Source: Actinomucor elegans
Lineage: Eukaryota > Mucoromycota > Mucoromycetes > Mucorales > Mucoraceae
Length of the DNA: 64,000 bases
Assembly: GCA_026027325.1 (NCBI GenBank)
Contig: JAMSLZ010000001.1
Span: forward strand, 62,001-126,000
Reading direction: 5' to 3'
Every line of letters begins with the position of its first letter. Position 1 is the first letter of the stretch. Positions 1 through 64,000 of the stretch are shown one piece after another. The position numbers were made by a program, and so were the translations under genes. The notes beneath the pieces were generated by a model. The model was not told the origin of the DNA and made no database searches. It saw only the letters and a list, made by a program, of their open reading frames with translations.

Positions 1-2
1 AA

Positions 3-914
3 AAGGCTCTTGCAGAATCCGAATCTGCTCGCCGAGCTCTCGAAGCTCAAGTTGCCTCTCTTTTGGCCCCTAAAAAGGCTAAAATCACCGCCAAGGCTGT
101 TACTCTTCCTCTTCCTTCTTCTGGTGCTGCTGTTGTTGGTAAGTCAACAGCTAGCTATGCTTCTGTTGCTGCCACCAATGTGTGCAGCAAGAAACCAAAA
201 AAGAAGACTTTGCTTCCACCACCTCGCCGTGCTGCCGCCACAATTGCTCGCCTCTTTGGCCCTAACACTGGTATCCCTCCAGGATATCAGTTTGTGTACT
301 ACTCTACCTCTGTTCGCCGCCCGTTGAAAGAACTGCGTCAGTCCCTTCAGGCCATTGGCTTGAACAACTCTCGCATTCTGGATATACAATATCCTACAAG
401 TCGTGTTGTTTCGTTCCTGTTGCATAACGACTATACACTTGAATTTACTACAGCTATGCATGCCAATGGCCGTGGTGGTTCCCCTTGCCTGGATTTTGAT
501 CCTTACGACCCTGCCAACCTCAAGGATCCCAAGTTTGCTTCTCTTTCTGGTGACTTGCGAGTCCAAAAGGCTCGCGAGGTTGAAAACCTTCGTTGTCTCC
601 GTGCTGTCTCGTTTGTCCGTCGTCCTCTTCGTGTCTCTGTTGCTCGTTCGTTTCTTGAAAAAGAGCGAATAAACCAAAAGCAATTCGATTCCATTTTGGC
701 TGAAGAACTCGCTGCCCACTCTGCTTCTTCTCCTCCTGGTCCCACCAGCTCCTCCTCAAGTCCACCCTCTGATGAAAAGAGGTTAGCAAGGAAACAGCGC
801 TTGTGCTATCTAAGCTATCTCCTTCATCATGACAAGGAAACTGCGTCTCTGTTGTCTCGCGTCCCCTCTCCGACTGTCTCTCAAGTGGAAGAAGCGGAGA
901 TGATGACCGAGTAA
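3..914 (+). CDS. LINE ORF1-like protein, 5'-truncated by window edge
   Basis: The frame is open from base 3, so the N-terminus lies outside the window; the first internal ATG is at 63. The readable start is a charged, Ala/Glu/Leu-rich stretch compatible with a coiled coil. It is followed by a Lys/Ala/Pro-rich linker with a SYASVAA segment, then a compact region (about nt 270-640) that could be an RRM-like fold, and a Ser/Pro-rich tail. Coiled coil, basic linker and nucleic-acid-binding region is the order seen in LINE ORF1 proteins, and the fragment at 6822-7184 shows the same first two parts. No endonuclease or reverse transcriptase (ORF2) follows, because a DNA transposon begins 57 bases after the stop. 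Codon use is C/T-rich and unlike the AT-rich islands. A host nucleic-acid-binding protein is the alternative. Confidence 0.45.
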   Translation, partial: KALAESESARRALEAQVASLLAPKKAKITAKAVTLPLPSSGAAVVGKSTASYASVAATNVCSKKPKKKTLLPPPRRAAATIARLFGPNTGIPPGYQFVYYSTSVRRPLKELRQSLQAIGLNNSRILDIQYPTSRVVSFLLHNDYTLEFTTAMHANGRGGSPCLDFDPYDPANLKDPKFASLSGDLRVQKAREVENLRCLRAVSFVRRPLRVSVARSFLEKERINQKQFDSILAEELAAHSASSPPGPTSSSSSPPSDEKRLARKQRLCYLSYLLHHDKETASLLSRVPSPTVSQVEEAEMMTE

Positions 915-971
915 TTCCCCCGTTTTTTCTCTTGCTTGCCGCTTTCGTCGTTTTCCTTTTTCTCTCTCCCT

Positions 972-1253
972 GGAGGTCATACAGATACTCGCAATTGTTG
1001 TACAATTACTCGTACAGGTTCTGGGTTAGTGGATGACCTTAGGTATTTACTCATGGGCATATTTTTGGCTGCTGTGATGTTCTCTGGATATGTGTACCCA
1101 TTTAAATGGCTATTTCCAATTTTTAAAACGGCTAGAAATATTTGGAATGCCGGAGACATATTGTATAACCACATTCTATTGCACCCGGTCATCCACTAAC
1201 CCAGAACCTGTACGAGTAATTGTACAACAATTGCGAGTATCTGTATGACCTCC
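972..1253. repeat. 282-bp foldback module, left end of A1
   Basis: The first 67 bases (from GGAGGTCATACAG to GGATGACC) and the last 67 bases are perfect reverse complements around a middle of about 148 bp. The same module occurs inverted at 3089-3370 and again at 22201-22482 and 33511-33792. Confidence 0.93.
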
Positions 1254-1458
1254 TAGTGGGATATCTCACCACACACTGGTAGACATACGTTCCATAGCAA
1301 GGTAGTAGAGAGGGGGGGGGCAAAAGGGATGATCTTGTCCAGAGACCTGAATAGTTTCAGCCCCCCTGGGAATGGAAACTAAGGAGCCTAAGGTTGTAGT
1401 ACGAGTAACATGTGTTGACAGTTGGGCGAAGCTTTTAAAAAGAATCCCCTTGTGGAAC

Positions 1459-2870
1459 CTACTTCTTCCGCCTTCTTCTAACGTCTTTCTCATACTCGAT
1501 AATAATATCAGAGTCGTCGAAGTTGTTAGGAGAAAGCCAACTATTGCTACTCTCATCATAGCCTACCCACCTAACCAAATACTCTCTACGATGCTTTGGT
1601 CCACGATGCCCAACAATGGCCTCAACCTCGTAGTGTCCTTGTGGTAAGTCCTCGTCGATGGGTTCGTCATCAGAGCCATTATCTTCGTTCACCCCCAAAG
1701 AGAGAAACTGCTGCTGTATTTCTTTTACCATCTCAGCATCTTGGGACTTTTCCGCAATTTTGTAAGGGTACTTACTACGTCATAGGCATTCTTACTGCTG
1801 CCATTTGGAAAGTCGAAGTTAGGCTGCATCCAAAAAGTATGTTGTTCAGAGCTAGAAACACACCCAATGTTAACAAACTTCTTGATGTTTGCAAGAAGAC
1901 ATGCAAGCTTGAACTGTACCGTGAATGTCTCCATCTCGGTAACTCGAATAACGCCTTTACCGTTGAATCGTTGAAATAAGGTTCCAATCTCTCCAAACGT
2001 TGCTTCTATCGAGGAACGAAAGCTTCCAAGAATGGAGTTGTAATTAACTTCTTCTTGTTTCAGACCCACTCCTCGAGACTTACGGATAGGGAATACAAAA
2101 TTATGGCGATCCAGGTGACGATTATTTGCTACAATACGATCTATAAAAGTAGTGTATCCACCATCAACGACAACACAATCGTACTTACTAATCTTCTTCT
2201 TCAACCGCATATCAGCAAGCATAGACCCATCGTTGTTATCTGAACATGGTGCCGCATCGGAGACAAACAACACCATCCCATTAACATCTGTACATACTTG
2301 TGTTCGGAAGCCAGACTTCTTAAGCTTATACGAATAGAACATGGCATGATCTGCAGCGTTGATATATGTTGCTCTAGAATCATGTCCATCTATCATCAAG
2401 GTAACATGCTTAAAATCTTCAGGGTTTCGGTGAAGAGCACACATAATTCGCAGCTTTGTTGAGGAGAACATCTTTCGTAGGCAATAGTCCAAACAGGTAT
2501 TCAGCTCCTCTCCGTATTTTGTATAAAAGGCATTGTAAATAGCATGGTAGCTACTAGAAGGGATGAAACGTGCCATATGCGCAATAGAACAACCGGTAAG
2601 AAGCTGGTAGATTATCAACAATCCTTTGTCCACGTTGGAATATGGACCAGGATATTCTTGGTTTGCAAACAGCTCTACGAGAAAGAAAAAAACAGGTATG
2701 TAGCCAAGATGCTCCAACACATAAGTTTTTACATGCTGGATATCTTTTACAGGCTTAACCTCAGACCGGTGATACTTAGTCTTTTCCAACACTGGCCAAT
2801 CTTTAGAAAGAAACTGCCAGTAAGTCGCCATAAGCAACGTAAACGCATCTACTATTTCTTTCGGAAACAT
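1459..2870 (-). pseudogene. Chromodomain DDE transposase, frameshifted (A1)
   Basis: This is the same protein as the 469-residue A2 transposase, starting at the ATG at 2870. The DDE core is present (IDGHDS, VDGGY, SSIEATF), as is the chromodomain (YEVEAI, LVRWVGY, NSW). Two extra T bases near 1757-1762, relative to A2 (GCAATTTTGTAAGG against GCAATTGTAAGG), shift the frame between the catalytic core and the chromodomain. The result is a 381-residue open N-terminal part and a separate C-terminal chromodomain frame (1459-1731). Except for that indel it matches A2 closely by eye, so the lesion is recent. Confidence 0.85.
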
Positions 2871-3088
2871 GTTTATTTAAGAATGCTGTAGTATAATAGG
2901 AGTTGAATGCTACCAAATGCTGTTGTTCACTCCCAGTCCTACAGTGTAGCCTTAGGCTCCTTAGTTTCCATTCCCAGGGGGGCTGAAACTATTCAGGTCT
3001 CTGGACAAGATCATCCCTTTTGCCCCCCCCTCTCTACTACCTTGCTATGGAACGTATGTCTACCAGTGTGTGGTGAGATATCCCACTA

Positions 3089-3370
3089 GGAGGTCATACA
3101 GATACTCGCAATTGTTGTACAATTACTCGTACAGGTTCTGGGTTAGTGGATGACCGGGTGCAATAGAATGTGGTTATACAATATGTCTCCGGCATTCCAA
3201 ATATTTCTAGCCGTTTTAAAAATTGGAAATAGCCATTTAAATGGGTACACATATCCAGAGAACATCACAGCAGCCAAAAATATGCCCATGAGTAAATACC
3301 TAAGGTCATCCACTAACCCAGAACCTGTACGAGTAATTGTACAACAATTGCGAGTATCTGTATGACCTCC
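3089..3370. repeat. 282-bp foldback module, right end of A1
   Basis: Reverse complement of the module at 972-1253, again with perfect 67-bp inner inverted repeats. Confidence 0.93.
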
Positions 3371-3749
3371 CCTCTCTCTCTTGATCTTTCTTTTCTTCTG
3401 GTCCTAGTACCCTTTCCAACGCTGTTTGCTTTTGCTTCTTGTTCTCTCCTTTTTTTCTTACTTTTTTTGTGGATTCCCGGATGTTGGTGTATGTCTTTTG
3501 GTTTGGCTGCGGTGTGTCTGTCGAGGTGTTCCCCATGTGAACAGTTCCCACCCCCAATCTTCTGCTGCTTCTCATCTTTCATCTTTTTTATGTTCTTCTT
3601 TTCTTTCCCGTAGTTTTTTGTTGTCTTTTTATAGTTTGGTCTAAACCTCCATTAGGAGCTTAGGATTTATTGTACAACCTATAATATAGACTTTTTGCTG
3701 CTTTGCTCCTGGTATTGCAACTAAATGCTCCATAGAGCGAATGCATATA
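3371..3749. other. Pyrimidine-rich non-coding stretch
   Basis: Continues the C/T-rich sequence of 915-971 on the far side of A1. It is probably the region downstream of the ORF1-like gene. No gene is seen; open frames here are low-complexity Leu/Phe/Ser reads. Confidence 0.5.
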
Positions 3750-5409
3750 CTGTATGCGAAAAAAGGGTTTCAATGTTTTCCAATTTTGAATATTTCATCA
3801 TATAAGCAGCTTATAACTCTATAAAACAAACATGTTACTTAGAGAAAGTTGTAGAAGAAATGAAGGGCTTTCAGATGATATATGTTTTGTTCTTAACAAA
3901 CAAAAGTTTATTAGTACTTATATAAGTATAAAGTTAAAAAGTAAAAAATTAAGCTTGCTAAAAAGTACGGAAAAAAAATTAATAATTTGTTTGTTGACCT
4001 TTACTTTTTATAACAGTTTCAATTCTACCAGGCATGCTATCAATCTATTTCAGGCAGTCCTCCTTAGGAAATTTATACCACTCTATATTGATCCTCTTTT
4101 CTAGTTCTTCTACAGTATGAGGTTTAGTTGGGTACTGTCCCAAACGGTTTTTCAATTGGTGCCACATATGTTCAATTGGGTTCAAATCCGGGCTTTGCGG
4201 TGGCCAGTTATAAATTTGGTCCACATTGAACTTGTTTTTGGGAAACAACTTTTTAGCAATAGTTGATCTATGAGGAGTGGCCTTGTCTCGTTGAAAACAA
4301 ACATGTTTTGAATCCAAGTCATAATAGTCTAAGGTATCTTTAAGTGATGACTGAAGTATTTCAACGTACAAAGATGAATTTATCGAGCATTCAATGATTG
4401 TAGTACCATAACCAGGGCCTTTCGCTGTTATACAAGTTCAAAACATGACACTACCCCCTTCCTACTGAATTTGGAGATCTAAATAGTGAGGGCGAACAAC
4501 ATCATTTAGCTGAGACCAATAGTACTTAATACCGTCTGAAGCTCAAATGTTAACCTTTGTTTTGTCTGAAAATATCCACTTACGCCAGTCGTCCTTGGCT
4601 AACACCCTATGTTGTTTAGCCCACGCAAGTCGCTTTTTTCTATTGCTTTCGGAGATGAAATCAGACTCTTGCTTTCTTTTTGCTTTGAAGCCCATAGAAT
4701 GAAGCATTAACTAAATGTTCCTGATTGTCATATTAATTCCAACTGAAATAAGATAAGCCTTTATATCTTGTGGTGATTTGAATTGACCAGCTTTCATCTT
4801 ATTTCGAATCTATTTCTTTGTTGTATTGCTTATTGAACATGGCCTTCCAGTGATAGCAGGCTTCGTAGTAGGAAAAAACTTTGCTTTATATCTACTAATA
4901 GTGGCTAGAGAAATATTTGGTAGTTGTTTCTGGATTCTTGAGTATGGAGTGTTTGTTGACAACAGTGACTTGAGAGTGTCTTGCTTATCTTTAGTAATAG
5001 AACGAATCATGATGTTAATTTTTTTATAAAAAAAAAAGTGATGAAAATATTCAATTTGGACAGGACGAGCCAGCTTCTTTTATTCTTTATTTTAATTTTC
5101 CTATTCATAAAGAACGTCCCATTGTTTTGGAACATGTTTTAAATTTCTTCGATAGCTCAATTTAAAATAATTTTATGCGACGCTAAGTAATGACGAATTT
5201 TGAAAAATCAAAAAATCAAAATTTCTCAAATTCGCCTTAGCTCCGTAGTGTTAAATAGAGTTCGCAATAAAGGAAAACCTATAGGAAAAAAGGCCAAAGT
5301 TTTAGCCCTCTATTGATACTAACATCAACCGCATAGTTTTATTTTAGACAGCTGTGTAAAGAGAAAAAGGTTAATTTATAAAACATTGAAACCCTTTTTT
5401 CGCATACAG
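3750..5409 (-). mobile_element. T5: decayed Tc1/mariner-like element
   Basis: Terminal inverted repeats CTGTATGCGAAAAAAGGG... face each other at 3750 and 5409, and both ends are flanked by TA (3748-3749, 5410-5411), the Tc1/mariner target. The left end of the same family recurs at 37762-37888. Confidence 0.85.
4045..5010 (-). pseudogene. Tc1-like transposase remnant (T5)
   Basis: The N-terminal frame (4810-5010) is a helix-turn-helix DNA-binding segment containing SRIQKQLPNISLATISRY. The C-terminal frame (4045-4371) holds PPQSPDLNPIEHMW, the signature around the third catalytic acidic residue of Tc1 transposases. Between them the frame is broken by stops and shifts, although traces of the first catalytic region can be followed. 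The gene cannot make a full transposase. It is older than T1 and T2, which differ from each other by few changes. Confidence 0.8.
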
Positions 5410-5835
5410 TAGAATACTATCAATAAACAAAATCTTTAAACTGAGCTACATCCCCCACTCTTCTTTCGCTTTTGAAAACTTTTTTCAAAAATCCACTTTT
5501 TCAAAGCCGAATATCTCAACAACTACTATACATCCATCTTGTTGTATTCCACCTACTATTGTGCATCGACATAATAGTAAGGAACCAACTGTTCATTTAT
5601 GTCATACACGGACTCTATCTGATAACCCAATCAGATTAACGAGGCCTGCATAAATACAAGCGATGTGTCATCCTTAGAACTATTAGCCAATAATCCTTAT
5701 ACAAGAAACACGCGGCATCATGCTATTGAGTAGTATCGAGTGTATCTCAAGATAAGACCTGAATATCGAATAACGCGTGGGTTATACAATTACAACAATG
5801 CGTGGTTGAAAGGCTTATTAGTGGCTGCTGGGATT

Positions 5836-6237
5836 GAGCAACGTTAAAAATAAAAAAAAATAAAAATTAGTTTTTAAATTAAATAGTGTTTTTTGTAATT
5901 ATATTTTTTTTTGTTTAACACTTTTTTATTGTAATTTTTGAAAGTTTGGTAATTAACGTAAAAATAAGAAATTGCAATAATTATGCAAAACTTATAAAGA
6001 TTAAACTTTTATATTACTTTTCAATACAATTAAACTTTTTTTTTTCATAATATTTCACACCAGATCGAAACCCTGTTGTGCGACAATTTTTTTCTTTTAA
6101 AATTGATTAAAAAGCACGCCGTAAGTTTTTTAGCAACTTACAACTTGATAAATAAAGAAAACTATATAATTTTAATTTAATAATATGAAAATAATTATAA
6201 TATATATATTAATTATTAATGATATGTAATGTAGCTC
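5836..6237. mobile_element. MITE-1 in Gy5 solo LTR
   Basis: A 402-bp AT-rich insertion with imperfect inverted ends, GAGCAACGTT and AATGTAGCTC, between LTR bases that are contiguous in the 58477 copy. The duplication is short (TT certain, third base unclear). The ends resemble those of the chromodomain transposon group. No ORF. Confidence 0.65.
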
Positions 6238-6347
6238 TTGGACTCCGTTGTACGGCCATGCGTGCTGATAGATATTGAATGCTACACTATTAAGCTCTGA
6301 TGAAATGTATATAAAGAAGACTTGATTTTGAATTGTGAATAAACATT

Positions 6348-6606
6348 GAGAAACAATTTAAAGACTATTAAAATTACTAAATATGTAGAAAATAAAATTA
6401 TAAAAGCATTAGTTTTAATATTTAAAATTTAAAAAAACATTAGAAAGTTAAAATAAATTTACGAAATTAATTATTTTTCCAATTTTTTATTAACTTCATA
6501 ATTTATCTCGAGAATGAACCCTAAAGTTTTCAATAAAAGTAACAAACAATTTTTAATTTTTTTTATATTTTTTTTAATAATTTTTAAAATGGATGAATTG
6601 ATTCTC
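6348..6606. mobile_element. MITE-2 in Gy5 solo LTR
   Basis: A 259-bp AT-rich insertion with ends GAGAAACAATT and AATTGATTCTC. It has an exact 3-bp duplication, ATT (6345-6347, 6607-6609), checked against the uninterrupted LTR at 58477. No ORF; probably mobilised in trans by a 3-bp-TSD transposase. Confidence 0.8.
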
Positions 6607-6821
6607 ATTAGAATAATCTTTTACTATCAGGATAGCTGATTCCATTTACTGTCTATTCTTTTATTATTGTATTTTAAATTATATCCTTCGTCTTTAGCAC
6701 CGGATATAACACATCTATAAAAATTGCACATCCATCTTCGCCTTGCCAAGTACTATCTGCAGTTTTTTTTTCAAAACATTCCATCAAGTTTTCGTCATCT
6801 TGAATTTTTCTCCATTTCGAA

Positions 6822-7184
6822 ATGTCCAATGTTCAACATGCATCGGAGCCATCTGGCTCAATGGACCAAATGCAACAGCCAATGCAGTTCCAGCAACTAC
6901 AGCAAATGGTGTTTTCACTTGTTCAGCAAGTGCAACAACATCAAACATTATTTGAAGAGCTCCAGACCTTGAAAAATGAGATTCTTGGACTCAAAACCGA
7001 AAACCAGGCTTTGGTTAATGAAAATAACCAACTTCGAGCACAACTCTCTGCTGCCACCGCTCGTAGTCCACCGCAGAATGTCGCTTCTCCCGCCCAGGAA
7101 AAAAATGGTGCCCGGTCTTTCGCTGCCATTGCTGCAGCCGCTGTAAAAAAGGACAGCCGCCCCTCTGTTGTGTTTGCACAGTGA
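6822..7184 (+). pseudogene. LINE ORF1-like N-terminal fragment (coiled coil)
   Basis: A 120-codon frame. After a Gln/Met-rich start, residues about 30-75 form a Leu/Glu/Asn heptad-like coiled coil, followed by an Ala-rich SFAAIAAAA segment and a short basic tail. The order matches the start of the ORF1-like gene at 3-914, which carries SYASVAA at the same place. The nucleic-acid-binding region is absent because the sequence runs into a foldback at 7191. It is probably a truncated ORF1 with its 5' leader (about 6717-6821). A short intact protein cannot be excluded. Confidence 0.4.
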
Positions 7185-7538
7185 AATAATAAAGAAGACT
7201 AAAAAGAGTACTTTTTGAGACTGTGCTTTATTAACAAAGATGAATATAAAGATGAAGATCCTATAACTATGTCTAAACTAAACCTATTTATACTAATCGT
7301 CTATCTAAGTGTGGTGAAGAGGATTTAAGAAGATGTTATGTTATAGGTCTATGTTCTAGATGCGGTAAAATTAAAATATAAAAGCAGGTATTAAGTCGAT
7401 TATAACTTGGTTATAGTTTATTCAACTTAAATGTGATTAATTATTTCTAACTAGTTTTTCTAGCTTGTATTTATACTCGTTGAATTGTGACTGAAGGTTA
7501 TTTACTTGTGTTCATATAAAAAGTATAAGAAGGACGTA

Positions 7539-9168
7539 CAGTGACTTACAATACTGTCCGCATGTTTTGCAATTTTAACTTCACATTATCATTACTCACT
7601 CGATAATGGCTGCAAAAATGTAAAAATAATATTATTTGAAAGCCCAATAAAATCACTACAATAGGTTGAAATCTCAGATCATATGACTTTCCTAATATAG
7701 AGTATTAATCGTTTAAAAAAAGGAACATCATGCGGACAGTATTGTGAGCAGGGGTTCACAAAATTTGTTTATTGATAAATCTGCTTTAATAATCGGTCCA
7801 GCGGCCTTTCGCTTTGATGACAGCTTCACAGCGTAAAGGCATACTGTCAATAACATTCAAACATTCTTCTTTGGTAATTTTGTGGTACCATACGTCTGTA
7901 ACACGTTCAAAAAGCTCTTGCATGCCAGAAGGCGGAGTATCATAGTCATTTAGTCGTCTTTTGACTAAGGCCCACATATGCTCGATTGGATTAAGATCAG
8001 GAGATTGAGATGGCCAGTCCATTACTACGAATTTTTGTTTTTTGAGGTAGTCTTTGACCGTACCAGAAGTATGTTTTGGGTCGTTATCCTGTTGAAAGAT
8101 GATCTGATTGGTTCTTAATCCTGTTTCTTGGCAGACCAACTTTACCGTTTTCCTCAGTTCGTCACGCAGAATCGTCCCATAAAGCTCCTTGTCCATTATG
8201 GAATCGATCTTACACATCCATCCAACTCCAATGCAAGATATGCAACTCCAAATCATGATGCTTCCTCCACCATGCTTTTTTGTTTGCTTTATGTGGCGAT
8301 CTTGTAGTGGCTCGTTGTCTCGAATCCAAGCCCAAGTACGACCATCAGAGCAGAAGCGGTTTATCTTAGTCTCATCAGACCAAATAACCCTTCTCCAATC
8401 GGCTATCGTATAGTCCTCATACTTTTTTGCCCAAGCTAATCGCTCACGTATGTTTTTGGCATTGAGGTTTGGCTTCGTTTCCTTTTCCATAGATCCTAAG
8501 CCTTCGGCCTTGAGTGCCCTACGCACGGTCTGCGGTGAAACAGATAAACCAAAGTCAAATGACAATTGTTTTTGAACACTTATTGCGTTTCCCTGGCCTC
8601 CTCTTGTAATCTGTCGCACGCAATATCTTTTATCCGCTTCTTTAAGCTTTAAAGGTTACCTCCTTTTGGCTTCTTTCGATTAGGTAAGTGTTCCGCGGCG
8701 ACTTTATTGACTGTCGTGCGCCCAACATTGGTGCGATAGGCAACCTGGCGAATGGAATAGCCTGCTTGGAGGTCGCCAATGATATTTTGTCGTGTGTCTT
8801 CAGATATGGGTCTCATCACTTATGAAATAAATTAAGAATGTATAATAAGATTGTGATTTAATGAATTAATGAGAGTATGCGCGATGAAAGATAACTTTGT
8901 TTTTGAGTCAATTTCCATCATGTTCAACTTATGGGTTGAATTTCGCATCTAAAAATTGACTCACAATACTGTCCGCATGATGTTCCTTTTTTAAACGATT
9001 AATACTCTATATTAGGAAAGTCATATGATTTGAGGTTTCAATTAATTGTAATGATTTTGATGGGCTTTCAAATGATATCATTTTTATATTTTTGCAGCCA
9101 TTATCGAGCGAGTAATGATAATGTGAAGCTAAAATTGCAAAACATGCGGACAGTATTGTAAGTCACTG
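7539..9168 (-). mobile_element. T1: Tc1/mariner element inside Gy1a LTR
   Basis: Inverted ends CAGTGACTTACAATACTG...; TA duplication at 7537-7538 and 9169-9170, splitting an LTR that is continuous elsewhere. Near-identical to T2 (25510-32713) by eye. Confidence 0.93.
7786..8816 (-). pseudogene. Tc1 transposase, one-base frameshift (T1)
   Basis: Same transposase as the 343-residue T2 protein. The C-terminal frame (7786-8619) contains the DD34E core: VIWSDETKINRF, DNDPKHTSG and PSQSPDLNPIEHMW. The N-terminal HTH (SIRQVAYRTNVGRTTVNKV in T2) is encoded upstream to the ATG at 8816. One A is missing near 8652 relative to T2 (GGTAACC against GGTAAACC), which disconnects the two. Confidence 0.88.
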
Positions 9169-10491
9169 TATCTCTGTTTAAGGACTGTATCGCTGTATAA
9201 GGTAATCAATGATGCTTTAGTATGTATGTGCTACAGCTAGGGCGCACAGGCCTCTAGTCTGTCTGTACTTCAATTATGTGGCTATTTCACCACATGCTCC
9301 CCCACTAGAGTCAGTGCACACTGAGTCGACATTAGTAAAGAATAACAAGAAGTTGTATCTACGTGTTATGTTGTTTTTTGTTCTCCAGTGATTCAATTTT
9401 ACCAGGTTTATTTTTACTGTAGTATGATATCAACTGCTGAGATACAATTTCCAAGGCATAACTGCGTGACAGTATATTATTATATTTTTTGTTTAGTTTT
9501 GTATATTGACCGGGCAAGTGAGAACTTAATGTTTCTTTCACTGTTGCGTGTCATTACTTCCTGCTTCTTTTACTACGTCTAGTCTGTGATATGGGATGAT
9601 TTAAATCAGTTACCTCACCAGTTCGCATTCTCTTATTATTCGACACATTATCAGATTTTTGATCAGTAATTGTGTTCTTAGTTGGTGATTTGGTATGAGT
9701 TTTCTTTTGGTAAGTGTCTTTCAACCTTTCCTTTGCTAATCGCTTTGAATGTCTAACCTTTTCCCAATACTTTTCGATAGTGGCAGGAGACGAAAATGCA
9801 TCAACTGAGATCCAGTCATTTTCTCGTTCACCATAGCCTACCCATTTTACAAGATATAACCTTTGGCCATTTTCATCTTTATGGTCTCGTATCTCCTCGA
9901 CTTCAAACAGTTCTTCTTCTATAGCAGATTCGTCAATAGATACGACTTTGAGTTCTGAGGGTACATATTCACGATGTAATAGTTCATTCGACTCGTCCTT
10001 CAATACATAGGTGCCAGCACGTGTCTTTCGAACTACAGTATATGGCCCATCATATAGAGGCGATAACGATGTTGGTCGACCACCTTGTAATTTGACCATT
10101 ACAGGAGTGTCTATTGGGATATCAATAATGCGATGCTTCTTGTTGAAATCCTCATTGTACTTTTCGACGATCTTACGTGTTCTCTCTTCAACAGCAGGAA
10201 ATACAACGTCAGCCATGTAGTCAGCTCTCTTTACCAGTTCTTTTACTGATACAGGATTCTTTTTGCCCTTCATTTTAGGATCATGATTTGTGCTCAAGTC
10301 TACTTGTCTAGCAAACATTAACGAAAATGGTGTACTAGCAGTGCGATCTCTTACTTTGATATTGCAGCATAATTGTACAAGTCCTAGCCTCTCGTCCCAG
10401 TTACTTGTATCATTACCACAGAGTTTCCGCAGTGTGTTTTTCACCATCTGCACGGATCTTTCAGCAGCACCATTGGATTGAGGATAATAAG

Positions 10492-10723
10492 GACGGACAT
10501 CTTGTTTCATATAAATTTGGTACGTATATTAGGAGAAAGCATAAATATAATATTGCTTTTTCATGCAAAATGGAACAGTTGCCTTCTTGATAATGTTTAT
10601 TATACTTAATAATAATTTTAATTCATGAAAAAAAGTTATAAATTATAAAATATATGGATATATTAAAAAAAAATAGGACATATACAATAGATTTAAAAGA
10701 TATATTAATTGTAGATATCCGTC
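10492..10723. repeat. 232-bp terminal module of B, left
   Basis: Has its own short inverted ends (GACGGACATC/GATATCCGTC). By eye identical, in the same orientation, to 12599-12830. Confidence 0.9.
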
Positions 10724-11101
10724 TACTATAACCATAGAGAAATGTTTCTGTTGCTATAAAATTCTGAATTATAAAATCAGCTTAACACTACAATTCTTTT
10801 CAAATTATCAATTTGTTTGTCATTCCATGAAAATTAAAAATGTTCACAATTTGTGAACTTTTTATATTTTCTATTTCTTTAAAACAATTAGGATTTATTA
10901 TATTTTGTGTAACACAAAATATTTATAAATCTGTCTATTAATAAAAAGTTCAAAAAAAATAATTGATTTTACAATTTTGCTGACTAAGCAAAATATAAAA
11001 TTAATAAATTTTAGAATTACTTCAAACTTTTCAAAATAAAAAATGTTTTCTAAAACATAATAATGTATATATATTATTATTAATTTTATTTTAAGTTATA
11101 A

Positions 11102-11109
11102 AAAATTGA
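11102..11109 (+). promoter_or_regulatory. AAAATTGA element upstream of B transposase
   Basis: Octamer 26 bases before the ATG at 11136. AAAATTGA is the published early-promoter octamer of mimivirus; its function here is inferred. Confidence 0.45.
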
Positions 11110-11135
11110 ATTTATCTCAATATAAAAAAGAACAA

Positions 11136-12577
11136 ATGGATAATATTAATAATGTTAAGGATACTTTATTAATGGAGTATCAGATTCTAACAAATGATTA
11201 TTGGAAATTTTTAAATTATGGTTGGCCAGAGATTGAACAAAAAAAATATCACACTAAAAAGATTATATCTATTAAAAAGATCAAAGAAATTAAAAAGATT
11301 TTATTAGAAAAGTTAGGAATAATACCTGTTTATTTCTTCCTAGTTATATTATTTGGAGATAGAGATTATAGAGGACCATATAATAATATAGAAAAAGGCT
11401 TATTGATATTATATTTTATAGTAGAGAATATATCAATTGAAGATATGGATGATTATATATCAAAAAGTACTTTTCATCAAATATACAGACAATTTTATTC
11501 ATCAGATAGAATGTTAAAATTAAATAAGATTTTAAGTTTTTCTTTACAAAACATGTTTTCAAATATAAAAATTAGACTTTTAAATGGAATGATAGAGAAT
11601 CCAGATTTGTTTAATCAAGTAACAATACATTTAGACGGCCATGATAAAAGAGGTATGGTATATGGTGCAGAAGATAAATCCATATATTATAGTTACAAAC
11701 TTAAAAAAAATGGGTTTAGAACACAAGTTGCAATAGATACAAATGGTATGGTATTATTTGTATCAGACAGTCAACCATGTAGTACTAATAATGATGGATC
11801 TATGCTTATAAATATGAATATTGAAAATAAACTAAATTTGATGGATTGTATTGCATTAGATGGAGGATATAGCCTATACGTAGATAATATAATAAATAGT
11901 TCTGATCTAAATGACTATAACTTCGTATATCCTATCAGAAAAGATAAAAATATAAACTTAAATGAAATTGAAATAAATTATAACGATCAATTTGGAAGTT
12001 TTCGGTCTAAAATGGAAAAAACTTTCTCAGATTTGGGATGTATCTTTAAAAGATTAAATAACAAAAAACCTTTTTTAACTACTAATATAAATATATATAA
12101 TATTCAACTAAAAATTGCATGTGTCCTTTTTAATTTAAAAAATATATTAAACTAAACAATATAGAACATAGTGATTTTCATTCATATTGGATTAATGATA
12201 GCTTTGATTTTAAATACAAAAATGATATTTTGAATAATAATGAAAATTATAAATCACTTCCAAAGTTAAATGAAAGAATAAACAATTTAGATAAAATGAA
12301 ATTATTACAGCAACAATTTTTAGGATTAGAATTATCAAATATTGCTCATTTTAAAAATAATAATATTTATAATAATGAGAAAATGGACTTGGAAATAGAT
12401 ATAGATAATAATGAAAGTTATGAAATTGAAACTATTTTGGATCATAAAGGGTTAATAGTCGAAGATAGTTATTACCTTGTGAAATGGCAAAACTACAGTG
12501 ATGAGGATAATTCATGGATACATTACAGTAAATTTAATAGTTTTGATTGTATTAATATATATTGGAATAGTAAGTAA
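11136..12577 (+). pseudogene. Chromodomain DDE transposase of B, one frameshift
   Basis: The ATG at 11136 is chosen; an in-frame TTG at 11106 lies inside the AAAATTGA element. The protein follows the A2 transposase: YWKFLNYGWPEIEQKKYH near the N-terminus, then LDGHDKR (first Asp), LDGGYSLY (second Asp), SKMEKTFSDLG (Glu). A single-base frameshift near 12137-12150, in an A-rich run, moves the C-terminal part (YWINDSFDF, then chromodomain YEIETI, YLVKWQNY, NSW) into another frame ending at 12577. Very AT-rich codon use contrasts with the surrounding gypsy element. A sequencing error in the homopolymer is possible. Confidence 0.82.
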
Positions 12578-12598
12578 CTAATTTAAAATGTTATAGAA

Positions 12599-12830
12599 GA
12601 CGGACATCTTGTTTCATATAAATTTGGTACGTATATTAGGAGAAAGCATAAATATAATATTGCTTTTTCATGCAAAATGGAACAGTTGCCTTCTTGATAA
12701 TGTTTATTATACTTAATAATAATTTTAATTCATGAAAAAAAGTTATAAATTATAAAATATATGGATATATTAAAAAAAAATAGGACATATACAATAGATT
12801 TAAAAGATATATTAATTGTAGATATCCGTC
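12599..12830. repeat. 232-bp terminal module of B, right
   Basis: Direct copy of 10492-10723. Confidence 0.9.
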
Positions 12831-13743
12831 AAGGTGTAGAGAATCGGTGCTGGATGCCCAAGGTATTGGTTAATGTATGCATCAATCCGTTCCTGAATTC
12901 CCTTCCGTTATCGCTACCAATGATGTCAGGTAATCCATAGTCAGCAAAGATATTAATCAAGGCTTTAGCTACGGTATCACTTTGTTTGTTGGGTATAGGT
13001 CTAGTGATAATATATTTGGTGCAAATATCGACAAGTACTAGCCCATATATGTTACCAGCCTCAGTTACAGGAAGTGGTCCAAAGAGATCCATTGTTACAT
13101 GACTGAATGGTTCGAATGCAACTATAGATTTTTGTGGATTGAAACCCTTCTTGGATACATTGTGAAGTGCACATTCTTTGCAGCGTGAAAGGATATCTTT
13201 ACAGTCAGCGTAGATGGTATTCCAATGTAACCCCTGGTAAGTGTGGATGTGCTTTACTACACTCTCAATACCGAAATGTCCAAGTGCATGTGCATCGTGG
13301 ATGATTTGATCTCTCTCGTGGGCTGGAGGACAAGCATACTCTGTTCCTTTAGATTTGAAGTCTTTACTATTAAGCTTCACCGCGAGGATGTTCAAACGTT
13401 TATCTTTCGAGTAGATCTTCTTTTTATGAATAAATCTATCTTTGTCATTGTTAGATGAAGCTCTTCTTAGTAAGATGCATTTCTCTAATCGTTTAATATT
13501 GCGATCCTGCTCCCCCTCCAGCGTTTGATCTTCAATAATAGGAGGGTAAACGCGAGATAGTGCATCAGGTAGTTTATTGGCAATGCCTTTTAAGTGAACT
13601 ACATTCAGATTGAATTGTCCAATAACATCCATATAAGATTGCAATGTACTGTTCAACGTGGTGGACGTGAACATGTAAGTAAGAGCCATATGATCAGTGA
13701 GCACCTCGACAGGTAATGGATGCCCCCATAGCAAAGGTCTAAA

Positions 13744-13843
13744 TCTGATCAATCCGAATACAATTGCAGCAGTTTCGCGTCTATTGGTGGACCTCTGATC
13801 AATCCGAATACAATTGCAGCAGTTTCGCGTCTATTGGTGGACC
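13744..13843. repeat. 50-bp tandem duplication in Gy1a RNase H region
   Basis: The unit beginning TCTGATCAATCCGAATAC is present twice in tandem (13744-13793 and 13794-13843) but once at the matching place in Gy1b (about 50943). Fifty is not a multiple of three, so the pol frame is lost. Confidence 0.93.
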
Positions 13844-16800
13844 AATTGCGCTCAGCCGAATTGAGAGACTTGCTAATGAAAGCAATGTGTACAGTTCTAT
13901 TAAATTCATCTCTTTGAGTGAGTGCACAAGCTATCCCATATACAGATGCGTCTGTCTCCAGATAAAATTTCTTGGATAGATCAGGCTGGTGAAGCACGGC
14001 ATTAGACACAAGAATCTGTTTAATCCGATTGAATCGATCAGTATGTAAAGACGTCCATTTGGTTTGTACATCCTTATCATTACGTAGTTGATCTAAAGGT
14101 GCAGCTACTTTACTAAGCATAGGACAGTAATCCCTTAAATGAGAAATCACACCCATAATACTTCGTACTTGTGCAGCGTTTTTAGGAATTGGCCATTTAT
14201 CAATGTTTGAAAGTCGTCTGTGATCGATCTTTGTAATGCCAGGTCCAACAATAAAGCCCAATAAATATAAAGCCGTTCGAAACCATGTGCATTTGTCGGG
14301 ATTGATCTTCAAATTTACAGAAGTCAATCTTTCGAGCACTGTGTTTATCAATTTAATATGTTCTTCTATCGTTTCACTATAGAGTACACAATCATCTACA
14401 TATGTTTCTACTCCTTCTAAGTCTCCCAAGAGGATGTTCATGACCCTGCAGTATTGGCTTGTAAGAAAGCTTAATCCGAAGGGCGCGTGGCACCATTTGT
14501 AGTTTATATGATTATAAGAGAATGATAATACTTCTCTACTAGCCTCATCAACAGCGAAAGAGTAATAAGCCTGTTTGAGATCAATTTTAGACATGATTTT
14601 TGCCTTTTTTGAGACTCTATCGAAGATCTCAGTAATTTTTGGTACAGCAAAATTTTCTTGTAAGTCTTCTGAAATAGATGCGTTGATTTTTCTCAAATCA
14701 CAACAAATGCGTAGCTTTGTGAGTTTGTCATTTTCATCCTTTTTAGGTACAGCTAATAATGGTGAATGAAATCTAGCGCTAGGCTTGGATTTTTCAACTA
14801 TACCGTTGTCCAACCACTCTTTGAGTTGTTTCTCTATTTCTGCTTTCGCATGAACAGGTAATGGGTATTGTCTTACATAGCAATTAGCGCCACTTTTCAT
14901 CGGAATCTTCACAATTGATTCAGGTATAGTGCATACCGCTTTAGGTTTTATAGTAGCATTTTTGTTAATTGAAGCCTGAATCATTTTCATATACTCTTTT
15001 CTTTGTTCAGTGTTTCCATATAGTGCATTGTCAGGGTCATAATGCTTGTCATTATCGAAGTTAACGTTTTCAAACTGTTTACTTTCTTTTGCAATGTCAT
15101 TAGGCCAGTTAAAAGCAACGCCTCCAAGATAGATATTCATCTTTGGTAATATATCAGTACCTAAGAGTACGTCAAATTCAGTTTCCATAACGTCACTAAA
15201 TTCTACGACTTCAAAAGCATGTTTAAAGGATATATTATTTGTGTATGTAACAGTCATAGGTCGTGTTTTACCGATCCTTTTAGCTTTACTATTTTTGCCT
15301 TCGTTATTGAGTGCTAAAAAATTTAGATAACCATTCACTTTGTTTATGTGTATATCAGAAAAGTCTTTATTCAATATCTTTTTATTAATACAAGCTACAT
15401 CACTCCCGCTATCCACCTTGGCAACGAGTCTACGACCCTCTATATAAATGGGTGTCATTAGATTAAATGTACTTCTTGTATTATGTGATTTGTCATCATC
15501 AAAATTACAGTCGTAGTTAAGGTCTTCAAGAGCCTCTTTTACCTTCTTGTCTTCCTCTTCGGAAGCAGAAGTGTTTGTACTATTATTGGCCCTAATGACC
15601 AGCACAGAAGGTCCATTGTTGGCCCTCATTGCTTGATGGTACTCACTGAGTTGCCCCAGAGCTCTCTCAAACTCTCCGGATTCATTCCCCAAATGACCAG
15701 CCCCAACACCCTCCAAAAGGTTCACATACCGTTGAATTACTTCTGATCTACGTGCAGTGAGAGACTTGATGGCGCCTTCATTACATTGATCAGCAATAGC
15801 ACCGTTCACAGGAGATCCAGGCATAGTAACAGGAGTAGAGGAATTATTTTGAGACATAGTGTGGTTGTAAAGTTTAATCGAAAAAAATGCGGTAAAATTA
15901 AAATATAAAAGCAGGTATTAAGTCGATTATAACTTGGTTATAGTTTATTCAACTTAAATGTGATTAATTATTTCTAACTAGTTTTTCTAGCTTGTATTTA
16001 TACTCGTTGAATTGTGACTGAAGGTTATTTACTTGTGTTCATATAAAAAGTATAAGAAGGACGTATCTCTGTTTAAGGACTGTATCGCTGTATAAGGTAA
16101 TCAATGATGCTTTAGTATGTATGTGCTACAGCTAGGGCGCACAGGCCTCTAGTCTGTCTGTACTTCAATTATGTGGCTATTTCACCACACTAGATATATA
16201 TCCATCTGAGACATGAATCTTAAACATATCAACTCGTAAGTGCTTCCGTAGAGATGAGATTGATAATGAATAAGTTATTATTCATACAATAGTCTCTATT
16301 CTATAACAATGATACTAGACTGAAAGATATTGCGGTAAAAATTGAATAAAAGCGAGTGAATCAGTTAGAACCGTTTGTTATAGAATAGAGACTATTGTAT
16401 GAATAATAACTTATTCATTATCAATCTCATCTTTACGGAAGCACTTACGAGTTGATATGTTTAAGATTCATGTCTCAGATGGATATATATCTAGAACATA
16501 GACCTATAACATAACATCTTCTTAAATCCTCTTCACCACACTTAGATAGACGATTAGTATAAATAGGTTTAGTTTAGACATAGTTATAGGATCTTCATCT
16601 TTATATTTATCTTTGATAATAAAGCACAGTCTCAAAAAGTACTCTTTTTAGTCTTCTTTGTTGTAAACATGACTTGTTCAGTGTCCGTCACCAATCAGGT
16701 CAATGTTCGACAATGCTTATACTCAGCTTGTGCTTTGACAGCTTTGTAACGTCGGTTAAGAGATATATATGGAAATCAATGCTTAGTGCAACTAACCTTC

Positions 16801-17076
16801 ATAAACTATCTATCACTGAATATAAAGTCGTACTAGAATGGATTACTATAAATCCTTGTTAACTCCATGAGCGCAGTCTTTGACTAACTCAATCGTCTAT
16901 AATATCAAGTTAAATCCGAACTTCAATTTTGTATAAATAGCTCATCATTTTAATGCTTTAATAAATCAATTCGTTTTATCAGTCTGGTTATTTTTACAGT
17001 CTTTATTATATTCGATATAACATTTTTTTTAACCTTATCTGCTACTTTTTGGTTTATTATACACTTACTATTCAAT

Positions 17077-19014
17077 ATGTCTGCTCCTATCTCCACTGTT
17101 TCTGGTTCTAATGACGCTGTCATTAATCCTCCTGCTGCTATTGAATCCTCTGCTGATCAAGACGTAGAGATGAACAACTCTGATGACGGTTTATCCGTAT
17201 CTGACTCCGTTGAGGTGATCAAGGACGCTATCCGTCAAGCCTCTGCTCAAATCGCCAAGATGACTATCCAGTTGGTGACTCCTGGTGTTCTCTCTGAAGA
17301 AGGTGCCAAGAAACTTCGTGGTGATCTTGCTCTTCGACAAAAGGATTTGAAGCTATTTAAGGAATCTCTTCTGGCTATGGAAGAATCCCTTGGTAGCTCT
17401 ACTGCTAGTCCTGCTTCTGCTTCTCTGGGTCCTACTAAGAGTACTATATTACGTACTGAGTTTGTGCCCAATGACTTACCTATTATCCAATGGGTTGGTA
17501 TGGTTTCTGACAACAAGTCTACCATCTTCACTGACTTGCGTACTTGTCTTTCTCGCTTCGAAGTCGTTGTAGAGTGTCATGGTCTTGACTTGGACGTCAA
17601 TGGTGCTCGCCTACTTAAGTACTGTTGCTTAAACGAGGATCATCAAACATTCTTGAAAGAAACCTTCTTTGTGCCTGGTGTTGCTGCTACTTGGTCCATT
17701 GTAAAAGATGCCTTTTTGAAGAAGTTTGGTGTGAATGCAAGTGTAGATCGCTCTACTGCTGCTAACGAGCTCATGGCCATCACTAAACGGTCAACCGAGA
17801 CAATTGAACAGTATATTGACCGCTTTAACGCGTTACGTCGTCGTGCTGACTTGAATGATTCGTTCTTGTTAATATCTACCTTCTTGCGTGGATTGCCTGA
17901 CTCATTCCAAGAACGTATGGCATATACTATGAATATGGGAACTGAAACTCAGACGCAGAATCTCGAGTATGTTTGCGCTGTGGCTCGTAACTTGGACAGT
18001 CGTTTGGCTTCTATGCGTGCTAACAAGCGTACTGGTGACGATCAAAGGGAATCTCTTGGCACGAAAAAGTCAAAGGTTTCTGATGAACCATCGTCGTCAT
18101 CGTTTCCTAATGGTGCTGCTGCCTCGAAGTACGCATCAAAACCTTCTTCTTCGTCTAGTACAAGAGAAAAGAAAGGGTTGTTCTGTTCTTTCCACCGATC
18201 GACTACGCATAACACGGACTCTTGTCGCGCTGCTAAACTGGGAGGTGTACCCAAGCCTGGTCCTGGTGACTGCCGTCGTTGTGGCGCTAAGAATTGGAAC
18301 CCATCACATCGCTGTGATTCATCTGCTGCAGTGAATGGTGTTGGTAAATCTGCCAGTAATCTGGTAATGAGAGCTATGTCCACGTCGCCCGAACGTTTTT
18401 CCTCTTCTGCCTCTCGCACTACTACTACTACTTCTTCTGCTGCTCCTCGTGCTCCGGTTGCCACTACCGTCGAGACTAATACTTCTGTTGCTTCTTCTGC
18501 TGGATCAACCAATGCTTCTTCTTCTTCTGCTGTGGCTGTTGCCACACAACGCATCAACGATATGGATATTTCAGATGAAGAATCGCTTCTGGTCGCCGCG
18601 CAGGCACAAGCTTGTAAGTATCACAAAAGATTTTCATTGCCACCAAGACAGATTTCTAATTCTCTCTTTGTACCGGCTATTATAGAGAATATTACTACCT
18701 ACAGTTTGATCGATTCGGGTTCGAGCTTTTCTATGGTTACGCCAGAGTTTTTTAACTCACTTGTTCCACCTATTCCTTTGGTGAAGCAAGAAGGCACAAT
18801 CCAGCTTGGCCACGTCAATAATGCGATCAGTAGAATAGGGTCTTGCACTCTAAAAGTATTCTATAATAAAAAATCTTTTTACCATACTTTTGAAGTTTTT
18901 CCTTTCTTTACTCATGAAGATGTTCCTATTTGCTTTGGTCTTGACATCTTACCTCAATTGAACATTGGCATCACTGGTCTTGTTAGTTCACACTTTGAAC
19001 AAATTGGCCATTGA
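17077..19014 (+). CDS. Gag-protease polyprotein of Gy2 (copy 1)
   Basis: 645 codons. Residues about 130-310 are a retrotransposon Gag capsid-like region. They are followed by a Ser/Lys-rich linker, a Cys/His cluster of the form C-X2-H-X4-H-X4-C (CSFHRSTTHNTDSC, near 370) and a second cluster, CRRCGAKNWNPSHRC, near 398. The aspartic protease signature IDSGSS has its catalytic Asp at 546, with CFGLDILPQLNI as the second flap-side motif. The frame stops at a TGA (19012-19014), and pol continues in the same frame immediately after. Copy 2 (40588-42525) is the same by eye. Confidence 0.92.
   Translation: MSAPISTVSGSNDAVINPPAAIESSADQDVEMNNSDDGLSVSDSVEVIKDAIRQASAQIAKMTIQLVTPGVLSEEGAKKLRGDLALRQKDLKLFKESLLAMEESLGSSTASPASASLGPTKSTILRTEFVPNDLPIIQWVGMVSDNKSTIFTDLRTCLSRFEVVVECHGLDLDVNGARLLKYCCLNEDHQTFLKETFFVPGVAATWSIVKDAFLKKFGVNASVDRSTAANELMAITKRSTETIEQYIDRFNALRRRADLNDSFLLISTFLRGLPDSFQERMAYTMNMGTETQTQNLEYVCAVARNLDSRLASMRANKRTGDDQRESLGTKKSKVSDEPSSSSFPNGAAASKYASKPSSSSSTREKKGLFCSFHRSTTHNTDSCRAAKLGGVPKPGPGDCRRCGAKNWNPSHRCDSSAAVNGVGKSASNLVMRAMSTSPERFSSSASRTTTTTSSAAPRAPVATTVETNTSVASSAGSTNASSSSAVAVATQRINDMDISDEESLLVAAQAQACKYHKRFSLPPRQISNSLFVPAIIENITTYSLIDSGSSFSMVTPEFFNSLVPPIPLVKQEGTIQLGHVNNAISRIGSCTLKVFYNKKSFYHTFEVFPFFTHEDVPICFGLDILPQLNIGITGLVSSHFEQIGH
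19012..19014 (+). other. In-frame TGA between Gy2 protease and RT (possible readthrough)
   Basis: The stop is followed by CTC, and the same frame stays open for more than 1,000 codons. The stop and its context are identical in copy 2 (42523-42525). UGA followed by CU is a known favourable context for readthrough; use here is inferred. Confidence 0.5.
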
Positions 19015-22000
19015 CTCCCAGACCCAATTGATCCTGATCAGGTCAAACCAAATGATAATCCATACGGAACGATTACTGAGCGAAAGCCTTTGCTTGATAA
19101 AATAAACAAGTTATTACAGGTCAATTCTTCTATTGATATGAAAAATACATACTGCAATTTACCAGGTGCTATTATTCATCTCAAAACGAAGCCTGGAAGT
19201 GTTGCTTACAGAAAACAATACGCATTGCCTGAAGCCTATCGTTCTGCGGTCCTTGACCAAATAGAAACATGGTTACAGGAAGGTGTCATTGAAAGAGCTC
19301 CTTCTCATACATCGTGGAATAGTCCCATCCTTTGCGTCAAAAAGAAGGACTCATTCGGTAATTACACGTATGCTAAACCTAGAGTGGTTTGTGATGTTCG
19401 TCTAGTTAACCAATTGCTGATTGTAAATGATAGACAACAACTACCTCTCATCTCAGAAATACATCAACGTATTGGCTCTGCTCCAATCCACACTATATTG
19501 GACATTCATGCTTGCTTTACAAGTTTTAAAGTTGCTGATGAAGATCGCGAGAAACTGTCCTTTACTTGTCCCTATACCAATCGGCAGATGCGCTTTATCA
19601 AAGCGTGCTATGGCATAAGTTTCGTTGGATCGGTCGTCCAACGCAATTTGACAACACTCTTTGAAGATCTTCCTTACGTCAACGTGTATGTAGATGACAT
19701 CGTTGTTTCTACATTTCCTCCGCTATCATATCATGCAGATTGCGTTGCTGAAGTGATCAAACGTCTTACTAGTGCTAATCTCGTACTGAACCCTGATAAG
19801 ATCGTATTCGCTCAACAGAGCATACACATATTGGGTTGGTCGTTGATAAAAGGTAAACTGATCCCTGATCCTCGCAAAGTAGCAAGCTTAGAAAGCTGGC
19901 CTAAAATGACTACTGGACGTCATATCCAACAGTTTCTCGGGTTTATGAACTTCTTCCGTTCATCCATTCCTTTCTTTGCTAAACTCGCTGCTGATTTAGA
20001 TGACCTACGTAACGTAAAAGATATTACTAAAGTCTGGTCAAACAAACACGAACAAGCTTTTGCAGCTCTTAAATACGCTCTGGCCAATGCTCCTGTTATC
20101 TCGCCTCCAGTTATCGGTCAACGATTTCATGTTGCAACAGATGCAAGTGTGTCTGGTATTGGTGCTATGCTGTATCAAATTATCGATAATGAAGTTAAGT
20201 TTGTTGCCTTGGCTTCTCGAAAGCTTAGTGTTTCCGAACGCAACTATAGCACTACCAAACGTGAATTGTTAGCTGTCGTTTATGCATTTGCGAAATTCCA
20301 CAAGTGGCTGTATCTTATTCCCTTTACGTTGCATACTGATCATAAAAGTCTCATTTACTTGCAGACTCAAGAAGTACCTAATGCTTTAATGGCTGGTTGG
20401 TATGAGGGTATTTTTGGCTATACGTTCAATACAGTTCACCTGCCTGGATTCAAAAATCTTATTCCTGACGCTCTCTCACGCCTTTATACGGACGAGGATC
20501 AACCGATTAATGTTCTGGAGGGGGGTAGTTGTCTCGATATAGTCGCGCTTGGTGATGTTGGTAGCATTTCAAACAAAAAGAAAAGCTTGAAAAATAGTGA
20601 AAAGGGATCTATGGCTAAAAGCAAAAAGCAATTTGCTCAACAGTCACGCCCTAGTATTTATAAAAATAATACTTCTCTCTTAGCTTCTTCTTCAACAGTA
20701 CCAATATTACTTACTGATCAGAGTAATGATACTTGCGCTACTATATCTCCACAACAAACTTCTAATGACGATGAAGACCTGATTCTTCGAACATTAAAGT
20801 TTGCTGATTATATTACACCACCTAAAAATGAACGTGATAATCTCGTATTTAAAGCACACCTTTTAGGACATTATGGTTTACAAAGCATCGAGAACCAATT
20901 ACACCATGATGGTATTCACTGGACAAACATGCGAAAAGATATTCAACGAATCTTGGGCGAATGTACTGAATGCAATAGGTTCAACATATCCAAAGTTGGT
21001 TATCACCCACCAAAATCTGTATTGCCTGATCAACCACTTGATCATTGGTGTATGGATTTAGGTACTTTTGATGTCACCTCTTCCCGCGGCAATAACTTTA
21101 TGTTAGTCATGGTAGACTATTATTCAAGGTTTACTGTTCTTAGAGCATTACCTGATAAACATAGTACGACTATCGCTGCCGAACTTTTATCTATATTCTC
21201 GTTATTTGGCTTTCCAAAGATCTTGAATTCGGATAATGGTGCAGAGTTCACAGCTGATATTGTAGCAAAAATGATTGAGATGAGTGGCATTGATCGAAGA
21301 CTTTCATTACCATACTCTCCTACTGGTAACTCGGTAAACGAAGCATATGTCGGTTTGGCAAAACGTACAATTGTTAAGGAATTACGCGGTAAAGGCGCTG
21401 ACTGGGATTATTATTTGAATTATTGTCAATACGCTATGAATTGTAAATACGCACGGTTACATAAGTCTCGTCCTTATACAGTGTTATTCAATAGACAACC
21501 AAATGGCTTTGAAGACTACTCAAATACTAAACCTGTATTGCAACTAGAAGAAACTGACACGAAAATGATTGATGAAAAATTCAAATTTGTCAATGAAGTC
21601 GTTATACCAGCATTGTCTAAACGCATAAGAGATACGCAAGAACGTGATCACGACAGATTCGTAAAAACGCATAGGATTGTAACTAAGCAGTTTCCTGTTG
21701 GAAGTAAAGTTATGATTAAGAATGTAACACGATTAAGCAAATTAGATGCGCGTAATCTCGGTCCATTTTATATACATGGAATCACAAAGAACGGTAGCTA
21801 TATCTTGAAAGATAAAGCGGGTACTCTCTTATCTAGAGATGTACCTACATCGCATATTATATTCATCTCCTCAGATAATATATCTACTGAAGAATATCAA
21901 AAGCTTAAAGAAGATCACTTTGAAATACAAGCAGTCATTGATCATTCTGGTTCACACCTGGTAATTATTTATACAGAGTCAAATGGAAAGGATATCCAAA

Positions 22001-22181
22001 CGATGAAGATGATACATGGGAACCTCCATCACACTTCGATTCAAAGAAACCAATTGAAATATATTGGGGACGTCGCAATGCTGATCATAAGCAATCCTCT
22101 TCCAAGAAACGTAAGGCTCCTATGACAGTCAATACACGTAAGATAGCTACTCGGAACAAACGCAGTAGAAACCAACAATAG
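19015..22181 (+). pseudogene. Pol of Gy2 copy 1 (RT-RNase H-integrase), chromodomain frameshifted
   Basis: Same frame as gag after the TGA; the first ATG-like start is at 19090. Counting from 19090, RT has YVDD near 200, RNase H has ATDAS near 351, and the integrase has an HHCC zinc motif (HLLGHYG ... CTECNRF, about 587-629). The catalytic triad is MDLG near 655, SDNGAEF near 714 and NEAYV near 750 (D-D-35-E). Relative to copy 2, two extra bases near 21953 (TTCACACCTGG against TTCACCTGG) shift the frame inside the C-terminal chromodomain. RT to integrase are therefore intact but the targeting domain is lost. Confidence 0.88.
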
Positions 22182-22200
22182 ATCATAGACTTTTTATACA

Positions 22201-22482
22201 GGAGGTCATACAGATACTCGCAATTGTTGTACAATTACTCGTACAGGTTCTGGGTTAGTGGATGACCTTAGGTATTTACTCATGGGCATATTTTTGGCTG
22301 CTGTGATGTTCTCTGGATATGTGTACCCATTTAAATGGCTATTTCCAATTTTTAAAACGGCTAGAAATATTTGGAATGCCGGAGACATATTGTATAACCA
22401 CATTCTATTGCACCCGGTCATCCACTAACCCAGAACCTGTACGAGTAATTGTACAACAATTGCGAGTATCTGTATGACCTCC
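22201..22482. repeat. 282-bp foldback module, left end of A2
   Basis: Same module and orientation as 972-1253. The adjacent G-run differs in length between copies (12 here, 9 in A1). Confidence 0.93.
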
Positions 22483-22681
22483 TAGTGGGATATCTCACCA
22501 CACACTGGTAGACATACGTTCCATAGCAAGGTAGTAGAGAGGGGGGGGGGGGCAAAAGGGATGATCTTGTCCAGAGACCTGAATAGTTTCAGCCCCCCTG
22601 GGAATGGAAACTAAGGAGCCTAAGGTTGTAGTACGAGTAACATGTGTTGACAGTTGGGCGAAGCTTTTAAAAAACAAGTAC

Positions 22682-24576
22682 TCATACGTTGGTGATCTCG
22701 CATTCTACATCACGAACACCACGTACTTTCTTTACTCGAATTAGACAAACATAGAACAAGGTATGCTTCTCTAGTTGCTTCTCTACAACTTGTTTTAAAC
22801 CTGGACTGCAACGGACTGAGGTACCATTGGACAGCCGTAAGAAGAACATTTAGTATTACAGAAATATGTTCAAAATAGTACAATATATAAAAAAATTAGG
22901 AAATAATAGATTTTTTTGAATACAAATAATAATATAAATAAATTTTATTCTAAAATAGAACAAGTAACCAACATTTTATTTATGGATAAAAAGGCAACAT
23001 TATATTTATGCCTTGATTTTTTAGGAAAGTTAAAAATATTAAGTAGTTGTAAATGTTTATCTAAGTGGAGATAGTTCTTACTTCGGAATGTACCATAACC
23101 ATATCCGGTTACTTGGTACTTCACACCTACTTTCATGAAAGAATAATCTGGTTTAGCTCCAGACACTGGGAAGGGATCTAGATGCTGTAATAGTTTATCA
23201 TCATGTGTCTCCTTGGCCAACCTGATGGTCGCAAGTTTATCTCCTCTTTCAGGTCGCAGTCTACTTTTTGGCCATTCGAGGGTGATGTTGCGGAAAGAAC
23301 AAATCCCTAAATCACCAAAAGAAGCTGCTTTGTTGGTTAAATCCTTTCTATAGGGTGTTAAGGAGTTAGATATCCCTGGAACCAACGTGATGGCAGAACA
23401 TCCTTCTTCACGACGATATATGCTGTCTTCGAGTATCTTATATTCATGACTATTCTTCTCAAACTTAACTACCAGATAGTGGATGGGCCTATCGTTAAAG
23501 CTAAAGTTTGCAAGATGGAGCATTACGTACTCTTCTGGTACTTTTGTATGAATTATGCCTTGCATTCGCTTGGTAAGGGAGTTCCACCAATGGCAGTAAG
23601 CGAAAGTCTTTGTTTTGGGAACATATATAGCTGCCATTTGCGTAAGGTTCTTAGCTAGTTGCTTCCATTGTCTGTCGAAGCTGACCTTGTATGTTGGACA
23701 ATTATCAAGGAACTCAAGGACCCTAGACATAGTTTTGGTATAATAGCTTTCCTTCTTGAGTTGGGTGTTATAAAACGTAATTTCTATTCTGGTCATACCA
23801 TTACCACGATACTTATTAAGGCGCTCTTGAAAATCTTTGTCAGGGTTAGAAACCAAGTGGTGCAATTGGGAGCCGATTAAAGACCTTAATTCACGGCTTT
23901 CAAGCATTTGGACAAACTTGTTATAGATCTTTATTCGTAAGGGTATCTTAGCACTAGAACTATCATGCTGCCTCCATGATAAGCAGTTATCACCGACTGA
24001 GTGACGATCGTTGACAATATCTTTATCTTCTACGCCATTAGAAGTAATGTACTCCTTAATAATATCGCGTGTTGATATGTAGGCGCAGTCGATGCTTATA
24101 TCCAAGTCATGTAAAAGGATATAATTCTTTGCAACCTTACAGCATATCTTCTTAAGCTTTGGCCACAGTTCCCCATAGCTGATATTCTCAAACGAAACTC
24201 TCAGCGATATATAGCCTGGCTGGTATTTATCCCAGCTAATACCTGATTCTTTTGCCTCCCTTTGTTGGATGTCGTTGACAAGTTTATCTTCACCAGCATG
24301 CCATTTACCCCTACCAGTGTAAAAGAGCTTGAACTGCTCCACTTGTAGGTGACGGGATAGAAGAAGCCGAAGAATGCTCATGTACATTCCTACAGCAGAA
24401 CTTAGCTTCTCTTGTTCCCAATGTACAGCACACCAGAAGACAATGCTGTCGCAGAATACTGCGCTAACATAATCCCAGCCCACACGTTCTCTCGTCGCGC
24501 TACCACAAGTGTAATCGACACCATAGATATTACTAAGGTATTGGTTGTAATCTATAAAGATTTTACTAAGGGGCAT
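22682..24576 (-). CDS. Second protein of A2, possible replication-initiator-like (split by MITE)
   Basis: Starts at the ATG at 24576. The first 505 codons end exactly at 23062, a 221-bp MITE plus its TAA duplication follows, and 51 more codons in the same frame run from 22837 to a TGA at 22682-22684: about 556 residues. The last residues of the uninterrupted frame (to 22945) are MITE-encoded and not original. The family is not recognised with certainty. DLDISIDCAY near 155-165, LRIKIYNK near 215, and TRIEITFYN near 272 resemble the spaced pattern of Rep_trans-type rolling-circle initiators, in which an acidic cluster is followed by R-Y-K and R-E-I motifs. The gene lies about 100 bp downstream of the transposase on the same strand and is absent from A1. 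A different nuclease or a structural accessory protein remains possible. Confidence 0.5.
22841..23061. mobile_element. Solo 221-bp E-type MITE inside A2 second gene
   Basis: Starts GAAGAACATTTAG, ends GTAAATGTTTATC; 3-bp duplication TAA (22838-22840, 23062-23064). By eye identical to the two terminal modules of element E at 27516-27736 and 29799-30019. Confidence 0.93.
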
Positions 24577-24673
24577 TGTGTAGTATATGCTTAGAATATG
24601 CTACCATGTGCTTTAAAAGGCTTAAATATTCCATATATTTTAACAAGTTTTAAAAAACATCCCCTTGTGGAAC

Positions 24674-27600
24674 CTACTTCTTCCGCCTTCTTCTAACGTC
24701 TTTCTCATACTCGATAATAATATCAGAGTCGTCGAAGTTGTTAGGAGAAAGCCAACTATTGCTACTCTCATCATAGCCTACCCACCTAACCAAATACTCT
24801 CTACGATGCTTTGGTCCACGATGCCCAACAATGGCCTCAACCTCGTAGTGTCCTTGTGGTAAGTCCTCGTCGATGGGTTCGTCATCAGAGCCATTATCTT
24901 CGTTCACCCCCAAAGAGAGAAACTGCTGCTGTATTTCTTTTACCATCTCAGCATCTTGGGACTTTTCCGCAATTGTAAGGGTACTTACTACGTCATAGAC
25001 ATTCTTACTGCTGCCATTTGGAAAGTCGAAGTTAGGCTGCATCCAAAAAGTATGTTGTTCAGAGCTAGAAACACACCCAATGTTAACAAACTTCTTGATG
25101 TTTGCAAGAAGACATGCAAGCTTGAACTGTACCGTGAATGTCTCCATCTCGGTAACTCGAATAACGCCTTTACCGTTGAATCGTTGAAATAAGGTTCCAA
25201 TCTCTCCAAACGTTGCTTCTATCGAGGAACGAAAGCTTCCAAGAATGGAGTTGTAATTAACTTCTTCTTGTTTCAGACCCACTCCTCGAGACTTACGGAT
25301 AGGGAATACAAAATTATGGCGATCCAGGTGACGATTATTTGCTACAATACGATCTATAAAAGTAGTGTATCCACCATCAACGACAACACAATCGTACTTA
25401 CTAATCTTCTTCTTCAACCGCATATCAGCAAGCATAGACCCATCGTTGTTATCTGAACATGGTGCCGCATCGGAGACAAACAACACCATCCCATTAACAT
25501 CTGTACATACAGTGACTTACAATACTGTCCGCATGTTTTGCAATTTTAGCTTCACATTATCATTACTCGCTCGATAATGGCTGCAAAAATATAAAAATAA
25601 TATCATTTGAAAGCCCATCAAAATCATTACAATTAATTGAAACCTCAAATCATATGACTTTCCTAATATAGAGTATTAATCGTTTAAAAAGGAACATCAT
25701 GCGGACAGTATTGTGAGTCAATTTTTAGATGCGAAATTCAACCCATAAGTTGAACATGATGGAAATTGACTCAAAAACAAAGTTATCTTTCATCGCGCAT
25801 ACTCTCATTAATTCATTAAATCACAATCTTATTATACATTCTTAATTTATTTCATAAGTGATGAGACCCATATCTGAAGACACACGACAAAATATCATTG
25901 GCGACCTCCAAGCAGGCTATTCCATTCGCCAGGTTGCCTATCGCACCAATGTTGGGCGCACGACAGTCAATAAAGTCGCCGCGGAACACTTACCTAATCG
26001 AAAGAAGCCAAAAGGAGGTAAACCTTTAAAGCTTAAAGAAGCGGATAAAAGATATTGCGTGCGACAGATTACAAGAGGAGGCCAGGGAAACGCAATAAGT
26101 GTTCAAAAACAATTGTCATTTGACTTTGGTTTATCTGTTTCACCGCAGACCGTGCGTAGGGCACTCAAGGCCGAAGGCTTAGGATCTATGGAAAAGGAAA
26201 CGAAGCCAAACCTCAATGCCAAAAACATACGTGAGCGATTAGCTTGGGCAAAAAAGTATGAGGACTATACGATAGCCGATTGGAGAAGGGTTATTTGGTC
26301 TGATGAGACTAAGATAAACCGCTTCTGCTCTGATGGTCGTACTTGGGCTTGGATTCGAGACAACGAGCCACTACAAGATCGCCACATAAAGCAAACAAAA
26401 AAGCATGGTGGAGGAAGCATCATGATTTGGAGTTGCATATCTTGCATTGGAGTTGGATGGATGTGTAAGATCGATTCCATAATGGACAAGGAGCTTTATG
26501 GGACGATTCTGCGTGACGAACTGAGGAAAACGGTAAAGTTGGTCTGCCAAGAAACAGGATTAAGAACCAATCAGATCATCTTTCAACAGGATAACGACCC
26601 AAAACATACTTCTGGTACGGTCAAAGACTACCTCAAAAAACAAAAATTCGTAGTAATGGACTGGCCATCTCAATCTCCTGATCTTAATCCAATCGAGCAT
26701 ATGTGGGCCTTAGTCAAAAGACGACTAAATGACTATGATACTCCGCCTTCTGGCATGCAAGAGCTTTTTGAACGTGTTACAGACGTATGGTACCACAAAA
26801 TTACCAAAGAAGAATGGAAAATATACATGCTATTCATATACCTATGTATCTTTAAAAAATATTCGTAAAATTTATAATCATATATATATATATAAAACAA
26901 AAAAAAATTACAAAATCTTTTTTATTTTTTAAGTCATGTGACATCATGATACGTATCCCTTAAGTTTAAAGGTTATCTAACCCAGCATGATATTCATCAA
27001 TTATTTCTCTATCATTAAATGCGTCTTCCCATATCCAACTATTGTAGCTATCATCATAATTTTTCCATTTAATAAAATATTTTGTTCTTTTTTTATATTT
27101 TCTATGATTTAATATTTTTTCTATTTCATATGAATCATTTTCTATGTATTCTATATTTTCGTCAATTATCATTTCACTTTTATTTAGCATATCATTAATA
27201 AATGAGTTTTGTTTATTTCTCATATTAATGACTCTACAATATTCAAAAGTTTCAGTAAATGCATCTTCATTATGATTTTTGTTACTTGGATAATTAAATT
27301 TATCTTGTATCCATAATCCATAATAATCTTTAATTGGAATATTTTGAAGCTCAACAAATTTTTGGATGTTACTTAATAATAATGCCATTTTTAACTGTAA
27401 ATTATATATTCTTATATTATCAATTTTAAGAACTTTATTACTATTATCAAATCTTTGGAATTTATCACCTAATCGTCCAAATTTATTTTCAATGATGCTT
27501 CTAAAACTTCCAAAAGAAGAACATTTAGTATTACAGAAATATGTTCAAAATAGTACAATATATAAAAAAATTAGGAAATAATAGATTTTTTTGAATACAA

Positions 27601-30600
27601 ATAATAATATAAATAAATTTTATTCTAAAATAGAACAAGTAACCAACATTTTATTTATGGATAAAAAGGCAACATTATATTTATGCCTTGATTTTTTAGG
27701 AAAGTTAAAAATATTAAGTAGTTGTAAATGTTTATCTTGTCCTATTTTTAGACTTCCATTGCGTTTAATCACATTGAGAAATCTAAAAACAACTTCCTTG
27801 GCATCTAATTCTTGGCATGATATTTTGGAAAATATAAAAGTATCTATAATATTTGAGAATTATTTTTAAAATAACATCAATATTATATTTAATGGAAAAA
27901 ATCTATTATTATGCTGTGGTTTTAACTCTAAATCCTGAAAAAAAAGATGTCAAGAATAAATCATCCGAAATATTAAACAAGAAAATACTGCAATGGGTTG
28001 GAAATATAAAAAATATTGATAAAATTTTATATAGTGGTCCTTTCTATGATGTTGGTGAAAACAATACAAATATCCATGCCAATTTAGTGATAAAAACAAT
28101 TTTAGATGATAACGAAAAAGTTAGAAATGAATATTTCAAATCCTGGTGTTTAAGAAAAGGATATGTTAGTATTAAAGAAATTTATAATTTTAAATCATGG
28201 TTAGATTATGCAAAAAGAAATCATAAGTTCTTGGAAAATATAGAAAATATTAAAAATTGAATTTTCATATATAAATAAAAGTTTATTAAATATAGAAAAT
28301 ATTAAAAATTGAATTTCTCTTTATATAAAAATACATCATTTTATTTGTTTATGAACACTCATATAGACTTATTAATTGAAAATGAATACAGAAATATTTA
28401 CAATAGGTATTGGAAATTTATGAAAAATGAATATATATATAAAGTTGAATTGAAATATCATAGATCTAAAATAACGAGTATACCAAATATTGATAGAATT
28501 AAAAAAAATATATATATTAAATTAGGAAGTATTGCTCCATTTGTATTTTTGACAGATTTATGTAACAATATAAAACTACCAGGTCCATATATAACAGCAG
28601 ATAAAGTATTGATATTATTAGAACATTTATTAAATGGAAAATCTATAAATGAAATGGAAATGTATATTCCATCTACTAGTTTTTATAAATTATATCAATC
28701 ATTATATATAAATAATTATGATTTATTGGAAAAATGGATAAATAATAAATTAGAAAAATGTTTTTCTACACATACATTGAGATTACTTTGTGCTAAGAAA
28801 TTTAATCCAATGATGTTAGATAATGTAACATTACTAATTGATGGTCACCATAATCGTATAACATATCAAGATATTAATCTAGATAAAAAAGAGTTATTCT
28901 CGTATAAATTAAAAAGAAATGGATTAAATACACAATTTATTATAGATATTAATAGAATATGTGTTTATATATCTGATTCCTTACCTTGTAGAAATAATAC
29001 TGATGATAAAATGCTTTTAGACATAAATATCAATAAGTTTTATAATGAAATAGATTGTATATGTTTTGATGGATTATATGAAAACACAGTAAAAGAATTT
29101 ATAGAAAAATTTAGTAATATTGGATTTAATATATCCTTGAAAAATTTTTGCTATCCTATAAAAAAAGATAAAGGAGTTGAATTAACCATAGATGAAAAAA
29201 AATTCAATGAAGAATTAGGTGGATTAAGGTCAAAAATAGAAAAATATTTTGCAGAATTAGGTAGTATTTTTAAAAGATTTAGTGGACAAAATAAGATTAG
29301 AATAACAGATAATAAGACATATAATATACAGCTAAAATTAGCAATAGTATTACTGAACATAAAATATTTTACAGAGTTATTTGGAATTGAAGAAAATGCC
29401 CATTACAACAAATGGCTAAATGATAATTTTGATTATTATTATAAAAATAATATTGAAATGAATAAAGAAGTAACATTAAAAACACAATATAAAATAGAAA
29501 ATATCGTTGATATAAAATCATTACAAAATCAATTTTTAAATAATTTAAATATAAATGAAGTGAATATAGATATTATGGATCAAATGGAGGAAGATATCAC
29601 TAGTAATAATGATCAAAATATATATGAAATACAATATATAATTAAACACAAAAAAGTAAAGAACTTATATGAATATTTTGTAAAATGGAAAAAGTATGGT
29701 AAAGAACATAATTCATGGGTAAAAGAAAAAGATTTTACATCACATGATACTATTTTGAATTATTGGAAATCAATAGAAAATAATTAATCAATTAATAAGA
29801 AGAACATTTAGTATTACAGAAATATGTTCAAAATAGTACAATATATAAAAAAATTAGGAAATAATAGATTTTTTTGAATACAAATAATAATATAAATAAA
29901 TTTTATTCTAAAATAGAACAAGTAACCAACATTTTATTTATGGATAAAAAGGCAACATTATATTTATGCCTTGATTTTTTAGGAAAGTTAAAAATATTAA
30001 GTAGTTGTAAATGTTTATCAAAGTATTATTGAATTCAATTTCATTATCACTTAACTTAATTCCTTTTTTTTTTCTAAATGGAAATATAAAATTATCGTTA
30101 TTGATTTTATCATTTCCATATTTACTACAATTCTCTAAGAAGTCTTCTATAAATAAATTATAACCTCCATCAACTGCTATACAATCATTTTCATTTAATT
30201 TATTTTCTAGTTTCATTGCTAAAAACATTTTACCATCATTATATTTTTTACATGGTAAACTATCTGATACATAAATAGCTATTTCATTAACATCAATTAT
30301 TACTTGGGTTCTAAATCCTGATTTTTTAAATTTATATGAATACATATCTTTACTTTTAATTTTCAAATCTGTATAGTTAACTCTACTATCATGTCCATCC
30401 AAAAGTAAAGTAACATGCTTAAAATGCTCAGGATTAAGTCTATTAGCATAATATATTCTTAATAAAATTGTGCTAAACATATTTTCTAATAGTTTATTAC
30501 ATGTTTTATGTAGCTCATTTAAGTTTACATCCCAGAAACTTTTATATATTTCATGAAATGATGAATAGGGTATGTAATCATTCATTTCTCTTATGCTTTT

Positions 30601-33289
30601 ACCTGTAATTAAGTGATATATTATTAGTAATCCTTTTTCAATATCTCTATATGGAGTTTTATATTTATAATTTACAAATATATTATTTAAAAAGAAAAAT
30701 ATAGGTATTATGCCTAATTTGTTTTGTAATTCAACCTTAATTTCTTCAATATTTTTTACATCTTTTAGTTCTGTTCTATGTTTATACTCATCTTCTTTTA
30801 TTTTCCATTCCTCATCTAAAAAATTCCAGTAACTATGTTTTATTTTATTTAATTCTTCGTATATAAGTTTATCCATTTTATGTTTTTTATATATGTTTTT
30901 TTCAATTTTTATTTCATTTTAGCATTTAATGATAGAGAAATAATTGATGAATATCATGCTGGGTTAGATAACCTTTAAACTTAAGGGATACGTATCATGA
31001 TGTCACATGACTTAAAAAATAAAAAAGATTTTGTAATTTTTTTTGTTTTATATATATATATATGATTATAAATTTTACGAATATTTTTTAAAGATACATA
31101 GGTATATGAATAGCATGTATATTTTCCTTATAATAATAACAGTCAAATTTACTGTAATACTTATTAAGGAGAACATGTTTGTGCATTTAAGCATAAAAAT
31201 TTAACAATTTACATAGATTTCATGAATTATATAAATGTTAGGGTTAATTTTAAAATCACGTGATTGTTAAAATGCCCCTAAATTTATGAATTTCATTTTT
31301 TTCAGCTTTTTTTTAGAATACCAAGACATTTTTAGAAATCACATGATATGATAGCTATAAAACATACTAATTCATTTTACTATCATTATATGTTTAATGG
31401 ATAGGGATGTATTATATTAAGAGTCTCGTATTTTATTATTAATTAAATAAAAGGATTCAAAAAATTATTTATATTAAAATATATATTGACTTTATTTAAT
31501 ATTTAATTTATTAAATATATTAATAGCATCATCATAATTTATATCCTCATCTTTTATCTCGTTATTTATTTTAATAAAACCTGTTTTAATTGTAAAATTT
31601 ATATATATCTTACCATTACTAATATTTATAGATGGTGAAAATAATGATGGATAAATAGAAAAACATTTATTTTTAATATCATCAATACTTAAATTTTGAT
31701 TATTTTCTATATTTTTAAATTTGGATATATTAGTTAATACCAAATACATAATTTTTGTATTTTCTTTTGAATTCGATTCTATTAAAGGATTTAATAATTC
31801 TACATTCATAATTTTATTTCTTCTACAATACATATTTATTTCATTTATTAAAACATTTATAAAACTTTCAAAATCAATATGTTCATTACTAGTAATGTCT
31901 AAATCTATCTTTATTTTATATGGTTTTTTTTCAATCCATAATTGACTATCTTCAAATGCAATCTTTGTATCAATTATGAAATTATGACCATTATACAATA
32001 CATTGTATTTGTCATCCTTAAATTTCTCTATTAAAAAAGCATTTTTATCATATTCTGTTAATGTTATTACAGGCATATTTATTTTAATGTATGTTTTTCA
32101 ATTTATGTTAAATAAATTAAAATTGGAAATATAAGAGTAATCTAGTTTTTATACATATATTAATTGGATGACATTGTTGTTATATAGTATGTTTTATAGC
32201 TATCATATCATGTGATTTCTAAAAATGTCTTGGTATTCTAAAAAAAAGCTGAAAAAAATGAAATTCATAAATTTAGGGGCATTTTAACAATCACGTGATT
32301 TTAAAATTAACCCTAACATTTATATAATTCATGAAATCTATGTAAATTGTTAAATTTTTATGCTTAAATGCACAAACATGTTCTCCAATGTTTGAATGTT
32401 ATTGACAGTATGCCTTTACGCTGTGAAGCTGTCATCAAAGCGAAAGGCCGCTGGACCGATTATTAAAGCAGATTTATCAATAAACAAATTTTGTGAACCC
32501 CTGCTCACAATACTGTCCGCATGATGTTCCTTTTTTTAAACGATTAATACTCTATATTAGGAAAGTCATATGATCTGAGATTTCAACCTATTGTAGTGAT
32601 TTTATTGGGCTTTCAAATAATATTATTTTTACATTTTTGCAGCCATTATCGAGTGAGTAATGATAATGTGAAGTTAAAATTGCAAAACATGCGGACAGTA
32701 TTGTAAGTCACTGTACTTGTGTTCGGAAGCCAGACTTCTTAAGCTTATACGAATAGAACATGGCATGATCTGCAGCGTTGATATATGTTGCTCTAGAATC
32801 ATGTCCATCTATCATCAAGGTAACATGCTTAAAATCTTCAGGGTTTCGGTGAAGAGCACACATAATTCGCAGCTTTGTTGAGGAGAACATCTTTCGTAGG
32901 CAATAGTCCAAACAGGTATTCAGCTCCTCTCCGTATTTTGTATAAAAGGCATTGTAAATAGCATGGTAGCTACTAGAAGGGATGAAACGTGCCATATGCG
33001 CAATAGAACAACCGGTAAGAAGCTGGTAGATTATCAACAATCCTTTGTCCACGTTGGAATATGGACCAGGATATTCTTGGTTTGCAAACAGCTCTACGAG
33101 AAAGAAAAAAACAGGTATGTAGCCAAGATGCTCCAACACATAAGTTTTTACATGCTGGATATCTTTTACAGGCTTAACCTCAGACCGGTGATACTTAGTC
33201 TTTTCCAACACTGGCCAATCTTTAGAAAGAAACTGCCAGTAAGTCGCCATAAGCAACGTAAACGCATCTACTATTTCTTTCGGAAACAT
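24674..33289 (-). CDS. Chromodomain DDE transposase of A2 (split by T2)
   Basis: The first 192 codons run from the ATG at 33289 to 32714. T2 is inserted at a TA, and 278 codons including the stop continue from 25507 to 24674: 469 residues in frame once T2 is removed. The fold follows Harbinger-type DDE_Tnp_4 nucleases: IDGHDS (D161), VVVDGGY (D236), SFRSSIEATFGE (E289 or E294). Residues about 412-461 are a chromodomain that keeps the three aromatic-cage positions (Y at the start, W and Y in RWVGY), and the protein ends RRRRKK, a likely nuclear localisation signal. Predicted role: excision and insertion at 3-bp targets, with the chromodomain directing it to methylated-histone chromatin. Activity is inferred. 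Confidence 0.85.
25861..32466 (+). CDS. Tc1 transposase of T2 (split by C+D)
   Basis: The ATG at 25861 is preferred to the adjacent GTG at 25858. The first 955 bases run to 26815, and 77 more from 32390 to the TAA at 32464-32466 complete 343 codons in frame when 26816-32389 is removed. It has an N-terminal HTH (SIRQVAYRTNVGRTTVNKV), a second HTH region, then the DD34E catalytic core with WSDETKINRF, DNDPKHTSG and SPDLNPIEHMW. It acts in the nucleus on TA targets by cut-and-paste. The T1 copy shows the uninterrupted C-terminus but has lost one base upstream. The gene was probably functional until C+D inserted. Confidence 0.92.
26966..30876 (-). CDS. Chromodomain DDE transposase of C (split by E)
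   Basis: Starts at the ATG at 30876. With E (27516-30019) and one AAA repeat removed, the frame is continuous for 468 codons including the stop, matching the A2 transposase in length. LDGHDSRVNY (first Asp), IAVDGGYNLF (second Asp) and FGSFRSIIENKFG (Glu; split at the E insertion) form the DDE core. The chromodomain has YEIEKI, YFIKWKNY and NSW with aromatic-cage residues kept. The C-terminal codons lie within the left inverted arm of C. Strong A/T codon bias sets it apart from T2 around it. Confidence 0.85.
27516..27736. repeat. 221-bp terminal module of E, left
   Basis: GAAGAACATTTAG...GTAAATGTTTATC, with imperfect short inverted ends. By eye identical to 29799-30019 and 22841-23061. Confidence 0.93.
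27892..28260 (+). CDS. Small HUH/Rep-like protein of E
   Basis: The ATG at 27892 is chosen; an upstream in-frame ATG at 27853 adds 13 unlikely residues. About 122 residues. YYYAVVLTLNP near the start resembles Rep motif I. IHANLVIK near 70 sits where an HUH metal-binding motif would be, but only one His is present. GYVSIKEI followed by WLDYAKRN near 103 recalls the Tyr...Lys region of motif III. This is pattern resemblance only, with no helicase domain. The stop codon overlaps an AAAATTGA element, and the transposase follows on the same strand with its ATG about 90 bases downstream. It may be degenerate or unrelated to Rep proteins. Confidence 0.4.
   Translation: MEKIYYYAVVLTLNPEKKDVKNKSSEILNKKILQWVGNIKNIDKILYSGPFYDVGENNTNIHANLVIKTILDDNEKVRNEYFKSWCLRKGYVSIKEIYNFKSWLDYAKRNHKFLENIENIKN
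28304..28312 (+). promoter_or_regulatory. AAAAATTGA element upstream of E transposase
   Basis: 38 bases before the ATG at 28351. The block ATAGAAAATATTAAAAATTG is duplicated just upstream, overlapping the stop of the HUH-like gene. Confidence 0.45.
28351..29787 (+). CDS. Chromodomain DDE transposase of E
   Basis: The ATG at 28351 gives 478 residues; an in-frame TTG at 28309 falls inside the AAAATTGA element and is rejected. LLIDGHHNR (first Asp), CFDGLYENT (second Asp) and SKIEKYFAELG (Glu) give the DDE core in the same order and spacing as A2. The C-terminal chromodomain has YEIQYI, YFVKWKKY and NSW. The frame is uninterrupted, so this is the best preserved AT-rich copy. It is divergent from A2, B and C in sequence, so these are separate families and not copies of one element. 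It ends 11 bases before the right terminal module. Confidence 0.88.
   Translation: MNTHIDLLIENEYRNIYNRYWKFMKNEYIYKVELKYHRSKITSIPNIDRIKKNIYIKLGSIAPFVFLTDLCNNIKLPGPYITADKVLILLEHLLNGKSINEMEMYIPSTSFYKLYQSLYINNYDLLEKWINNKLEKCFSTHTLRLLCAKKFNPMMLDNVTLLIDGHHNRITYQDINLDKKELFSYKLKRNGLNTQFIIDINRICVYISDSLPCRNNTDDKMLLDININKFYNEIDCICFDGLYENTVKEFIEKFSNIGFNISLKNFCYPIKKDKGVELTIDEKKFNEELGGLRSKIEKYFAELGSIFKRFSGQNKIRITDNKTYNIQLKLAIVLLNIKYFTELFGIEENAHYNKWLNDNFDYYYKNNIEMNKEVTLKTQYKIENIVDIKSLQNQFLNNLNINEVNIDIMDQMEEDITSNNDQNIYEIQYIIKHKKVKNLYEYFVKWKKYGKEHNSWVKEKDFTSHDTILNYWKSIENN
29799..30019. repeat. 221-bp terminal module of E, right
   Basis: Direct copy of 27516-27736. Confidence 0.93.
30902..30910 (-). promoter_or_regulatory. 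AAAAATTGA element upstream of C transposase
   Basis: On the minus strand, about 26 bases before the ATG at 30876. Confidence 0.45.
31492..32076 (-). CDS. Unrecognised 194-residue protein of D
   Basis: A clean AT-rich frame from ATG 32076, sole gene of the D unit, bounded by its inverted arms. No family is recognised. KIKIDLDITS places two Asp residues two apart (about 58 and 60) after a beta-like stretch. A D-x-D of this kind occurs in archaeo-eukaryotic primases, but the expected downstream Ser/His motif is not visible, so this is only a hint. No membrane segment or signal peptide. An AAATTGA element lies about 22 bases before the start, as in the neighbouring AT-rich genes. Confidence 0.55.
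   Translation of the reverse strand: MPVITLTEYDKNAFLIEKFKDDKYNVLYNGHNFIIDTKIAFEDSQLWIEKKPYKIKIDLDITSNEHIDFESFINVLINEINMYCRRNKIMNVELLNPLIESNSKENTKIMYLVLTNISKFKNIENNQNLSIDDIKNKCFSIYPSLFSPSINISNGKIYINFTIKTGFIKINNEIKDEDINYDDAINIFNKLNIK
32098..32104 (-). promoter_or_regulatory. AAATTGA element upstream of the D gene
   Basis: Seven of eight bases of AAAATTGA on the minus strand, about 22 bases before the ATG at 32076. Confidence 0.35.
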
Positions 33290-33510
33290 GTTTATTTAAG
33301 AATGCTGTAGTATAATAGGAGTTGTATGCTACCAAATGCTGTTGTTCACTCCCAGTCCTACAGTGTAGCCTTAGGCTCCTTAGTTTCCATTCCCAGGGGG
33401 GCTGAAACTATTCAGGTCTCTGGACAAGATCATCCCTTTTGGCCCCCCCCCCTCTCTACTACCTTGCTATGGAACGTATGTCTACCAGTGTGTGGTGAGA
33501 TATCCCACTA

Positions 33511-33792
33511 GGAGGTCATACAGATACTCGCAATTGTTGTACAATTACTCGTACAGGTTCTGGGTTAGTGGATGACCGGGTGCAATAGAATGTGGTTATA
33601 CAATATGTCTCCGGCATTCCAAATATTTCTAGCCGTTTTAAAAATTGGAAATAGCCATTTAAATGGGTACACATATCCAGAGAACATCACAGCAGCCAAA
33701 AATATGCCCATGAGTAAATACCTAAGGTCATCCACTAACCCAGAACCTGTACGAGTAATTGTACAACAATTGCGAGTATCTGTATGACCTCC
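33511..33792. repeat. 282-bp foldback module, right end of A2
   Basis: Reverse complement of 22201-22482. Confidence 0.93.
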
Positions 33793-34369
33793 ACAGTCTT
33801 GTTTGTTATTCTTCTTTTCCTTCACTTTTATCCTACGGGTTTTTTACATAAGGTTTTTATCGAGGAATAACTACGATCAGTTCATTACAAGGCGAAAGGA
33901 CACGCACCGAAGTATGTAACTTCCTATTAACTTATGCACATTATAGACTACACCTAGTAACAATGCAAACACTCTTAGTATAAGCAACTGTCTAGAAGGG
34001 GGCAATGTTGTAAACATGACTTGTTCAGTGTCCGTCACCAATCAGGTCAATGTTCGACAATGCTTATACTCAGCTTGTGCTTTGACAGCTTTGTAACGTC
34101 GGTTAAGAGATATATATGGAAATCAATGCTTAGTGCAACTAACCTTCATAAACTATCTATCACCGAATATAAAGTCGTACTAGAATGGATTACTATAAAT
34201 CCTTGTTAACTCCATGAGCGCAGTCTTTGACTAACTCAATCGTCTATAATATCAAGTTAAATCCGAACTTCAATTTTGTATAAATAGCTCATCATTTTAA
34301 TGCTTTAATAAATCAATTCGTTTTATAAGTCTGGTTATTTTTACAGTCTTTATTATATTCGATATAACA

Positions 34370-35319
34370 CAAGTAAAAGAAAAAGTGATAAAGTTAGGGA
34401 AGAAAGACCCAAAAATTGAATTATCGTTTATTGACAGGCACGATTGATCTATCTTATATAGACATCAATCTGCCTTCTACTTCTACTACATAACTTAACA
34501 TTCTACAAGTACAACCGGATAAACCATCAGCAACTTCAATAACTGGCTTCTAATCACAACATATTACAATCACCAATCTAAAGACCATTAGATTGTGAAT
34601 ACTGAAGCATCAGAAACATAACCAGCGTAAAACATTCATCTTCTGCAGCAGAGCACCGAGTAACTATCCAGAGTCAATGCATTTGATCTGCGATCACTCG
34701 AGAACAATAAGAATCTAGGTGTAACACTAGATCAAATGTCAAATTCGAGGGACCGAGACATTGAATGGATCTACGATAATATATACAAAAGGGGAAAAAG
34801 GAATAAAGACGGGAAAAATGGAAAAAGGACATCGAATAAAAGAAAAGGGAAAATAAAGATTCACAATGTGAATGAAATGAGTGAAATGAGTGAAATGTAC
34901 AAAAGAAAAACTGAATGAAGGGAATATAATACTAAAAGTAAAGGGAATAACAAATATAATAAGAAAATATATATAAAAAGGAAAATGTGTCAGAAAAATA
35001 CAATGGTTTGAGACCAGGCCAAGAGAGATAGTAACTTGAAACCTTGCTTATTCCAGAGAGATCTTGAGTTTACAGCCAAAGGAGCGAACGCAATTTCATT
35101 GGCTGAGAGCGGAGATAACGAACGTCCTTCATTGGCTGAAAACTAAAATGCAAAAATCTCGGGCTAGAGATATGCTAGAGACTTCAAACAAAAATGGAGC
35201 AATTCCTTGTAATTTTCTTCAATATGTATCAAATTCTTGACTATACTTGTTACTTGGCATTTCGAAATTGTGAATGAAAAAGCGGTAATAACCAAATGCA
35301 ACATGCAACAAATAAGAGC
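34370..35319. other. Non-coding stretch before tRNA-Ile
   Basis: No gene is seen. It contains a short tandem repeat of ATGAGTGAA near 34875-34898 and two copies of CATTGGCTGA near 35097 and 35131. The longest frame (34736-34918) is Lys/Arg/Asp-rich low-complexity. Confidence 0.5.
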
Positions 35320-35393
35320 GCTCGTTTAGCTCAGTTGGTTAGAGCGTGGTGCTAATAACGCCAAGGTCACAGGTTCGACCCCTGTAATGAGCA
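35320..35393 (+). tRNA. tRNA-Ile (anticodon AAT)
   Basis: 74 nt. Acceptor GCTCGTT pairs with AATGAGC, followed by discriminator A. D-arm TTAGCTCAGTTGGTTAGAGC, anticodon stem TGGTG/CGCCA with loop CTAATAA (anticodon AAT, 35354-35356), T-arm ACAGG TTCGACC CCTGT. No intron and no encoded CCA. A T-run follows at about 35398-35404 as a pol III terminator. Confidence 0.95.
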
Positions 35394-35604
35394 TTTATTT
35401 TTTTGCCTTTGTCGTAGGAGTGTTGTGTTGTCAGTGTCGTGTGTCGTGTGCAGAGTTATATATTTTTAAAGTAGATTGAAGTAAGTTTATACAAAAGATT
35501 ATATATGGGATAAAAAGGATGTCTTTTATTGTTTTCCATTTCATTTGATATTTATTGCGGTAAAAATTGAATAAAAAGCGAGTGAATCAGTTAGAACCGT
35601 TTTA

Positions 35605-36944
35605 TGGGGTTTTATTGGAATACCATCTACGCTGACTGTAAAGATATCCTTTTACGCTGCAAAGAATGTGCACTTCACAATGTATCCAAGAAGGGTTTCA
35701 ATCCACAAAAATCTATAGTTGCATTCGAACCATTCAGTCATGTAACAATGGATCTCTTTGGACCACTTCCTGTAACTGAGGCTGGTAACATATATGGGCT
35801 AGTACTTGTCGATATTTGCACCAAATATATTATCACTAGACCTTTACCCAACAAACAAAGTGATACCGTAGCTAAAGCTCTGATTAATATCTTTGCTGAC
35901 TATGGATTACCTGACATTATTGGTAGCGATAATGGAAGAGAGTTCAGGAATGGATTAATGCATACATTAACCAATACCTTGGGCATTCAGCACCGCTTCT
36001 CTACACCCTATTATCCCCAATCCAATGGTGCTGCCGAACGATCCGTGCAGATGGTGAAAAATACACTGCGGAAACTTTGTGGTAATGATACAAGTAACTG
36101 GGACGAAAAGCTGGGACTTGTACAATTATGCTGCAACATCAAAGTAAGAGTTCGCACTGCTAGTACACCATTCTCGTTAATGTTCGCTAGACAGGTAAAC
36201 TTGAGTTCGAATCATGATCCTGAGTCAAAGGACAAAACGACTCCTATACCAATAAAAGAGTTGGTAAAGAGAGCTGAATATATGGCTGACGTGGTGTTTC
36301 CTGCTGTTAAAGAGAGAACACGTAAGATCATCGAAAAGTACAATGAGGACTTCAATGGTAAACATCACATTGTCGATATCCCAATAGACACGTCTGTAAT
36401 GATCAAATTACAAGGTGGTCGATCAACTTCGTTATCACCTCTATATGACGGGCCGTATACTGTAGTGCGAAAGACACGTGCTGGCACCTATGTATTAAAG
36501 GATGAATTGAATGAGCTATTACATCGCGAATACGTACCTTCTGAACTCAAAGTTGTAACTATAGACGAGTCCGCTATAGAAGAAGAACTGTATGAAGTCG
36601 AAGAAATACGTGATCATAAAGACGAGAATGGACAACGCTTGTATCTTGTAAAATGGGTAGGCTATGGTGAACGAGAGAATGACTGGCTTCCAGTCGATGC
36701 ATTCTCCTCCCCTGTCACTATCGAAAAATACTGGGAAAAGGTTAGACATCTAAAGCGATTAGAAGGAGAAAGGTCGAAAGACACTTTCCAAAAGAAGAGT
36801 CAACACAATTCACCAAGTAAGAATGCAGTTGCTGATCAGGAATCTGACAACGCATCTCATAATAAAAGAAAGAGATCTGTTATGACATCTAAGGTAAATC
36901 ATCCCAAATCGCAGAATAGACGCAGTAAGAGAAGTAGAAAGTGA
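35605..36944 (+). pseudogene. Integrase-chromodomain fragment of Gy6
   Basis: Truncated pol: it begins inside the integrase zinc region (CKDILLRCKECALHN). It keeps the catalytic triad (TMDLFG, GSDNGREF, NGAAERS), the C-terminal integrase barrel (SPLYDGPYTVVRKTRAGTYV) and a complete chromodomain (YEVEEI, LVKWVGYG, NDW), then a basic tail. Close to Gy1 but distinct, with several substitutions in the spacer. Gag, protease and RT are absent, so it could not mobilise itself. The junction at the 5' side is the LTR-inverted fusion. Confidence 0.85.
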
Positions 36945-37181
36945 AAACACGAAAGAAAAGGAATCTTGAATTTCCACTTTCCTAAAAAAAAAAACAAAAA
37001 AAATTATTAACTACGTCACTTGGCAGCTGAAATCAACTCACAGAAACAAAAACAAAAAAAAAACAAAAAAATCTGGGGAAGTTTGAAGCGCTATTGATTG
37101 TATTTTTACAAAACATATATATAATAACTTACTACTCATTACTAAGTCGATTCAGTGTGCACTGACTCTAGTGGGGGAGCA

Positions 37182-37466
37182 TGTGGTGAAATCCACATAT
37201 AACATTCTACATTATATTAAAAAGACGGGATTCATTTAATAACTATCCATCAAAAGAGGGAGTTTTGAATCACCGCTGAAAATACAATTAATGAAGAATG
37301 AACATAGATTAAAAGGACCTTTGATTGTTACTAAGAGACCATTTCTTTGGAAGTATAAATACAAGAGATACAAGCTAGATAGAAAAACTTAACTCACTTT
37401 GAATCAATAAAACCCCATAAAACGGTTCTAACTGATTCACTCGCTTTTTATTCAATTTTTACCGCA
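37182..37466 (+). repeat. Gy6 3' LTR
   Basis: 285 bp, TGTGGTGAAATCCACA...TTTACCGCA, next to the TTTAT duplication. Confidence 0.88.
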
Positions 37467-37542
37467 TTTATAATTGATTGAAGGTAACACACAAGTCTGT
37501 GTGTTCCTGACACGTGTGCAGAGCTATATATTTTTAGAGTAG

Positions 37543-37703
37543 TGTCAGGTACACACGGTCTTGGTGTGTAACCTTTTTAATTAGTATAAAAAATATCAAA
37601 ATTGCATCTTAGAATAATAAAGAATATCTTTTATCTCATATATAAAATCTTTTGTACACGCTTATTGGAATCGACTATAAAACGTACATCTCGGCACACG
37701 ACA
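37543..37703 (+). repeat. Second copy of the tRNA-adjacent LTR, opposite orientation
   Basis: TGTCAGGTACACAC...CACACGACA. It is followed by TTTGGTAGCATTAGAACC, whose TGGTAGCA would pair with the 3' end of initiator tRNA-Met (TGCTACCA), a possible primer-binding site. Confidence 0.55.
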
Positions 37704-37761
37704 TTTGGTAGCATTAGAACCAATTGATCGTTTATTATAGTTAAAATATATTTTATATATA

Positions 37762-37888
37762 CTGTATGCGAAAAAAGGGTTTCAATGTTTTCCAATTTTG
37801 AATATTTCATCATATAAGCAGCTTATAACTCTATGAAACAAACATGTTACTTAGAGAAAGTTGTAGAAGAAATGAAGGGCTTTCAGAT
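37762..37888. mobile_element. Left end of a T5-family Tc1 element
   Basis: Starts CTGTATGCGAAAAAAGGG after TA and matches 3750-3876; cut at 37888 by another LTR. Confidence 0.8.
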
Positions 37889-37995
37889 TGTTGTAAACGC
37901 TCATGATTATATTAATAAAAGAATACTGTACAGATAGAAAATCGTATAGATATCCTTATATATAATAGCTGCAGAAGTGTATAAAGCATTATTAC
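37889..37995 (+). mobile_element. Gy4 LTR fragment
   Basis: TGTTGTAAACGCTC..., reverse complement of the end of 63427-63932; cut after GCATTATTAC by a Gy5 LTR. Confidence 0.75.
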
Positions 37996-38500
37996 TGTTA
38001 TATCCGGTGCTAAAGACGAAGGATATAATTTAAAATACAATAATAAAAGAATAGACAGTAAATGGAATCAGCTATCCTGATAGTAAAAGTTATTCTAATG
38101 TTTATTCACAATTCAAAATCAAGTCTTCTTTATATACATTTCATCAGAGCTTAATAGTGTAGCATTCAATATCTATCAGCACGCATGGCCGTACAACGGA
38201 GTCCAATCCCAGCAGCCACTAATAAGCCTTTCAACCACGCATTGTTGTAATTGTATAACCCACGCGTTATTCGATATTCAGGTCTTATCTTGAGATACAC
38301 TCGATACTACTCGATAGTATGATGCCGCGTGTTTCTTGTAAGGATTATTGGCTAATAGTTCTAAAAGGATGACACATCGCTTGTATTTATGCAGGCCTCG
38401 TTAATCTGATTGGGTTATCAGATAGAGTCCGTGTATGACATAAATGAACAGTTGATTCCTTACTATTATGTCGATGCAGAATAGTAGGTGGAATACAACA
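37996..38500 (+). mobile_element. Gy5 LTR
   Basis: TGTTATATCC...GAATACAACA, matching 58477-58980. Flanks ATTAC and GTCCT differ and belong to two unrelated elements, which suggests recombination between Gy5 LTRs. Confidence 0.85.
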
Positions 38501-38909
38501 GTCCTTGAACCATTGCTTTGTAGCCTTGGCAGTATGCTTTGGATCCTTGTCTTGTTGGAAGTAGACTTCTTTGGGGTCATATCCATACCACTCCATGGTG
38601 TCCTTTAAAGTTGTCTCTAGGATATGGATGTAGTCCTCCTTCTTCATAGTACCATCAAATATTTGGCAGGCATATCCAGGACCATCGTAAGTGATGCAAC
38701 CCCACATCATTAAGCTTCCACCACCATGCTTAACAACAGTAAGATCCAAATGATGGAACTGGAGCTTATCATCAGGTCTTCTCCAGAAATACTTGCAGCC
38801 GTCGGAGCCCCAAACATTGATCTTGGTCTCGTCGGAGAAAATCATTCGCCTCCAGTCATCGCTAGTCCAACTTCTATGGGCTTTGGCCCAGTTTAACCTT
38901 TGAACCATG
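38501..38909 (-). pseudogene. Tc1 transposase fragment (T3)
   Basis: Keeps the first two catalytic regions of a Tc1 transposase on the minus strand: MIFSDETKINVWGSDG, GGGSLMMWGCI and FQQDKDPKHTAK. The C-terminal SPDLNPIE region is missing, replaced by a Gy5 LTR, and the N-terminus is cut by a Gy1 LTR at 38910. It differs from T1, T2 and T4, so it is a separate Tc1 family. Residues read past 38500 are LTR-encoded. Confidence 0.85.
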
Positions 38910-39158
38910 TGTGGTGAAATAGCCACATAATTGAAGTACAGACAGACTAGAGGCCTGTGCGCCCTAGCTGTAGCACATACATACTAAAGCATCATTGATT
39001 ACCTTATACAGCGATACAGTCCTTAAACAGAGATACGTCCTTCTTATACTTTTTATATGAACACAAGTAAATAACCTTCAGTCACAATTCAACGAGTATA
39101 AATACAAGCTAGAAAAACTAGTTAGAAAGAATTAATCACATTTAAGTTGAATAAACTA
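38910..39158 (+). mobile_element. Gy1 LTR, 3'-truncated
   Basis: TGTGGTGAAATAGCC..., reverse complement of the Gy1 LTRs; cut by T4 at a TA. Confidence 0.88.
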
Positions 39159-40169
39159 CAGTGACCAGCAAAACTGTTACAATGTTTTCAGTTTTTGAAC
39201 ATAATCGCTTATATCTCCACAAGATCGCATTCATACTAAATGAGAAATAGCTTATTCTGAAGCCCAAGTTATCGGCTTTATTAGGAATGTCTCGGATTTG
39301 TGACTGCGTTAGTATTTTCGGAGAAACAGATTGAGAAATGAGAGAACAACATTGTAACAGTTTCAGTTTTGCTGCTATCATGAAAAATTAAAAAAATGGA
39401 ATACCACAACTTGGCTATTCCTTTTAGAGCCCACAGATTCAAGCCGAATACTTTTAAAATCGTTAAAAACACTGTACTATAACTTTGGGTTTTTTTACTC
39501 AGTAAATTTGTGATTTTATAACAACTTAACTCTACCTATGCGCGCAATCTCTGTCTCTCAACGTAATCGCATTGTTTCTCTTTTGAAATCAGGCGAAACT
39601 ATTCGGGAAGTATCCCAAAAGGTCGGCCTTAGTACCGCTACTGTGTGCCGAATCGGAAAGCAAGCTTGTTCGGACCGTAAAATGAACAAAGGCGGCAGAC
39701 CACAAGCCCTGTCACATGCGGATGAAAGGTATTGCTCGCGCCAAATCACCACAGGGAAGTTGGATAACGCTGTGAAGGTCAAGAAAGCATTAAGAAAGGA
39801 CCTTGGTATCCTTGTGAGCCCCGATACGATTAGAAGAGCCCTTCGTAGAGCAGGCTTGGGTGCTATTGAGAAGCCTAAGAAGCCATTGCTTAGCAAGAAG
39901 AACATCCGCAAGAGGCTTGAGTGGTGCAAAGCCCACCGTGACTGGACCGTTGATGACTGGAAACGGGTTATTTGGTCTGATGAGACCAAAATCAATCGAT
40001 TTAACTCGGATGGCCGTGTCTGGGCTTGGATTAGGGACGGGGAGCAGCTTCAACCTAAACATGTCAAAGTTACAGTCAAACACGGTGGTGGTAGTATCAT
40101 GATCTGGAGTGCCTTAACTTATGCTGGAACGGGTTGGATGTGCAAAATTGATGGTAATATGGACAAAAC
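39159..40169 (+). mobile_element. T4: Tc1/mariner element, right part missing
   Basis: Starts CAGTGACCAGCAAAACTG after TA (39157-39158) in a Gy1 LTR. Ends where the Gy2 copy 2 LTR begins; no right half was found in the window. Confidence 0.85.
39538..40169 (+). pseudogene. Tc1 transposase, C-terminally truncated (T4)
   Basis: Starts at the ATG at 39538. HTH with TIREVSQKVGLSTATVCRI, second DNA-binding region, then VIWSDETKINRFNSDGR with the first catalytic Asp and GGGSIMIWSAL. The second Asp and the third acidic residue are lost: at 40170 the frame runs into the Gy2 LTR. No internal frameshift is seen, so the break was by insertion followed by loss of the 3' part. Confidence 0.88.
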
Positions 40170-40587
40170 TGTTGTAAACATGACTTGTTCAGTGTCCGTC
40201 ACCAATCAGGTCAATGTTCGACAATGCTTATACTCAGCTTGTGCTTTGACAGCTTTGTAACGTCGGTTAAGAGATATATATGGAAATCAATGCTTAGTGC
40301 AACTAACCTTCATAAACTATCTATCACCGAATATAAAGTCGTACTAGAATGGATTACTATAAATCCTTGTTAACTCCATGAGCGCAGTCTTTGACTAACT
40401 CAATCGTCTATAATATCAAGTTAAATCCGAACTTCGATTTTGTATAAATAGCTCATCATTTTAATGCTTTAATAAATCAATTCGTTTTATCAGTCTGGTT
40501 ATTTTTACAGTCTTTATTATATTCGATATAACATTTTTTTTAACCTTATCTGCTACTTTTTGGTTTATTATACACTTACTATTCAAT

Positions 40588-42525
40588 ATGTCTGCTCCTA
40601 TCTCCACTGTTTCTGGTTCTAATGACGCTGTCATTAATCCTCCTGCTGCTATTGAATCCTCTGCTGATCAAGACGTAGAGATGAACAACTCTGATGACGG
40701 TTTATCCGTATCTGACTCCGTTGAGGTGATCAAGGACGCTATCCGTCAAGCCTCTGCTCAAATCGCCAAGATGACTATCCAGTTGGTGACTCCTGGTGTT
40801 CTCTCTGAAGAAGGTGCCAAGAAACTTCGTGGTGATCTTGCTCTTCGACAAAAGGATTTGAAGCTATTTAAGGAATCTCTTCTGGCTATGGAAGAATCCC
40901 TTGGTAGCTCTACTGCTAGTCCTGCTTCTGCTTCTCTGGGTCCTACTAAGAGTACTATATTACGTACTGAGTTTGTGCCCAATGACTTACCTATTATCCA
41001 ATGGGTTGGTATGGTTTCTGACAACAAGTCTACCATCTTCACTGACTTGCGTACTTGTCTTTCTCGCTTCGAAGTCGTTGTAGAGTGTCATGGTCTTGAC
41101 TTGGACGTCAATGGTGCTCGCCTACTTAAGTACTGTTGCTTAAACGAGGATCATCAAACATTCTTGAAAGAAACCTTCTTTGTGCCTGGTGTTGCTGCTA
41201 CTTGGTCCATTGTAAAAGATGCCTTTTTGAAGAAGTTTGGTGTGAATGCAAGTGTAGATCGCTCTACTGCTGCTAACGAGCTCATGGCCATCACTAAACG
41301 GTCAACCGAGACAATTGAACAGTATATTGACCGCTTTAACGCGTTACGTCGTCGTGCTGACTTGAATGATTCGTTCTTGTTAATATCTACCTTCTTGCGT
41401 GGATTGCCTGACTCATTCCAAGAACGTATGGCATATACTATGAATATGGGAACTGAAACTCAGACGCAGAATCTCGAGTATGTTTGCGCTGTGGCTCGTA
41501 ACTTGGACAGTCGTTTGGCTTCTATGCGTGCTAACAAGCGTACTGGTGACGATCAAAGGGAATCTCTTGGCACGAAAAAGTCAAAGGTTTCTGATGAACC
41601 ATCGTCGTCATCGTTTCCTAATGGTGCTGCTGCCTCGAAGTACGCATCAAAACCTTCTTCTTCGTCTAGTACAAGAGAAAAGAAAGGGTTGTTCTGTTCT
41701 TTCCACCGATCGACTACGCATAACACGGACTCTTGTCGCGCTGCTAAACTGGGAGGTGTACCCAAGCCTGGTCCTGGTGACTGCCGTCGTTGTGGCGCTA
41801 AGAATTGGAACCCATCACATCGCTGTGATTCATCTGCTGCAGTGAATGGTGTTGGTAAATCTGCCAGTAATCTGGTAATGAGAGCTATGTCCACGTCGCC
41901 CGAACGTTTTTCCTCTTCTGCCTCTCGCACTACTACTACTACTTCTTCTGCTGCTCCTCGTGCTCCGGTTGCCACTACCGTCGAGACTAATACTTCTGTT
42001 GCTTCTTCTGCTGGATCAACCAATGCTTCTTCTTCTTCTGCTGTGGCTGTTGCCACACAACGCATCAACGATATGGATATTTCAGATGAAGAATCGCTTC
42101 TGGTCGCCGCGCAGGCACAAGCTTGTAAGTATCACAAAAGATTTTCATTGCCACCAAGACAGATTTCTAATTCTCTCTTTGTACCGGCTATTATAGAGAA
42201 TATTACTACCTACAGTTTGATCGATTCGGGTTCGAGCTTTTCTATGGTTACGCCAGAGTTTTTTAACTCACTTGTTCCACCTATTCCTTTGGTGAAGCAA
42301 GAAGGCACAATCCAGCTTGGCCACGTCAATAATGCGATCAGTAGAATAGGGTCTTGCACTCTAAAAGTATTCTATAATAAAAAATCTTTTTACCATACTT
42401 TTGAAGTTTTTCCTTTCTTTACTCATGAAGATGTTCCTATTTGCTTTGGTCTTGACATCTTACCTCAATTGAACATTGGCATCACTGGTCTTGTTAGTTC
42501 ACACTTTGAACAAATTGGCCATTGA
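40588..42525 (+). CDS. Gag-protease polyprotein of Gy2 (copy 2)
   Basis: Second copy of the 645-codon gag-protease, with no difference seen in the translation from copy 1. Same two Cys/His clusters and IDSGSS protease active site, and the same TGA terminator followed by CTC at 42523-42528. The poly-T tract right after the 5' LTR (from 40534) and the start context match copy 1. Confidence 0.92.
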   Translation: MSAPISTVSGSNDAVINPPAAIESSADQDVEMNNSDDGLSVSDSVEVIKDAIRQASAQIAKMTIQLVTPGVLSEEGAKKLRGDLALRQKDLKLFKESLLAMEESLGSSTASPASASLGPTKSTILRTEFVPNDLPIIQWVGMVSDNKSTIFTDLRTCLSRFEVVVECHGLDLDVNGARLLKYCCLNEDHQTFLKETFFVPGVAATWSIVKDAFLKKFGVNASVDRSTAANELMAITKRSTETIEQYIDRFNALRRRADLNDSFLLISTFLRGLPDSFQERMAYTMNMGTETQTQNLEYVCAVARNLDSRLASMRANKRTGDDQRESLGTKKSKVSDEPSSSSFPNGAAASKYASKPSSSSSTREKKGLFCSFHRSTTHNTDSCRAAKLGGVPKPGPGDCRRCGAKNWNPSHRCDSSAAVNGVGKSASNLVMRAMSTSPERFSSSASRTTTTTSSAAPRAPVATTVETNTSVASSAGSTNASSSSAVAVATQRINDMDISDEESLLVAAQAQACKYHKRFSLPPRQISNSLFVPAIIENITTYSLIDSGSSFSMVTPEFFNSLVPPIPLVKQEGTIQLGHVNNAISRIGSCTLKVFYNKKSFYHTFEVFPFFTHEDVPICFGLDILPQLNIGITGLVSSHFEQIGH

Positions 42526-45500
42526 CTCCCAGACCCAATTGATCCTGATCAGGTCAAACCAAATGATAATCCATACGGAACGATTACTGAGCGAAAGCCT
42601 TTGCTTGATAAAATAAACAAGTTATTACAGGTCAATTCTTCTATTGATATGAAAAATACATACTGCAATTTACCAGGTGCTATTATTCATCTCAAAACGA
42701 AGCCTGGAAGTGTTGCTTACAGAAAACAATACGCATTGCCTGAAGCCTATCGTTCTGCGGTCCTTGACCAAATAGAAACATGGTTACAGGAAGGTGTCAT
42801 TGAAAGAGCTCCTTCTCATACATCGTGGAATAGTCCCATCCTTTGCGTCAAAAAGAAGGACTCATTCGGTAATTACACGTATGCTAAACCTAGAGTGGTT
42901 TGTGATGTTCGTCTAGTTAACCAATTGCTGATTGTAAATGATAGACAACAACTACCTCTCATCTCAGAAATACATCAACGTATTGGCTCTGCTCCAATCC
43001 ACACTATATTGGACATTCATGCTTGCTTTACAAGTTTTAAAGTTGCTGATGAAGATCGCGAGAAACTGTCCTTTACTTGTCCCTATACCAATCGGCAGAT
43101 GCGCTTTATCAAAGCGTGCTATGGCATAAGTTTCGTTGGATCGGTCGTCCAACGCAATTTGACAACACTCTTTGAAGATCTTCCTTACGTCAACGTGTAT
43201 GTAGATGACATCGTTGTTTCTACATTTCCTCCGCTATCATATCATGCAGATTGCGTTGCTGAAGTGATCAAACGTCTTACTAGTGCTAATCTCGTACTGA
43301 ACCCTGATAAGATCGTATTCGCTCAACAGAGCATACACATATTGGGTTGGTCGTTGATAAAAGGTAAACTGATCCCTGATCCCCGCAAAGTAGCAAGCTT
43401 AGAAAGCTGGCCTAAAATGACTACTGGACGTCATATCCAACAGTTTCTCGGGTTTATGAACTTCTTCCGTTCATCCATTCCTTTCTTTGCTAAACTCGCT
43501 GCTGATTTAGATGACCTACGTAACGTAAAAGATATTACTAAAGTCTGGTCAAACAAACACGAACAAGCTTTTGCAGCTCTTAAATACGCTCTGGCCAATG
43601 CTCCTGTTATCTCGCCTCCAGTTATCGGTCAACGATTTCATGTTGCAACAGATGCAAGTGTGTCTGGTATTGGTGCTATGCTGTATCAAATTATCGATAA
43701 TGAAGTTAAGTTTGTTGCCTTGGCTTCTCGAAAGCTTAGTGTTTCCGAACGCAACTATAGCACTACCAAACGTGAATTGTTAGCTGTCGTTTATGCATTT
43801 GCGAAATTCCACAAGTGGCTGTATCTTATTCCCTTTACGTTGCATACTGATCATAAAAGTCTCATTTACTTGCAGACTCAAGAAGTACCTAATGCTTTAA
43901 TGGCTGGTTGGTATGAGGGTATTTTTGGCTATACGTTCAATACAGTTCACCTGCCTGGATTCAAAAATCTTATTCCTGACGCTCTCTCACGCCTTTATAC
44001 GGACGAGGATCAACCGATTAATGTTCTGGAGGGGGGTAGTTGTCTCGATATAGTCGCGCTTGGTGATGTTGGTAGCATTTCAAACAAAAAGAAAAGCTTG
44101 AAAAATAGTGAAAAGGGATCTATGGCTAAAAGCAAAAAGCAATTTGCTCAACAGTCACGCCCTAGTATTTATAAAAATAATACTTCTCTCTTAGCTTCTT
44201 CTTCAACAGTACCAATATTACTTACTGATCAGAGTAATGATACTTGCGCTACTATATCTCCACAACAAACTTCTAATGACGATGAAGACCTGATTCTTCG
44301 AACATTAAAGTTTGCTGATTATATTACACCACCTAAAAATGAACGTGATAATCTCGTATGTGCTGAACTAAGATCTCGCACATAATAAGTTCCGTCTTAA
44401 AACATAATCATCATCATAATGTACTCCATTAACAAATATATCTCAGCAACCGTCTTGTACAAACAATATAATTCTGCATCCGAGGTCTTTGTATATACTA
44501 CTAATTATATACCCGACAATAATATATATAGAGCCTGATTTTATATCTAAAGAAGTTCAGTTAACTAAGAATCATCTTTTACCTTTCTACACAATAAACC
44601 ATTAGAAGGATTTTAATTGTATTCTTATAACGTTTTTATATATTTTTTATAACATTTTTTACAATTAAAGCAAATCACTTTTCTCAAGCAATGTCTGATA
44701 CTAGCAATTCTACTGCCACCACTCCAATCATGGAAAAATTGTCGCTTGGTCCTGCTGCTCCTACTGTTGATACTACGCCCATTGCTCCTGCTACTGTTGC
44801 CGCTACTGCTGATATTCCTGCTCATAACGCTGATGAGGTGAATCATCAAGCTGATATTCCTGTATGCATCGGTGACAAGGAATCTGTTGAGTCCGAAGCT
44901 GCTCCGATGACTGTAAACCGTAATCGTGGCGAAGCTCTGGTAGCTTTGATTGAAGAACGGGATCGATTAATTGAAGAGTATTCTGGCCCTTACCTTGATC
45001 AGGTTATCGCTGGCGACACTGAAACTAACAATGGTGATATTATATTAAATAGAATAGAGAAGTTAAATAAGGCAATTACTGTATTTAAGCAGACGCTTAA
45101 AATTGGATCTTCTTCTGTTATCACTGTTAAAGCCAATGCAACTGGCTCGGGATCTTCTGTATCGTCTGATGCAGGCCTCAAGTTGTCAACTCGTGATGTA
45201 CCAAAGATGCAGCTTAAAGGTACAGTAAACAAGCCTTTTCCATCAGAACCTGCATATGATACTGTGGAGCATTTTCTTCGTGCCTTTGAGAAGACCGTTA
45301 TGTCCACTGGTAAGACAATTGATTCGGTATGGCGCTATTATGTTCCTGTTGCTCTTGGTGATGAACACCACGACTGGTTGAAGGATGTCTTGCTCAAATG
45401 TAATACTTGGGGACAGGCCAAGAAGCAGTTTGAAAAACGTTTTCATAACACGCATACCAGACTTTTGGCAAAACGAGAGGTTATGACTATGAAGATGCGT

Positions 45501-48500
45501 CTTAATGAAACTGCGAACGAGTATGCTGCACGTTTTGGAAGAGCTGCTGGTGAAGCTGGTTACTCTAAACTTGACAAGACTCTCTCTGACACTTTTATGT
45601 ATGGCTTTCCGGAGAATTGGCAAGTGCAGATTAGTGCTGTGCTATTGTCATTGTACGGTGACAAGCAAGAATGGTTAGTTGATGAAGTGACCAACGCTGC
45701 TAACCATGTGTATGGTGATAAGAAACCTGGGGAACTGTCTGCTGCTTCTTCTTCTGGTTTCAACAACTATGCCAAGGAAACCAATGCCAATAATAAGAGG
45801 TCATCTATCTACATGGGCAAGCAGAAACGCAAGGATGATGCTGCTGCTACTATGCCTACTTTATTTAAAAGACTCAAGTATAATGATACCGGTAGTATAA
45901 AACCTGCTGCTAAGCTAGAGGCGCCGAGTAAACGTTTTTTTGGGTCTAGTAAGAATGTACCAAGAAAGGCCTTTGGTAATAAGCCTTGTAGATTTTGTAA
46001 CAAGGATTGGTTTCGCGGACACACATGTGATGAGTACCGCAACTATAAGGCTGGTAACCCGGTCGTACTTTCGATTAGGAAGACTAGTAATAATAGCAAT
46101 GAAGCTAAATGCTTTAAAAGAGCCATGGAGGACGAACAGTATGAATGTAAATATGATGTACCTCCTGTAAATGATGATGGCTTTAATCTAATCACACCTA
46201 TTATTATAGGAAACAAGAAGCTTGTAGGGTTGTGTGATCCAGGAAGTGATATATCCTGCATCAATAAATATATTATTAATAAAGAGTTTAATAATATTGA
46301 TATATGTAATACAACAGGCTATCTAAATTTTCTAACTATGAATGATAATAAGGATGGTAGCAATAAAACTAAAAGAATAGGACAGACTGAGCCTATGTCT
46401 GTGCGCTACCGTGATGATCTTCGTTTTAAACATGCTTTTGAAGTTGTAGAATTCAACGGTGTAATGTCAACTAGCTTTGACGTATTATTAGGTCGAGACA
46501 TACTTAGCAAAATGGGTGTATACCTTGCCAATGTCGCTTATAAATGGCCCAAAGAAGAAAGCAATAAAGAAGATCTACAGTTTGAAAACGTCAATTATGA
46601 TGATAAAAACGAGATTAACCCTGAGGATGCTGATTATGGCAACCCTGATGAACGATCCACCTATATGGACGCTATTAAAAACGCATTGACGTGTAACACA
46701 AATATTAAGTCAAATGCAGTATGTACTATGAAGGAATCTCAAGTAAACATCAAGTTGAAAAGTGACGCAAACTGCTACGTACGTCAATACCCTTTAACCA
46801 CTAAAGCGCACGCTGAAATAGAAAAACAATTACAAGGATGGCTAAAAGATGGAATAGTTGCTGAAGCAAAACCATCACCGTATTATCACTCACCATTACT
46901 TGTTGTGCCAAAGAAAGACGAGAATAATAAAGCTACCAAGCTGAGGGTATGCTGCGATCTAAGAAAGATCAATGCGGCTTTGACAGATGACAATCAACAT
47001 AACTTTGCTGTCCCAAAAATTCAGGACATATTCAATTCCGTTGCCTCGAGGGGTAAAATTATTAGCAAAATTGACCTGCGGCAAGCATATTTTTCGTTCG
47101 AAGTAGCCGAGTCATCACGTAAATATTTAAACTTCTCTTTTAATCATAAAAATTATGAATGGAATCATGCTGCTTTTGGATTAAAATTTTTAACATCCCA
47201 ATTCTGTTACTGTATGCGTGTCTTATTGGGTGATATACCTGACGTAGAGACCTATGTCGATGACTGTGTAATCTTTAGTGAAACTATAGAAAGTCATATC
47301 AAGACAATAAATGAAGTCATAACTCGTCTGACTTTTGTAAACTTACGTATTAATACAGAGAAGTGTACTTGGTTTAAAACATCCGTGTATCTATTAGGAT
47401 TTGTTGTTGGCCAAGGTGTAACTAAAATTGATATGCGACGACTATCCAATATTAATGAATGGAAAATACCAAAAACTGCCAAACAAGTAAGAAGCATAAT
47501 GGGTGTTGTATCACACTTACGAGACTATTGTCCTATGCTATCAAAAATCGCAGCTCCTATTGATTCGTTACGGAATTCGAAATCAGTAGAGAAAGAGTGG
47601 ACTCAATTGCACACAGATCATTTTGAAAGCATCAAACAGATCTTATTATCCAATGCAATCCTACACACTCCAGATCTGAGCCGTACGCTATATTTGTGTT
47701 GCGATGCCTCTGTATATGGTCTTGGGTGTGCTTTGATTCAAAAGGATGAACTTGGAAGGACTGTGCATATTGCATTTATAAGTAAATCATTAAATGATAC
47801 GGAACGAAGATGGAGCACTAATCGCAGAGAAACTGCTGCTATTATATTCGGATTAGAGCGCTTCAGACCTCTCCTATGGGGACATCCTGATGTAGTAATC
47901 ATGACTGACCATCTTTCCTTGACATTTCTATTTACAAGTTCCACGTTAAACTCAACACTGCAAACCTATTTTGAAATACTAGGAGAGTTTAACTTTACTG
48001 TCGCATACATTAAAGGTATACAAAACATATTACCTGATAAATTGTCTCGAGTTTATCCCCCTATCGATGAAGATAAAACTCTGGAGGGAGAGCAGGATAG
48101 ACATATTCGAAGACTAGAAAAACTTATACTCACTAGAAGAGCGACTAGTGACGTAAAAAAGGACACTAAACAAATCGTAAGAAGAAAAGCAATCCATTCA
48201 AAAGATAAAAATCTAAACATACTAGCTATAAAACTAAATAGCAATGAGTTCAAATCACAAACTACGGATTATACTTGTCCTCCCGTAAATGAACGTATTA
48301 GTATAATAAAGGATGCACATTCCCTTGGGCATTTTGGCATAGATAGTGTAGTAAAGCATATACACTCCAACTATGGTCTTCATTGGAACACCATTTATAA
48401 AGACTGTAAAGAAGTACTCATGCAGTGTAAAGAGTGCGCTCAACATAATATAGCTAAAAGAGGTTTCAATCCTCAAAAGTCTATTGTAGCATATGATGTA

Positions 48501-51500
48501 TTTGATCATGTATCATTTGATCTACTCGGCCCTGCGGTAAAATTAAAATATAAAAGCAGGTAGTAAGTCGATTATAACTTGGTTATAGTTTATTCAACTT
48601 AAATGTGATTAGTTCTTTCTAACTAGTTTTTCTAGCTTGTATTTATACTCGTTGAATTGTGACTGAAGGTTATTTACTTGTGTTCATATAAGAAGTATAA
48701 GAAGGACGTATCTCTGTTTAAGGACTGTATCGCTGTATAAGGTAATCAATGATGCTTTAGTATGTATGTGCTACAGCTAGGGCGCACAGGCCTCTAGTCT
48801 GTCTGTACTTCAATTATGTGGCTATTTCACCACATGCTCCCCCACTAGAGTCAGTGCACACTGAGTCGACATTAGTAAAGAATAACAAGAAGTTGTATCT
48901 ACGTGTTATGTTGTTTTTTGTTCTCCAGTGATTCAATTTTACCAGGTTTATTTTTACTGTAGTATGATATCAACTGCTGAGATACAATTTCCAAGGCATA
49001 ACTGCGTGACAGTATATTATTATATTTTTTTGTTTAGTTTTGTATATTGACCGGGCAAGTGAGAACTTAAAATGTTTCTTTCACTGTTGCGTGTCATTAC
49101 TTCCTGCTTCTTTTACTACGTCTAGTCTGTGATATGGGATGATTTAAATCAGTTACCTCACCAGTTCGCATTCTCTTATTATTCGACACATTATCAGATT
49201 TTTGATCAGTAATTGTGTTCTTAGTTGGTGATTTGGTATGAGTTTTCTTTTGGTAAGTGTCTTTCAACCTTTCCTTTGCTAATCGCTTTGACTGTCTAAC
49301 CTTTTCCCAATACTTTTCGATAGTGACAGGAGACGAAAATGCATCAACTGAGATCCAGTCATTTTCTCGTTCACCATAGCCTACCCATTTTACAAGATAT
49401 AACCTTTGGCCATTTTCATCTTTATGGTCTCGTATCTCCTCGACTTCAAACAGTTCTTCTTCTATAGCAGATTCGTCAATAGATACGACTTTGAGTTCTG
49501 AGGGTACATATTCACGATGTAATAGTTCATTCGACTCGTCCTTCAATACATAGGTGCCAGCACGTGTCTTTCGAACTACAGTATATGGCCCATCATATAG
49601 AGGCGATAACGATGTTGGTCGACCACCTTGTAATTTGACCATTACAGGAGTGTCTATTGGGATATCAATAATGCGATGCTTCTTGTTGAAATCCTCATTG
49701 TACTTTTCGACGATCTTACGTGTTCTCTCTTCAACAGCAGGAAATACAACGTCAGCCATGTAATCAGCTCTCTTTACCAGTTCTTTTACTGATACAGGAT
49801 TCTTTTTGCCCTTCATTTTAGGATCATGATTTGTGCTCAAGTCTACTTGTCTAGCAAACATTAACGAAAATGGTGTACTAGCAGTGCGATCTCTTACTTT
49901 GATATTGCAGCATAATTGTACAAGTCCTAGCCTTTCGTCCCAGTTACTTGTATCATTACCACAAAGTTTCCGCAGTGTGTTTTTCACCATCTGCACGGAT
50001 CTCTCAGCAGCACCATTGGATTGAGGATAATAAGGTGTAGAGAATCGGTGCTGGATGCCCAAGGTATTGGTTAATGTATGCATCAATCCGTTCCTGAATT
50101 CCCTTCCGTTATCGCTACCAATGATGTCAGGTAATCCATAGTCAGCAAAGATATTAATCAAAGCTTTAGCTACGGTATCACTTTGTTTGTTGGGTATAGG
50201 TCTAGTGATAATATATTTGGTGCAAATATCGACAAGTACTAGCCCATATATGTTACCAGCCTCAGTTACAGGAAGTGGTCCAAAGAGATCCATTGTTACA
50301 TGACTGAATGGTTCGAATGCAACTATAGATTTTTGTGGATTGAAACCCTTCTTGGATACATTGTGAAGTGCACATTCTTTGCAGCGTGAAAGGATATCTT
50401 TGCAGTCAGCGTAGATGGTATTCCAATGTAACCCCTGGTAAGTGTGGATGTGCTTTACTACACTCTCAATACCGAAATGTCCAAGTGCATGTGCATCGTG
50501 GATGATTTGATCTCTCTCGTGGGCTGGAGGACAAGCATACTCTGTTCCTTTAGATTTGAAGTCTTTACTATTAAGCTTCACCGCGAGGATGTTCAAACGT
50601 TTATCTTTCGAGTAGATCTTCTTTTTATGAATAAATCTATCTTTGTCATTGTTAGATGAAGCTCTTCTTAGTAAGATGTATTTCTCTAATCGTTTAATAT
50701 TGCGATCCTGCTCCCCCTCCAGCGTTTGATCTTCAATAATAGGAGGGTAAACGCGAGATAGTGCATCAGGTAGTTTATTGGCAATGCCTTTTAAGTGAAC
50801 TACATTCAGATTGAATTGTCCAATAACATCCATATAAGATTGTAATGTACTGTTCAACGTGGTAGACGTGAACATGTAAGTAAGAGCCATATGATCAGTG
50901 AGCACCTCGATAGGTAATGGATGCCCCCATAGCAAAGGTCTAAATCTGATCAATCCGAATACAATTGCAGCAGTTTCGCGTCTATTGGTGGACCAATTGC
51001 GCTCAGCCGAATTGAGAGACTTGCTAATGAAAGCAATGTGTACAGTTCTATTAAATTCATCTCTTTGAGTGAGTGCACAAGCTATCCCATATACAGATGC
51101 GTCTGTCTCCAGATAAAATTTCTTGGATAGATCAGGCTGGTGAAGCACGGCATTAGACACAAGAATCTGTTTAATCCGATTGAATCGATCAGTATGTAAA
51201 GACGTCCATTTGGTTTGTACATCCTTATCATTACGTAGTTGATCTAAAGGTGCAGCTACTTTACTAAGCATAGGACAGTAATCCCTTAAATGAGAAATCA
51301 CACCCATAATACTTCGTACTTGTGCAGCGTTTTTAGGAATTGGCCATTTATCAATGTTTGAAAGTCGTCTGTGATCGATCTTTGTAATGCCAGGTCCAAC
51401 AATAAAGCCCAATAAATATAATGCCGTTCGAAACCATGTGCATTTGTCGGGATTGATCTTTAAATTTACAGAAGTCAATCTTTCGAGCACTGTGTTTATC

Positions 51501-54500
51501 AATTTAATATGTTCTTCTATCGTTTCACTATAGAGTACACAATCATCTACATATGTTTCTACTCCTTCTAAGTCTCCCAAGAGGATGTTCATAACCCTGC
51601 AGTATTGGCTTGTAAGAAAGCTTAATCCGAAGGGCGCGTGGCACCATTTGTAGTTTATATGATTATAAGAGAATGATAATACTTCTCTACTAGCCTCATC
51701 AACAGCGAAAGAGTAATAAGCCTGTTTGAGATCAATTTTAGACATGATTTTTGCCTTTTTTGAGACTCTATCGAAGATCTCAGTAATTTTTGGTACAGCA
51801 AAATTTTCTTGTAAGTCTTCTGAAATAGATGCGTTGATTTTTCTCAAATCACAACAAATGCGTAGCTTTGTGAGTTTGTCATTTTCATCCTTTTTAGGTA
51901 CAGCTAATAATGGTGAATGAAATCTAGCGCTAGGCTTGGATTTTTCAACTATACCGTTGTCCAACCACTCTTTGAGTTGTTTCTCTATTTCTGCTTTCGC
52001 ATGAACAGGTAATGGGTATTGTCTTACATAGCAATTAGCGCCACTTTTCATCGGAATCTTCACAATTGATTCAGGTATAGTGCATACCGCTTTAGGTTTT
52101 ATAGTAGCATTTTTGTTAATTGAAGCCTGAATCATTTTCATATACTCTTTTCTTTGTTCAGTGTTTCCATATAGTGCATTGTCAGGGTCATAATGCTTGT
52201 CATTATCGAAGTTAACGTTTTCAAACTGTTTACTTTCTTTTGCAATGTCATTAGGCCAGTTAAAAGCAACGCCTCCAAGATAGATATTCATCTTTGGTAA
52301 TATATCAGTACCTAAGAGTACGTCAAATTCAGTTTCCATAACGTCACTAAATTCTACGACTTCAAAAGCATGTTTAAAGGATATATTATTTGTGTATGTA
52401 ACAGTCATAGGTCGTGTTTTACCGATCCTTTTAGCTTTACTATTTTTGCCTTCGTTATTGAGTGCTAAAAAATTTAGATAACCATTCACTTTGTTTATGT
52501 GTATATCAGAAAAGTCTTTATTCAATATCTTTTTATTAATACAAGCTACATCACTCCCGCTATCCACCTTGGCAACGAGTCTACGACCCTCTATATAAAT
52601 GGGTGTCATTAGATTAAATGTACTTCTTGTATTATGTGATTTATCATCATCGAACTTACAATCATAGTTGAGGTCTTCCATCGCCTCTTTGACCTTCTTA
52701 TCTTCGTCTTCCTCCGAGACCAGAGTGTCAGCACGAATTGCAAGAACTGAGGGACCAGGATGGTTAGCCCTCATGGCTTGTCTGTATTCTTGGCAAGAAT
52801 GCCCTCTGAACCAAGGCTTCTTGCAAAAACGGCAGGGATTGTTACCGTTTGCCCTTAAAGGTGCATTGTTATTCCCCAAAAATGTAAATGGTCTAGACCC
52901 AGATGGTGTCATAGATCCAGCACGACCAGAAGAAGAAGAGGACGAAGAAGCGTGCTTGGCAATGCTGAAACAGTTGCGTTCATCATGGTTGGATAGCTTA
53001 CCACCATGGCGAGGGCAGTAGAAACGATCAATCGTGGACGCAGAAGTGGGACTGGTGGTACGTTTGTGATGATAAAAATCTTCAGCCTTACGTTTGCCTT
53101 TGTTGATGTTATGTGAGCCTTGAGGCGAGGCCATATCAGCGCCGAAACCACCCTTGGATCTTGACAAACCATTTTCATTGGCTAATGAACCAGGGACTTG
53201 TTGGCCATACACATTGAGAGCAGCTGCAGCGATATCACTTACAATCCAAGTAGTAGAGTTCTTGCCATTAGAATGCAATACTGTATTAATTGCGGGTTGC
53301 CAAGCTTGGGGAAGTGCATACATAAAAGCATCAGCAATGGTATTGTCAAACTTGCTGTAGCCTGCTTCACTTGCAGCACGAGTAAATCTCAAGTTGAATG
53401 AGTTGATTGTTTCATTGGTGCGAATACGCATATTCATCACCAAACGCCTAGCATCCAGTTTGTCTTGAGCCCCACCAAAGGTATCCAAGAATACTTTTCG
53501 AGCCGTTTCCCAAGTATCTTGTACAAGCAAATCACCTTTCATCCATACGTCATAATCCATAGCTAGAGTACCTTGAATGTACTGCTTCCAAGTGCGTTCA
53601 ACATCATTGCCAGTTGAAATAAGAGTCTTTTCAAATGTGCGTAAAAAGTGTTCTACTGAGTTGTATACCGTTTCGCCTGGGTAGTAAACAGTATCACCAG
53701 TCAGTTGGAACTTGGGCAGATCTCTGGGAGCCAAACGCATGAGGATAGTAGTATCACCGTTATTAGTAGCAGGAGCTCTCTCCGTGGGCATGGCTTCGGA
53801 TACAGCTTTGTGGATTTGAATTTTCCTGTTGGCGGTCACCATTACATCGATATGCTTATTGTAGGTATCGATGCACTTGATCAGCCTTTCCATTTCACGG
53901 TCATACGCCTCGGGATCATTACCAAGAAGTTCAGCACCATCAGAGATGAGGAGACTAGCATATCTCTGAGAAGCTACAGTTCGGCGATCCATTAAAATAT
54001 TGATAGCTAGATCACCAATGGGCCCCTTTTCCTCTTTATGATCCTCAGACATAGCCATGACTGATTCAGTAGTCTTAGCCTGACTAAGTTCGGATACGTT
54101 ACCAGTTTCAATACCTTCCATAGTTTCTTCAGCAGCACAAGTAGCAGTGGGAGTATTAGCCAGAAGGTCAGGTACAGTAACCGGAGTGGTAGAGTTGTTT
54201 TGAGACATAGTGTAGTTGTTAAGTTTAATCGAAAAAAATGCGGTAAAATTAAAATATAAAAGCAGGTAGTAAGTCGATTATAACTTGGTTATAGTTTATT
54301 CAACTTAAATGTGATTAGTTCTTTCTAACTAGTTTTTCTAGCTTGTATTTATACTCGTTGAATTGTGACTGAAGGTTATTTACTTGTGTTCATATAAGAA
54401 GTATAAGAAGGACGTATCTCTGTTTAAGGACTGTATCGCTGTATAAGGTAATCAATGATGCTTTAGTATGTATGTGCTACAGCTAGGGCGCACAGGCCTC

Positions 54501-57500
54501 TAGTCTGTCTGTACTTCAATTATGTGGCTATTTCACCACAGGCCCATTACCTGTTACTGATAAAGGTAACATATATATCTTAGTCTTAGTTGACCTATGT
54601 ACCAAGTATATCATTGCCCGTGCAATTCCAAATAAACAAAGTAACACTGTCGTGCAAACACTAGTAAATATATACGGTGATTATGGAGCACCTATTTCAA
54701 TCCAGCAATCGGATAATGGAAGAGAATTTCGTAATAGTTTAATGAAAGTATTGACTGATGCACTGCCAATCCAACATCGTTTTTCCACTCCATATTATCC
54801 CCAATCAAATGGTGCTGCAGAGAATTCTGTAAAAACAATAACCAATACACTACGTAAAATGTGCGGTAATGATACGTCTAACTGGGATGATCGCCTAAGC
54901 ATTGTTCAACTTGTATGTAACATGAAGGAACGTGTACGAACTGCAACTACCCCATTCTCATTGATGTTTGCGAGACAAGTGAATCTCAAAAGAACTGTTG
55001 ACAAAATGAATTATAAAGGTACAAAGCCTTCATTGTCTCTTGAAGATTTAAGGGAACGAGCTGAGCGTATGAACACTATTGTATTTCCTGCCATAACAGA
55101 AAGAACTAAAAGACTAGTTGAGGAATACAATAAGAAGTTTGATGAAAAACACTACCTTATTAATATACCAGACGATACTACAGTAATGATAAGACTAGCA
55201 GAAGGAAGAGAGTCTAAACTTGCACCTTTATATTCTGGACCTTACACGGTCGTGCGTAAAACCCGTGCTGGTACATATGTACTAAAGAATGATGCGCATG
55301 AACTTCTTAGCCGAGAATATACTCCATCTGAATTAAAAATTGTATCTTTGGATGAGACGGCTATTGAAGATGAAGTCTATGAAGTCGAAGAGATTAGAAA
55401 TCATAGAGTTGTAAACGGTCAAAAGGAGTACCTAGTCAAATGGATAGGTTATGGTGAGAAAGAAAACGACTGGCTAACTCCAGATATGTTTTCCACCCCT
55501 ATACCAATTCGTAATTACTGGAAAAAAGTTCGCGAAATAGAAAAACTAAATAAAGAAAGAAAGCTAAAGAAAAGTGATACTTCTTCCAAAAAGAATACAA
55601 ATAACTTGGATTGTACTAAAAAGAGATATCATAACTCCAATGAACCCATAAAACATACCAAACGATTAAAAAAATAAATAATAATAATAATAAATAATAG
55701 AAAACTCAAATAAAAGGAGACGTCCTTGTTGCTTTTTTTGTTGTCTCTGATGTTGCTGTAGCTGTACCACCATCAGTAAAAGATCACGCCAAAAGAGAGC
55801 TGTGACTTGTAAAAATAAAAATAATGATATAGATAATATGCATTATAAAATAGAACATTGTAACAAATATATACCAAATCCTACACTTATATCAAATAAT
55901 AGACTGACAGGTCAGCTTCGCTGACCTTGGTGGGGAAGCATGTGCTGAACTAAGATCTCGCACATAATAAGTTCCGTCTTAAAACATAATCATCATCATA
56001 ATGTACTCCATTAACAAATATATCTCAGCAACCGTCTTGTACAAACAATATAATTCTGCATCCGAGGTCTTTGTATATACTACTAATTATATACCCGACA
56101 ATAATATATATAGAGCCTGATTTTATATCTAAAGAAGTTCAGTTAACTAAGAATCATCTTTTACCTTTCTACACAATAAACCATTAGAAGGATTTTAATT
56201 GTATTCTTATAACGTTTTTATATATTTTTTATAACATCGTATTTAAAGCACACCTTTTAGGACATTATGGTTTACAAAGCATCGAGAACCAATTACACCA
56301 TGATGGTATTCACTGGACAAACATGCGAAAAGATATTCAACGAATCTTGGGCGAATGTACTGAATGCAATAGGTTCAACATATCCAAAGTTGGTTATCAC
56401 CCACCAAAATCTGTATTGCCTGATCAACCACTTGATCATTGGTGTATGGATTTAGGTACTTTTGATGTCACCTCTTCCCGCGGCAATAACTTTATGTTAG
56501 TCATGGTAGACTATTATTCAAGGTTTACTGTTCTTAGAGCATTACCTGATAAACATAGTACGACTATCGCTGCCGAACTTTTATCTATATTCTCGTTATT
56601 TGGCTTTCCAAAGATCTTGAATTCGGATAATGGTGCAGAGTTCACAGCTGATATTGTAGCAAAAATGATTGAGATGAGTGGCATTGATCGAAGACTTTCA
56701 TTACCATACTCTCCTACTGGTAACTCGGTAAACGAAGCATATGTCGGTTTGGCAAAACGTACAATTGTTAAGGAATTACGCGGTAAAGGCGCTGACTGGG
56801 ATTATTATTTGAATTATTGTCAATACGCTATGAATTGTAAATACGCACGGTTACATAAGTCTCGTCCTTATACAGTGTTATTCAATAGACAACCAAATGG
56901 CTTTGAAGACTACTCAAATACTAAACCTGTATTGCAACTAGAAGAAACTGACACGAAAATGATTGATGAAAAATTCAAATTTGTCAATGAAGTCGTTATA
57001 CCAGCATTGTCTAAACGCATAAGAGATACGCAAGAACGTGATCACGACAGATTCGTAAAAACGCATAGGATTGTAACTAAGCAGTTCCCTGTTGGAAGTA
57101 AAGTTATGATTAAGAATGTAACACGATTAAGCAAATTAGATGCGCGTAATCTCGGTCCATTTTATATACATGGAATCACAAAGAACGGTAGCTATATCTT
57201 GAAAGATAAAGCGGGTACTCTCTTGTCTAGAGATGTACCTACATCGCATATTATATTCATCTCCTCAGATAATATATCTACTGAAGAATATCAAAAGCTT
57301 AAAGAAGATCACTTTGAAATACAAGCAGTCATTGATCATTCTGGTTCACCTGGTAATTATTTATACAGAGTCAAATGGAAAGGATATCCAAACGATGAAG
57401 ATGATACATGGGAACCTCCATCACACTTCGATTCAAAGAAACCAATTGAAATATATTGGGGACGTCGCAATGCTGATCATAAGCAATCCTCTTCCAAGAA

Positions 57501-57573
57501 ACGTAAGGCTCCTATGACAGTCAATACACGTAAGATAGCTACTCGGAACAAACGCAGTAGAAACCAACAATAG
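42526..57573 (+). CDS. Pol of Gy2 copy 2 (split by Gy3)
   Basis: Continues in the gag frame after the TGA. RT (YVYVDDIVV), RNase H (ATDASVSG, HTDHKS) and the start of the integrase zinc region run to 44358. After Gy3 (TSD TCGTA) the integrase resumes at 56242. The triad is MDLG, SDNGAEF and NEAYV, and the C-terminal chromodomain (FEIQAV, YRVKWKGYPNDEDDTW) is intact here, unlike copy 1. The tail is basic (TRNKRSRN). This copy shows the original C-terminus of the family, ending at 57573. Confidence 0.9.
44691..55677 (+). CDS. Gag-pol of Gy3 (split by Gy1b), protease site DPG
   Basis: One frame starts at ATG 44691 and runs to 48532. Removal of Gy1b plus one GGCCC restores the frame to 55677. 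Gag capsid-like region at about 180-340; zinc cluster CRFCNKDWFRGHTC near 433. The protease signature reads CDPGSD near 516 where Gy1 and Gy2 have DSG, an unusual change beside the catalytic Asp. RT YVDDC, RNase H CDASVYG, integrase HHCC (HSLGHFG ... CKECAQHN), SDNGREF, NGAAENS. Chromodomain YEVEEI, YLVKWIGYG, NDW; basic tail HTKRLKK. No other lesion is visible, so apart from the insertion and the DPG site the element looks young. Confidence 0.9.
48533..54540 (-). mobile_element. Gy1b: complete Ty3/gypsy chromovirus
   Basis: 6,008 bp. LTRs of 302 bp at 48533-48834 and 54239-54540, nearly identical to each other. TSD GGCCC (48528-48532, 54541-54545). Purine tract AGTGGGGGAGCA before the 3' LTR; seven-T run after the 5' LTR. 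The single ORF is intact. Confidence 0.96.
49097..54208 (-). CDS. Intact Gag-pol polyprotein of Gy1b
   Basis: 1,703 residues from ATG 54208, MSQNNSTTP. Gag capsid-like region at about 150-330; two Cys/His clusters (CPRHGGKLSNHDERNC and CRFCKKPWFRGHSC). Protease VDSGSD near 548; RT YVDDC near 884; RNase H ETDASVYG near 1034. Integrase zinc motif HALGHFG ... CKECALHN, then Asp in TMDLFG near 1304, Asp in GSDNG near 1362 and Glu in NGAAERS near 1398. C-terminal chromodomain at about 1585-1630 with FEVEEI, YLVKWVGYG and NDW; tail TRRSKRSRK, likely a nuclear localisation signal. Gag and pol are in one frame without frameshift or stop. All enzymatic motifs are present, so this is the best candidate for an active retrotransposon here. 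Confidence 0.96.
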   Translation of the reverse strand: MSQNNSTTPVTVPDLLANTPTATCAAEETMEGIETGNVSELSQAKTTESVMAMSEDHKEEKGPIGDLAINILMDRRTVASQRYASLLISDGAELLGNDPEAYDREMERLIKCIDTYNKHIDVMVTANRKIQIHKAVSEAMPTERAPATNNGDTTILMRLAPRDLPKFQLTGDTVYYPGETVYNSVEHFLRTFEKTLISTGNDVERTWKQYIQGTLAMDYDVWMKGDLLVQDTWETARKVFLDTFGGAQDKLDARRLVMNMRIRTNETINSFNLRFTRAASEAGYSKFDNTIADAFMYALPQAWQPAINTVLHSNGKNSTTWIVSDIAAAALNVYGQQVPGSLANENGLSRSKGGFGADMASPQGSHNINKGKRKAEDFYHHKRTTSPTSASTIDRFYCPRHGGKLSNHDERNCFSIAKHASSSSSSSGRAGSMTPSGSRPFTFLGNNNAPLRANGNNPCRFCKKPWFRGHSCQEYRQAMRANHPGPSVLAIRADTLVSEEDEDKKVKEAMEDLNYDCKFDDDKSHNTRSTFNLMTPIYIEGRRLVAKVDSGSDVACINKKILNKDFSDIHINKVNGYLNFLALNNEGKNSKAKRIGKTRPMTVTYTNNISFKHAFEVVEFSDVMETEFDVLLGTDILPKMNIYLGGVAFNWPNDIAKESKQFENVNFDNDKHYDPDNALYGNTEQRKEYMKMIQASINKNATIKPKAVCTIPESIVKIPMKSGANCYVRQYPLPVHAKAEIEKQLKEWLDNGIVEKSKPSARFHSPLLAVPKKDENDKLTKLRICCDLRKINASISEDLQENFAVPKITEIFDRVSKKAKIMSKIDLKQAYYSFAVDEASREVLSFSYNHINYKWCHAPFGLSFLTSQYCRVMNILLGDLEGVETYVDDCVLYSETIEEHIKLINTVLERLTSVNLKINPDKCTWFRTALYLLGFIVGPGITKIDHRRLSNIDKWPIPKNAAQVRSIMGVISHLRDYCPMLSKVAAPLDQLRNDKDVQTKWTSLHTDRFNRIKQILVSNAVLHQPDLSKKFYLETDASVYGIACALTQRDEFNRTVHIAFISKSLNSAERNWSTNRRETAAIVFGLIRFRPLLWGHPLPIEVLTDHMALTYMFTSTTLNSTLQSYMDVIGQFNLNVVHLKGIANKLPDALSRVYPPIIEDQTLEGEQDRNIKRLEKYILLRRASSNNDKDRFIHKKKIYSKDKRLNILAVKLNSKDFKSKGTEYACPPAHERDQIIHDAHALGHFGIESVVKHIHTYQGLHWNTIYADCKDILSRCKECALHNVSKKGFNPQKSIVAFEPFSHVTMDLFGPLPVTEAGNIYGLVLVDICTKYIITRPIPNKQSDTVAKALINIFADYGLPDIIGSDNGREFRNGLMHTLTNTLGIQHRFSTPYYPQSNGAAERSVQMVKNTLRKLCGNDTSNWDERLGLVQLCCNIKVRDRTASTPFSLMFARQVDLSTNHDPKMKGKKNPVSVKELVKRADYMADVVFPAVEERTRKIVEKYNEDFNKKHRIIDIPIDTPVMVKLQGGRPTSLSPLYDGPYTVVRKTRAGTYVLKDESNELLHREYVPSELKVVSIDESAIEEELFEVEEIRDHKDENGQRLYLVKWVGYGERENDWISVDAFSSPVTIEKYWEKVRQSKRLAKERLKDTYQKKTHTKSPTKNTITDQKSDNVSNNKRMRTGEVTDLNHPISQTRRSKRSRK

Positions 57574-58314
57574 ATCATAGACTTTTTATACAGTCTTGTT
57601 TGTTATTCTTCTTTTCCTTCACTTTTATCCTACGGGTTTTTTACATAAGGTTTTTATCGAGGAATAACTACGATCAGTTCATTACAAGGCGAAAAGACAC
57701 GCACCGAAGTATGTAACTTCCTATTAACTTATGCACATTATAGACTACACCTAGTAACAATGCAAACACTCTTAGTATAAGCAACTGTCTAGAAGGGGGC
57801 AATGTTGTAAACATGACTTGTTCAGTGTCCGTCACCAATCAGGTCAATGTTCGACAATGCTTATACTCAGCTTGTGCTTTGACAGCTTTGTAACGTCGGT
57901 TAAGAGATATATATGGAAATCAATGCTTAGTGCAACTAACCTTCATAAACTATCTATCACCGAATATAAAGTCGTACTAGAATGGATTACTATAAATCCT
58001 TGTTAACTCCATGAGCGCAGTCTTTGACTAACTCAATCGTCTATAATATCAAGTTAAATCCGAACTTCAATTTTGTATAAATAGCTCATCATTTTAATGC
58101 TTTAATAAATCAATTCGTTTTATCAGTCTGGTTATTTTTACAGTCTTTATTATATTCGATATAACAAACAATTTTTTAAGGAATGTAATTAATATATTTT
58201 TTTTAGGACTTTTTTCCCTTATTTACATGGTCTGTGGTAAAAATATAGAATAGTAGCCTGTTTTATACTCTATGTGGAACCTAATCTAAGCGCATAATTA
58301 TAATGATATATCAA

Positions 58315-58340
58315 TAATAACAATAACAATAACAATAACA
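58315..58340. repeat. AACAAT microsatellite
   Basis: About four tandem AATAAC units in the non-coding stretch between the Gy2 and Gy5 LTRs (58167-58476), which otherwise shows nothing. Confidence 0.85.
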
Positions 58341-58476
58341 GGTAGGAGTAGTAGCAACAATGATAATAACAACACCAAACAAAGCTGGGAATAATTGAAT
58401 TGAATAGATAGAAAACATATGAAATATATCAAATTAGAGGCATCTAAAAGAACTTTACTCTATTTTGAATAAACAT

Positions 58477-58980
58477 TGTTATATCCGGTGCTAAAGACGA
58501 AGGATATAATTTAAAATACAATAATAAAAGAATAGACAGTAAATGGAATCAGCTATCCTGATAGTAAAAGTTATTCTAATGTTTTATTCACAATTCAAAA
58601 TCAAGTCTTCTTTATATACATTTCATCAGAGCTTAATAGTGTAGCATTCAATATCTATCAGCACGCATGGCCGTACAACGGAGTCCAATCCCAGCAGCCA
58701 CTAATAAGCCTTTCAACCACGCATTGTTGTAATTGTATAACCCACGCGTTATTCGATATTCAGGTCTTATCTTGAGATACACTCGATACTACTCGATAGT
58801 ATGATGCCGCGTGTTTCTTGTAAGGATTATTGGCTAATAGTTCTAAGGATGACACATCGCTTGTATTTATGCAGGCCTCGTTAATCTGATTGGGTTATCA
58901 GATAGAGTCCGTGTATGACATAAATGAACAGTTGATTCCTTACTATTATGTCGATGCAAAATAGTAGGTGGAATACAACA
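58477..58980 (+). mobile_element. Gy5 solo LTR
   Basis: 504 bp, TGTTATATCC...GAATACAACA, TSD AACAT (58472-58476, 58981-58985). Reference copy for the two other Gy5 LTRs. Confidence 0.92.
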
Positions 58981-59167
58981 AACATCATCCATAGAAGACT
59001 TTGAGATATTTTTTAGTTTTTATATAACAATTTTCTACATGTTCAATAAAATTTGATTAGTATATAATTATTAACATTATCTAATAAGCTCAATAAGGAT
59101 GTATCCCAAAGGAACTCTCAGGTCCATATTGAAACTCCTACTACCACAAATTTTATTGTTATATGAA

Positions 59168-59175
59168 AAAATTGA
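59168..59175 (+). promoter_or_regulatory. AAAATTGA element upstream of IS1595-type transposase
   Basis: 52 bases before the ATG at 59228, within AAAAAATTGAATTTTTTTT. Confidence 0.45.
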
Positions 59176-59227
59176 ATTTTTTTTACAAATTAAAATTAAA
59201 AATAAAAAGGATTTAATAAAATTGCAG

Positions 59228-60109
59228 ATGTTTATAGAACCATATAAATCTTTAAAAAAAATATTCGACGATGAAAAAGAAGCACTATTATATTTAATTA
59301 GTAATGATTACGTTAATAAACATATAAAGTGTAATAAATGTGAACATGAAACTAAATTAAACTTAAATAAAAAATTATATGTTTGTAGATATTATAAATG
59401 TAGGAAAGCAATATCACCATTGAAAGGAACAATTTTTAATAATTTAACTTTACCTTTAAATACTCAATTACACATATTATATCTTTTTCTTGGAAAAGCA
59501 CCTTCTTCCTTTATAGCATCAAGTTTGCAAATTAGCAAAAATACAGTGTCATCATACAATAAAATATTCAGAAAATACTTGAAAAATAAACAATTGTTAG
59601 GTAACAGAAATATTAAAATTGGAGGTAGAAATAAAATTGTAGAAATCGATGAAAGTAAAATTGCAAAAAGAAAATATAATAAGGGGCATAAGGTAGAAGG
59701 TGCTTGGGTAATTGGTGGTATCGAAAGAAGTATGCTAAAAAATAAAATAAAAAATGAAAACAAAAAAATGTTTTTATTACCCATTGAAGAAAGAAATGTT
59801 GATAATATTGATTTAATTATAAAAAGATATGTAAAAAAAGGTACAACAATATATACGGATTTATGGAAAGGGTATAATAACTTGAAAAATATAGGATACA
59901 AACATTTAACTGTAAATCATTCAAAGCATTTTAAAGATCCAAATACAGGTGTGCATACAAATACAATTGAAGGCACATGGAATGGCTTAAAGCAAAGTAT
60001 AATACCACGAAATAGAAATAAAAAAGATATAGTATTGTATTTAAAAGAATATCAATGGCGTAAGAAAAATAGAGAGTATAACGTATGGAAAAAGTTTTTA
60101 AAGGATTAA
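59228..60109 (+). CDS. IS1595/Merlin-type (ISXO2-like) transposase
   Basis: The ATG at 59228 (MFIEPYKSL) is preferred to that at 59099, because an AAAATTGA element lies between them and the upstream residues look non-coding. About 293 residues. The N-terminal zinc ribbon has CNKC near 38 and CRYYKC near 55. A helix-turn-helix region follows (SLQISKNTVSSYNKIF), then the DDE core: VEIDESKIAKRK (first Asp), YTDLWKGY (second Asp), HTNTIEGTWNGLK (Glu). This is the layout of ISXO2-like transposases of IS1595 and eukaryotic Merlin elements. Terminal repeats and the expected 8-9 bp duplication were not identified. The frame is intact and very AT-rich. Confidence 0.85.
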   Translation: MFIEPYKSLKKIFDDEKEALLYLISNDYVNKHIKCNKCEHETKLNLNKKLYVCRYYKCRKAISPLKGTIFNNLTLPLNTQLHILYLFLGKAPSSFIASSLQISKNTVSSYNKIFRKYLKNKQLLGNRNIKIGGRNKIVEIDESKIAKRKYNKGHKVEGAWVIGGIERSMLKNKIKNENKKMFLLPIEERNVDNIDLIIKRYVKKGTTIYTDLWKGYNNLKNIGYKHLTVNHSKHFKDPNTGVHTNTIEGTWNGLKQSIIPRNRNKKDIVLYLKEYQWRKKNREYNVWKKFLKD

Positions 60110-60133
60110 TTTTAATTTACATAAAAAATGCAA

Positions 60134-60141
60134 AAAATTGA
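60134..60141 (+). promoter_or_regulatory. AAAATTGA element with a 30-codon frame behind it
   Basis: Followed 21 bases later by an ATG (60163) opening only 30 codons to a TAG at 60255. Probably a promoter whose gene was lost. Confidence 0.3.
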
Positions 60142-60348
60142 ATTTTTATATTTATTAAAAATATGATAGAAAATATATTGATAGTTATAAATGTGAAATG
60201 CATATTTGATATTCATTATTCTTATTACAAGGACCTGACTAAGTCAGTAAACTAGCCTATTTAAGACACAATGATTATGTAATAGATCAGAGACAATTGG
60301 GTATTACATTATGAGTGGGATTAAATATATCTATTATAAAAAATAAAA

Positions 60349-60356
60349 AAAATTGA
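60349..60356 (+). promoter_or_regulatory. AAAATTGA element upstream of the 98-residue gene
   Basis: 23 bases before the ATG at 60380. Confidence 0.45.
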
Positions 60357-60379
60357 AAAAGTAATAATATAAAAAAGAA

Positions 60380-60676
60380 ATGGATGAAATATTTAATATT
60401 ATTGTAGATGATAAATATAAATACAATATTAAACGAAGTATAATTATAAAAGATATGAAAAAATATGATTTAGCAGAATACAAAATAAAGCAAAAAGATG
60501 GGTGTTATGAAATCTACATGAAAAAAAATGGTTCAAATAAAAGATTAAGAAAAGTATATGAATTTAAGACATATAATAAAGATAAAAACAAAGGTATAAA
60601 AAGAAAAACATTAGATAATAAGAATAATATGATACTTGATGAAATCGCACCCATCATGAAAAAACTTAAATTATAA
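60380..60676 (+). CDS. Unrecognised small Lys-rich protein, 98 residues
   Basis: Clean AT-rich frame with ATG 60380 directly behind an AAAATTGA element. No family is recognised. It is highly charged and Lys/Asp/Asn-rich, with a GCYEIYMKKNG segment near 49 and a basic middle (GIKRKTLD) compatible with nucleic-acid binding. It lies 270 bp after the IS1595-type transposase on the same strand, and both may belong to one AT-rich inserted segment. The short length and biased composition leave room for chance. Confidence 0.45.
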   Translation: MDEIFNIIVDDKYKYNIKRSIIIKDMKKYDLAEYKIKQKDGCYEIYMKKNGSNKRLRKVYEFKTYNKDKNKGIKRKTLDNKNNMILDEIAPIMKKLKL

Positions 60677-62206
60677 TTTAAATATATTTTCTAAATTAAA
60701 TTTTTCAATATATATTCCATTAATTTTAACATTTATATCATGCTGATAATTATTATCTAAATTAAATTTTTATTTTCTAAGTTTTTTATTTCTTCCTTCA
60801 CAATATCTATTTCTAATAAATTTTCATTATATTCATCATATGAGAAACATTTTAAATATAATTTTATTGTTATTATATATTTTTAATTAATATTTTTATT
60901 ATCTATTACTTGATATATAAAATTAAATAGTTTTAATAGAAAAACAAAATAAAATATTGAAAATAAAGGAAAAAGTAGAATTTATGATAAAAATATGAAA
61001 AAAAGAATTATTTTAGAAATTAGTAATAGTAATTATTTAAATACTTTTTGATATATTTATTGGTCATATTAAAAGCTTAAAAAACAAAAAATGTTAAGCA
61101 TTTCCCTATGAAGTGTAAAATAAAATATTATGTATTATTAGTATAAATTAAATCTGAGACCTCGTTTGGTAATCACCCCTCAATAATACATGTAAGATTC
61201 CCCCTACCTATCAAATGGCCTGTGCATCACGATATAATCTCTTTAAACTGTAAAATTAATTTTAGTTAGGTATTTATATTTGCATTTTATTTTATTTTTT
61301 AATTTAAAACTACAATTATATTCTCTAAATTGTACGAAATAAAATTGGGTTATAAGCATTGTCACTAGAATGCGTTATTAATTTATGAGAAATTAAAAAC
61401 AGTATGACTGGATTAGGCTTTAAAAATATGCCCTTTGAAAAAAAAAATTCATTTTGAACATTTCTTCATGCATCTCATTCAAATGTCGCATCTGATCTGC
61501 AATTTATGTTTGAAACGAACTGCGAAGTTTAATAAACCGTTATTTGCGCCGTTAGTAATGAGTATTTTATGCCTTTACGGCACACAGTAAATTGCACATG
61601 CATTAAATGTGAAATAAGGTCTAATAATTTCTTAATTTCAAATTCAAATGTCACAATTAGCTCCATTTAATTGTATTCAAAATAAATAATAGTATATATA
61701 TTGAAGCATTTATTTAGCTCCAAAATAACTAATGTATATCTTTTTTCATTAACTAAGTGATATCAAATTGCGCTATGTATAGTTCTTCACTCAGAGTACT
61801 AGTCCTACAGCCAATCAAAAGGAATAAAAATATTTTGAACCCCTCTTAAATATACAAGTTTTAAGGGTTAAGTGGCACTGAGGATTAAAGCGGTGATTTA
61901 CGCAAGACGTTACTAATTTCCTTACATAATCAATTATGGTATTGCTGATATCTCGACAACCAATATAGCATACTGGACGAAAAAAAAAGTATTTTATAAT
62001 AAAAAAAAAGGCTACTATTCATTTATTGATTAAAATAGTCATTATTTCAACAAAAAAAATAAAACCTGTAGAACTACTAATTCTACAACTGTAGAACTCC
62101 TAGTTCTACAACCTGTAAAAGTACTGTAAAATCAGATAAAATTTGCAGTGAAATTGTTTAGTAACCACTGAGAGTTGACTAAATATACAAATTACACGTT
62201 ATCTCC
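60677..62206. other. AT-rich stretch without a supported gene
   Basis: On the minus strand, about 60670-60890 reads as two short Glu/Asn/Ile-rich frames (ending KFNLENIFKL and NLENKNLI) separated by a stop, perhaps a dead gene convergent with the 98-residue one. From 60900 on nothing coding is seen apart from two tandem palindromes at 62067-62110. Confidence 0.35.
62067..62110. repeat. Tandem palindromes TGTAGAACT-N3-AGTTCTACA
   Basis: Two adjacent 21-bp units: 62067-62087 (one mismatch in the arms) and 62090-62110 (perfect arms), about 100 bp before tRNA-Glu. Confidence 0.75.
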
Positions 62207-62278
62207 TCCTCAATGGTCCAACGGCTAGGATTTATCGCTTTCACCGATACGGCCGGGGTTCGACTCCCCGTTGGGGAA
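62207..62278 (+). tRNA. tRNA-Glu (anticodon TTC)
   Basis: 72 nt. Acceptor TCCTCAA pairs with TTGGGGA (one T-G pair), discriminator A. Anticodon stem TATCG/CGATA with loop CTTTCAC (anticodon TTC, 62240-62242); T-arm CGGGG TTCGACT CCCCG. No intron; T-run at 62281-62284. Confidence 0.95.
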
Positions 62279-62305
62279 TATTTTACTTTTTGATTTTCTT
62301 GCTGT

Positions 62306-62449
62306 TGTCGTGAGCAGAGATGTATATTTTAGTGTAGATTTATATAAAAGTGTAATTAAGAGATAAAAAGATGATCTTTATTCATTTAGCATTCTGTTTG
62401 ATATTTATACTAATTAAAAGGTTACGCACAAATCTGTGTGTACCTGACA
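62306..62449 (-). mobile_element. Gypsy LTR 27 bp downstream of tRNA-Glu
   Basis: Reads TGTCAGG...CACGACA on the minus strand. It is preceded in that direction by a purine tract (GGGAGGAAGGTAG) and by the integrase gene at 62497, so it is the 3' LTR of that element. Same family as 35442-37512. Confidence 0.78.
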
Positions 62450-62496
62450 CTACCTTCCTCCCAAAAAAAAGTACAGGTAGGAAAGAAAGAAAATTA

Positions 62497-63426
62497 CTAT
62501 TTTGCCCTAGCAAGACGAGGAATGTACCAAGATTTCTGAGGTTTAACACCATCATATTGAACAGCATGTAGACGATCAGTGTGAACCCAGGAATTATATA
62601 GCTTCCCTTCAATTTCTTGGATCTGATAGATGTTGTAATCTAGATTTGTCTTTACAACCACGTATGGTCCCATCCAGTTAAACTCCAGACCTTTCTTTGA
62701 TTCATGCCTAAGCAAGACGTAATCACCTTTATTAAAAGTCTGAGTTTTGTGATTCTTGATAACAGCATCCCAACGTTCCTTATCCTTCTTGGCTTGCATG
62801 ACCATTTGCTCCTTAGCCTCGAATCTCTTTTCACGAAGGTCGCGAATGCGAGCAAGAACATCTTCCGCCACCAACTCGGGGTCTTCTTCAGTCAAAGGAT
62901 CCATAAAAGGACGCCGCGAATCACCAGGCAAAACCGGTTCTTGACCATAAACTAAGTAGAAGGGACTATATCCCGTGGTAGCATGCTTTCTGATTCGACA
63001 CGAGAACAATGAAGAATCCACATACTCATCCCATGAATGAACTTGGCCTTTAACATATTTTGTGAGCATATGTTTGAATGTCTGATTGAGTCTTTCACAT
63101 TTAGAATTAGTACGAGGATGAAAAGCAGAAGTGAACATATGTTTTGATCTAATCTTGTGCATGTATTGCTTGAGAATCTTGCTGAGTAGATTGGTACCGC
63201 GATCACTGACAATTTCAATAGGACAACCAAACTTCATTACAATCTCTTCATACAGAAACTTGACAATTTCATCTGCTGTAGCATTTTTGAGAGCACGCGC
63301 AATGGGCCAATTTGTTGAATAGTCTACTGCCATAATGATCCAACGATTACCATTTACAGTAGTAGGCAATTCACCAATAAAATCGATATGCCAACGAGCA
63401 AAGGGAGCAGGAACCTCTAAAGGCCT
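62497..63426 (-). pseudogene. Ty3/gypsy integrase fragment without chromodomain
   Basis: On the minus strand the frame is open from 63426 (RPLEVPAPFARWHIDFIG) through the integrase core: HIDFIG (first Asp), VSDRGTNLL (second Asp), NSKCERLNQ (Glu). The C-terminal barrel includes FNKGDYVLLRHESKKGLEF. It ends IPRLARAK with no chromodomain, unlike Gy1-Gy3 and Gy6. The N-terminal part of pol is absent: a Gy4 LTR begins at 63427. The 3' LTR lies beside tRNA-Glu, so this family may find its target by the tRNA gene and not by chromatin marks. Confidence 0.85.
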
Positions 63427-63932
63427 TGTTGTAAAGGTGGTAGATAAAGATTTTGGAAGATAGAAATACTTTTAAAACTGTGGATAGTTTTTTATTAGAG
63501 ATCAAGAATTGATTAACTGGTCAAAAGGTGATAAAACGCATCTCTTATATACTTTTTCTCGGTCGGTACTTGATTCTAAATTCATATTACGATTTGCCAG
63601 GAACAAGGTTGGACTGCGTATAAAGAAGACCAGGGATAATAACCAAATGAGCGGACCAAGATTAGCGGCGAGGAGTGTCGGGATCAATATATCCAAAGGT
63701 AATAGTATTGAATGTAATATTTGGTGTGAGAGATAGTATTTATCAATTAGCGTCTACTTGCTCAGAGTGATATATAAATAAAGATATTTTAACATAATCA
63801 AATACAGTCATTTACATTCTGGTTCTTGGTAATAATGCTTTATACACTTCTGCAGCTATATATAAGGATATCTATACGATTTTCTATCTGTACAGTATTC
63901 TCTTATTAATATAATTATGAGCGTTTACAACA
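63427..63932 (-). mobile_element. Gy4 LTR
   Basis: 506 bp, with ends TGTTGTAAA and TTTACAACA. The minus-strand start TGTTGTAAACGCTC matches 37889-37995. Flanks GGCCT and TTATC do not match. The remaining 63933-64000 shows no clear feature. Confidence 0.7.
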
Positions 63933-64000
63933 TTATCCTCCACCAGAATCAAACAAACTTGTATTGATTCGGCAAGTGCGTCAGTTCCACCAAATAGTAC

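Follow-up and report, generated by a model that had tools for sequence, protein, structure and literature searches.

A Harbinger-type transposon pairing a chromodomain transposase with a Rep_trans-like protein between palindromic end units in Actinomucor elegans

The window analysed here is a stretch of 64,000 nucleotides from Actinomucor elegans (contig JAMSLZ010000001.1), part of a 36.5-Mb genome in 27 contigs. It contains an outer transposon, termed A2, which carries nested insertions and is bordered by a 3-bp target duplication. A2 encodes two proteins on the same strand, a transposase ending in a chromodomain and a second protein, hereafter P2 (Table 1). The P2 frame follows its own sequence over residues 1–505 and then reads through into an inserted 229-nt repeat. 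The nested Tc1/mariner-type element is flanked by TA duplications at 25508–25509 and 32714–32715. Since this element splits the transposase and the solo 229-nt repeat cuts P2, the copy in the window is dead.

Table 1 Features of A2 and of a related derivative in the window
Feature	Position	Strand	Basis or remark
A2, outer transposon with nested insertions	22201..33792		359-nt inverted ends; the same ends bound an uninterrupted 4161-bp copy
Target duplication ACA, left of A2	22198..22200		
Target duplication ACA, right of A2	33793..33795		
A2 left 282-bp palindromic unit (67-nt perfect arms, 148-nt middle)	22201..22482	+	
A2 right 282-bp palindromic unit, inverted relative to the left unit	33511..33792	-	
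A2 left inner non-palindromic part of the terminal inverted repeat	22483..22625 (inner limit approximate)	+	Repeats I1 and I6; ~424-nt terminal repeat in the intact copy
A2 right inner non-palindromic part of the terminal inverted repeat	33369..33510 (inner limit approximate)	-	Repeats I1 and I6; intact copy
A2 P2 (second protein, Rep_trans-like)	22945..24576	-	Intact homologue P0001, 556 aa
Solo 229-nt repeat (D1), inserted in A2 P2	22838..23066		Repeat search and flanking sequence
A2 transposase, N-terminal piece	32708..33289	-	Corresponds to P0110 residues 1-193
A2 transposase, C-terminal piece (DDE_Tnp_4 end and chromodomain)	24674..25489	-	PF13359 E 2.4e-5; PF00385 E 2.4e-10
Nested Tc1/mariner-type element with further insertions, splitting the A2 transposase	25510..32713		DDE_3 and HTH_Tnp_Tc3_2 in ORF 25858-26868
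2399-bp derivative of the A2 transposon without P2	972..3370		Duplication CCT; transposase ORF 1725-2870 (-) frameshifted near its end

The uninterrupted copy (C8:350815-354975) carries open reading frames of 469 aa (503-1912) and 556 aa (2010-3680), with P2 97 bp downstream of the transposase on the same strand. An earlier note on this DNA had arrived at proteins of these lengths on one strand by removing the nested insertions from A2; the C8 copy confirms both with no such removal. Both proteins are present as adjoining uninterrupted frames at five loci (C3:101023, C8:351317, C11:525571, C12:3658693 and C21:2358716), and 13 stop-free full-length transposase frames occur among the matches listed. 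Compared with the C8 copy, two more full copies are changed at 6 and 8 positions; in a third, one of the end units is inverted, and outside these units there are 6 differences. Movement of the A2 family is recent. At C21:2358212-2366250 (L077-L079), two copies lie head to head with one 282-bp unit common to both, the shared middle unit being L078; the outer flanks of this double copy, TAA and ACT, do not match.

Five sites hold derivatives of ~2.4 kb that retain both ends and lack P2. The derivative in the window was mapped and lost P2 by a ~1.75-kb deletion between short repeats; the other four were judged from their size and the missing P2 matches there. In four of the five the 469-aa transposase frame is still open, and four of the five lie in matching duplications. 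P2 is thus not needed in cis, and its help in trans for these derivatives is possible.

The 3-bp target duplication proposed in the earlier note is found on both sides of A2 and recurs across the genome. Identical 3-bp flanks border 16 of the 18 elements for which both outer ends were fetched, whereas random re-pairing of the flanks gave a mean of 1.3 matches and a maximum of 7. This count left out elements with a truncated or unfetched end: of 59 end regions fetched, ten (L053, L065-L068, L075, L076, L080, L081 and L083) were neither paired nor solo, being truncated or interrupted units or lacking a partner. The two elements without matching flanks are C26:38982-41386 and the head-to-head double copy. 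There is no consensus among the 16 matching duplications; TWA fits none of them (0/16) and the ANT pattern of Pangu fits 5.

Each element end starts with a 282-bp unit, in which two perfect 67-nt arms enclose an asymmetric middle of 148 nt; inward of it, ordinary inverted repeat continues for ~141 nt. A genome search with the outermost 32 nt of the arm gave 118 matches, and the 100 listed are all mismatch-free (3 mismatches allowed). The unit also occurs alone. Six of 12 solo units examined lie in matching duplications, which read TTA in two cases, and four of the other six share identical flanks. In these four (L037, L048, L054 and L071, on C3, C8, C11 and C14), one and the same solo unit lies between 12-nt flanks that do not differ from copy to copy, and a segment duplication is the probable origin.

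Read from the outside in, the middle of the unit is inverted at 12 of the 36 outer ends of the 18 elements. Seven elements are flipped at neither end, ten at one end (five at the transposase-start end, five at the opposite end) and one, without a gene match, at both. Two elements (C11:525068 and C12:3658189) carry private changes in the middle, each present at both ends, indicating that the ends exchange sequence. In one element, a change is confined to one arm of a single unit. Compared with the reference, the middle of one solo unit carries 14 substitutions and an indel of 3 nt and that of another carries 7 changes, with none in the arms of either; the arms are therefore constrained or kept alike. 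The flips and shared end mutations would fit palindrome copying, and recombination or gene conversion would fit them too, so we do not treat rolling-hairpin replication as established. A CT'AA-type nick site was set aside as evidence, the CTAA word being too short.

The domain annotation of P0110 includes DDE_Tnp_4 (PF13359), to which the C-terminal piece in the window scores 24.4 bits, just below the 24.8 cut-off; we take this domain to place the element among the PIF/Harbinger (PHIS) transposons. Like these, the A2 family has inverted ends, two open reading frames and 3-bp duplications, the length seen in most PHIS groups. Two-ORF organization with a DNA-binding partner is common in PHIS groups including ISL2EU, Pangu and Nuwa, and the partner's role is called unknown in the accessible part of the source (PMC4482050). 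Unlike the groups set out there, the A2 family makes duplications without a TWA, AT, ANT, CWG or TNA consensus (16 duplications), and its partner is Rep_trans-like rather than Myb/SANT or YqaJ. It also differs from PHIS elements in its C-terminal chromodomain and 282-bp palindromic end units, and from ISL2EU, with its AT duplication and YqaJ protein, in having 3-bp duplications and no YqaJ among the families listed. The A2 family is PHIS (Harbinger-type) by transposase domain and duplication length, and no group described in the accessible part of PMC4482050 fits its target sequence or partner. The label Harbinger-like, given in the earlier note, thus fits the transposase domain and the 3-bp length of the duplications; it does not extend to the target sequence, which is not TWA in the 16 duplications, or to P2, which has no Myb match. 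Fungal Harbinger relatives with other extra proteins have been described, according to the part of PMC12730594 available to us.

The chromodomain on the transposase, also claimed previously, is real (PF00385; Table 1). It is not tied to P2: relatives of P2 are also paired with transposases that lack a chromodomain, as judged from equal-sized contigs, and this genome has three further families of chromodomain transposases without P2. A role as a chromatin-targeting module is plausible from what chromodomains generally do.

P2 has 109 homologues at E 0.001. The named relatives of both proteins are fungal (Rhizomucor, Apophysomyces, Mortierella and Cunninghamella), presumably all Mucoromycota in the wide sense, except for one entry labelled as an archaeal metagenome-assembled genome (P0109, on a 2.3-kb contig), which is probably fungal contamination. 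The profile search that the earlier note had suggested for P2 found no family. Sequence searches in Pfam, PHROG and the PDB gave no match, and 87 relatives scanned singly against Pfam gave weak, scattered matches (at most 5 members per family, best E 0.00097). Neither Myb/SANT nor YqaJ is among 25 of the 58 families weakly matched by these 87 members, P0001 itself matched 0 families, and no His-Me family is among the Pfam results listed. A tblastn search against plasmids returned 4 records (best E 0.9), and scans of viral and prokaryotic contigs yielded no confirmed relative. The PF02486 profile had no match in this genome at E 10, with the Bacillus subtilis control found. MobT proteins served as the comparison set for hhalign, and P2 aligned with five MobT/Rep_trans-type proteins (of six fetched) no better than with shuffled columns. 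A phage Rep record considered for the Rep_trans comparison was dropped owing to an HxH motif, read by eye.

Structure prediction, likewise suggested, gave a confident result. The AlphaFold2 model of P2 (pLDDT 94, pTM 0.86) shows a predicted TBP-like core, as in Rep_trans initiators. The best matches of this model in a PDB structure search are weak, none reaching E 0.001. Among them are TATA-binding proteins and two Rep_trans initiators, 4cwe and 4cij; these rows rank below three VirB4-type rows of lower probability. In VIA-align, TATA-binding proteins came first, and 4cij_D, at rank 29, had the longest alignment. In a viral library, an inovirus protein named 'GST REP' ranked 6 (E 0.003, prob 0.96), and the single match under E 0.001 carries no name.

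The accessible part of Carr et al. 2016 (PMC4797284) describes the Rep_trans domain as having the sheet connectivity of TBP and names its active-site residues, among them the acids D, D and E that bind metal, the catalytic Y with R/K on either side, and RxE. By order and spacing against that reference, D43 of P2 corresponds to D46, D159-x3-D163 to D142 and D146, K216-x-Y218-x-K220 to R189, Y191 and K193, and R263-x-E265 to R212 and E214; Rep_trans R140 has no conserved counterpart in the P2 alignment. Across 87 homologues, each of these eight residues is kept in 97% or more of the rows having a letter, and all eight are within the 44 most conserved of 556 columns. A HUH motif, the mark of HUH Reps, Helitrons and Replitrons, was also sought in P2 and is absent; H329 (in YCHWWN) is the sole histidine among the conserved columns.

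P2 could in principle be a non-catalytic DNA-binding protein that shares only the TBP-like double-ferredoxin fold, its likeness to Rep_trans being convergent. We regard this as quite improbable, because near-invariant Y, K, R, D and E follow one another as in Rep_trans, spaced as DxxxD, [K/R]xYxK and RxE. A regular expression for these motifs, written after the family was viewed, matched 82 of 87 family members but no more than 19 of 5000 shuffled P0001 sequences and a single one of 120 transposases, and the inovirus match likewise argues against convergence. To our knowledge, Rep_trans initiators occur only in bacteria, their phages and conjugative elements. P2 resembles the Rep_trans/MobT proteins (pT181 Reps, RepSTK1, NicK and Orf20), as far as the available parts of the sources describe them, in its predicted TBP-like crescent domain and in the matching order of acids, Y, K and R. 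It differs from them in its greater length, the conserved YCHWWN region (327-332), extra strands towards the C-terminus and the lack of a profile match. Because the profile tests failed, we name P2 Rep_trans-like and not a member of PF02486. The Rep_trans-like initiator suggested in the earlier note is therefore supported by the predicted fold and the active-site residues, but not by the PF02486 profile or the hhalign comparisons. Taken together, these results make it most likely that P2 acts as a Rep_trans nickase does.

The pairing of transposase and P2 recurs, directly in one other genome and indirectly in 12 pairs of size-matched contigs; the earlier note had held that a pair never found together elsewhere would count against its reading. 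In Rhizomucor pusillus, one gene model (P0039) matches the transposase tail and chromodomain over residues 3-88 and P2 over residues 104-514, with the gene order and strand of A2. Furthermore, 12 of 106 P2 homologues lie on contigs sized exactly as one carrying any of the best 120 of 235 transposase homologues, against a mean of 2.8 and a maximum of 7 for control offsets of 1-60 bases either way. All 12 pairs carry one source label each, few label kinds being in existence. One pair, P0011/P0192, is probably a coincidence, as the trees place the two differently, and is still counted among the 12; P0010 size-matches two transposases, P0112 and P0117, of which P0112 was used. When A2 is added, the P2 and transposase distances of the 13 putative pairs correlate (r 0.79; 0 of 10000 permutations as high).

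In a quick P2 tree, a group of 36 holds the 10 rows tied to chromodomain transposases along with the doubtful P0011, and a group of 38 holds the other 3 tied rows, whose transposases lack a chromodomain. The paired rows likewise fall in two groups in the transposase tree. This suggests that transposase and P2 have long been paired and that the chromodomain can be separated from the pairing. Proteins related to P2 by its presumed fold come from plasmids and phages, so P2 might stem from an unrelated plasmid or virus that integrated there and adjoins the transposase by chance. The same pair, order and ends at several loci, the 97-bp gap in the C8 copy, the Rhizomucor gene model and the correlated distances make such an origin exceedingly improbable.

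In the textbook view, DDE transposons move by cut and paste and rely on the host for replication. The palindromic ends of the A2 family, present in both orientations, suggest that this element may copy itself as well as jump. We favour, with slightly better than even confidence, a two-gene DDE transposon in which P2 nicks the terminal palindromes and primes copying, and the transposase pastes the product. P2 would bind and nick the palindromes, the resulting 3' end would prime copying of the element or its ends by a host polymerase, and the transposase would paste the copied product. Palindrome copying would invert the 148-bp middle (flip/flop) and equalise both ends, as observed. The terminal palindromes resemble the targets of P2's bacterial counterparts, which are hairpin-forming inverted repeats; inverted repeats are the Rep_trans/MobT targets in the accessible parts of PMC4797284 and PMC9371924. 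Taken on its own, a role of P2 in copying the element is possible, at somewhat less than an even chance. An extended version would have a cut-and-paste transposon that is also self-replicating through hairpin ends: the nickase would resolve or copy the palindromes, giving flip/flop, homogenised termini and head-to-head copies with a shared end, and the chromodomain DDE transposase would integrate the products. We consider this version less likely than not.

P2 may instead be an accessory of transposition only, binding and perhaps nicking the ends for cut and paste, with no replication; host recombination acting on the 67-nt arms and the long terminal repeats would then account for the flips and the sharing of sequence between ends. 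Perfect arms of 67 nt probably suffice for recombination. The 16 of 18 elements between matching 3-bp duplications agree with this, as does the 229-nt repeat family, which has short imperfect unit ends and no flips (21 of 21 pairs direct among the matches listed). Among PHIS transposons it is common for a second ORF to encode a DNA-binding partner (accessible part of PMC4482050), and Myb-like or YqaJ partners may act in such a way. However, the nickase residues are conserved as strongly as any in P2, which binding alone would not need. The four solo-unit copies in one duplicated segment, 0 or 2 changes apart, all keep one orientation, which speaks weakly against frequent flipping in place. A purely accessory P2 is a possible but doubtful explanation.

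The ends of parvovirus and AAV genomes combine a terminal palindrome with an inner non-palindromic repeat, show flip/flop at both ends and give head-to-head copies sharing one end; these genomes are viral and encode an HUH Rep. A2-family ends are alike in having a palindrome and an inner repeat, both orientations, and head-to-head copies with one shared end. Unlike parvoviruses and AAV, the A2 family has a DDE transposase and a second protein without the HUH motif, and its replication is putative.

The nearest published architecture we found is KolobokP, compared here on the accessible part of Kojima and Bao 2022 (PMC9587614). Both have composite-like ends, end repeats with their own inverted termini and frequent solo repeats. 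Neighbouring copies can share an end repeat in both, and both have a second protein, a nuclease there and nickase-like here. Dual propagation has been proposed for KolobokP in that part of the source. In contrast to the A2 family, KolobokP belongs to another transposase superfamily and encodes a His-Me finger nuclease, where A2 has a Rep_trans-like candidate nickase; its end repeats are direct, with termini of at most 18 bp, while the A2 unit is found in both orientations with 67-nt arms (PMC9587614). A literature search over titles and the starts of abstracts, with preprints and most subscription papers outside it, found no DDE transposon with a Rep_trans-type partner among the matches listed. 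If the favoured reading is true, a fungal lineage joining DDE transposition with a Rep_trans-type initiator would link transposons with replicons, and could explain the copy gain of such elements. It makes the role of second proteins in Harbinger-type transposons a testable question.

Other elements of this genome have related layouts. Another chromodomain transposase family (L092 991-3330 and L093 980-3319) has 232-nt direct terminal repeats and one gene within the element, counting ORFs of at least 50 aa, a KolobokP-like layout. In the window, a 2.5-kb element between two 229-nt direct repeats (27513-30024) has genes for two proteins, a chromodomain DDE_Tnp_4 transposase of 492 aa and a conserved protein of 122 aa (27892-28260, +). 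The latter has 39 copies at 100% identity among the genome matches listed, besides more distant ones, and 12 homologues elsewhere; a Pfam search gave no convincing match. By eye, it shows putative HUH-Rep-like motifs (AVVLTLNP, HxNL and YAKRN). If this reading is real, the element would be a second transposon with a replication-type partner.

The nested Tc1/mariner-type element carries an inverted copy of its terminus within each end (25510-25720 and 32504-32713), and thus also has unit-like ends. A 1.2-kb AT-rich element (31168-32386) with 202-nt perfect inverted ends encodes a single 194-aa protein, assigned to no family, in which 'KIDLDI' appears by eye reminiscent of primases. Finally, an AT-rich region at 59099-60109 contains a 336-aa ORF that, by eye, looks like an ISXO2/IS1595-type transposase.
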